Under the pieces are notes generated by a model. That model was not told the DNA's origin. It ran no database searches and saw nothing but the letters and a program-made list of their open reading frames with translations. Of a stretch of 43,755 bases of DNA, positions 1 through 43,755 are shown in pieces. Where the stretch lies: positions 1 through 43,755 of the forward strand of contig JAJPIV010000026.1 of the NCBI GenBank assembly GCA_021324595.1, given 5' to 3'. The stretch's first letter is position 1. Every line of letters begins with the position of its first letter. This DNA is from Actinomycetota bacterium. Lineage in GTDB: Bacteria; Actinomycetota; Actinomycetes; Streptosporangiales; Streptosporangiaceae. A program made the translations under genes and the position numbers.

Positions 1-144
1 GCCGCCCCCGGCACCCGGGCCCTCCCACCGGAACGACCCCGAATCCGCCCACCGGGACGACCCCGAATCCGGGCCGCCCCCGGCACCCGGGCCCTCCCAC
101 CGGAACGACCCCGAATCCGCCCACCGGGACGACCCCATGTCACC
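1..144 (-). repeat. 72-bp tandem repeat inside mltG, running off the left edge
   Basis: Positions 1-72 and 73-144 are two copies of one 72-bp unit; the second diverges only in its last bases. On the minus strand the unit encodes 24 residues built from three octapeptides, DSGSSRWA, DSGSFRWE and GPGAGGGP, so a 24-bp sub-repeat is visible inside the 72-bp unit. It lies in frame in the disordered N-terminal part of the MltG-like protein. The array may continue beyond position 1, so the copy number is unknown. Confidence 0.85.
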
Positions 145-537
145 AGCGTGGTCCCGCCCGGCGGGCGGGCGGGACCGTTCGCCGGGGCCGCCTGGACGGC
201 CATACCCTGGCTCGTCGGCCGCCTGCCACTCCCCGGTGGCGCGGTACCCGTCCCGGGCGGCATCGTAGCCGTCGCCGGCCGCGCCGTACCCGCCGTCCGG
301 GTATGCCGGACCGTGCCAGCCGCCCGCCGGCGGCCGCCGCGACCACGGGCCTTCGTCCGCGTCGTCCTCCCACGCGAAGCCGTCCGGCGCGGCGCGCGTC
401 CCGGCCTCCCAAGCCGGGCGGGCGCCGGGGCCGGTGCCGAACTCCTCGCCGAGATCGTCGAAGTCCGCGTCGCCGTAGGGCTCGCCCCCCCGCGCGGGAT
501 CCCTGCCGGGCAGCCAGTCGTCGCCACCGGAGCTCAT
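1..537 (-). CDS. mltG: MltG-like endolytic murein transglycosylase, N-terminal part only
   Basis: The reading frame opens at ATG 537, directly after the ruvX stop codon, and is still open at the window edge. The visible ~179 residues are a charged, Gly/Pro/Trp-rich low-complexity cytoplasmic region that starts MSSGGDDWLPG and then enters the 24-residue repeats. No catalytic (YceG) domain or membrane segment is inside the window. The call rests on position: in actinobacteria ruvX is normally followed by mltG, and actinobacterial MltG proteins carry long disordered N-termini before a single membrane helix. The known family role is to cleave nascent peptidoglycan glycan strands on the outer face of the membrane. 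The gene is translationally coupled to ruvX (no gap). Any other gene with a disordered N-terminus would also fit what is visible. Confidence 0.6.
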   Translation of the reverse strand, partial: MSSGGDDWLPGRDPARGGEPYGDADFDDLGEEFGTGPGARPAWEAGTRAAPDGFAWEDDADEGPWSRRPPAGGWHGPAYPDGGYGAAGDGYDAARDGYRATGEWQAADEPGYGRPGGPGERSRPPAGRDHAGDMGSSRWADSGSFRWEGPGAGGGPDSGSSRWADSGSFRWEGPGAGGG

Positions 538-1020
538 TCACTCACCGCCCGCATCGGAGCTGACCAGCTCGCCGACTGGGTTCCCGGTCAGGCGCTCGGC
601 GTCCAGCGCCTCTTGCAGCAGCGTCGCTGCCGCCGCCTGATCGACGACGGCACGCCGCTGCCGGGAACCTCGTCCGCCCGCGCGGAGCGCGGCCTCGGCG
701 AGCACGGTCGTGAAGCGCTCGTCCACGAGCCTCACGGAGGCCGGCGCGATCGCCCGGGCGAGCGCCACCGCGAACGCGCGCGCCGCCGCGGCGGAGGCGC
801 CCGGCCGGCCCGACAGCCCGACCGGCAGCCCCACCAGCACCTCGACCGCTGCGCGGTCGGCGGCGAGCCTGGCCACCTGCGCCACGTCGCCGCGGCCCCG
901 CCGCACCGTGGCGACGGGGCTGGCGAGAATGCCGCGCGGGTCGCTGCCGGCGACGCCGATCCGCACCGACCCGACGTCCACCGCCAGCCGAGCGCCCGGC
1001 CTCACCGCACCGCTTCCCAT
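538..1020 (-). CDS. ruvX: RuvX/YqgF-family putative Holliday junction resolvase
   Basis: A 160-residue RNase H-fold protein. It shows the family hallmarks: LAVDVGSVRIGVA near the N-terminus (catalytic-type Asp15), the ASPVATV strand, the VDERFTT motif and a C-terminal DQAAAATLLQ helix with the conserved Asp. YqgF/RuvX acts in pre-16S rRNA 5'-end processing and has been proposed to resolve Holliday junctions. I chose ATG 1020 because it places the Asp-containing strand at residue 15 as in relatives. The ribosome binding site is weak, and GTG 1059 is a possible alternative. The gene lies 43 nt after alaS and directly before the mltG-like start, so it is probably co-transcribed with both. Confidence 0.9.
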   Translation of the reverse strand: MGSGAVRPGARLAVDVGSVRIGVAGSDPRGILASPVATVRRGRGDVAQVARLAADRAAVEVLVGLPVGLSGRPGASAAAARAFAVALARAIAPASVRLVDERFTTVLAEAALRAGGRGSRQRRAVVDQAAAATLLQEALDAERLTGNPVGELVSSDAGGE

Positions 1021-1063
1021 GCGCAGTGACGTCGCGTCTTCCCTGCCCGGATGGGACACGACT

Positions 1064-3820
1064 TCACGGTACGCCACCCGGTGAGCTGATGTCGGCGATA
1101 ACGTCGCGAACCGCATCAAACGCCTCTGCGAGCGCCTGGCCCGCCCGGTCGCCGAGCGCCGCGCCACCACCCTGGGCGATATCGTCCCGCCCGCCTCCCC
1201 GGCCGCCGAGGGCAGCCGTCGCCCGCGCGATCAGCTGGCCGGCCGCCAGGCCGATGCCGCGGGCTGCGTCGTTGACCGCGATCACGACAGCCGGACGGTC
1301 CGCGGGCACGCCGGCCACCACCACCACGGCGGGCCGCCGGGCCGGGACCAGGCCACGGATGTCGACGGCGAGCTTGCGCATCCCGTCCGCGGGCGTCCCG
1401 TCCGGCGCCCGGTGAGCAACGTAGGCGACGCCGTTCACATCGTCGGCCTGCGCCGCCGCCTGCGCCGCCACGTTCGCGAGCTGGGCCGCCTGCATCCGCT
1501 GCAGGTCGCGCTCGGCCTCGCGGAGCCTGGACACGATCCCCGCCACCCGTTCCGCCAGGTCCGCGCGGGGCGCCTTGAGCTGCTCGCTGAGCTGGGTGAC
1601 CAGCAGGCTCTCGCGGGCCAGGAAGCGGAACGCGTCGATGCCGACCAGCGCCTCGACCCGCCGGACGCCCGAGCCGATCGACGATTCACCAAGGATCTTG
1701 ACCAGGCCGAGCTGACCGGACCTGGCCACGTGCGTGCCGCCGCACAGTTCCCGCGAGTAGTCGCCGACCTCCACCACCCGAACCTCGTCCCCGTACTTCT
1801 CGCCGAACAGCGCGAGCGCCCCCATCGCCCGGGCCTCGTCCAAAGACGTGTAGAAGGCCCGGACGTCGAGGTCGTCGATGAGGACCTCGTTCACCTCGGA
1901 CTCGACATCGGCGAGGACGGACGGCGGCACCGCGCCGATGGCCGTGAAGTCGAACCGGAACCGGCCGGGCGAGTTCTCCGAGCCGGCCTGGGCCGCGGAC
2001 TCGCCGAGCGCGCCCCGGAACGCCCGGTGCACCAGGTGCGTCGCCGTGTGCGACCGGGAGATCGCCCGGCGCCGGTCGACGTCGATCCGGGTGCGCACCG
2101 CGTCGCCGATCGTGACCTCTCCCCGGGTGACTCGGCACCGGTGCACGATCAGGCCGGGAACGGGCGACTGCACGTCCCGGATCTCGACCAGCCCGCCGTC
2201 GCCGTGGCCCTGGACACGCATCACACCGGTGTCGGCCAGCTGGCCGCCCCCCTCCGCGTAGCAGGGCGTGCGGTCGAGCACGACGTCCACCTCGGTGCCC
2301 TCGCCCGCCGCGGGTACCGGCGACCCGCCCGAGAGCAGGCCGATCACACTGCCGTCCGATTCGATCTCGTCGTAGCCGGTGAAGGTCACGGCGCCGGATC
2401 GCTCGAGGAACCGCGCGAACACCGAGATGTCCGCGTTGCCGGTCTTCTTCGTCGCCGCGTCCTCCTTGGCCCGCTGCCGCTGCTGCGCCATCAGCCGGCG
2501 GAACTCCGCCTCGTCGACGCTCAGGCCCTGCTCGGCCGCCATCTCCAGGGTCAGGTCGATCGGGAACCCGTAGGTGTCGTGCAGCTGGAACGCCTGCGCC
2601 CCGCTGATCGCGCGCCCTCCGCGCCGGACGGCTTCCTCCGCGGCCGCATCGAAGATCGCCGTGCCGGTGCGCAGCGTCGCCAGGAACGTGCCCTCCTCCG
2701 CGTCGAGCACGGTGTGGATCCGGGGCGCGTCCCTGACCAGGTCGGGGTACTGGTCGCCGAGCGCCCGGATCGCCACCGACGCGAGCTCGTGCAGGTACCG
2801 GTCGCCCAGGCCGCCTTGCGCCGCGCGGCCGCCGTCACCGCCGCGCTGCGACCCGGCCAGCAGCCGCAGGTTCCGCACGGTCCGCCGGACGATGCGGCGC
2901 AGCACGTATCCCCGGCCCTCGTTGGACGGGATGACGCCGTCGGCCACGAGCATCACCGCCGCCCGCACGTGGTCAGCCACCACCCGCAGCGCCACGTCGG
3001 CACGGTGGTCACGGCCGTACTTCCGCTCGGTCAGCTCCGCCGCCTTGTCGAGCACGCTCCAGGTGGTGTCGATCTCGTAGAGGTTGTCCACTCCCTGAAG
3101 CAGGGTCGCCATCCGCTCCAGGCCCATGCCGGTGTCGATGTTCCGCGACGGAAGCTCGCCGGCGACGTCGAAGTCCTCCTTGCTGCGGACCGCGCTGAGC
3201 TGGTACTGCATGAACACGAGGTTCCACACCTCGAGGTAGCGGTCCTCGTCGGCCACCGGCCCGCCCTCGCGGCCGTACTCCGGGCCGCGGTCGTAGTAGA
3301 TCTCCGAGCACGGGCCGCCGGGGCCCGGCACCCCCATGTGCCAGTAGTTGTCCGCCAGCCCCCGGCGCTGGATCCGCTCCTCCGGCACCCCGATCTTGTC
3401 CCGCCAGATGGCGAACGCCTCGTCGTCGCCGGTGTAGACCGTCGTCCAGAGCCGGCTCTCCGGGAAGCCGAAGCCGCCCTCGGACTCCGGCCTGGTGAGC
3501 AGCTCCCAGGCCAGCGGTATGGCCTGCTCCTTGAAGTAGTCGCCGAACGAGAAGTTCCCCAGCATCTGGAAGAAGGTGGCGTGCCTGGTGGTCTTGCCGA
3601 CCTCGTCGATGTCCGGCGTCCGCACGCACTTCTGCACGCTCACCGCCCGCCGGTAGGGCGGCACCCGCTGGCCGAGGAAGTACGGCTTGAACGGGACCAT
3701 TCCCGCGTTCACCAGGAGCAGGGTGGGATCCTCGGCGACCAGGCTGGCCGACGGCACGATCGCGTGCCCCCGCTCGGCGAAGTAGTCAAGGAAGCGGCGG
3801 GCGATCTGTGCCGACTCCAT
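1064..3820 (-). CDS. alaS: Alanine--tRNA ligase
   Basis: A full-length AlaRS of 918 residues. The N-terminal class II catalytic domain begins [19 protein letters not shown] and includes the [15 protein letters not shown] motif. The editing domain carries the zinc-site motifs HTATH (about residues 592-596) and CGGTH (about residue 692), and the C-terminal C-Ala region closes the protein. It charges tRNA-Ala and clears mischarged Ser/Gly. The start is ATG 3820, preceded by AGAAGGA about 10 nt upstream. It overlaps the stop codon of the upstream small membrane protein gene (TGATG). A TTG one codon earlier is possible but unlikely. No missing key motif was noticed. Confidence 0.98.
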
Positions 3821-4137
3821 CAACGGCCATCCTTCTGGTTGTCGCTGCCTGCGGCGCGCCCTCCGCCGGGCGGCACCTGCTGACCTATGAGGGTATTGCC
3901 TGCCCGGGGCTGGCGCCGATCGATATACCGAGCGTGACGGGCGGCGTGCTCGGCCATGCCTTCCCGGACGTCACGGACGAAGCGCCAGACTCCCCGCCCG
4001 CCCGGCCGGCGCAGGCCAGCTTGACCGCCGCGGCGCACCAGCCCGGCCAGCCTGCGGTACGCGACGACCCCGCCGATCGCGCCGGCCGCCAGGCCCCATG
4101 CCGTGCCGATCATCAGCCACAGGAGGCGGCGCATCAC
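3820..4137 (-). CDS. Small membrane protein, DUF6167-type
   Basis: A protein of 105 residues. It has an N-terminal hydrophobic helix (roughly residues 5-27, Gly/Ala-rich) followed by an Arg-rich region containing [11 protein letters not shown] and a hydrophilic tail. Small proteins like this sit immediately upstream of alaS in many actinobacteria and are annotated as DUF6167; the function is unknown. It overlaps the preceding DUF948-type gene by 4 nt (ATGA) and alaS by 1 nt, which indicates translational coupling across all three. The positively charged segment after the helix suggests a cytoplasmic C-terminus. The family assignment is from memory of the neighbourhood and layout, not from a profile search. 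Confidence 0.7.
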
Positions 4138-4556
4138 CGGGCGGCCCCGTTCCGCGCGGGCAGCTCCCGCACCCGGCCGGAGCGGCGCAGCGCGAGCGCC
4201 CGCCGCACGCCGTAGCCGGCCGCCGCCAGCTTGAGCACCGGCCCGCCCACCCCGGAGGCGATCAGCCGCGCGGTCCCGGCGAGGGCCGTGACCTGGTCCG
4301 AGAGCTCGGACATGCTGGCGGACACCTGCTCCACGGTCTCTGCCAGGGCGCCGGTCCGGGCCAGCTGCTCATCGGCCCGATCGACCGCGGCCTGCGCGCG
4401 CCGCAGCAGGTCGTCGGCGCGGTCGCGGTAGCCTTCCAGCAGCGCGGTGGCAGCCGAGACCAGCCGGGCGACCCTGGCGAGCACGTAGCTGGCCGCGCAC
4501 ATGGCGACCGCGAAGAACCCGGCCGCGACCAGGGCGGCCACCTGCCCGGCTTCCAT
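4134..4556 (-). CDS. DUF948-type membrane-anchored coiled-coil protein
   Basis: A protein of 140 residues. An N-terminal transmembrane helix (about residues 5-27, VAALVAAGFFAVAMC) is followed by a long amphipathic region of heptad character (RADDLLRRAQAAVDRADEQLA, then VEQVSASMSELSDQVTALAG) typical of DUF948 proteins, and a basic tail. The start ATG 4556 is preceded by GGGAGG at a good distance. Read upstream the frame stays open, but the residues there do not look coding. It is the first gene after a 73-nt gap from rarA and heads the coupled set DUF948-DUF6167-alaS. The role is unknown; relatives are described as general-stress or envelope-associated. Confidence 0.75.
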   Translation of the reverse strand: MEAGQVAALVAAGFFAVAMCAASYVLARVARLVSAATALLEGYRDRADDLLRRAQAAVDRADEQLARTGALAETVEQVSASMSELSDQVTALAGTARLIASGVGGPVLKLAAAGYGVRRALALRRSGRVRELPARNGAAR

Positions 4557-4629
4557 CGGCTCTCCCTCCCGGCTGGCCCGGCGATCGCTGCGCCGAACCC
4601 TATCGCGAGACGCCATCCGGCCGGGCGCG

Positions 4630-6003
4630 CTACGGGGCGGGGCCGTCGCCGCCGGGCACGGGGCCATCCCCGCCGAGGGCCTCGCGCACGCGCGCGGCGC
4701 GGTCTGCCCAGCGGGCCTCCGCGCCGTGCCGGGACGGCTCGTAGTACCTGCGGCCCCGGGCCGGAACGGGCGCGTACTCCTGCCGGACGATCCCCTCGGG
4801 GAAGTCGTGCGGGTACAGGTAGCCCTCGCCGTGCCCGAGCCGCGCCGCGCCCGGGTAGCTCGCGTCGCGCAGGTGCACGGGGACGGGCCCGGTCCGCCCG
4901 CTCCTGACGTCCTCCGTGGCCGCCGAGATCGCCCGGATCACCGCGTTCGACTTGGGCGCGAGCGACAGGTGGATCACCGCCTGGGCCAGGTTGATCCGCG
5001 CCTCGGGGAGCCCGACCAGCTCGGCCGCCTGCGCCGCGGCGACCGCGACGGCCAGCGCGGACGGGTCGGCCATCCCGATGTCCTCGCTGGCGTGCACGAC
5101 CAGCCTGCGGCCGATGAACCTGGGATCCTCCCCGGCCTCGATCATCAGCGCCAGGTAGTGCAGCGCCGCGTCAACGTCGCTGCCCCGGATCGACTTGATG
5201 AACGCGCTCGTGACGTCATAGTGCTGGTCGCCGGCCCGGTCGTAGCGGACGGCGGCGCGGTCGACGGCGCGCTCCAGCGCCGTCACGCCGATCTCGCCGC
5301 CGCCGGGCAGGGCGAGCGCGGCCGCCTCCAGGCAGGTGAGCGCACGGCGGGCGTCCCCGCCCGCCATCCGGACCAGGTGGCCGGCGGCCGGCTCGGCCAG
5401 GCTGACCCGGCCGCCCAGGCCGCGCTCGTCGGCGACGGCCCGCCTGATCAGCTCCCGCATGTCCGCCTCGCCGAGCGGCCGCAGCGTGAGCAGCAGCGAG
5501 CGGGACAGCAGCGGCCCGACCACGGAGAACGACGGGTTCTCGGTGGTCGCGCCGATGAAGGACACCCAGCGGTTCTCCACGGCCGGCAGCAGGGCGTCCT
5601 GCTGCGCCTTGTTGAAGCGGTGCACCTCATCCACGAACAGCAGCGTCTGGGTGCCGCCGTGGCCGAGCTCGGCCCTGGCCGCGTCTATCGCCGCCCGCAC
5701 CTGGCCGACCCCGGCCGAGACCGCGGAGATCTCCACGAGCCGGCGGCCGGTCACCTGGCTCAGCACATGGGCGAGGGTGGTCTTGCCGGTCCCGGGCGGG
5801 CCCCAGAGCAGCACGGACATCGGCGCCGCGCGCTCGGCCAGGGTGCGCAGCGGCGAGCCCGGGCCGGTCAGGTGCGGCTGGCCGAGCACCTCGTCGAGGC
5901 TGCGCGGCCGCATCCGGACCGCGAGCGGGGCGACCGCCCGCGCGGCGTCCTCCGCGGCGGCGTCGAAGAGGCTGGCGCGCTGGCCCGTGCCCGGCGTGGA
6001 CAT
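4630..6003 (-). CDS. rarA: Replication-associated recombination protein A (RarA/MgsA), AAA+ ATPase
   Basis: A protein of 457 residues. Walker A GPPGTGKT is at residues 68-75, Walker B reads [20 protein letters not shown], and sensor 1 ([11 protein letters not shown]) and the RarA-type C-terminal oligomerisation domain ([20 protein letters not shown]) follow. RarA is a clamp-loader-like ATPase acting at stalled replication forks. ATG 6003 has no clear ribosome binding site. A TACCGT hexamer at 6011-6016 (minus strand) ends 7 nt before the ATG, so a leaderless transcript is possible (inference). It follows aspS by 46 nt. Loader ATPases of the RuvB type are distinguished from it by the VHRFNK motif. 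Confidence 0.95.
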
Positions 6004-6049
6004 GTGTTCGACGGTACTCGACGCCGCGGCCCGCGCCGGCCCCGCCGCC

Positions 6050-7825
6050 TCAGCGCGAGTCGTGCGCGACCCTGACCGGATGCGCCGGGGCCGGCTCCAG
6101 CACCACGTCTACCCCTGCCTCCCGGCGCTGGTCGGCCGTGATCGGGGTCGGCGCCCCGGTCAGCGGGTCGAATCCGGAGGCGGCCTTGGGGAACGCGATG
6201 ACGTCCCTGATCGACGGGCGCCCGGTGAGGAGCATGAGCATCCGGTCCCAGCCGAACGCGATCCCGCCGTGCGGGGGCGGCCCGTAGCGCAGCGCGTCGA
6301 GGAGGAAGCCGAACTGGCGGCTCGCCTCCTCGCGGGACAGGCCGATCACGTCGAAGACCCGCTGCTGCAGGGCGGGGCGGTGGATCCGGATGGACCCCCC
6401 GCCGATCTCGGTCCCGTTGCAGACGATGTCGTAGGCGTCGGCCAGCGCCCCGGCCGGGTCGGAGTCGAACTTGCCGGCCCACTCCGGCAGCGGCGCGGTG
6501 AACGGATGGTGGACCGCGGTCCAGCCGCCCTCGCCGTCCTCCTCGAACATCGGCGCATCGACTACCCACGTGAACGCCCATGCCGCAGGGTCGATCAGCC
6601 CGCACCGCGCGCCGATCTCCAGCCGGGCGGCCCCGAGCAGCGCTTGCGCGGTGGCCGCCGGCCCGGCCGCGAAGAACACGCAGTCCCCCGGGCCCGCCCC
6701 GGCCGCGCCGGGCAGCCCGGCGCGCTCGGCGTCGGACAGGTGCCGGGCCACCGGCCCGGCGTCGGCCACCGCGCCATCGGCGCGCACGAGCACGTAGGCG
6801 AGCCCCTTCGCGCCGCGCGACCGTGCCCATTCCTGCCAGCCGTCGAGCTCGCGCCTGCTCTGCGCCGCCCCGCCGGGCATGACGACCGCGCCCACGTGCG
6901 GTGCCTGGAACACCCGGAAGGCGGTCCCCGCGAAGTAGGCGGTCAGGTCCCTGAGCTCGCAGCCGAAGCGCAGGTCGGGCTTGTCCGACCCGAACCTGCT
7001 CATCGCCTCGGCGTAGGTCATCCGCGGGATCGGCGTGGCCACCTCATGGCCGGCGATCTCCCGCCACAGCAGCCGCACCAGCTCCTCGGCCACCTCGATC
7101 ACGTCGTCCCGGGTCACGAAGCTCATCTCCAGGTCGACCTGGGTGAACTCCGGCTGCCGGTCGGCCCGGAAGTCCTCGTCGCGGAAGCAGCGCACCAGCT
7201 GGTAGTACCGCTCCAGGCCGGCGACCATCAGCAGCTGCTTGAACAGCTGGGGGGACTGCGGCAGGGCGTACCAGCTCCCCGGGCGCAGCCGCACCGGGAC
7301 CACGAAGTCCCTGGCGCCCTCCGGGGTGGAGCGGGTCAGGAACGGGGTTTCCACGTTCACGAAGCCCAGCCTGGCCATGAGGTCACTGACCAGGTACGCG
7401 GCCCGGGACCTGGCCCGGATCGCCGCGGCCATCTCGGGCCGGCGCAGGTCCAGGTACCGGTAGCGGAGCCGGACCTCCTCGTTCAGCTCGCCGCTCCCGT
7501 CCAGCGGGAACGGCAGCGGGTCGCACGCGGAGAGGATCTCGAGCCGCTCGGCGGCGACCTCGATCTCGCCGGTGGCCAGCTCCGGGTTCTCGTTCCCCGC
7601 GGGGCGCCGCCGCACCCGCCCGGTGACGAGCACGCAGTACTCGGCCCGCAGCTCGTGGGCGACGTCCTCCTCGCGCAGCACCACCTGGACGATGCCGCTG
7701 GCGTCCCGCAGGTCCACGAACGTGACCCCGCCATGGTCCCGGCGCCGCGCCACCCAGCCCGCGAGCGTGACCCGCTCTCCGGCCTGCGCCGCGCGCAGCG
7801 TGCCCGCCTCGTGCGTGCGGATCAT
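6050..7825 (-). CDS. aspS: Aspartate--tRNA ligase, probably non-discriminating
   Basis: A bacterial-type AspRS of 591 residues. It has an N-terminal OB-fold anticodon domain, the class II core (motif 2 around [19 protein letters not shown]), the GAD insertion domain and motif 3 ([13 protein letters not shown]). The OB-fold reads RRRDHGG with His at residue 31, and a Gly lies in RPAGNENP. In the bacterial enzyme literature, His at this position marks non-discriminating AspRS, which also charges tRNA-Asn for the GatCAB amidation route; discriminating enzymes such as E. coli's have Leu. That is an inference from one alignment position. The 182 nt upstream (7826-8007) contain no gene I can support. 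Confidence 0.96.
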
Positions 7826-8007
7826 CGCCTACCCAGCCTTCCTGTCGAAGCGCACATCCCCGGCCGCCCGCCGCCGCCCGGCCGCAGCGCCCGGCACGGC
7901 CGCCGAGCGCCCCGGGGCCGCCTCCGCGGCGGGGCCGGTGCCGCCCGCCGCCGGGCGATGCCAGGGGAACGGGCCGCGCGTCGGCCCGGCTCCCCCGGCC
8001 CCGGGCT

Positions 8008-8733
8008 TCAGGCCCGCGCCGGTCCGGTGACGGGAGCCAGCCCGGCCAGGAACGGATTGGCCCTCCGCTCGGCCCCGATCGTGGTGCGCGGCCCGTGGCC
8101 GGCCAGCACCACGGTCTCGTCCGGCAGCGGCAGGCAGACCCTGGCCAGGCTATCGAGGATCGCCTGGTGGTCGCCGCCGGGCAGGTCGGTCCGGCCGATG
8201 GAGCCGGCGAACAGCAGGTCGCCGGTGAAGATCGTGCCCGGCGCCGCCGAGCTGCCCGCGCCGGGCCCGGTGCCCGCCGGAGCGGCCCCCGGCAGCCGGA
8301 ACGTCACCGATCCCCTGGTGTGCCCGGGCGCGTGGTCGACGACGAGCCGCACCCCGGCCAGCTCGATCGCCGCCCCGTCGGCGAGCTCGCGGACCTCCTC
8401 CGGCTCGGTGAACGCCAGCCCGCCGAACAGCTGCCGCCCCGCCCCCGCCGGCAGGCCCCTGGCCGGGTCGGACAGCAGCGCGCGGTCGGCCGGGTGGATG
8501 TAGGCAGGGATGTGCCGGGCGCCGCAGACCGGCGCGACCGACCACACGTGGTCGACGTGGCCGTGGGTGAGCAGGACCGCCGCCGGGCGCAGGCGGTAAC
8601 GGTCGGTGATCTCCTCGATGCCCGGCTCGGCGTCCTGCCCGGGATCGATGATCAGGCACTCCTCGCCGGGCCCGGCCGCGAGCACGTAGCAGTTCGCGGC
8701 GAAGGAGCCGGCCGGGAACCCGGCGATCAGCAC
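8008..8733 (-). CDS. MBL-fold metallo-hydrolase, glyoxalase II-like
   Basis: A protein of 241 residues with the metallo-beta-lactamase signature THGHVDH (His57, His59, Asp61, His62) and downstream metal-ligand motifs PGHTRGSV and FTGDLLFAGSIGR. The size and motifs resemble YcbL/GloB-like hydrolases, so thioester or small-molecule hydrolysis is likely; the substrate is unknown. GTG 8733 is chosen as the start because a perfect AGGAGG (8739-8744) lies 5 nt upstream; the GTG at 8739 would overlap that site. In streptomycetes this family usually sits between hisS and the cyclophilin gene. Here the cyclophilin is present, but hisS is not found on the aspS side. Confidence 0.9.
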   Translation of the reverse strand: MLIAGFPAGSFAANCYVLAAGPGEECLIIDPGQDAEPGIEEITDRYRLRPAAVLLTHGHVDHVWSVAPVCGARHIPAYIHPADRALLSDPARGLPAGAGRQLFGGLAFTEPEEVRELADGAAIELAGVRLVVDHAPGHTRGSVTFRLPGAAPAGTGPGAGSSAAPGTIFTGDLLFAGSIGRTDLPGGDHQAILDSLARVCLPLPDETVVLAGHGPRTTIGAERRANPFLAGLAPVTGPARA

Positions 8734-8924
8734 GGCCACCTCCTGGCTGGCTTGTGACGCATCCAGGCTACCGGGGGCGCGGCGGGAACCCTGCCCCGGT
8801 CACGGGACGGCTGCGGTTAGCGTCGAAGCGGTAACAGCCCTCCTGCGCACTTGCCCTGCCCGGGTACCATGCGCGAAGTTTTGTCACGGCACCACGACCC
8901 GGTTCGACACGGGAGGGCTGGACG

Positions 8925-9740
8925 GTGGCGGGGAAGCAGGAGCGCCGGCGCAGGCTCGCCAGGCAGCGGTACGAGCGCCGGCTGGCCCGGCAGGCGCAGC
9001 GCCGGCAGCGCCTGCGCGCCTGGACGAAGCTGGCCTCCGGCGCCGCCGTGCTCGCCGTGGTCGCGGGCGCGGTCACGCTTGCCGTGCTGCACCTCGCCGG
9101 CGCCGGCAAGGCGAGCGCGAAGGCGCTCGCCTCACCGTCCGCCCCGGCGACCTCGCCGGCTTCTGCGGCCAGCGAGCCCGCCAGGCACTGCACGTACATC
9201 CCGACCGGGAAGGCGGCCCGGGACGTGGGCCTGCCCCCCGTGACTCCCGACTGGCGGGCCCGCTACCGGGCGGTGATCACGACCAACCGCGGCCCCATCG
9301 TGATCGACCTGCTCAACTCCAAGGCCACCTGCACGGTGAACTCGTTCGTATTCCTCGCGCGGAAGGATTACTTCAACCGCACCCCCTGCCACAGGCTCAC
9401 CACCAGCGGCATCTACGTGCTCCAGTGCGGCGACCCGACGGGGACCGGCACCGGGGGCCCGGGATACGAATTCGCCGACGAGAACCTGGCCGGCGCCAGG
9501 TACCTGGCCGGCACGGTCGCGATGGCGAACTCCGGGCCGAATACCAACGGGAGCCAGTTCTTCCTCGTCTACCGGAACTCGCCGCTGCCTCCCTCGTACT
9601 CGGTGTTTGGCGCGATCGTGAGCGGACTCAATATCATCCAGAAGGTGGCAAAGGCGGGCACGGACAACGCCAACGGCAAGGGCGACGGCCACCCGAAGGA
9701 GAAGGTCGTCATCGAGCGCGTGACCATCACGAAGACCTGA
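8925..9740 (+). CDS. Membrane-anchored cyclophilin-type peptidyl-prolyl isomerase
   Basis: A protein of 271 residues. It has a strongly basic N-terminus (residues 1-35), one transmembrane helix (about 36-57) and an Ala/Ser/Pro linker. A cyclophilin domain follows, with FNRTPCHRL, LQCGDPTGTGTGGPGYEFADE, VAMANSGPNTNGSQFFLVY and YSVFGAIVSG. It should act as a prolyl isomerase outside the membrane. Some catalytic-site residues are altered relative to human CypA, as in other actinobacterial relatives, so activity is not certain. The start is GTG 8925 with GGGAGGG upstream. It diverges from the MBL gene across 191 nt and is followed 54 nt later by the DUF349 gene in the same direction. Confidence 0.93.
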   Translation: MAGKQERRRRLARQRYERRLARQAQRRQRLRAWTKLASGAAVLAVVAGAVTLAVLHLAGAGKASAKALASPSAPATSPASAASEPARHCTYIPTGKAARDVGLPPVTPDWRARYRAVITTNRGPIVIDLLNSKATCTVNSFVFLARKDYFNRTPCHRLTTSGIYVLQCGDPTGTGTGGPGYEFADENLAGARYLAGTVAMANSGPNTNGSQFFLVYRNSPLPPSYSVFGAIVSGLNIIQKVAKAGTDNANGKGDGHPKEKVVIERVTITKT

Positions 9741-9794
9741 CCAGGCCGCCGCCCGGCGCGGCGGGCCAGCCAGGTACCGAACGGGAGGTGAGCG

Positions 9795-11033
9795 GTGAGC
9801 ACGGGAAGCCATCCGTGGGGCCGGGTCGCGGAGGACGGCACCGTCTACGTGCGCACCGCAGCGGGCGAGCGCGTCGTCGGCATCTGGCAGGCCGGAAGCC
9901 CGGAGGAGGCCCTGGCATTCTTCACGCGGCGGTACGAGGCGCTGGCAACGGAGGTGGGGCTGCTCGAGCGGAGGATGGGCGCGGCCGGGCTGGCAGCCGG
10001 CCAGGCGAGGTCCACGATCGCGCGGCTGCGGGCCGCCGTGCAGGAGGCGAAGGCCGTCGGTGACCTCGGTGCCCTGCAGCGCAGGCTGGACGCGCTCGCC
10101 GACCGGGCCGACCAGATGCAGCACGAGCAGAAGGCGGCGCGCGAGCGGGCCAAGGCCGAGGCGATCGAGATCAAGGAGCGGATCGTCGGCGAGGCCGAGG
10201 AGCTGGCCGCGCACGCGACCCACTGGAAGTCGGCGGGCGAGCGCATGGCGCAGCTGCTGGAGGACTGGAAGGCCGCCCCGCACGGTGACCGGCAGCTCGA
10301 GGCCGGGCTGTGGAAGCGGATGTCCGCCGCGCGCACCGCGTTCGCCAAGCGCAGGAAGGCGTACTTCACCGCGCTGGAGCACGAGCGCGAGCAGGTGCGG
10401 GAGCGCAAGCGGCAGATTGTGGCCCGGGCCGAGGAGCTGTCGTCCTCCACCGACTGGACCGCCACCGCCGCCGCCTACCGCGCGCTGATGGCGGAGTGGA
10501 AGGAGGCGGGGCGAGCCGACAAGGTCGCCGAGGACGAGCTGTGGAAGCGGTTCCGTGCGGCTCAGGCGGCGTTCTTCGACGCGCGGTCCGCGGCGCTGGC
10601 GGCCAAGGACAACGAGCTGAGGGAGCGCGCCGCGGCCAAGGAGGAGCTGCTCGCCGAGGCCGAGCGGCTGCTCCCGGTCAGCGACGCCCGGGCCGCCCGC
10701 GCCGCGCTCCGCTCGATCCACCAGCGCTGGGACAAGATCGGCCCGGTGGCGCGGGAGGTGAGCGAGCGGCTGGAGAACGGGCTGCGCAGGGTCGATGAGG
10801 CGGTGCGGAAGGCGGAGGACATCCAGTGGCGCCGCTCCAGCCCGGAGGCGCTGTCCCGCGCCCGGGACACGGTTGACCAGATCCGCAGGACGATCAGCCA
10901 GCTCGAGGGGCAGATCGCCCGGGCCGCCGAGAGCGGCGACGAGACGGCGCTGCGGCGCCTGCGCCCGGCGCTGGCGGCCAGGCAGTCCTGGCTGGCCGAG
11001 GCCGAGAAGACGCTCGCCGACCTGACCGGGTGA
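9795..11033 (+). CDS. DUF349 repeat coiled-coil protein
   Basis: A protein of 412 residues. After a short N-terminal domain (WGRVAEDGTVYVRTAAGERVVG) it is almost entirely helical and charged. It carries repeated DUF349-type units such as WKSAGERMAQLLEDWKAAP, LWKRMSAARTAFAKRRKAYF, AYRALMAEWKEAGRA and IHQRWDKIGPV. No membrane segment or signal peptide is present, so it is cytoplasmic. DUF349 proteins are widespread next to relA in actinobacteria; their role is not established. GTG 9795 is preceded by GGGAGG with a 6-nt spacer. The gene converges on relA across the 0.9-kb degenerate region. Confidence 0.92.
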   Translation: MSTGSHPWGRVAEDGTVYVRTAAGERVVGIWQAGSPEEALAFFTRRYEALATEVGLLERRMGAAGLAAGQARSTIARLRAAVQEAKAVGDLGALQRRLDALADRADQMQHEQKAARERAKAEAIEIKERIVGEAEELAAHATHWKSAGERMAQLLEDWKAAPHGDRQLEAGLWKRMSAARTAFAKRRKAYFTALEHEREQVRERKRQIVARAEELSSSTDWTATAAAYRALMAEWKEAGRADKVAEDELWKRFRAAQAAFFDARSAALAAKDNELRERAAAKEELLAEAERLLPVSDARAARAALRSIHQRWDKIGPVAREVSERLENGLRRVDEAVRKAEDIQWRRSSPEALSRARDTVDQIRRTISQLEGQIARAAESGDETALRRLRPALAARQSWLAEAEKTLADLTG

Positions 11034-11062
11034 CCGTCCGCACCGCCAGCTCGCCGCCGCCG

Positions 11063-11095
11063 CCCGCCCGGCCGGCGGCTTCCCGCGCGGGCGGG
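11063..11095 (+). terminator. Possible hairpin terminator after the DUF349 gene
   Basis: The arm CCCGCCCG (11063-11070) pairs with CGGGCGGG (11088-11095), an 8-bp GC stem with a 17-nt loop about 30 nt after the DUF349 stop codon. There is no T-tract, as is usual in this base composition. GC-rich sequence makes chance hairpins common, so this is tentative. Confidence 0.35.
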
Positions 11096-11100
11096 TTGGA

Positions 11101-11240
11101 TGAGTTGCCCTGGTCGCGGGGTCTCTTGACGCGGTCGTGATTGCGCCGGGCGGGCCTGACGGCGCGGGGCGGGCGTGGTGCCTGCGGGGGGTTGAGGTTG
11201 CGCCTGCGGGCGATGCCGGCGATGACCGCCGCGCGGGCTG
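11101..11240 (-). repeat. Inverted diverged copy A, protein-like on the minus strand
   Basis: Read on the minus strand this segment encodes a peptide ending in ARRNHDRVKRPRDQG. It matches copy B at about 11735-11875 on the plus strand, where the corresponding peptide contains ARHNHNRVRKPGDHG. By eye the two copies share roughly 70% of bases, with conserved blocks such as TCAACCCCC, CGACCA and GTCA. The conserved reading frame suggests both derive from the C-terminal end of the same gene, in opposite orientations. I do not recognise the family. Confidence 0.6.
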
Positions 11241-11326
11241 CATCGGGGGGCTGAGGGGGGAAGGGCGGCCGGTGGCCCGGCGGGCGACGCGGACGGCCCG
11301 GGGGCGGGGCCCGTTCCCGCCTGGCG

Positions 11327-11640
11327 ATGGAGGTGATCAGCGCGATCAAGGCCCTGGACACGACCGCCGCCGCGACCGGGGATGCCGTGCGCTCAGCGGC
11401 GACCTGGCGGGCACCGGGTACCGGCCGCCGCCGCGACCGGGGATGCCGTACTCGATCTCCGAGGCCTGGGCGAGCGCGCATGGCGCGGATCCGGGCTCGG
11501 CCAGGGCGACGACATCGCCCGGCTCAGGTAGCAGATCACCGAACTCACCGAGGCCAGCCAGCTACTGCGGGCCGATGCCGCCGAGCGCGGCCAGGACCTG
11601 GCCGCCGCAACTGGGCCGCCGGCCCTGTCAGGGCCGTGCG
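11327..11640 (+). pseudogene. Frame-broken remnant of a coiled-coil protein gene
   Basis: The reconstructed peptide runs MEVISAIKALDTTAAATGDAV, then LDLRGLGERAWRGSG, then DDIARLR and QITELTEASQLLRAD. Two lesions are visible. First, a 25-bp sequence occurs at both 11364-11388 and 11425-11449, a 61-bp offset that shifts the frame by +1. Second, an in-frame TAG lies at 11529-11531 inside the coiled coil. The leucine/arginine pattern resembles small coiled-coil proteins that accompany recombinases or transposases, but I cannot name the family. No functional product is expected. Confidence 0.55.
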
Positions 11641-11734
11641 CCGAGCCGGTCAACGGCTGGGGTCATGCGATGGCAATGCGACAGGGGTGCGACGGAGCTT
11701 GGAGTGCTTCCCCCCTGAGCACCAGCAGCGCGTC

Positions 11735-11875
11735 CTGGCCACGGTCATGACAAAGATCACCCGCAACAAGCCTCAACCCCCGGCGGCGGCACCGCAGCTG
11801 CCACAGGGTCTCACGCGCGCCCGGCACAACCACAACCGGGTCAGAAAACCCGGCGACCACGGCACCTGCCCCGAC
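11735..11875 (+). repeat. Inverted diverged copy B, protein-like on the plus strand
   Basis: This is the partner of the copy at 11101-11240. In the plus frame it reads VMTKITRNKPQPPAAAPQLP and continues to NHNRVRKPGDHG. It ends about 80 bp before the relA stop codon. Together the two copies bracket the coiled-coil remnant in a head-out arrangement. This could reflect two insertions of the same element or one inversion. Confidence 0.6.
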
Positions 11876-11951
11876 GGGCCGCCCGCCATCGTTCTGGACA
11901 ACCTGCCGGACGGAGCCCTCGCAGCATGATCAACTTTCGCTCAGCATTGGG

Positions 11952-14315
<2,364 letters not shown>

Positions 14316-14344
14316 TGCCGCTCCTCGCGTCAATCGAAGCATTC

Positions 14345-14373
14345 AGTGTATCCGGGCCGACGCTCCGTCACAC
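14345..14373 (-). promoter_or_regulatory. Candidate relA promoter
   Basis: On the minus strand, TACACT (14350-14345) is preceded at a 17-nt spacing by GTGTGA (14373-14368). The -10 matches the TANNNT pattern, and the same hexamer occurs in the yajC promoter; the -35 is poor. Transcription would begin near 14337, giving a leader of about 22 nt to the GTG at 14315. That supports the chosen relA start. Confidence 0.35.
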
Positions 14374-14415
14374 ACTCGCGGCGCGGGCTGCCGCCCGCGG
14401 CGCCTTGCGGGCGCG

Positions 14416-14517
14416 GGCCCGCCGTGGCATCCGGCCCGCCGTGGCATCCGGCCCGCCGTGGCATCCGGCCCGCCGCGGCATCCGGCCAGCCGCGGCATCC
14501 GGCCAGCCGCGGCGCCC
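14416..14517. repeat. Six tandem copies of a 17-bp repeat between apt and relA
   Basis: Units start at 14416, 14433, 14450, 14467, 14484 and 14501. The first three are identical (GGCCCGCCGTGGCATCC). The fourth changes T to C, and the last two also change CCG to CAG, so divergence increases toward the apt stop codon at 14520-14522. The array lies in untranslated sequence between apt and the relA promoter. It resembles minisatellite-type intergenic repeats and could vary in number between strains. Confidence 0.9.
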
Positions 14518-14519
14518 GG

Positions 14520-15101
14520 TCAGAGGCCGAGCACCGCCCGGACCGTCAGGCCGGGCAGATTCGCCCGCCCGCCCAGGAAGCCGAGCTCGATCAGGACGCT
14601 CAGCGCGGTCACCTCGGCACCGCACCGGCGGATCAGCTCGGCGGTCGCCGCGGCCGTCCCCCCGGTGGCCAGCACGTCATCGACCAGCAGCACCCGATCC
14701 CCCGGGGCGAATGCGTCCACGTGGACCTCGACGGTCGCGGTTCCGTATTCCAGCTCGTAGCTCTGCGCGTGGGTCGGGCCGGGAAGCTTGCCGTGCTTGC
14801 GCACCGGGACGAACCCGACGCCCAGCCGGCAGGCCACCGGGGCGGCCAGGATGAAGCCGCGGGCCTCGATCCCGGCCACCTTGTCGACGCCCTCATGGCC
14901 CGCGGCGAGCGCGGCGACCGCCGTGCCGAACGCGGTAGCATCCGCGAGCAGCGGGGTGATGTCCTTAAACACCACGCCAGGCTCCGGGTAGTCGGGGACG
15001 TCCCGGATCAGGCCGGCCAGCGCCGTGGCCGGGTCGGGACCGGCGGGCGGCTCCGCCGGCGCCCCGCGGAACGCCAGTCCCTCGGCCTGCGCCGCGGCCA
15101 C
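14520..15101 (-). CDS. apt: Adenine phosphoribosyltransferase
   Basis: A protein of 193 residues. It has the PRPP-binding motif VLLVDDVLATGGTA, the APT-type N-terminal segment IRDVPDYPEPGVVFKDITPLL and the adenine-site region VAGIEARGFILAAPVA. It salvages adenine to AMP. The GTG 15101 start lies 3 nt after the secF stop. The first ~25 residues are low complexity and a downstream start cannot be excluded. Its position between secF and relA is the common actinobacterial order. Confidence 0.95.
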   Translation of the reverse strand: MAAAQAEGLAFRGAPAEPPAGPDPATALAGLIRDVPDYPEPGVVFKDITPLLADATAFGTAVAALAAGHEGVDKVAGIEARGFILAAPVACRLGVGFVPVRKHGKLPGPTHAQSYELEYGTATVEVHVDAFAPGDRVLLVDDVLATGGTAAATAELIRRCGAEVTALSVLIELGFLGGRANLPGLTVRAVLGL

Positions 15102-15104
15102 GGC

Positions 15105-16499
15105 CTACCGCCGCTTCTTCTTGCCCGACGGGCGCCGCTGCGCCGAGCCGGCGCGCCTCGGCTGCTGCCTGGGCCCGGTGACCCTGCGCCCTGAGCTGCC
15201 GGCCGCCCGTCCCGCGGCGACCGGCGCGGCCTCGGGCTCGCCGGGCGCGGCGTCGTCCTCGCGCTCGTCCGGCACCGGGTCCCCCGGGCCGGGCTGGCCG
15301 CCCGAGGCGCTCCGCCCGGCAGCCGGGACGCCGCCCGTACCCAGGGCATCCCCGTCGGCCGCGCCGCGCCGCCCCGGGCCCGGGCCTGCCGCCGCCCCGG
15401 GCGCGGCCGGATCGCCCCCGGCCGCCGGGGTCGCGACGGCATCCGTCACGCCGCCGGCGCCCGCCGCGGCCTTCGCCTGCCGCTTGAGGCTGCCCGCCCG
15501 CTGCGCGACCTGCTTGGCCAGCTGCCGGTACTCGGGCTGGCGCTCCTTCAGGTCGGCCAGGACCGGGGTCGCGATGCAGATCGAGGAGTAGGTGCCGGAC
15601 AGCATCCCGACGAACAGCACCAGCGACAGGTCCTTGAGCTCGCCGTTGCCGAGCAGCGTGACGCTCACCGCCAGGATCGCCACCACCGGGAGCAGCGCGA
15701 TCAGCGAGGTGTTGATCGAGCGGACCAGGGTCTGGTTCAGCGCGAGGTTCGCGGCCTCGCTGTAGGTGGCCCGCCGGGTCGCGAGCAGGCCGGCGGTGTT
15801 CTCCCTCACCTTGTCGAACACCACCACGGTGTCGTAGAGGGAGTACCCGAGGATGGTGAGCAGCCCGATCACGGTGGCCGGGCTCACCTGGAAGCCGAGC
15901 AGCGCGTAGATGCCGACCGTGATCACGATGTCGTGGGCGAGCGCGACCAGCGCGGCCGTAGCCATCCGCCACTCGAACGCGACCGTCAGGTAGAGCACGA
16001 TCACGACCAGGAACGCGATCAGCGCCTGGAGCGCCTTGTCCAGGATCTGCGCGCCCCAGCTCGCGCCGACCGCCTGCAGGCTGACCTGGTCGCGTGGCAG
16101 GCCGAACCTGGCCGCGACCGCGTCCTGGATGGCGAACTCGGTCCGCTGCCCGAGCACGGGGGTCTGCACCGTCCAGCCGGACCGGCCGACCCGCTGGACG
16201 GTGATCGTGCTGCCGCTGCCCGCGCCGACGAACGTGTCGGTCACCTGGGACTGCGTCACGCTCGCCGAGGTGGTGAACTTGTAGACCTCGCCGCCCTTGA
16301 AGTCGACGCTGTAGGACAGGCCGCGGATCGCCAGCGCCGCGATCGCGACGACCAGGATCACGCCGGAGAGCGTGTACCACAGCCGGCGGCGGCCGACGAA
16401 GTCGATGGAGACCTCACCGCGGTAGAGCCGCCCGCCGATCGCGCCGATCCGGCCGATCGCGCCGAGCTGGCCAGCCGCGGCGGTGCCGCGCGGTGCCAT
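15105..16499 (-). CDS. secF: Protein translocase subunit SecF
   Basis: A protein of 464 residues. The first membrane helix follows DFVGRRRLWYTLSG. The GLSYSVDFKGGE segment (Sec_GG motif) opens the large external loop, and the five-helix SecD/SecF core includes LTILGYSLYDTVVVFDKVREN. The C-terminal ~130 residues are a cytoplasmic Pro/Gly/Ala-rich tail ending in a Lys/Arg cluster (KKKRR). SecF works with SecD to pull exported proteins using the proton gradient. ATG 16499 overlaps the secD stop by 1 nt and has GGGAGG upstream. Confidence 0.95.
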   Translation of the reverse strand: MAPRGTAAAGQLGAIGRIGAIGGRLYRGEVSIDFVGRRRLWYTLSGVILVVAIAALAIRGLSYSVDFKGGEVYKFTTSASVTQSQVTDTFVGAGSGSTITVQRVGRSGWTVQTPVLGQRTEFAIQDAVAARFGLPRDQVSLQAVGASWGAQILDKALQALIAFLVVIVLYLTVAFEWRMATAALVALAHDIVITVGIYALLGFQVSPATVIGLLTILGYSLYDTVVVFDKVRENTAGLLATRRATYSEAANLALNQTLVRSINTSLIALLPVVAILAVSVTLLGNGELKDLSLVLFVGMLSGTYSSICIATPVLADLKERQPEYRQLAKQVAQRAGSLKRQAKAAAGAGGVTDAVATPAAGGDPAAPGAAAGPGPGRRGAADGDALGTGGVPAAGRSASGGQPGPGDPVPDEREDDAAPGEPEAAPVAAGRAAGSSGRRVTGPRQQPRRAGSAQRRPSGKKKRR

Positions 16500-18529
16500 C
16501 ACGCCTCCCTCGGGGTGATCGCGCCCCGGGCGCCGGCGGCTCCCGGGGCGCCCGGGGCTCCTGGGGCCGCTGACGCCGCCGCGCCCGGCGCGGGCCTGGA
16601 GGCCGGCCGCGTGCCGCGCCACGGGGACCGCGCCCCGAGCCGCGCCGGGTCGAGCCCGGAGAGCCGGTGGCCGCCCCCGTAGAACCTCGTCCTGGCCAGG
16701 AGCGTGACCATCGGCTTGGTGAACAGGAACACGACCACGATGTCGATCAGCGTGGTGAGCCCGAGTGTGAACGCGAAGCCCCGCACGTCGCTGATCGCGA
16801 AGATGTACAGCAGCAGCGCGGCGAGGAAGCTGACGGTGTCGGAGACCAGGATCGTCCGCCTGGCCCGCTGCCAGCCCCGCTCCACCGCGGCCCGCAGCGA
16901 CCTGCCCTCCCGCACCTCGTCACGGAGCCGCTCGAAGTAGACGACGAACGAGTCCGCGGTGATGCCGATCGCGACGATCAGCCCGGCCACGCCCGCCAGG
17001 GAGAGGGTGTAGCCCTGGTACTTGGACAGCAGGATCACCGACAGCCAGGTCAGCAGCGCCGACGTGGCCAGGCTGAGCACCGAGACCAGCGCCAGGCCGC
17101 GGTAGTAGAGCAGCGAGTAGATCACCACGAGGCACAGCCCGACCGCCGCCGCGATCAGGCCCGCGTCGAGCTGCGCGGATCCGAGCTGGGCGGAGACCGA
17201 CTGGACCGTCTGGCTCTGGAAGCTCAGCGGCAGCGCCCCGTACTTGAGCACGTTGGCCAGGTCCGTGGCGGACTTCTGGGTGAAGTTGCCGCTGATCTGC
17301 CCCCGGCCGGTGGTGATCGGCTGCTGCACGAACGGGGCCGAGATGACCTTCCCGTCGAGCACGATCGCGAAGTTGTCGAGCACCGAGGTCGGCTGGCCGG
17401 TCGAGGGATTGAAGTACGTGTTGTACATCCGCGTGGTCTGGGTGCCGAACGCCTTGGTGCCCTGGCCGTTCAGGTTGAAGTCGACCACCCACTGGCCGGT
17501 GTTCGGGTCCACCCCGGCGCTCGGCGACTGCAGCCAGGTGCCGAGCACGATCGCCGGGCCGAGCACGTACTTGACGCCGCTGGAGTCGCACGCGACGATC
17601 TGCGCGCCCGGGGAGTTCCAGCGGTTCGAGGCGTCGCCGTAGACCGCGGCCTGCCAGTTCTTGTTCGCGCAGTCCAGCTTCTTGAACAGGGCGAGCGCGG
17701 CCGGCTTGACCAGGCCGGCGTCGCCGGTCACATAGAGCGGCGCCGGGGAGGAGCCGGCCGGGGCCGGGCTGGTGCGGCCCGCCGATGGCGTGGCGCTGGC
17801 CGAGGGGGAGGCGCTGCCGGAAGCCTTCGGGCGCGCCGGGGAGGAGGCGGCACGCGATGGCGAGGAGCCCGGCGACGCGGAGGAGCCCGGCGACGCGGAG
17901 GAGCCCGGCGACGCGGAGGAGCCCGGCGACGCGGAGGGGCTCGGCGACGGGCTCGGGGTGACCGCGGGGGCGGCCGACGGCAGGCCGGGGCCCGCGGGCC
18001 TGCTGCCGGCCGCGCACTGCGCGGCGCCGGGGACGATGGTCGTGCAGAGCAGCACCTGCCGGAACCTCAGCTGCGCGGCGGTCAGCAGGGGCGCGATCTG
18101 CTCGGCGCTCTTGCCGGGGATCGAGATGTTGATGTACTGGGATCCCTGCTGCTGCACGGTCGCCCCGGTGACGCCGGTTCCGTTCACGCGGCTCAGGAGG
18201 ATCCCGATCGCCGTGCTCATCTCCGCCGAGCTCGGCACCCCGCCGTTGGGCGCGACGGCCTTGAGCGTGATCGTCGTCCCGCTGGACAGGTCCAGGCCGA
18301 GGCCCACCCTGAACCTGGTGTGCCATAGCCCCGGGTGGAGCAGCGTCCCGCCGACCACCGCAAGGAACATCACGATGATCAGCGCCGCGAGCGCCGCCAG
18401 GTGCCGCCCGGGCCGCGAGATCGTCACGCCGCCCCCCGGCCTGGACCCGCCCGCCGCCCGGGGCCCGCCGCCGCGAGGCCCCGGTGAGGAACCGCCCGAC
18501 CAGGATGGTCTGTCGCTTGGGGGAGCCAC
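16499..18529 (-). CDS. secD: Protein translocase subunit SecD
   Basis: A protein of 676 residues. The N-terminal helix (ALAALIIVMFLAVVGG) is followed by the external P1 region with GLGLDLSSGTTITLK. A Ser/Pro/Ala-rich insertion (about residues 170-255) contains the ASPGSS repeats. The rest of P1 contains VVDFNLNGQGTKAFG and VQQPITTGRGQISG. The six-helix core includes LAGVAGLIVAIGITADSFVVYFERLRDE. GTG 18529 is used, but its ribosome binding site is weak. GTG 18427 (MTISRPGRHLAAL), just before the first helix, is a credible alternative. It lies 40 nt after yajC and is coupled to secF. Confidence 0.93.
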   Translation of the reverse strand: MAPPSDRPSWSGGSSPGPRGGGPRAAGGSRPGGGVTISRPGRHLAALAALIIVMFLAVVGGTLLHPGLWHTRFRVGLGLDLSSGTTITLKAVAPNGGVPSSAEMSTAIGILLSRVNGTGVTGATVQQQGSQYINISIPGKSAEQIAPLLTAAQLRFRQVLLCTTIVPGAAQCAAGSRPAGPGLPSAAPAVTPSPSPSPSASPGSSASPGSSASPGSSASPGSSPSRAASSPARPKASGSASPSASATPSAGRTSPAPAGSSPAPLYVTGDAGLVKPAALALFKKLDCANKNWQAAVYGDASNRWNSPGAQIVACDSSGVKYVLGPAIVLGTWLQSPSAGVDPNTGQWVVDFNLNGQGTKAFGTQTTRMYNTYFNPSTGQPTSVLDNFAIVLDGKVISAPFVQQPITTGRGQISGNFTQKSATDLANVLKYGALPLSFQSQTVQSVSAQLGSAQLDAGLIAAAVGLCLVVIYSLLYYRGLALVSVLSLATSALLTWLSVILLSKYQGYTLSLAGVAGLIVAIGITADSFVVYFERLRDEVREGRSLRAAVERGWQRARRTILVSDTVSFLAALLLYIFAISDVRGFAFTLGLTTLIDIVVVFLFTKPMVTLLARTRFYGGGHRLSGLDPARLGARSPWRGTRPASRPAPGAAASAAPGAPGAPGAAGARGAITPREA
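17862..17951 (-). repeat. 18-bp tandem repeat encoding ASPGSS in SecD
   Basis: Four perfect 18-bp units (17862-17879, 17880-17897, 17898-17915, 17916-17933) are followed by a degenerate fifth to 17951. Each unit encodes six residues, so copy changes would keep the frame. The repeats fall in the disordered insertion of the extracytoplasmic P1 domain. Confidence 0.9.
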
Positions 18530-18569
18530 CTGTCCCTAGTCCTTAGCTCGATCGGGCCCTGACGGGCTG

Positions 18570-18980
18570 CTAGCCGTTGCGGTCCTTGACTTCCCTGTCC
18601 TCGCCCACCGGCTGGCTCTCGGGCGCGCCGGAGCCGTCCGCGGCCGATCCCGCGGCCGCGCCGGCCGTCACGTCCTCATCCGGCGGGAGGACGTCCATGA
18701 TCGCCCGGCGCAGCATCCGCACCTGGACGCCGGGCGCGATCTCGACCACGACGTCCCGGTCATCGCCGGAGACCACCGTGCCATACAGGCCCGCCGTGGT
18801 GCGGATCTTCTGGCCGGGCACGACCTCCTGCTGCATCTGCATGGCGCGGCGCTGCCGGTTGCGCTGCGGGCGGATCATCAGGACGTAGAACAGGCCGATG
18901 AGCACGATCAGGACGATGAAGAACAGCGGGCTGGTGCCCTGCGTGGTGCTCTTCGCGGCGGCGAGAATCAGTGTCCCCAT
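18570..18980 (-). CDS. yajC: Sec translocon accessory protein YajC
   Basis: A protein of 136 residues. One transmembrane helix (about residues 19-36, LFFIVLIVLIGLFYVLM) is followed by the family signature IRPQRNRQRR and the small domain VVPGQKIRTTAGLYGTVVSGD. An acidic, Gly/Ala-rich tail closes it. YajC associates with SecD and SecF. ATG 18980 has AAGGAAG upstream. It is the first gene of yajC-secD-secF-apt(-relA), and the 212 nt before it contain the best promoter in the window. Confidence 0.95.
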   Translation of the reverse strand: MGTLILAAAKSTTQGTSPLFFIVLIVLIGLFYVLMIRPQRNRQRRAMQMQQEVVPGQKIRTTAGLYGTVVSGDDRDVVVEIAPGVQVRMLRRAIMDVLPPDEDVTAGAAAGSAADGSGAPESQPVGEDREVKDRNG

Positions 18981-19085
18981 CGCGGGGCTTCCTTCCAGTT
19001 GATGAGCGCAGCGACCAGTCACAGCCAGGCGCGGCGCCGGCGGTGCGGCGCCGGCCCCGGGCTGCTGGAGAAGGCCAACTGCCGA

Positions 19086-19114
19086 AGTGTAGCGGCGTGG
19101 CTGCCGCGTACCAA
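19086..19114 (-). promoter_or_regulatory. Promoter for the yajC-secD-secF-apt operon
   Basis: On the minus strand, TTGGTA (19114-19109) and TACACT (19091-19086) are separated by exactly 17 nt. Both hexamers fit the principal (HrdB/SigA-like) promoter pattern. The start of transcription would be about 100 nt upstream of the yajC ATG and downstream of the ruvB stop codon, where an operon boundary is expected. Confidence 0.6.
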
Positions 19115-19192
19115 CAGGCTACGGCGTCCGCGCAGTGATCGTGACCACCGGCAGCCGCGGGGGCAGGGACGGCGGGCACCGGCGCCGCGAGG

Positions 19193-20242
19193 TCAGTCGA
19201 AGAGCGTGATCACGGCGTCGGGCTGCCCGGCCTGGGCCGGCGGGCTCAGGCCGAGATGGGTCCACGCGGCCGGCGTCGCCACGCGGCCGCGCGGCGTGCG
19301 GGCGATGAACCCGGCTCTGACCAGGAACGGCTCGGCGACCACCGCGACGGTCTCGGCCTCCTCCCCCACGGCCACCGCCAGCGTCGACAGGCCGACCGGC
19401 CCGCCGCCGAACCGGCGGACCAGCACGCTCAGCACCTCCCGGTCGAGCCTGTCGAGACCGATCTCGTCCACCTCGTACAGCTCGAGCGCGGCCCGCGCGG
19501 CCTGCCGGGTGACCACTCCGTCGCCGCGCACCTCGGCGAAGTCCCGCACCCGGCGCAGCAGCCGGTTCGCGATCCTCGGCGTCCCCCTGGCGCGGCCCGC
19601 GATCTCGTCCGCGCCGTCGTCGCGCAGCGGGACGCCCAGCAGCCCCGCCGAGCGGCGGATGATCACGCCGAGCTCGGCCGGGTCGTAGAACTCCAGGTGG
19701 CCGGTGAACCCGAACCTGTCCCGCAGCGGCGCGGGCAGCAGCCCGGCCCGGGTGGTCGCCCCCACCAGCGTGAACGGCGCGATGTCGAGGGCCACGGCGG
19801 TCGCCCCCGGGCCCTTGCCCAGCATCACGTCTACCCGGAAGTCCTCCATCGCCAGGTAGAGCATCTCCTCGGCGGGCCGCGCCAGGCGGTGGATCTCATC
19901 GATGAACACGACCTCGCCCCCGGTCAGCGAGGTGAGCACGGAGGCCAGGTCGCCGGCCCGCTCGATCGCCGGGCCGCTGGTGATCCGCAGCGGCGCGCCG
20001 AGCTCGGCGGCGATGATCATCGCGATCGTCGTCTTGCCCAGTCCCGGGGGCCCGGACAGGAGCACGTGGTCCGGGGCCTTGCGCCGCCGCAGGGCTCCTT
20101 CGAGGACGAGCGACAGCTGCTCGCGGAGCCGGGGCTGGCCGACGAACTCCGCGAGCTGCCGCGGCCGCAGGGCGCCCTCGATCTGCCGCTCGTCCAGGCC
20201 GGCGAGGGGGGAGACGATCCGCTCCGGGTGGCCGTCGCTCAC
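19193..20242 (-). CDS. ruvB: Holliday junction branch migration helicase RuvB
   Basis: An AAA+ ATPase of 349 residues. Walker A is GPPGLGKTT, Walker [11 protein letters not shown], sensor 1 LVGATTRAG and the arginine finger region APLRDRFG. The C-terminal winged helix includes [17 protein letters not shown]. RuvB hexamers drive branch migration with RuvA. GTG 20242 overlaps the ruvA stop (GTGA), so translation is coupled. It is the last gene of ruvC-ruvA-ruvB. Confidence 0.98.
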
Positions 20243-20958
20243 TTGCGCCCCAGCACGCGCAGGGCCGCCCGCAGCGCGGCCGCCACGTCCACCTCGGCGC
20301 GCTCGCCGGCGCCGTCTCGGTGCCCGCCCGCGCCGGATCCGCTCCCGGCGGTGCCCGCCCCGGCCCGGCCGGCCGCGAGCACCTCGGGCTCGATCACCGC
20401 GATCGCGGCATCGGCCTCCCTGGCCTGCCAGCCGAGGCCGACCAGCCCGGTGCGCACCTGGTCCCGCCAGGTCGGCCCGGCCGGGCCGGCGCCCGAGCCC
20501 GGGTCGGCGGCCGCGGAGCCCGCCTGGCCGGCGCCCGCGCCCGCCGCGCCGTCGGCCGGCGGCCCGAGCCGGCCGGCCAGTTCGAGCACGATCCGCTGGG
20601 CGCCCTTGCGGCCGATGCCCGGGACGCGGGTCAGCGCGGTCAGGTCCTGGGCGGCCACCGCCCGGCGCAGCTGGTCCGGCGTGAACGTGCCCAGCATGGC
20701 CAGGGCCAGCCGCGGCCCGATCCCGCTGGCCGTCTGGAGCAGCTCGAAGGTGCTCCGCTCGTCCTCGGAGGCGAAGCCGTAGAGGGTCAGCGCGTCCTCG
20801 CGCACGACCAGTGACGTGGCGACCCTGGCCCGCTCCCCCGGCCGCAGGGCGGCCAGCGTGCCCGGCGAGCACTGCACCAGGAGGCCGACCCCGCCGACGT
20901 CGATCACCGCGGCCTCGGGCCCGACCGAGCTGACCGTGCCGTCCAGGTGCGCGATCAC
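20239..20958 (-). CDS. ruvA: Holliday junction branch migration protein RuvA
   Basis: A protein of 239 residues. The N-terminal OB domain ([20 protein letters not shown]) is followed by tandem helix-hairpin-helix motifs ([36 protein letters not shown]). The C-terminal domain III ([20 protein letters not shown]) binds RuvB. The linkers on either side of domain III are unusually Gly/Ala-rich, so it is longer than the ~200-residue norm. GTG 20958 has AGGAGGAG upstream and overlaps the ruvC stop by 4 nt. Confidence 0.96.
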
Positions 20959-21509
20959 GACGCTCCTCCTCTCCGCGCCGGATGCCGCCAGGTGCCGGCC
21001 AGTATGCCGTCCCGCGGCGCCGCCAGCCGCGCCCGGGCCGCCCCCCGCCACAGATGGCAGATGGCCAGGGCGAGCGCGTCCGCCGCGTCCGAGGGCCGGG
21101 GCGGGTCGGGAAGCCGCAGCAGCCTGGTCACCATGCGCGTGACCTGCGCCTTGTCGGCTCGGCCGCTGCCGGTGACCGCCGCCTTGACCTCGCTCGGCGT
21201 GTGCAGCGCGACCGGTATGCCGCGCCGGGCCGCGCACAGGATGGCCACCGCGCCCGCCTGGGCCGTGCCCATGACCGTGCGCACGTTGTGCTGGCTGAAC
21301 ACGCTCTCGACGGCGACCGCGTCCGGCCGGCACTCGGCGAGCCACGACTCGATCTGCTCTTCGACGGCCACGAGCCGGATGCCGACCTCCGCATGCGCGG
21401 GCGTGCTGACGACCGCCGTGCCGACCAGCCGGAGCCGGGTGCCCGGCCCGCCGTCGACGATCCCCAGGCCGCACCGGGTCAGCCCCGGATCGACGCCGAG
21501 AACGCGCAT
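20955..21509 (-). CDS. ruvC: Crossover junction endodeoxyribonuclease RuvC
   Basis: An RNase H-fold nuclease of 184 residues with the acidic catalytic set Asp7 (VDPG), Glu68 (VAVESVF), Asp141 and Asp144 ([10 protein letters not shown]). It cuts Holliday junctions symmetrically. ATG 21509 has GGAGG 4 nt upstream. It is the first gene of the ruv operon; the region in front holds a TAGGCT -10 and a perfect LexA-type palindrome, so DNA damage induction is expected. It diverges from the flavoprotein gene. Confidence 0.97.
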
Positions 21510-21541
21510 GGCACCTCCGTCCGCGGCGCCCGGCCTGCGGG

Positions 21542-21563
21542 CGAACACCTGTTCGGCAGCCTA
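21542..21563 (-). promoter_or_regulatory. LexA (SOS) box and -10 element of the ruvCAB promoter
   Basis: The palindrome CGAACACCTGTTCG (21542-21555) matches the actinobacterial SOS box pattern CGAAC-N4-GTTCG with perfect dyad symmetry. A -10-like TAGGCT (21563-21558, minus strand) lies just upstream, so bound LexA would cover the transcription start of ruvC. No convincing -35 is visible. The ruvC upstream region of mycobacteria is also LexA-controlled, so the assignment fits known biology. Confidence 0.8.
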
Positions 21564-21654
21564 CCGCCGGATGCGGCGCGGGGCGGGCAGCCGGGGCGGC
21601 GTGTCGGAGACTGGGGGCATGACGCGGGCGAGCGGCGCGGGCGCGGGGCGGGGC

Positions 21655-23355
21655 ATGGCGGTCATGGTCAGGCGGCGCAGTCACTGGGCGTGGGGTTACG
21701 ACGATGAGCTGGCCTCTGAGGCGGAGCTGCGGGCGACCGCAGAGCTGATGAGCGCGGTCACCGGGCTCGAGCTGCCCGGCGGGCTGGAGGCGCCGGTCCC
21801 GCTGGAGCGGGTGCGGCTGCGCCAGCCGCGGGTGGCGGTGCCGCCGCGGCTGGCGGCGATCTGCTCGCAGCGGCCCGGTGACCGGGCGGTGCACGCGCAC
21901 GGGATGGCGTACCGGGACCTGATTGCCGCGTTCCGCGGCCGGTTCGAGCACGTTCCCGACGTGGTGGCCAGGCCCGGCGATGAGCATGAAGTGGAGGAGC
22001 TGCTGGCCTGGTGCGAGACGGCGGGGCTGGCGCTCATCCCGTTCGGCGGCGGGACGAGCGTGACCGGCGGGGTGGAGCCGCGGGTGGGCCCGGGGTACGC
22101 GGGCACTGTCTCGGCCGACCTGTCGCGGCTCGGCCGGGTGCTCGAAGCCGACCCGGTCTCCGGCGCGGCCCGGATCCAGGCGGGCGCGACCGGCCCCGCG
22201 CTGAACGCGCAGCTGGGCTCGCACGGGCTGATGCTGCGGCACTTCCCGCAGTCGTATGAGTTCTCCACCCTCGGCGGCTGGATCGCCACCCGGTCGGGCG
22301 GGCACTATGCGACCGGGCCCACCCGCATCGACGATCTCGTGGAGTCGGTGCGGGCGGTGACCCCGGCCGGGATATGGCAGTCGCGGCGGCTGCCGGGCTC
22401 GGGTGCCGGGGTGTCGCCGGACCGGCTGTTGCTCGGCTCGGAGGGCATCCTCGGGGTGATCACCGAGGCGTGGGTGCGGGTGCAGCGCCGGCCGGCGTAC
22501 CGGGCATTTGCGTCGGTGCGGTTCGGCTCGCTGGCCGCGGGGGCCGACGCGGTCCGGTCGATCACCGGATCGGGGCTGGCCCCGGCGAACTGCCGGCTGC
22601 TGGATCCGGCGGAGGCGGCGATCGCGGCCGGGGGTGATGGCACGCACGCGCTGCTCCTGCTCGGCTTTGAGTCCGCCGACCACGACGTCACGCCGTGGCT
22701 GGAAGCCGCGCTCGCGCACGCCAGGGCCTGCGGCGGGACGCGGGAGCAGGCCCGGTCCTCCGGGCCAGCCGGCACCGGCCAGCCGGGCGGCGCCCGCCGG
22801 CGCGCCGCGACCGGGCCGGGGGAGGCCGGCCGGGCCAGGGCCGCCGGGCAGGGCGGCCGGTGGCGCGGGGCGTTCCTGCGGATGCCGTACCTGCGCAACG
22901 CGTTCCCGGCCATCGGGCTGATCGCCGAGACCTTCGAGAGCGCGGTCACCTGGGATGCCTTCCCTGCCTTCCACCAGGCGGTGACCGGCGCGGTGCAAGA
23001 GGCCGCCCGGCGAGCCTGCGGCCAGGCGGTCGTCACGTGCCGGCTCGCCTTCGCCTACCCCGACGGCCCGGCCCCCTACTACACGGTGCTGGCTCCCGGG
23101 CGGCGCGGCGAGGAGGCGGCCCAGTGGGACGCGATCAAGACAGCGGCATCCGACGCCGTGCTGCGGGCAGGCGGCACCATCACCCACCACCACGCGGTCG
23201 GCCGCGATCACCGGCCCTGGTATGACCGGCAGCGCCCAGAGCCATTCGCCGCGGCGCTGCGGGCCGCCAAGGCAGCCGTCGACCCCAGGGCCATCCTGAA
23301 TCCCGGCGTGCTCATCGACCCGCCCGAGCCCGGCTCTGGCCGGCAGCGCCGGTGA
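21655..23355 (+). CDS. FAD-binding oxidoreductase, alkyldihydroxyacetonephosphate synthase-like
   Basis: A protein of 566 residues. The N-terminal RRRSHWAWGYDD is typical of the AGPS-like group. The FAD_binding_4 domain carries PFGGGTSVTGG (residues 129-139), STLGGWIATRSGGHYA and LGSEGILGVITEAWVRVQ. The C-terminal domain ends with THHHAVGRDHRPWY and AILNPGVLI, echoing the His-rich active-site loop of ether-lipid synthases. It may make an alkyl-glycerone-type ether bond or oxidise a related substrate. A ~45-residue Gly/Arg-rich insert (after ARACGGTREQ) is unusual. ATG 21655 is chosen; 21619 and 21664 are alternatives. It is inserted between ruvC and yebC, with the opposite orientation to both. 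Confidence 0.85.
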   Translation: MAVMVRRRSHWAWGYDDELASEAELRATAELMSAVTGLELPGGLEAPVPLERVRLRQPRVAVPPRLAAICSQRPGDRAVHAHGMAYRDLIAAFRGRFEHVPDVVARPGDEHEVEELLAWCETAGLALIPFGGGTSVTGGVEPRVGPGYAGTVSADLSRLGRVLEADPVSGAARIQAGATGPALNAQLGSHGLMLRHFPQSYEFSTLGGWIATRSGGHYATGPTRIDDLVESVRAVTPAGIWQSRRLPGSGAGVSPDRLLLGSEGILGVITEAWVRVQRRPAYRAFASVRFGSLAAGADAVRSITGSGLAPANCRLLDPAEAAIAAGGDGTHALLLLGFESADHDVTPWLEAALAHARACGGTREQARSSGPAGTGQPGGARRRAATGPGEAGRARAAGQGGRWRGAFLRMPYLRNAFPAIGLIAETFESAVTWDAFPAFHQAVTGAVQEAARRACGQAVVTCRLAFAYPDGPAPYYTVLAPGRRGEEAAQWDAIKTAASDAVLRAGGTITHHHAVGRDHRPWYDRQRPEPFAAALRAAKAAVDPRAILNPGVLIDPPEPGSGRQRR

Positions 23356-23589
23356 CGACCGGGAACCCTGGCCCCTGCGGTGGAGGTCCGGGCCGTGGTA
23401 GCCCGGATTGTCCGCGTACCGCTCGGACTCCGGGTCGAACGGGCGCTCCAGGCCGGCCAGCGTGCCCGCGATCTGGCTGCTGGGCATCCGGCTGGCCAGC
23501 TCGCTCACCACCGGGCGGCGCCGCCGGGTGCGGACCGGCTGGCTGGCTGCCCGGGCTGCCCGGCGGGGAAGTTCCGCTTGACCAGGTCC

Positions 23590-23826
23590 TGAACCATCCC
23601 GGGTTTCGTGCACACCTCCTTTGTTGGGAAGGAGAACGGCACGATGCCAGTCAGGTACGGCAAGTCGGTGAGGGAGAAGGCGGTCCGCCTGGTGCGGGAG
23701 CACGCCGCTGACTACCCGTCGGAGCACGCGGCGGTCACCGCGGTCTCGGGACGGCTGGGGATGAGCGCGGAGGCGCTGCGCGGCTGGGTCCGCCGGGCTG
23801 AGACCGATGCCGGGGATGATATGTAG
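23590..23826 (+). mobile_element. Left end of an IS3-family element, truncated
   Basis: TGAACCATCCCGGG at 23590 looks like the terminal inverted repeat of actinobacterial IS3-type elements (remembered pattern TGAACCGCCCCGG). It lies 54 nt before an orfA-type start with AAGGAG upstream. Only the beginning of orfA survives, and no orfB or right-end repeat was found in the following kilobase. The element cannot transpose by itself. Confidence 0.6.
23644..23826 (+). pseudogene. Truncated IS3-family transposase OrfA
   Basis: The 60 residues starting MPVRYGKSVREKAVRLVREH and continuing to LGMSAEALRGWVRRAE match the N-terminal helix-turn-helix of IS3 OrfA proteins. These normally continue well beyond the WVRQAEVDAG-type segment for another 30-40 residues. 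Here the frame ends right after DAGDDM. The ATG at 23644 has AAGGAG at a suitable distance. The protein would retain the DNA-binding helix only; a function is unlikely. Confidence 0.75.
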
Positions 23827-23882
23827 CACGCAAGAGCAGAGCGGATGGCTGAGGAGAGACAGCGGGCCGCCGCCGAGGATCG

Positions 23883-24066
23883 TGCACGCTCCAGCAGGAC
23901 GACGATGGCGTGTGGTGTGCCTCCGCGCTGATCCGCCCCGGTGCCGGAGCTGTTGGCGACGGCGCCACCGCCGGCGAGGCGCTCGCCGGCCTGCGCCAGG
24001 CCCTGACCGCGTTGATCACTGAATCGGCGTCCCGGACGAGATCACGCTCGAAGTCGCCTATGCCAC
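23883..24066 (+). pseudogene. HicB-like antitoxin remnant, frameshifted
   Basis: The frame TLQQDDDGVWCASALIRPG, then AVGDGATAGEALAGLRQALTALITE, continues after a 1-nt frame change (near 24020) as IGVPDEITLEVAYATG. The layout resembles HicB/UPF0150-like antitoxin domains: a strand with D-G-W-A-S, a G-D-G-A-T turn, a helix E-A-L-x-x-L-x-x-A, and a terminal strand. No start codon with a ribosome binding site and no partner HicA toxin are visible. The family call is by eye and moderate. Confidence 0.5.
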
Positions 24067-24313
24067 TGGCAGGCCATCGCGTCCTGGCACTCCACGGCCT
24101 GGCTGCGAGATTCCGGCCGCATCCGTGCCCCTCACGTCCCGTACGATGGCGCGGTTCTGCCTGCGCCAGCCGGGAGCGGGGTCAGCCCGGGGCAGTCGCG
24201 GCGCTGCCCGGCCCTGACCAGCCGACGGCCGACCGGCACCGGGAACCGGCTGCCAGGCGGATCGTTGCGGGCAGCCCGCCGCGGGACTGCTTCACGCTCC
24301 CGCTGGAAATCGG

Positions 24314-24570
24314 TCACCGGCCCGGTAGCCGGTACCGCTCGCAGGGTGTCGCCGCCTGCCCGGCAGCGTCCCGGTACGCCAGGTGCTGCCGGGTGACGGC
24401 CTGGTCCTCGACGAGGACGGAGCCGCTGAACTCGCCGGAACCGGTGAAAACCATGAAGGCGACCGTGGTGCCGTCGAAGATCCAGAAGTCGTCAGCGGGC
24501 AGGTGCAGGCTGATGCCAGATCAGGGTCCTTGCCAGCGAGGAGCTCCTGGTACGGCTGGTCGTCAGTCAC
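24314..24570 (-). pseudogene. DUF6879-like protein remnant, frameshifted
   Basis: On the minus strand, MTDDQPYQELLAGKDPDL opens at GTG 24570 and then shifts frame into LHLPADDFWIFDGTTVAFMV, followed by FTGSGEFSGSVLVEDQAVT and CERYRLPGR before TGA (24316-24314). The DFWIFDG...F.GSGE...D.A block is characteristic of the C-terminal half of DUF6879 proteins, which accompany XRE/DUF397 regulator genes in actinobacteria. The N-terminal half is missing and no regulator partner is present. The function of the intact family is unknown. Confidence 0.55.
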
Positions 24571-24830
24571 GACCCCTGCGACGTCCGCGTCTCCAGCCGC
24601 CAGGCGGTGGCATGGACGCCGCGGAGCAGCTCGTTGATGGCCGCCTCCGGGTCAGGCACCCGTCCTGGTCTCCCTGGCGTACCGCAGCAGTCCCTGGGCA
24701 CCTCGGCGAACGTCTGCCCTCGCATGGCCCGTCCAGTCGAAGGCCACCTGGCCCGCATGCCGGAGGCCAACCCCGCCGAGGCCGCCGCCGCATTTGAAGA
24801 TCACCTCAGCGCGCTCCTCGCGGATTCGGT

Positions 24831-26165
24831 TCAGAAGTAGTCGAGCAGGTAGGGGTCGCAGGCGAACGCGGCGTCGAGCGCCGCGTCGCAGCGGGCGTCC
24901 CCGCCCCTGGCCAGGCCCGCCAGCCGCAGCGCCGCCATCGGCGTGCCCGCGAACAGCGCGGCAAGGCCCCGGGGGCCGAGCCGCACCGGCTCCGCGGCGC
25001 CCGGGCCCGCGCCGGTGCCGCTCCGGCCGGGCCGCAGGCGCCCCTCGCCGCCGCGCACGATCAGCGTGCGCGGCCCCTGGTTGCTGGGGATGCCGGCATC
25101 GGCCAGGTCCAGCGCCACGCTGACCTCGGTGCCCGCCGGGAATCCCCGGCCGGCGACGGCTGCCTCCGGGTCGAGCACGCGCAGCATCCACTGCCGGTGG
25201 CGGCGCAGGTCCACTTCCCCGTCGGCGGTCAGCCAGCCGAGCGCGTCGCGCGGGTCGGCGTTCACGTGGACCACCTCGGTGACCGAGGCGTGCGAGGCGA
25301 CGATTCCCCACAGCGCCCTGGCCGTCCGGGCCGAGGCGGCCTGAAGCGCATGGACCATGATCTCGCGGTCGCCGCCATGCCAGCCGTAGGCCAGGAAGCC
25401 GTCCGGCGCCAGGTAGCCGAACACCTCGGGGTCGGCCAGCCAGCGGCGCGTCCGCCCGGGGTCGAACGTGCACGGGCCGCAGTCCCGGGCCCCGCGGTAG
25501 ACCGCGCCCAGCACTGCGGTCACCGCCTCGGCGTCCTCCGGGCCTGCCCGGCGCACCGGCACCTGCCCGCCGTCCGCGCCGGGCGGCGGGGCCTCCCCCG
25601 GGCGGTGGCCGCGGGCCGGGGCGCGGGCCGCGGGCTCACCCGGCAGCGCCCGATCGGGCGGGAGCAGGTTTCGCAGCGACCGGGCGGGCACCCGTGCCCG
25701 GTACAGGCCGCCCGCCAGCTCCCAGCCGAGCGCCCGGTAGAGCGGAAGCGTCGCGGGATAGAGTACGCAGACCGCGTACCCTCGGCCGGCCATCACGCGC
25801 AGCAGCTCGGTCATCAGCAGCCGGCCGATCCCGCGGCCGCGCTCCTCGGGCGCCACCTTGACGCCGCCGACCCCGGCGGCGCGCAGCGCCCGCCCGCCCC
25901 ACCACTGCCGCATGTCATAGAACCTGGCGGTGCCGACCAGCCGCCCGTCGCGCCAGGCCCCGTACTGCCGCTCATCCTGCGCGCAGGCGCTCACCTCGGC
26001 TCGCCAGAACTCCCGTTCCCGGGCGCTGACCGGGCCGAACGCGCGGTGGTGCAGGTCCAGCTCGGCCTCCAGGCCATCCGATGCGCGCAGCGGCCGGATC
26101 CGCACCGCGCCGGCCGCCGGCTCCGGCGCGGCAGGCCACGGGCCGGGGGACGCCGGACCGGTCAC
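24831..26165 (-). CDS. Eis-family GNAT N-acetyltransferase
   Basis: A protein of 444 residues with the Eis architecture. The N-terminal GNAT domain has acetyl-CoA motif VAPEERGRGIGRLL (from about residue 104) and LYPATLPLYRALGW with candidate catalytic Tyr143. A second degenerate GNAT region and a C-terminal SCP2-like domain follow. The protein ends CDPYLLDYF; in Eis enzymes the carboxylate of a terminal Phe serves in catalysis, so the end appears intact. Eis enzymes acetylate amines on aminoglycosides and other substrates; the substrate here is unknown. A ~35-residue Pro/Ala/Gly insert separates the two GNAT parts. GTG 26165 lies 13 nt after the yebC stop and lacks a clear ribosome binding site. 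Confidence 0.88.
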   Translation of the reverse strand: MTGPASPGPWPAAPEPAAGAVRIRPLRASDGLEAELDLHHRAFGPVSAREREFWRAEVSACAQDERQYGAWRDGRLVGTARFYDMRQWWGGRALRAAGVGGVKVAPEERGRGIGRLLMTELLRVMAGRGYAVCVLYPATLPLYRALGWELAGGLYRARVPARSLRNLLPPDRALPGEPAARAPARGHRPGEAPPPGADGGQVPVRRAGPEDAEAVTAVLGAVYRGARDCGPCTFDPGRTRRWLADPEVFGYLAPDGFLAYGWHGGDREIMVHALQAASARTARALWGIVASHASVTEVVHVNADPRDALGWLTADGEVDLRRHRQWMLRVLDPEAAVAGRGFPAGTEVSVALDLADAGIPSNQGPRTLIVRGGEGRLRPGRSGTGAGPGAAEPVRLGPRGLAALFAGTPMAALRLAGLARGGDARCDAALDAAFACDPYLLDYF

Positions 26166-26178
26166 CGGGCCCGCCGGC

Positions 26179-26931
26179 TCAGCTCAGCCTCTCCAGGATC
26201 TCGTCCGGGACCGAGTAGTTCGCGTAGACGTCCTGCACCTCGTCGGACTCCTCCAGGACGTCGATCAGCCTGAAGACCTTCCGGGCGGTCTCCTCGTCGA
26301 GCGGCACCTCGACCGACGGCAGGAACGGGGTCTCGGCCGACTCGTAGTCGATCCCGGCCTGCTGCAGCGCGGTGCGGACCTTCACCAGGTCACCGGGCTC
26401 GCTCACCACCTCGAACGACTCACCGAGGTCGTTGACCTCCTCGGCGCCCGCGTCCAGGACGGCGAGCAGCACGTCGTCCTCGGTCAGGCCGGGCGCCTTC
26501 GGGACGATCACCACGCCCTTCCGGCTGAACAGGTACGACACCGAGCCCGCGTCGGCCATCGAGCCGCCGTTGCGGGTGAGGGCGACCCGCACCTCCGATG
26601 CGGCCCGGTTCCGGTTGTCGGTCAGGCACTCGACGAGCAGGGCGACCCCGCCGGGGGCGTACCCCTCGTAGGTGACGGTCTCGTAGGCGGCGCCGCCGGC
26701 CTCCAGCCCCGCGCCGCGCCGGATCGCCCGGTCGATGTTGTCATTCGGCACCGAGCTCCGCTTCGCCTTGAGCACCGCGTCGTAGAGCGTCGGGTTCGCG
26801 TTCACGTCGGGCCCGCCGCTGCGCGCCGCCACCTCGATGTTCTTGATCAGCTTGGCGAACAGCTTCCCCCGGCGGGCATCGACGACGGCCTTCTTGTGCT
26901 TCGTGGTGGCCCACTTGGAGTGGCCGCTCAT
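26179..26931 (-). CDS. yebC: YebC/PmpR-family protein (TACO1-like translation or transcription regulator)
   Basis: A protein of 250 residues opening with the family hallmark [22 protein letters not shown]. It keeps the three-domain YebC layout (IERAIRRG-type motif seen as [10 protein letters not shown], and [14 protein letters not shown]). It was long described as a DNA-binding regulator; recent work ties the family to ribosome function at proline stretches. ATG 26931 overlaps the pdxT stop codon (ATGA). In many actinobacteria yebC is directly upstream of ruvC; here they are 4.7 kb apart. Confidence 0.97.
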
Positions 26932-27581
26932 GACTCTTCCCTTACCATGTCGGCGAAGATCGCGTGCACGCGGGTGTCCCGGGTGAGCTCGGGGTGGAAG
27001 GCGGTGGCCAGCGCCCGGCCCTGGCGGACGGCGACGATCCTACCCGTGCGCGGCTCGGTGGCCAGGACCTCGACGCCCGGCCCGACGTCCTCCACCCACG
27101 GCGCCCGGATGAACACGGCCCGGAACGGGGCGTCGCCGGCCCCGCGCACGAGCAGGTCGCTCTCGAATGACTCGGCCTGCCTGCCGAACGCGTTCCGCCG
27201 GACCGTCATGTCGATCGCGCCGAGCGTCTCCTGGCCGCTGGCCCCGCCCACCAGCCGGGCCGCCAGCATGATCATGCCCGCGCACGAGCCGAACACCGGC
27301 ATCCCGGCGGCTATCCGCCCGCGCAGCGGGCCGGCCAGGTCGAAGACGGCCGCCAGCTTCCAGATCGTCGTGGACTCGCCGCCGGGGATGATGAGGCCGT
27401 CCACCGCGTCCAGCTCGCCGGGCCGGCGGACCGGGACCGCGCGGGCGCCCGCGCCCGCGACCGCCTGCAGGTGCTCGGCGACGTCACCCTGCAGCGCGAG
27501 CACGCCGATCGCCGTGTGCGCCCTGGGGCCGGCGGGACGCGCCGGACTTGGACCGATGAGCGCCGCGTCGCTGGTCGGCAC
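26928..27581 (-). CDS. pdxT: Pyridoxal 5'-phosphate synthase glutaminase subunit PdxT
   Basis: A class I glutamine amidotransferase of 217 residues. It has the PdxT glycine loop [10 protein letters not shown], nucleophile Cys100 in GSCAGM and the His196/Glu198 pair in FHPELT. It hydrolyses glutamine and channels ammonia to PdxS for de novo vitamin B6 synthesis. GTG 27581 has a perfect AGGAGG 6 nt upstream. The first ~20 residues are an extra Pro/Ala-rich stretch before [11 protein letters not shown]. The usual partner pdxS is not upstream; a divergent glycosidase gene is found there instead. Confidence 0.95.
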
Positions 27582-27849
27582 CAGTACCCTCCTGTAGTCA
27601 CAACGAGGCCAGAACCGAGCGTATCCGCGCCGCGGTGGTTGCCACAGCCACGCTGCGGGTAGCGATCACTCAGCTACTCAGCGCTGCCTCGCCCGCATCC
27701 TCTCCGGCCGGCGCCGGCGCCCTCCCCGGCACAGCGCGGCCCGGCTGCGGGCACGGCCGCGCCCGGCGCCGCGTTCCCGGATCAGGCCCTCGGCAGCCCC
27801 GGAAGGCCCGCGGGCTGCCAGCTGAGCGAATCCAGTCGGGAGGACACGG

Positions 27850-30045
27850 ATGGGGCAGGCCTGGACCTTCGATGGCGCGCCGGTCGCGGCGACGGCCACC
27901 GCCGGGGCGCTGGTGACGCTGCTGGAAGGCACGACGTTCTGCATCTGCGAGTCGTCCGGCGACATGCGGGCCGCCGGGGCGCAGGGCCTGTTCGTCCGCG
28001 ACACCAGGCTGATCAGCCGGATGGAGCTGACCATCAACGGGCAGGCCCCCGAGCCCCTCGCGCCGCAGTCACGGGAGCCCTACGCCTGCACGTTCCTCGC
28101 CCGGATGCCGCCGACCTCGGGGCTGGCCGACAGCACGCTGCTCGTCGCGCGGCGCCGCGTGCTGAACGACGGCATGCACGAGGAGATCACCCTGCGCAAC
28201 CTCGGCACCGAGCCCCTGCCGGTGAGCCTGCGGGTCGGCGTCTCCGGTGACTTCGCCGACGTGTTCGAGGTCAAGGAGGGGCGGGCGCACGGGGACCCGG
28301 CCGACGTGGACGGCCTCACCATCGACGTGGACGAGGACGAGATCAAGCTGAGCCGTCAGGTCGGCTCGCACCTGCGCGGCGCGTCGATCACCGGCACCCG
28401 GCGCACCGACTCCGAGCTGGAGGTGTCCGCCACCCAGCTGACCTGGCACGCGGTCGTGCCCGCGCACGGCTCGTGGAGCGCCTCGCTCTACATCACCCCG
28501 TCGCTCAACGGCCGGGACCTGATCGAGTTCCGCTCGGCCCAGGCGCGGGCGGTCGCCGAGGCGAGTTCGGCCGCCGCGGCCGCCGGGCCCGAGCAGCGGC
28601 TGGCCGACTGGCGGCGGCAGAGCCCGCTGGTCAAGGCCTCCGACGCCCGGCTCGCCTCGGTCTTCGCGGCGAGCACCGAGGACCTGGGGTCACTGCGGAT
28701 CTTCGACCCGGAGCATGCCGACCGCGCGGTGATCGCGGCGGGCGCGCCATGGTTCATGACGGTCTTCGGCCGCGATTCGCTGCTGACCTCCTGGATGGTG
28801 CTGCCGCTCGACCCTTCGCTCGCGCTCGGCACGCTCCGCACCCTGGCCGCGTTCCAGGGCTCGAAGGTGGACCCGGCCACCGAGGAGGAGCCCGGCAAGA
28901 TCCTGCACGAGATGAGATTCGGCATGCAGGCCTCGCTGTGGCTGGGCGGCGGGAGCGTCTACTACGGCTCGATCGACGCCACTCCCCTGTTCGTCATGCT
29001 GCTCGGCGAATTGCGCCGGTGGGGGCTGGAGCGCCGGGTCATCGACGAGCTGCTGCCGCACGCCGACCGGGCCCTGGACTGGATCGCCGCCTACGGTGAC
29101 CGGGACGGGGACGGCTTCGTGGAGTACCTGCGCTCGTCCGAGATGGGCCTGGCCAACCAGGGCTGGAAGGACTCCTTCGACGGCATCACGTTCCGGTCGG
29201 GCCAGATCGCCGAGCCGCCGATCGCCCTGGCCGAGGTCCAGGGCTACGTCTACGCCGCGTACCTGGCGCGCTCGCACTTCTGCGCCGAGCGGGAGGACGC
29301 CGACGGGGCGGCGCATTGGGCGGAGAAGGCCGAGTCGCTCAAGGCCGAGTTCAACCGGAGGTTCTGGCTGCCCGACAAGGGCTACTTCGCTCTCGGCCTC
29401 GACAAGGACAAGCGGCCGATCGACTCGCTCGCCTCGAACATGGGCCACTGCCTGTGGACCGGCATCGTCGACGCCGGCAAGGCCGCCGCCGTGGCCAGGC
29501 ACCTGGTCAGCCCCGACATGTTCACCGGCTTCGGGATCAGGACCCTGGCCGCCTCCAGCGGCGCCTACAACCCGATGAGCTACCACAACGGCTCGGTGTG
29601 GCCGCACGACAACGCGATCTGCGCCGCCGGGCTGATGCGCTACGGCTTCGTCCGCGAGGCGCAGCACGTCTCGACCGGGATCCTGGAGGCCGCCGAGTAC
29701 TTCGGTGGCCGGCTGCCCGAGCTGTTCTGCGGCTTCGACCGGAGCGAGTTCAGCGAGCCGGTGCACTACCCGACCTCCTGCTCGCCGCAGGCGTGGGCCT
29801 CGGCCGCGCCGTTCCACCTGCTCCGCACCCTGCTGCGGTTCGACCCGTCGGCGCCCGCGGGCAAGCTGTGGTGCGATCCGGCGATCCCGCCGCGGTTCCT
29901 GCCGCTGCGCATCGAGGCGCTGAACGTGGCGGGAGCCCGGGTGAGCGTGGACGTGACCGAGGACGGCTGGTCGCTCGACGGGCTCGGCGAGATCCTGGAG
30001 CTGGTCCGCTCCGGCCGCGACCCGCTCACCGCCCTGGGCAGCTGA
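27850..30045 (+). CDS. Amylo-alpha-1,6-glucosidase / glycogen debranching-type glycosidase
   Basis: A protein of 731 residues. The N-terminal beta-rich GDE_N-type domain (TFCICESSGDMRAAGAQGLFVRDTR) precedes an (alpha/alpha)6-barrel. The barrel carries GAPWFMTVFGRDSLLTSWM, NQGWKDSFDGI, GFGIRTLAASSGAYNPMSYHNG and SVWPHDNAI, which supply the acidic active-site residues of this clan. No signal peptide is present, so it acts in the cytoplasm, probably on alpha-glucan branches; the exact substrate is unproven. ATG 27850 has GGGAGG 7 nt upstream. It diverges from pdxT across 268 nt in which I see no clear regulatory site. Confidence 0.88.
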   Translation: MGQAWTFDGAPVAATATAGALVTLLEGTTFCICESSGDMRAAGAQGLFVRDTRLISRMELTINGQAPEPLAPQSREPYACTFLARMPPTSGLADSTLLVARRRVLNDGMHEEITLRNLGTEPLPVSLRVGVSGDFADVFEVKEGRAHGDPADVDGLTIDVDEDEIKLSRQVGSHLRGASITGTRRTDSELEVSATQLTWHAVVPAHGSWSASLYITPSLNGRDLIEFRSAQARAVAEASSAAAAAGPEQRLADWRRQSPLVKASDARLASVFAASTEDLGSLRIFDPEHADRAVIAAGAPWFMTVFGRDSLLTSWMVLPLDPSLALGTLRTLAAFQGSKVDPATEEEPGKILHEMRFGMQASLWLGGGSVYYGSIDATPLFVMLLGELRRWGLERRVIDELLPHADRALDWIAAYGDRDGDGFVEYLRSSEMGLANQGWKDSFDGITFRSGQIAEPPIALAEVQGYVYAAYLARSHFCAEREDADGAAHWAEKAESLKAEFNRRFWLPDKGYFALGLDKDKRPIDSLASNMGHCLWTGIVDAGKAAAVARHLVSPDMFTGFGIRTLAASSGAYNPMSYHNGSVWPHDNAICAAGLMRYGFVREAQHVSTGILEAAEYFGGRLPELFCGFDRSEFSEPVHYPTSCSPQAWASAAPFHLLRTLLRFDPSAPAGKLWCDPAIPPRFLPLRIEALNVAGARVSVDVTEDGWSLDGLGEILELVRSGRDPLTALGS

Positions 30046-30048
30046 CCT

Positions 30049-30095
30049 GCCGCTTCCCGTCCCGGCCGCCAGCCGCGGCCAGCGCGGGAAGCGGC
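30049..30095. terminator. Bidirectional terminator between the glycosidase gene and dgt
   Basis: A perfect 11-bp inverted repeat, GCCGCTTCCCG (30049-30059) and CGGGAAGCGGC (30085-30095), with a 25-nt loop lies in the 72-nt space between two convergent genes. It starts about 4 nt after the glycosidase stop and ends 22 nt before the dgt stop. The placement makes a shared factor-independent terminator likely, although T-tracts are absent. Confidence 0.65.
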
Positions 30096-30117
30096 GCGGC
30101 CCTGGCTGGCCGGCAGC

Positions 30118-31410
30118 TCAGGCCGGGCCGCATAGGGCGGCGTGCCACGCGAGGGCGGAGGTGTCGGTCAGCGACGCCACCTGGTCCACGATCACGCGGA
30201 GCCTGGCCGTGTCCGAGCCGGCCGACTCATAGGCCGGGCGGAACATCGGGTCCAGAGAGCCCGGCGCGCCGGCCGCCAGCGCCCCGGCGAGGTCAGCGAG
30301 GACCTGGCGCTCCCGCGCCTGCGCGGCCGCCGCGCCATCGCGGCGCATGACGTAGTGCGCGGTCACTCCCTTCAGCAGCGCGCACTCTAGGCGCTGGCGC
30401 CGGGGGACGGCAAGATCGGCGAAGTACCGGGTGAACGGGCCCGCCTGCCCCAGGTGGGCGGCGAGGGTGGCGCGCAGCGCGGCGTCGCAGAACCGCCCGA
30501 TCAGCTCGCTGGTGAGGTTCTTGACGGCGGCGGCGGCCACCGGGCCGCCGTCGAAGCGGTCCGGCCACCACGGCAGGGCAAGCAGGCCGGCGAAGACGCC
30601 GAGCAGCTCCTCCAGGCTGGTCCAGCCCGGCGGGCAGTACTCGGCGAGGGTGAGCCGCGCCACCTGGTCGCGCTCTGCCGGGTCGCGGAGCTGGTCCAGC
30701 CTGATCAGCCCGGCGTGCAGGCCGTCCTCCAGGTCGTGCACCGAGTAGGCGACGTCGTCGGCCCAGTCCATGACCTGCGCCTCCAGGCAGCGGCGGCGGC
30801 CCGGCGCGCCGTCGCGGATCCAGGCGAGGATCTCCGCGTCCTCGTCGTAGCAGCCGTACTTCGGGCCCGGGCTCGCGAGCCCCGGCGCGGGGGCCGGGCC
30901 GGGGGCGCGGCCGGCTCCGGGTGCGGCGCCGGAGGCCAGCCACGGGTACTTCAGGGTCGCGTCCAGGGTCGCCCGCGTCAGGTTCAGCCCGGCGCCGGGG
31001 ACCTTCGCCTCGATCCTGGTCAGCAGGCGCAGGCTCTGCGCGTTCCCCTCGAACCCGCCGCACCCGGCCGCGATCTGCGCGAGCGCGACCTCGCCGTTGT
31101 GGCCGAACGGCGGGTGCCCCAGGTCGTGCGCCAGGCACGCCGCGTCCACCAGGTCCGGGTCGCAGCCGAGCGCCCCGCCGAGCTCGCGCCCGATCTGCGC
31201 GCACTCCAGCGAGTGGGTCAGCCGGGTCCGCGGGAAGTCAGCCTGCCCGGCCTGCACCACCTGGGTCTTGGCGGCGAGCCTGCGCAGCGCCGAGCTGTGC
31301 AGCACCCGGGCGCGGTCCCGCTGGAACGGGCTGCGCCCCTGGCTCGCCTCCCGCCTGGCCGGCTCGGGAACCAGCCGCGCCGTGGCCCGGGCGTCATAGC
31401 CAGGGGTCAC
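30118..31410 (-). CDS. dgt: Deoxyguanosinetriphosphate triphosphohydrolase-like protein
   Basis: An HD-domain dNTPase of 430 residues. Metal-site residues are in TRLTHSLE (His66), [16 protein letters not shown] (His95-Asp96) and [16 protein letters not shown]. It hydrolyses dNTPs to nucleoside plus triphosphate; type-II bacterial enzymes may not be dGTP-specific. A Pro/Gly-rich insert follows [11 protein letters not shown] 31410 overlaps the ppdK stop by 4 nt (GTGA), so it is coupled to ppdK. In streptomycetes dnaG commonly follows dgt; here a convergent glycosidase gene does. Confidence 0.94.
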
Positions 31411-34109
31411 CGGCTGTCGCTGCCCCCAGCGGACTCGAGCACGACCGCCCGCCCGGCCTCGAGCCGGGCGACCGGGACCCGGAACGGCGAGCACGACACG
31501 TAGTCCAGGCCGGCGCCGTGGAAGAACCGCACCGACTCCGGGTCCCCGCCGTGCTCGCCGCAGACCCCGATCGTCAGGCCCGGCCTGGCAGCCCGGCCCT
31601 CGTCCACCGCGATCCTCACCAGCCGGCCGACTCCCTCGGCGTCCAGGGTCTCGAACGGGGAGACGCCGAAGATCCCCATCTCGATGTACCGGCCGAAGAA
31701 CGCGCCCTCCACGTCGTCCCGGGAGAAGCCCCAGCCCATCTGGGTCAGGTCATTGGTGCCGAGCGAGAAGAACTCCGCCGCCTGGGCGATCTGCCCGGCG
31801 GTCAGCGCGGCCCGCGGCACCTCGATCATCGTGCCGATCGGCACGTGCAGGTCCACGCCGGTCTCCGCGGCCACCTGGGCGAGCACCTTCTCGGCCTCCT
31901 CGCGGGCGATCTCCAGCTCCTGCACGGCGCCGACCAGCGGGATCATGATCTCCGGGTGCGGGTTGCCGCCCGCCTTCACCCGGTCAGCCGCGGCGCGGGC
32001 GATCGCCCGGACCTGCATCGCGAACAAGCCGGGGATCACCAGGCCGAGCCGCACGCCGCGCAGGCCGAGCATCGGGTTCTGCTCGTGCAGGCGGCGGACC
32101 GCCTCCAGCAGCCTGCGGTCCCGCTCGGTGGCGCCGGCCCCGGCCAGGGCCACCTTGACCGACAGCTCGGTCAGGTCCGGCAGGAACTCGTGCAGCGGCG
32201 GGTCGAGCAGCCGGATCGTCACCGGCATCCCGTCCATCGCGGCGAGGATCTCCACGAAGTCGCCCCGCTGGAGCGGCTCGAGCTCGGCGAGCGCGGCCTG
32301 GCGCCCGGCGTCGTCCTCGGCCAGGATCAGCCGCTCCACGAGCTGGCGGCGCTCGCCGAGGAACATGTGCTCGGTCCTGGTCAGCCCGATGCCCTCGGCG
32401 CCGAAGCGCACCGCCCGGGCGGCGTCCTCACCGGTGTCGGCGTTGGCCTGCACGCCGAGCCGCCGCCGGGCGTCGGCGTGGGTCATGATCCGGTGCACCG
32501 CGGTCACCAGCTCGTCGGAGGCCGGGTCGAGCTTGCCCTCGAAGTACTCCACGACGGGCGAGGCGACCACCGGCACCTCGCCCAGGTAGACGGCGCCCGA
32601 GGTGCCGTCGATCGAGATCACGTCCCCCTCGCGGACGGTGATCTGGCTGCCCGGCCCGCTCCCCGCGGCGGTGAACCGGCGCGCGGCGACATCCACGTCG
32701 AGCTGCTCGGCCCCGCACACGCACGTCTTTCCCATCCCCCGCGCGACCACGGCCGCGTGGCTGGTCTTGCCGCCGCGGCTGGTCAGGATGCCCTGGGCCG
32801 CGATCATGCCGGGCAGGTCGTCCGGGTTGGTCTCGCGCCGGACCAGGATCACGTGCTCGCCCCGCTCGGCCCACTGCGCGGCGGTGGCGGAGTCGAAGAC
32901 GGCACGGCCCACCGCGGCGCCCGGCGAGGCGCTGATCGCCGTGGTGATCGTGGTCGCGGCCTCGGTCGCGCCGAACCGCGGGAACATGAGCTGGGCGAGC
33001 TGCTCGCCGGTCACCCGGCGCAGCGCCTCGTCCATGTCGATCAGGCCCTGGTCGGCAAGCTGGACCGCGATCCGGAAGGCCGCCGCGGCAGTCCGCTTGC
33101 CGACCCGGGTCTGGAGCATCCACAGCTTGCCGCGCTCGATCGTGAACTCGATGTCGCACAGGTCCTGGTAGTGGTTCTCCAGCGTCTTCATGATCGCCAG
33201 GAGCTCGGCGTAGGACCTGGGGTCGATCCTCTCCAGGTCCTGCAGCGGGACCGTGTTGCGGATGCCGGCGACCACGTCCTCGCCCTGGGCGTTCTGCAGG
33301 TAGTCACCGTAGATCCCCTGGTGCCCCGTGCTCGGGTCGCGGGTGAACGCCACGCCCGTCCCGGAGTCGGGGCCGAGGTTGCCGAAGACCATCGCGACCA
33401 CGCTCACCGCGGTGCCGAGGTCGCCGGGGATCCGCTCCTGGCGGCGGTACAGGATCGCGCGCTCGGCGTTCCACGAGTCGAACACCGCCCTGATCGCCAT
33501 GTCCAGCTGCTCGCGGGGCTGCTGCGGGAACTCGCGGCCGGTCGCCGCCCTGACGATCGACTTGAACGTCTCGGTCAGCGCCCGCAGGTCGCCGGCGTCC
33601 AGGTCGAGGTCGCTGGCCGTGCCCTTGGCCCGCTTGGCCTCGTCGATCGCGCGCTCGACCTCGTGCCCGCCGATGCCCAGCACGGTCTTGCCGAACATCT
33701 GGATCAGCCGCCGGTAGGAGTCCCAGGCGAACCGCTCGTTGCCGGCCTGCGCGGCCAGGCCGTGCACCGAGGCGTCCGACAGGCCGATGTTCAGCACCGT
33801 CTCCATCATCCCCGGCATGGAGAACTTGGCGCCCGACCGGACGCTGACCAGCAGCGGGTCGGCCGGGTCGCCGAGGGTCCGCCCCATCGCGCGCTCCAGC
33901 CGCGCCAGGTGCTCATCCACCTCGGCGGCCAGGCCCTCGGGCAGCGTGCCGTGCCTCAGGTAGTGCCGGCATGCCTCCGTGGTGATCGTGAACCCGGGCG
34001 GGACGGGCAGGCCCAGGTTGGTCATCTCGGCCAGGTTCGCGCCCTTGCCGCCGAGCAGGTCCTTCAGGTCCTTGTTGCCCTCGATGAAGTCGTAGACGAG
34101 CTTGCCCAC
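31407..34109 (-). CDS. ppdK: Pyruvate, phosphate dikinase
   Basis: A protein of 900 residues with the complete PPDK layout. The nucleotide-binding domain ([37 protein letters not shown]) is followed by the swivelling phosphohistidine domain ([15 protein letters not shown], His near residue 451). The PEP/pyruvate barrel includes [12 protein letters not shown] and [10 protein letters not shown] (Cys near 848). It interconverts pyruvate, ATP and phosphate with PEP, AMP and pyrophosphate. GTG 34109 has GAGGAGA about 8 nt upstream, and residues before it in the open frame are not PPDK-like. It heads a two-gene unit with dgt. Confidence 0.97.
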
Positions 34110-34504
34110 TGAAACGTCTCCTCGCGATGCCTGTCGGGCGGCGCGCGGTGCCAGCGAACCCGGTGCGGCCCGCTCCCCCGGCGAGCGCCCAGCGGCGGGC
34201 ACCTGGCGGCAGCCCTGATGCGCGGCCGGCCGGCCCTCACCGCTGACTCTACCGACTCGCCGCGCCCCGCCCGGCGGGACTCCGGCCGCGGAGCCGGCCG
34301 CGGGGCCGCCGCCGGCCGGTGCGGCCGGGCCAGGAGGCCGCCCGGCGCGGGTAGACGGGGCCCGCCAGCGCGCCCAGGGTGGCCGGGGAGGCCGCGTCAC
34401 GGCGCCGGCGTGCCGTACGCTGACCGCGGAGGTGCGTGACGAACCGCCGGTGACCGTAGGCCCGCGTCCCCGCCCGGGCGATGAGCGTGTTGTGGATGTG
34501 ACCA
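34110..34504. promoter_or_regulatory. Divergent control region between ppdK and the VOC gene
   Basis: These 395 bp hold no gene I can support. On the minus strand TAGAGT (34251-34246) is a good -10 hexamer for ppdK and would give a leader of about 135 nt, but no -35 matches. On the plus strand TACGCT (34416-34421) could serve the VOC gene, again without a clear -35. GGAGG at 34428-34432 precedes a GTG whose frame does not join the VOC gene. Confidence 0.35.
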
Positions 34505-34924
34505 GTGAGCTACCCGCCGAGAAACCCGCAGACCGGAGCGCTCCACCACATCGAGCTCTGGGTTCCCTCCCTGACCCGCGCCCGCGCGGAGTGGGGATGG
34601 CTGCTCGGCGAGCTCGGCTACGAGCCGTTCCAGGACTGGGGTGACGGCTGCAGCTGGCGGCTCGGCGACGGGTACCTCGTCGTCGAGAAGTCGCCGGCCA
34701 TGGTCGCCTGGCGTCACGACCGGATGCGGCCCGGCCTCAATCACCTGGCGTTCCACGGCGGCTCGAGGGCCGAGGTGGACAAGATCGCCGCCGCCGCGCC
34801 CGAGCACGGATGGGCGATACTGTTCGCGGACAAGCACCCCCATGCCGGCGGGCCCGACCACTACGCCGCCTACCTGGCCAACTCCGACGGCTTCGAGGCC
34901 GAGATCGTGGCCGCCGCGGAGTGA
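34505..34924 (+). CDS. VOC (glyoxalase/bleomycin-resistance) superfamily protein
   Basis: A single-module VOC protein of 139 residues with the four expected metal-ligand positions: His15 (HHIELWV), Glu61 (LVVEK), His80 (LNHLAFH) and Glu131 or Glu133 (GFEAEIVA). It should be a dimeric metal-dependent enzyme or binding protein; the substrate is unknown. GTG 34505 gives the correct N-terminal strand, though the ribosome binding site is weak. It is convergent with glyS, with only 15 nt between their ends. Confidence 0.85.
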   Translation: MSYPPRNPQTGALHHIELWVPSLTRARAEWGWLLGELGYEPFQDWGDGCSWRLGDGYLVVEKSPAMVAWRHDRMRPGLNHLAFHGGSRAEVDKIAAAAPEHGWAILFADKHPHAGGPDHYAAYLANSDGFEAEIVAAAE

Positions 34925-34939
34925 GCCCCGGCGGTGCCC

Positions 34940-36346
34940 TCAGCAGCCGCCCAGGCGCTCGCTCAGGTACGAGACCAGCTTGTCGATCCCGACCCGGTCC
35001 TGCCGCATCGAGTCCCGCTCCCGCACCGTGACCGCCTGGTCCTGCAACGTCTCGAAGTCGATCGTCACGCAGTACGGCGTGCCGATCTCCTCCTGGCGGC
35101 GGTAGCGGCGGCCGATCGAGCCGGCGTCGTCGAACTCGGCATTCCAGTGCTTGCGGACCACCGCCGCGATGTCGCGGGCCCGGGGTGACAGGTCGGCGTG
35201 GCGCGACAGCGGCAGCACCGCGACCTTGACCGGCGCCAGCCGCGCGTCGAGCCGCAGCACCGTGCGCTTCTCCATCCTCCCCTTGGCGTCGGGCGCCTCA
35301 TCCTCGTCGTAGGCGTCCAGCAGGAAGGCCAGCATCGACCGGTCGACCCCGGCGGCCGGCTCGATCACGTAGGGGATGAACCGCTCCCCCGACTCGGCGT
35401 CCAGGTACGACAGGTCGTGACCGGATGCCTTCGAGTGGGTGGAAAGGTCGAAGTCGGTGCGGTTGGCGATCCCCTCCAGTTCGCCCCACTCCGCGCCGGG
35501 GAAGCCGTACCGGTACTCGATGTCGACGGTCCGCTTGGAGTAGTGCGAGAGCTTCTCCTTCGGATGCTCGTACAGGCGCAGGTTCCCCGGCCGCAGGCCC
35601 AGGTCCTGGTACCAGGCCAGGCGGGTGTCGATCCAGCGCTGGTGCCACTCCTCGTCGGTGCCGGGCCGGACGAAGTACTCCATCTCCATCTGCTCGAACT
35701 CGCGCGTGCGGAAGATGAAGTTCCCCGGCGTGATCTCGTTCCGGAACGACTTGCCGACCTGCGCGATCCCGAACGGGATCTTGCGGCGCGAGGTCTGGAG
35801 CACGTTCGCGAAGTTGATGAAGATCCCCTGGGCGGTCTCCGGGCGCAGGTAGGCCAGGCCGGCCTCCCCGGCCTCCCCGCCGCGCTCCACCGCGCCCAGG
35901 TAGGTGCGCAGCAGGCCGTTGAACATCCGCGGCTCGGTGAACGACCCCCGCGCCCCGCAGTTCGGGCAGGCCAGGTCGGCCAGGCCGTGCTCCGGCTCGC
36001 GCCCGCCGTGCCGCGCCTGGTAGCCCTCGATGAGATGGTCCGCGCGGAACCGCCGGTGGCACGACTGGCACTCGGTCAGCGGGTCCACGAACTCGGTGAG
36101 GTGACCGCTCGCCGCCCAGACCTCAGGCGCCAGGATCACGCAGGAGTCCAGGCCCACGATGTCCTCGCGCTCGGTGACCATCGCGCGCCACCACTGGCGC
36201 TTGATGTTGTTCTTGATCTCCGCTCCGAGCGGGCCGTAATCCCAGGAGGCCCGCAGGCCGCCGTAGATCTCGCTGGACGGGTAGACGATCCCGCGCCGCT
36301 TGCAGAGGCTGACCAGGGTTTCCATGCGGTCACTGCGACGAGCCAT
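34940..36346 (-). CDS. glyS: Glycine--tRNA ligase (dimeric alpha2 type)
   Basis: A class II GlyRS of 468 residues. The opening [23 protein letters not shown] is followed by a zinc-ribbon insertion (CQSCHRRF...CPNCG), motif 2 [38 protein letters not shown] (motif 3 region) and the C-terminal anticodon-binding domain. It charges tRNA-Gly. ATG 36346 has GGAGAT upstream. It is transcribed alone, flanked by convergent and divergent genes. I see no T-box leader in the 200 nt upstream. Confidence 0.97.
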
Positions 36347-36547
36347 CGGGCATCTCCAGGCACCTTCGGCGGTTCCGAGCGGACTGCGGCGTCACGGCAT
36401 CGCCGCGCGCCCGGCCGGGCGGGGGCGGCGGCACCTGCCAGCTTAGCCGTGACCGGCGGCCTCCCGGCGCCGCTATCGTGGTCGCCGGCCGCCCGCCGGC
36501 CACCGCGGCCGGCCCGCGGGGCGGCCGGCCAGGGAGGAGGACGAGCC

Positions 36548-36961
36548 GTGCCTGCAGATCGCCGCGGCCCCGCCGGCCACCGGGCCGGCGCGGGGAGGCC
36601 GGCACCGGCGCCGGCACCGGGCCGCCGCGCCCGCGGGCCGCGCCCGCTGCCGGACCGGGCCGCGCTGTTCACCCCGGGGGCATCGCCGCTGCGGGAGCAG
36701 CTCGAGCGGCGCAGCGCGGCGCCCTTGCTGTGGCTTCACCAGCTGCCGGCCTGGGCGCCGCCCCTGGGGATGGTGGCGCTGATGCTGGCCGGCCTGGCCG
36801 CGCCCGTCCCCGTGGCCGTGCCCGCGCTCGGCGCGCTCGCGGCCCTGCTGTCCTGGCTCGCGGCGGTGAGCTGGCCCCGGCTGCCGGCTCAGGCGCGGCT
36901 GCTGCGGGTGGCGGCGGTCGCGATGATCCTGGCCGCGGCGGTCGCCCGGGCGCTGCGCTAG
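36548..36961 (+). CDS. Small membrane protein, DUF6703-type
   Basis: A protein of 137 residues. A Pro/Arg/Ala-rich N-terminus is followed by LREQLERRSAAPLLWLHQLP and then three hydrophobic segments (about residues 77-92, 95-113 and 118-136). The pattern of SPLRxxLExxSxPLLxxLHxxP before the helices resembles the uncharacterised actinobacterial DUF6703 family found beside this region in relatives; that is from memory. GTG 36548 has GGAGGAGG upstream. It converges on uppS across 46 nt. Function unknown. Confidence 0.7.
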   Translation: MPADRRGPAGHRAGAGRPAPAPAPGRRARGPRPLPDRAALFTPGASPLREQLERRSAAPLLWLHQLPAWAPPLGMVALMLAGLAAPVPVAVPALGALAALLSWLAAVSWPRLPAQARLLRVAAVAMILAAAVARALR

Positions 36962-37007
36962 CCCGTGAGCGGCGGGCCGGGCCTGGCCAGGGATCTCGCC
37001 GGGCCCG

Positions 37008-37802
37008 TCAGGCGGGGACCGGGTTCGGCTCGGCGCCGCCGTAGCGCCGGTCCCGGCGGGCGTAGATCTCGCACGCCTGCCACAGGTGGCGCCGGTCGAA
37101 GTCGGGGAAGAGCGTGTCCAGGAAGACGAACTCCGCGTAAGCGGACTGCCAGATCAGGAAGTTGCTCATCCGCTGCTCCCCGGACGATCGGACGAACAGG
37201 TCCACGTCGGGGATGCCGGGCTCGTCGAGATACCGGGCGACGACCTTCTCGTCCACCTTGGCGGGATCCAGCCGACCCGCCGCGGCGTCCGCGGCGATCG
37301 CCGCGGCCGCGTCGGCGATCTCCGCGCGGCCTCCGTAGTTCACGCAGAACTGCAGCGTGAGCACGGTGTTCCGGGCGGTGAGCCGCTCGGCGTCCTCCAG
37401 CTCGGAGATCACGCTGCGCCACAGCCTCGGGCGGCGCCCGGCCCAGCGGACCCGCACCCCCATCTCGTGGAGCTGATCCCGGCGCCGGCGGATCACGTCC
37501 CGGTTGAAGCCCATGAGGAACCGGACCTCCTCCGGGGACCGGCGCCAGTTCTCGGTGGAGAACGCGTAGGCCGACAGGTACGGGATGCCGAGCTCGATCG
37601 CCCCCATGATCACGTCGAAGAGCGAATGCTCGCCTGCCTTGTGCCCCTCGGTCCGCGGCAGCCCGCGCTGCCTGGCCCACCGGCCGTTCCCGTCCATGAC
37701 GAGGGCGACGTGGCGCGGCAGGAGCTCGGCCGGGATCGCCGGGGGCCGGGCGCCGCTCCGGTGGGGCTCGGGCGGACGATAGCGCCTGCCGCTGGAACTC
37801 AT
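37008..37802 (-). CDS. uppS: Isoprenyl transferase (undecaprenyl/polyprenyl diphosphate synthase)
   Basis: A cis-prenyltransferase of 264 residues. It has [17 protein letters not shown] with catalytic Asp37, [26 protein letters not shown] and [21 protein letters not shown]. It builds the C50/C55 lipid carrier for cell-wall precursors. ATG 37802 overlaps the recO stop by 4 nt (ATGA). The first ~25 residues are a disordered basic extension common in actinobacteria. Chain length cannot be judged from the sequence. Confidence 0.96.
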
Positions 37803-38575
37803 GAGTGCTCCACGTGGCGTAGCGAACGGATCGAGTGCTCCAGGTGCCATTGCGTGTAGGCCGCGACCAGGCCGCTGCACTCTACCTGGTGGCGCCGCTC
37901 GCTCGCGTCCGCCGCCGCCCAGTCCCCGCGCAGCAGGGCGCTCATCAGCCCGAGCGTGGCGGTGCTGGCCGTGGCCGAGCCGGGGGCATGGCAAGCGGCG
38001 CACACCAGGCCGCCGGCCGCGATGCCGAACGTGCGCAGCCCCTGGCCGCGCCGCGCCGGGACGGGGCGCGCCGGCGGCTCGCCGGGCAGCCGGGCGCCGC
38101 AGATCGCGCACTCGTCCAGGGCCGGGGCGTAGCCGGCGAGGGCGAGCGAGCGGAGCAGGAACGCGTCCAGCACCAGCCGCGGCGGGTGCGTGCCCTCCAC
38201 CAGCGTGCGCAGCCCGCCGACCAGCAGGAGGAACTGCCGCAGCGCCGGCTCCTTCTCCACCGCCGTGAACCGCTCCGCGGTCTCCAGCATCGCGGTTCCC
38301 GCCGTGTACCTCGGGTAGTCACCCGCCAGGGCGTCCCCGTAGCTGCGCACGGACTCTGCCTGGGTGATCACGTCGAGCGTCCGGCCCGCATGCAGCAGCA
38401 GGTCCACGTGGGTGAACGGCTCCAGCCGGCCGCCGAAGCGCGACCGGGTCCGGCGCACCCCCTTGGCGACCGCCCGGACCCGGCCCGACCGGCGGGCGAG
38501 CACGGTGACGATGCGATCGGCTTCACCCAGCTTCTGGGTCCGCAGCACGATGCCGTCATCACGGTAGGCGCCCAC
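37799..38575 (-). CDS. recO: DNA repair protein RecO
   Basis: A protein of 258 residues. The OB-fold N-terminus ([23 protein letters not shown]) precedes a helical domain and a zinc site with Cys156/Cys159 (CAICG) and Cys192/Cys195 (CAACH). RecO loads RecA onto SSB-coated DNA with RecR. GTG 38575 gives the canonical start three residues before YRDDG and is 9 nt from GGGAGA. ATG 38584 would have only 2 nt of spacing. It is coupled to uppS. Confidence 0.95.
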
Positions 38576-38675
38576 GGCGCCCATTCTCCCGCACGCCTGC
38601 CCGGCCCAGCCTGGGCGGCGGATGCGGCCCGGCGTGAGCACGAGCGCCCCGGCCGACCCGGCAGCCGCTGGCCGG

Positions 38676-39323
38676 TCAGCCGGCCTGAGCCGCCTCGGCC
38701 ATCCAGATCACATCGCTAGCCCGGGCCTGGCTCACCCCCAGGCACCGGGCGATCGCGCCGACCGCGGCGCGCTCGGGCTCACCGAGCCGCCCGCCGTCCA
38801 GGCCGACCTGGACGACCGAGGCGAGGAACCACTCCCTGGCGTGCTCCTCGAGCTGCAGCGCGAGCCGCTCGATCACCAGGCCGCCCGGCTCGCTGCCCGG
38901 CCGCGCGACCGGGTCGCCGGCCGCGGCGAGGTCGCGGGCCAGGCTGTCCTCGCCGTACCCAGCCACGCCCGACCGCCTGATCAGATCCACGGCCCGCCGC
39001 CGGGTCGCCGGGCTCGGCGGGCGAGCGGCGGCGCAGCCCGCCCGCAGGACGGCCAGGACCGCAGCCTTCGTGCCCGCGGCCAGCGCCGCGCGCATCTGCG
39101 CGACCGTCGGGACGGCGAGGAGCTCGACGCGGTAGCAGGTCTGGCAGACCGTGCAGGCCAGGTGCTCGGCGGCAGCTCCGGCGGGGACCAGCGGCACGCC
39201 GAGCAGGTGCATCCACCGCCGCCCCGCCCGCCGCCAGATCGCGCGATCGCCGCCGCAGCGCTCGCAGTGCGCGACCCCGCGACCCACCGTCCGGTAGAGC
39301 GTCCTCCAGCCGACCAGGCTCAT
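38676..39323 (-). CDS. TerB-like protein with N-terminal zinc ribbon
   Basis: A protein of 215 residues. The N-terminal zinc ribbon CERCG (Cys20, Cys23) and CTVCQTC (Cys57, Cys60, Cys63) is followed by a TerB-type all-helical region (WFLASVVQVGLDGGRLGEPERAAVGAIARCLGV). Proteins of this form are widespread in actinobacteria near recO; tellurite resistance is not shown for them. ATG 39323 has GGAGG 5 nt upstream. It lies 100 nt before recO and 188 nt after era. Confidence 0.8.
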   Translation of the reverse strand: MSLVGWRTLYRTVGRGVAHCERCGGDRAIWRRAGRRWMHLLGVPLVPAGAAAEHLACTVCQTCYRVELLAVPTVAQMRAALAAGTKAAVLAVLRAGCAAARPPSPATRRRAVDLIRRSGVAGYGEDSLARDLAAAGDPVARPGSEPGGLVIERLALQLEEHAREWFLASVVQVGLDGGRLGEPERAAVGAIARCLGVSQARASDVIWMAEAAQAG

Positions 39324-39510
39324 CGTTGCCTCCAACCCGCCTGCAGATGGCGAGCAGCCCCCGGGCGCTCACACGCCAGCGGCCCGATCATCACACGAAC
39401 CCGGCCGTCAGGCGAGCAGTTCAGGAGAACATCTGCCTGTCGCCAGCAATCGTGCGCATCGCCATGACCTGCGGATTCGCCCCGGCGGGCCGGCCGGGCG
39501 CGCGCTCCGG

Positions 39511-40452
39511 TCAGTCGTAGAACCCCAGCCTGCGGAGCTGCCGCGGATCCCGCTGCCAGTCCCTGGCCACCTTCACCCTCAGGTCGAGGAAGACCCGGCT
39601 GCCGAGCAGCGCCTCGATCTGGCGCCTGGCCCGCGAGCCGACCTCGCGGAGCCGCGAGCCCTCGGAGCCGATCACGATCGCCTTCTGGCTGGGCCGCTCG
39701 ACGTACATCACCGCGTGTACGTCGATCAGGTCCGCACGGCCTTGCCTCGGTGCCATCTCCTCGACCACCACGGCGACCGAGTGCGGCAGCTCATCGCGCA
39801 AGTCCTCCAGGATCGCCCCCCGGATCAGCTCGGCGACCAGGTGCTGCTCGGGCTCGTCGGTGAGCTCCCCGTCCGGGTAGAGCGGGCGGCCCGGCGGCAG
39901 GTGGCCGATCAGCACCGCGGCGAGCACATCGAGCTGGAACCCGGTGACGGCGGAGACCGGCACGATGTCGGCCCAGTCCCCCAACGCGGCGACCGCGGCA
40001 AGCTGGCGCGCCACCCGCTCCCGGGGCGCCTGGTCGGCCTTGGTCACGATCGCCACGACCGGCGTCCCGGCCTGCCGGGACAGCTCGGCGGCCAGGTGCG
40101 TGTCACCCGGCCCGACTCGCTCGGAGGCGGGGACGCAGAAGCCGATCACGTCGACTTCGGCCAGGGTGGACCGGGCGAGGCTATCCAGGCGCTCGCCGAG
40201 CAACGTCCTGGGGCGATGGAGCCCGGGAGTGTCGAGGATCACAAGCTCGGCGTGGTCCCGCCGGACGATCCCCCGGATGACGCCTCGCGTGGTCTGCGGC
40301 CGGCTGCTGGTGATCGCCACCTTCGCGCCGACGAGCGCATTCATCAGGGTCGACTTGCCGACGTTGGGCCTGCCGACGAAGCAGGCGAACCCGGCCACGG
40401 ACTGCTCGCCGGCATCCGGCTCGGCGCCGGGGCGGCCCGACGGCTCGTTCAC
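39511..40452 (-). CDS. era: GTPase Era
   Basis: A protein of 313 residues. G1 is GRPNVGKS (27-34), G3 DTPG, G4 TKAD and G5 SAVTG. The C-terminal KH domain includes AIVIGSEGSRLREVGSRARRQIE. Era binds 16S rRNA during small-subunit assembly. GTG 40452 is used; its GGGAG is further upstream than usual. It follows the cytidine-deaminase-like gene by 90 nt, the normal order in actinobacteria. Confidence 0.97.
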   Translation of the reverse strand: MNEPSGRPGAEPDAGEQSVAGFACFVGRPNVGKSTLMNALVGAKVAITSSRPQTTRGVIRGIVRRDHAELVILDTPGLHRPRTLLGERLDSLARSTLAEVDVIGFCVPASERVGPGDTHLAAELSRQAGTPVVAIVTKADQAPRERVARQLAAVAALGDWADIVPVSAVTGFQLDVLAAVLIGHLPPGRPLYPDGELTDEPEQHLVAELIRGAILEDLRDELPHSVAVVVEEMAPRQGRADLIDVHAVMYVERPSQKAIVIGSEGSRLREVGSRARRQIEALLGSRVFLDLRVKVARDWQRDPRQLRRLGFYD

Positions 40453-40542
40453 GCTCGCGATTGTCTCCCAGTCGGCGGCCCGGACCGCGCCGGACCCGGC
40501 AGCAGGCGCCCCAGGAGCGCGGCGGCGGTCAAGCGGCTGCGT

Positions 40543-40890
40543 TCACGGAGCGTAGATGTGGCGGACGGCTCCGTCGGAGCCGGCGTGGATGATCAGCGCA
40601 CCCGGGCCTGCGTCGCGCACCGTGGCGATGTCGGCGGGGCCCGGCGGCTGCCCGTCGCTGACCATGGCTGCGGCCTCGAGCGACGACGCGCCGCTGGAGA
40701 CCGCCATCGCGACCGCCAGCGCCAGCGCGGACAGCTGGAGCGAGGGCAGCGCGACCGTGGCGGCGGCGTAGGTGCGGCCAGTCTCATCCCTGACGGCAGC
40801 ACCCTCGGCGGAGCCGACGCGAGCCCGGGCGGCCCGGGCCAGCGTGATGATCTTCTCGTCCTCGGGCCCGAGGTCATGAGCCTCGTTCAC
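40543..40890 (-). CDS. Cytidine deaminase-like protein lacking the zinc site
   Basis: A protein of 115 residues starting MNEAHDLGPEDEKIITLARAA. The body EGAAVRDETGRTYAAATVAL follows the cytidine-deaminase fold, but the HAE zinc/catalytic motif is replaced (LQLSALALAVAMAV) and there is no PCxxC motif. The protein contains no cysteine at all. It cannot use the standard deaminase mechanism. Close relatives with the same gene order between the CBS protein and era are annotated as cytidine deaminase in streptomycetes. GTG 40890 is chosen; ATG 40917 would overlap the upstream gene by 17 nt. Confidence 0.8.
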   Translation of the reverse strand: MNEAHDLGPEDEKIITLARAARARVGSAEGAAVRDETGRTYAAATVALPSLQLSALALAVAMAVSSGASSLEAAAMVSDGQPPGPADIATVRDAGPGALIIHAGSDGAVRHIYAP

Positions 40891-40900
40891 CGCACTGAGC

Positions 40901-42286
40901 TTACTGGCGCGGGCCATCCGGCGGGGGCTGCGGGCGTGCGCCGGGCGGCCGGCTCCCGCCAGGCACCGCGTCCCCGGGCGGCCCCGCCCCGCCGGGCGGG
41001 CCCGCTTCGGCGGCCGGGGCTGCCGGTTCCCCGTCGGCACCGACCCGCTGGACGGTGACCGTCCCGATCCGGTTGCGCCGCCCTGCCAGGCTCTCGGCGG
41101 TCAGCCGCAGCCCGGCCACCACGGCCGTCGATCCCGCGATCGGCACCCGGCCGAGTCTTTGGGCCAGCAGCCCTCCCACGGTCTCCACGTCCTCGGCCTC
41201 GATCCGCACGCCGAACAGCTCGGCCAGCTCATCCACCGGCAAGCGCGCGGTGACGCGGGCCAGGCCCTCGCCGAGCCACTCCACGGCCGGCACGCCGCGG
41301 TCGTATTCGTCGGCGATCTCCCCCACGATCTCCTCGATGATGTCCTCGATCGTGACGAGCCCCGCCGTACCCCCGTACTCGTCGATCACGATGGCAAGGT
41401 GGATCTGCCTGGCCTGCATCTCCCGGAGCAGGTCATCGATCGGCTTGGAGTCGGGCACGAATGTCGCCGGGCGCATCACCGTGGTGACGGGCTGGGTCTC
41501 CATGCTGCCGGGATCCTCGTAGACCCGGGCCACGATGTCCTTCAGGTAGGCGATGCCGATCACGTCGTCCAGGTTCTCCCCCACCACGGGAATCCTCGAG
41601 AAGCCGCTGCGCAGCGCGAGCGACAGCGCCTGCCGAAGGCTCTTGCCGCCTTCCGCGAACACCACGTCCGTGCGCGTCACCATCACCTCGCGGGCGATCG
41701 TCTTGCCGAACTCGAACACCGAGTGGATCATGGCCCGTTCCCCCGGCTCGATGACCCGCCGGCGCTCCAGCAGATCGACCAGGCCCCGGATGTCCTCCTC
41801 CTCTCCCGATGGCCCGGACGGCACCCGCCCCCGGCCCAGCACGCGCCCGGCGCCGAGCAGCATGCCGGGCAGCGGCCCCAGGAGCCGCACGACCGGATGC
41901 ATGACCGAGGCGGCGCCTCGGGCCACGCTCGCGGCATGCTGACGCCCCAGGGCGCGCGGGACGATCCCGGCGGCCAGGTAGATGGTCACGGTCATGACGA
42001 GGGCGGCGATCAGGTACGCGCGCCAGCCCGGGCCGAGCCAGCTCCGCAGCGCCGCCGTCACCAGGACGGTCGCCGCCAGCTCGGCCGCGACCCTGGCCAG
42101 CAGCAGCACGGCCACGTACTCGGGCACCTCGGCGAGGGCCTCCTGCAGGGAGGCCGACGCCTCGTGCCCGGGAGCCGGCAGTTCCCTGGCGCCCGCGCGG
42201 GAGACCCGCAGGAGCGCGGTGTCCGCGCTCGCGCACCAGCCCGCGATCAGCACGAGCGCCGCCGCCGCGACGATCAGCCACCCCAT
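40901..42286 (-). CDS. CNNM/CorC-type membrane protein with CBS domains
   Basis: A protein of 461 residues. The N-terminal DUF21 (CNNM) transmembrane domain has about four hydrophobic segments (residues 1-17 and several between 60 and 145). A CBS pair (VMVTRTDVVFAEGG; TVMRPATFVPDSKPI) and VIDEYGGTAGLVTIEDIIEEIVGEI follow. A CorC_HlyC domain and a Pro/Gly-rich tail close it. Relatives are annotated as hemolysin or as magnesium/cobalt efflux proteins; transport is more likely than toxin activity. ATG 42286 is 9 nt after the ybeY stop. Confidence 0.92.
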   Translation of the reverse strand: MGWLIVAAAALVLIAGWCASADTALLRVSRAGARELPAPGHEASASLQEALAEVPEYVAVLLLARVAAELAATVLVTAALRSWLGPGWRAYLIAALVMTVTIYLAAGIVPRALGRQHAASVARGAASVMHPVVRLLGPLPGMLLGAGRVLGRGRVPSGPSGEEEDIRGLVDLLERRRVIEPGERAMIHSVFEFGKTIAREVMVTRTDVVFAEGGKSLRQALSLALRSGFSRIPVVGENLDDVIGIAYLKDIVARVYEDPGSMETQPVTTVMRPATFVPDSKPIDDLLREMQARQIHLAIVIDEYGGTAGLVTIEDIIEEIVGEIADEYDRGVPAVEWLGEGLARVTARLPVDELAELFGVRIEAEDVETVGGLLAQRLGRVPIAGSTAVVAGLRLTAESLAGRRNRIGTVTVQRVGADGEPAAPAAEAGPPGGAGPPGDAVPGGSRPPGARPQPPPDGPRQ

Positions 42287-42295
42287 GGCCCGGGC

Positions 42296-42997
42296 CTAGC
42301 CGGCGGGCGGGCCCGCGTCCGCCTCCGGCCCGCCCGCCTGGTCGTCCGGGACGGGGCCCGCGGCGCCGGGGGGAACGGCCCGGCCATCGCCGGCCGTGAC
42401 GTCCGGCGGCCCGCCGGCCCCGGGGGCCTGCCCGGATCGGCCAGCCCCGCCGGGCCGGTCGCGCGGCAATCCGCCGGCCCCGCGCCGCACGTCGGTGCCC
42501 GCCGCGCCGGCCGGGCGCCCGCGCGCGGCCCGCCAGGAGGCGAGGAGCCGGTCCTGCAGGCCGAACATCCTCGCGAGCTCCTCGGGCTCGGCGTGGTCGT
42601 ACCCGAGTAGGTGCAGGATGCCGTGGGTGCAGAGCAGGTCGAGCTCGTCCTGGAGGCCGTGACGGGCGCGGCGGGCCTGAGCCGCGGCCACCTGAGGGCA
42701 GATCACGACGTCCCCGAGGATGCTCGGCGGGCCGGAGGAATCCGCGGGCGCCTCCGCCTGCGTGCCTCCCGGGTGGGGCGCCCGCAGCTCGTCCATGGGG
42801 AACGCGAGCACGTCGGTCGGCCCCTCCTCGTCCATCCACTCCTCATGGAGCCTGGCCATGGCGGGCTCATCGACCAGCAGCACCGACAGCTCCGCGAGCG
42901 AATGCACCCCCAGATCGTCGAGCACGTACCTGGCCAGGCGGGACAGTCCCGCCTCGTCCACGGCCACCCCGGACTCATTGACGACCTCGACGCTCAT
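42296..42997 (-). CDS. ybeY: Endoribonuclease YbeY
   Basis: A protein of 233 residues. The zinc site HGILHLLGYDH supplies three His ligands, and LHEEWMDEEGPTDVLAFPMDE is the family N-terminal motif. YbeY matures 16S rRNA 3' ends and joins ribosome quality control. The core ends near residue 165, and about 68 residues of Gly/Pro/Ala-rich tail follow (TDVRRGAGGL onwards), longer than usual. ATG 42997 is the start before VEVVNESG. It sits 52 nt after phoH. Confidence 0.95.
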   Translation of the reverse strand: MSVEVVNESGVAVDEAGLSRLARYVLDDLGVHSLAELSVLLVDEPAMARLHEEWMDEEGPTDVLAFPMDELRAPHPGGTQAEAPADSSGPPSILGDVVICPQVAAAQARRARHGLQDELDLLCTHGILHLLGYDHAEPEELARMFGLQDRLLASWRAARGRPAGAAGTDVRRGAGGLPRDRPGGAGRSGQAPGAGGPPDVTAGDGRAVPPGAAGPVPDDQAGGPEADAGPPAG

Positions 42998-43049
42998 GCC
43001 GCCCCGCCGGGCTCGTCCGCCATCCCGCGCGTCACCCGCGCCGCCCCGC

Positions 43050-43755
43050 TCACCGGTTCCGGCCGCCCTCGCGCCTGGCCCGTCCGCCGGGCAGCCCGGT
43101 CGCCGCGCGGGCCGCGTCATAGCGCGCGTAGGCGTCCACAATCCTCGCGACCAGCTTGTGGCGGACCACGTCGTGCGCGGTGAGCTTGCAGAAGTAGACG
43201 TCGGGCACGTCCTGAAGCACCTCCTGGACCACCCGCAGCCCGCTGACCTGCCCGGCAGGCAGGTCCACCTGGGTCACGTCACCGGTCACGACGACCCGGG
43301 AGCCGAACCCCAGCCTGGTGAGGAACATCTTCATCTGCTCGGGCGAGGTGTTCTGTGCCTCGTCCAGGATGATGAACGAGTCGTTCAGGGACCGGCCGCG
43401 CATGTAGGCCAGCGGCGCGATCTCGATCGTGCCGGCGGCGAGCAGCCGCGGGATCGAGTCCGGATCGACCATGTCGTGCAGGGCGTCGTAGAGCGGCCGC
43501 AGGTACGGGTCGATCTTCTCGTAGAGCGTGCCGGGCAGGAAGCCGAGCCGCTCGCCCGCCTCCACGGCCGGCCGGGTCAGGATGATCCGGTTGACCTCCT
43601 TGGCCTGCAGGGCCTTCACCGCCTTGGCCATCGCCAGGTAGGTCTTCCCCGTCCCGGCCGGGCCGATCGCGAACACGATCGTGTGAGTGTCGATCGCGTC
43701 CACGTAGCGCTTCTGGTTCAGCGTCTTGGGCCGGATCGTGCGGCCGCGCGCGGAC
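43050..43755 (-). CDS. phoH: PhoH family protein (YbeZ-like), C-terminal part
   Basis: This is the C-terminal ~234 residues of a PhoH ATPase; the start lies beyond the right edge. The frame enters as [20 protein letters not shown], followed by Walker A GPAGTGKT, the [18 protein letters not shown] motif and Walker [10 protein letters not shown]. The family links RNA metabolism and ribosome maturation with YbeY. It is first in the chain phoH-ybeY-CBS protein-deaminase-like-era. The tail after YARYDAARA is Gly/Arg-rich and poorly conserved. Confidence 0.95.

Follow-up and report, generated by a model that had tools for sequence, protein, structure and literature searches.

Genes at the locus

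The window analysed here, a stretch of 43,755 nucleotides from an actinobacterial contig (JAJPIV010000026.1), contains a run of genes on one strand in the order phoH, ybeY, corC, a short gene and era, followed by recO and uppS (Table 1). The short gene encodes a zinc-less protein of the cytidine deaminase (CDA) fold, here called pCDA. The original prediction placed it between phoH-ybeY and era; the position is indeed conserved, but corC, which had been passed over, is the gene directly upstream. The ORF, for which no strand had been given, runs on the minus strand. Translation of the same interval on the plus strand meets no stop codon either, and this is put down to GC-rich DNA being readable in antisense. 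In the pCDA frame the longest ORF listed starts at 41040, within corC, which is read in another frame. Position 40890 is the better start, because homologues (L011, for example) align from about this point and the corC ORF ends at 40901. A fusion of CorC and pCDA, suspected from the long open frames, was rejected for locus L104, where the two alignments occupy different frames. Between era and recO there is a 219-residue ORF (38676-39335, minus strand) whose N-terminus may hold a zinc ribbon (PF17032, E 0.0099, below the cut-off).

Table 1. Coordinates of the genes around pCDA and of sites within it.
Feature	Positions	Strand	Description
phoH-like	43050..43703	minus	PF02562, E 2.2e-90, profile matched from position 13; start unrefined, may lie further upstream
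ybeY, endoribonuclease YbeY family	42296..43141	minus	PF02130, E 4e-35; ORF start unrefined
corC/CNNM	40901..42286	minus	PF01595, PF00571, PF03471; directly upstream, ends 10 bases before pCDA start
pCDA	40543..40890	minus	Zinc-less CDA-fold protein, 115 aa; GTG start 40890, stop 40543; from ORF and translation, homologues and model
Helix 1 (predicted)	40816..40866	minus	Residues 9-25, DSSP of model; E10, D11, K13, R19 and R24 each conserved in at least 156 of 157 rows
Beta1-beta2 hairpin	40762..40806	minus	Residues 29-43, EGAAVRDETGRTYAA; R34, D35, R39 and Y41 near-invariant in pCDA, variable in CDAs
S54-A55-L56	40723..40731	minus	At the zinc/catalytic C-A-E site of CDA; predicted start of helix 2
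G-P-A-D, residues 84-87	40630..40641	minus	At the CxxC zinc-ligand site of CDA; no Cys, G84 and D87 replace the two cysteines
era (GTPase Era)	39511..40452	minus	90 bases downstream of pCDA; NF000908, 338 bits (cut-off 237), and TIGR00436

A cytidine deaminase fold below the thresholds of family profiles

Single-sequence annotation gives little indication of what pCDA is. Pfam returns no family at E<=1, and the protein is missing from the matches to TIGR01354 and PF00383 at E<=1 in the window's own genome. It thus does not reach the curated cut-offs for cytidine deaminase. The NCBIfam cytidine deaminase model NF005314 matches it at E 0.004; the score is 17.2 bits against a cut-off of 131, therefore NCBIfam models of this name would not label it an enzyme. 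The one annotated record that was inspected, which has an incomplete gene table, carries no feature at the pCDA site. A second protein match in the window's own genome (L002, E 1e-4) is a chance match to an alanine-rich region in what appears by eye to be a lyase-like reading frame.

The deaminase fold attributed to 40543..40890 by the original prediction is borne out by a profile search and by a predicted structure. The single sequence has one match among PDB sequences, a CDA at E 0.47. A profile of 27 relatives searched against 177,635 PDB sequences has six distinct matches at E<=1, all of them cytidine deaminases, the best being 1mq0 (E 0.0011). The AlphaFold2 model has a mean pLDDT of 94.0. 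CDAs are its top Foldseek matches (best E 4.4e-06), and VIA-align superimposes it on mouse CDA with a Z of 15.5 (rmsd 2.0, 108 residues aligned) and on the B. subtilis enzyme 1jtk with a Z of 15.3; by both methods pCDA belongs to the CDA fold.

Loss of the zinc ligands and of the nucleoside site

The 34 intact CDAs found in the corC-era slot of other classes of the phylum (slot CDAs) served as the comparison set for 157 aligned pCDA rows. C-A-E is present in all 34 slot CDAs; at the same columns the pCDAs have S, T or G, then A, then L, V, I, T or G, with C or E in 0/157. PCxxC is likewise found in 34/34 slot CDAs and 0/157 pCDA rows. The position of its first cysteine holds mixed residues in the pCDAs, and that of the second (position 87) is D in 143/157. 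The window protein is devoid of cysteine over its 115 residues; a cysteine occurs somewhere in 8 of the 157 rows, and in one (L177) the letters CAE are present away from the site. The aligned positions thus confirm what had been proposed for this protein, namely that HAE/CAE and PCxxC are lost and that no cysteine is left. The sequence therefore supports the view that pCDA would be unable to act as a CDA-type enzyme.

The losses extend beyond the metal site. In CDAs the nucleoside is held by residues of the FxVG, NxE and LLPxxF motifs. In nearly all pCDAs YAPYSxF (AYAPYSxF), NVEN and the C-terminal LLPxxF are absent or deleted. The columns that CDA and pCDA have in common are mostly Gly or Ala (A18, G30, G38, A55, A59, G67). 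In the model, helices 2 and 3 are predicted to start at or close to the positions of the former zinc ligands. The S/T and, for the most part, D now found at these positions are typical helix-capping residues, and in the modelled structure they look like helix caps; the ligand positions may have been converted to this use.

Distribution of the zinc-less form

Homologues of pCDA were found in 55 of 60 relatives, and carriers include Streptomyces, Kitasatospora, Actinomadura, Nonomuraea, Streptosporangium, Planobispora and Nocardiopsis. The 157 rows comprise 156 distinct rows and 150 distinct cores; some genomes are represented twice, and the sample is biased to Streptomyces and Streptosporangiales. 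They include 79 of the best 80 loci from one pattern scan. Left out were L126 (extracted in the wrong frame), L023, L024 and L031 (the match ran through a stop) and eight further matches from the search of relatives and the phylum scan. In the 80 pattern-scan loci together with 22 further loci, tblastn places CorC upstream on the same strand in 85/102 and Era downstream in 83/102, the remainder being unresolved. One carrier, NZ_LT559118.1 (L249), is an 11.85-Mb replicon of Nonomuraea gerenzanensis labelled 'plasmid I' that has pCDA, otherwise an era-operon gene; given its size it looks like a chromosome.

Surveyed at the orthologous position, the loss of the zinc motifs is therefore class-wide and old. 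Intact motifs in close relatives, which would point to recent decay in the window genome, were not seen among the loci examined, and intact copies in the slot occur only in other classes. pCDA is a real, old, class-wide pseudo-deaminase and not a case of local decay.

An intact cytidine deaminase in the same slot

The phylum scan gave a match in at least 53 of 396 genomes, with at most 12 candidates scored per genome, so that misses do not equal absences. Eighteen matches are outside the class and 17 of these are intact CDAs. CorC is upstream in 16/17, and the fetched DNA includes a downstream Era in 13/17. The eighteenth (L078) is a chance match in a frame that appears by eye to be aminotransferase-like. 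In 40 era-anchored loci from other classes, an intact-type CDA is upstream of era in 18, a zinc-less one in 0, and neither is found within ~2.8 kb in 22. One of the 18 (L246), a CDA interrupted by masked bases, is included in that count and is outside the 34 slot CDAs. Era is present in the fetched DNA for 30 of these 34 (13/17 from the phylum scan and 17/17 from the era-anchored loci), and the other four have CorC upstream: Era is on another contig in L075 and L079, L072 ends at a contig edge, and L077 has none nearby. Outside the class, Era comes closest to that of the window in G071 and G085 (58%), and both of these genomes have an intact CDA (L222, L223).

The slot is also known from outside the phylum. 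In B. subtilis, cdd occupies the operon position before era. The era operon of S. aureus carries cdd as well, as described in PMC6738653. pCDA shares with such tetrameric CDAs (TIGR01354) both the fold and the position before era, and differs in having no zinc ligands or catalytic Glu, in the loss of YAPYSxF, NVEN and LLPxxF from nearly all members, in a shorter C-terminus, and in a new invariant charged signature.

A tree of 49 zinc-less proteins, the 34 slot CDAs and one other CDA was built from 133 columns and rooted at its midpoint. Many of its inner forks are not resolved; a branch with 100/100 support separates the zinc-less proteins from the CDAs. Of the former, 46 form a 98/90 group to which L092, L097 and L098 do not belong. 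These three have lost the zinc ligands and retain AY[AV]P, with VEN also kept in L092 and L098, and they already have the ED-K / RD-GRTY signature. Over 110 residues L092 shares 40% identity with slot CDA L070, and it is matched by the CDA model TIGR01354 at 6.7e-12. Each of the three transitional forms belongs to a different family of the class (f12, f18 and f19), and all are on the plus strand (L092 from 2699, L097 from 2150 and L098 from 2675); L098 has a long Pro/Ala-rich insert before helix 3.

The shared slot, the identity between L092 and L070 and the branch in the tree agree in deriving pCDA from an era-operon CDA. Sequence, position and tree thus support pCDA being the class-wide descendant of the CDA that fills the corC-era slot elsewhere in the phylum, an active enzyme having apparently been converted once into a zinc-less clade. 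Because the basal forms are zinc-less, already carry the signature and keep remnants of the nucleoside site, both the loss of zinc and the new signature would have been in the ancestor of the clade, and the remnants would have eroded later. In this sequence of events the common ancestor would have lost the zinc site a single time, with YAPYSxF, NVEN and LLPxxF disappearing afterwards and purifying selection keeping the protein where it survives. At a single chromosomal address one therefore finds the enzyme still active in other classes, forms in transition, a zinc-less family that has become fixed, and subsequent losses.

A predicted charged surface and a probable binding function

Counts at 18 chosen positions show which residues the pCDAs have fixed. 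E10, D11, R24, R34, R39 and Y41 are in 157/157 rows and K13, R19 and D35 in 156/157; G38 and A55 do not vary either, and T40 is kept in 155/157, E72 in 154/157 and S66 in 153/157. The nine charged or aromatic residues first named are all on helix 1 and the beta1-beta2 hairpin. In the model helix 1 has 17 residues and spans ~25 A, and strand 1 has 7 residues and spans ~23 A. Since helix 1 is antiparallel to strand 1 and of similar length, E10, D11 and K13 are expected to be beside R34, D35 and R39, which in the modelled topology would put the charged patch at the far side of the fold from the old active site. Not every residue fits: R24, at the opposite end of helix 1, would be closer to the old pocket, and S66 and E72 are found in other parts of the fold.

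pCDA is probably a non-catalytic binding or adaptor protein of the CDA fold, with a new charged patch that would lie mostly away from the old pocket. It may act as a small module, perhaps still as an oligomer like the CDAs, that binds a protein or RNA partner through the charged surface formed by the N-terminus of helix 1 (E10, D11, K13) and the hairpin (R34, D35, R39). The neighbours of the gene make it likely that this partner would be within the Era/YbeY/CorC set, with pCDA in an auxiliary role. In S. aureus, the interaction data in PMC6738653 have Era not interacting with the era-operon Cdd by two-hybrid or split-luciferase assay, and interacting weakly with YbeY. The absence of an Era-Cdd interaction in these two assays disfavours a simple Era partner. 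A more specific history can be put forward tentatively: at the base of the class the active era-operon CDA might have become an auxiliary factor dedicated to ribosome maturation or to the CorC/Era/YbeY module, gaining the charged patch before the nucleoside site had fully eroded. If true, pCDA would represent an actinobacterial protein family not recognised before, whose path from enzyme to adaptor can be traced.

The original prediction suggested that RNA or nucleotides might be bound. Some retained affinity of the old pocket for a nucleoside, nucleotide or RNA base, without deamination, would also be in keeping with the CDA fold and with the neighbours ybeY and era, whose products are described in PMC6738653 as acting on 16S rRNA. 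The invariant arginines R19, R24, R34 and R39 could contact phosphate, and R24 may adjoin the old pocket. However, FxVG, NxE and LLPxxF, which the 34 slot CDAs keep, have disappeared from nearly all pCDAs, and the modelled topology would put most of the new invariants away from the nucleoside pocket, making such a remnant rather unlikely as the function that has been kept.

A partnership with a CDA encoded elsewhere, in which pCDA would be a regulatory or structural subunit of a mixed tetramer, has a precedent in ADAT3, a deaminase-fold pseudo-subunit that according to PMC8216470 is inactive alone and works with ADAT2. The window genome does have a separate intact CDA (L082, with CAE and PCxxC). 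However, 8 of 51 genomes with pCDA have no other CDA-family match at E<=1e-8 (seven have none at all and G049 only its own pCDA), some of these perhaps being assembly gaps, while all 20 of the 20 genomes without pCDA do have a CDA match. This is the reverse of an obligate partnership. An ADAT3-like obligate co-occurrence with a catalytic paralogue is thus not what the genomes display, within the reach of possible assembly gaps in the 8/51, and an obligate heteromer is unlikely as the main role; a regulatory or structural subunit function is improbable. A separate CDA-family match is usual in the class (63 of 71 genomes tested; motifs were checked for L247, L248 and L082), and pCDA should not be counted as a cytidine deaminase in reconstructions of actinobacterial pyrimidine salvage. 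Seven genomes of the class that are at least 93% complete (G014, G041, G044, G046, G050, G051 and G053) have no match to the tetrameric CDA model at E<=1e-8.

It is very improbable that pCDA is a new enzyme built on the CDA scaffold, metal-free or with another set of ligands. Sequence alone cannot reveal catalysis, and L092 indicates that the pocket had not yet fully eroded when the invariant charged residues were already present; against this, there is no invariant His or Cys, most of the invariants belong to helix 1 and the hairpin, S66 and E72 being exceptions, and no obvious cluster in a pocket is seen.

Selection and dispensability

A decaying gene or a misread ORF, for which the lack of a Pfam match and the losses in several families and inside one genus might speak, is hardly credible: the 157 homologous rows share at least nine positions that scarcely vary, dN/dS is like that of Era, the fold is predicted with high confidence, and the frame is open in the window, where no disabling change was seen. 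Median pairwise dN/dS is 0.32 for pCDA, 0.35 for Era, 0.46 for CorC and 0.44 for YbeY, values that are good only for comparing genes, since dS is near saturation in this GC-rich DNA and the pairs are not independent. The resemblance to Era in dN/dS and the invariance or near-invariance of at least nine charged or aromatic positions show that pCDA is not a pseudogene. It is under selection, and the suggestion in the original prediction that the protein had been retained holds.

At 80 named loci, chosen by similarity to pCDA, median identity to the window protein is 65.8% for pCDA and 65.3% for Era (67 loci). In the 22-locus survey of the class the medians are 58.5% for pCDA, 67.2% for Era and 58.5% for YbeY, and pCDA is below Era in 20/20 pairs.

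Absence of pCDA was judged only at era-anchored loci in 23 genomes, three of which (G017, G040 and G054) had no Era match and were uninformative. In the 20 class genomes with Era and without a pCDA match, corC overlaps era or ends no more than ~70 bases away in 19. At the other locus (L186) the place expected for pCDA, between corC and era, is taken up by ~848 bases that show no similarity to CDA. In genus g38 the slot is empty at L187, L190, L193 and L196-L198 and filled at L057-L060 and L080. As this genus shows both states, pCDA appears to have been lost more than once. It is dispensable, and Era and CorC can do without it. The auxiliary role proposed above follows from these lineages, which lost pCDA and yet keep corC and era. 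Why a dead enzyme is kept elsewhere is a question that can be tested directly in Streptomyces.

Relation to other pseudo-deaminases

Pseudo-enzymes of the deaminase fold are already known, and pCDA adds a zinc-less one at the corC-era slot. A study of the pCDA family, or of a bacterial CDA pseudoenzyme, was not found in the open-licence literature. The C-terminal domain of the dimeric CDA of the E. coli type (1ctt residues 188-294) is also a zinc-less, non-catalytic CDA domain. The pCDA model aligns to it with a Z of 11.1 over 95 residues. It is part of a two-domain enzyme chain, whereas pCDA is free-standing, and the two losses of zinc were presumably independent. ADAT3/Tad3 resembles pCDA in being a member of the deaminase superfamily without the catalytic Glu, and is described in PMC8216470 as a non-catalytic partner. 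Unlike pCDA it keeps zinc, belongs to the TadA branch, is eukaryotic and works with ADAT2; no such obligate partner is indicated for pCDA.

In mycobacteria the hypothetical protein Rv2365c, encoded between era and a CorC-like gene, is by gene order presumably the pCDA orthologue. It is listed as 'ydbL' by the method SSEalign in PMC6528289, a label that, if the orthology holds, the present evidence does not support.
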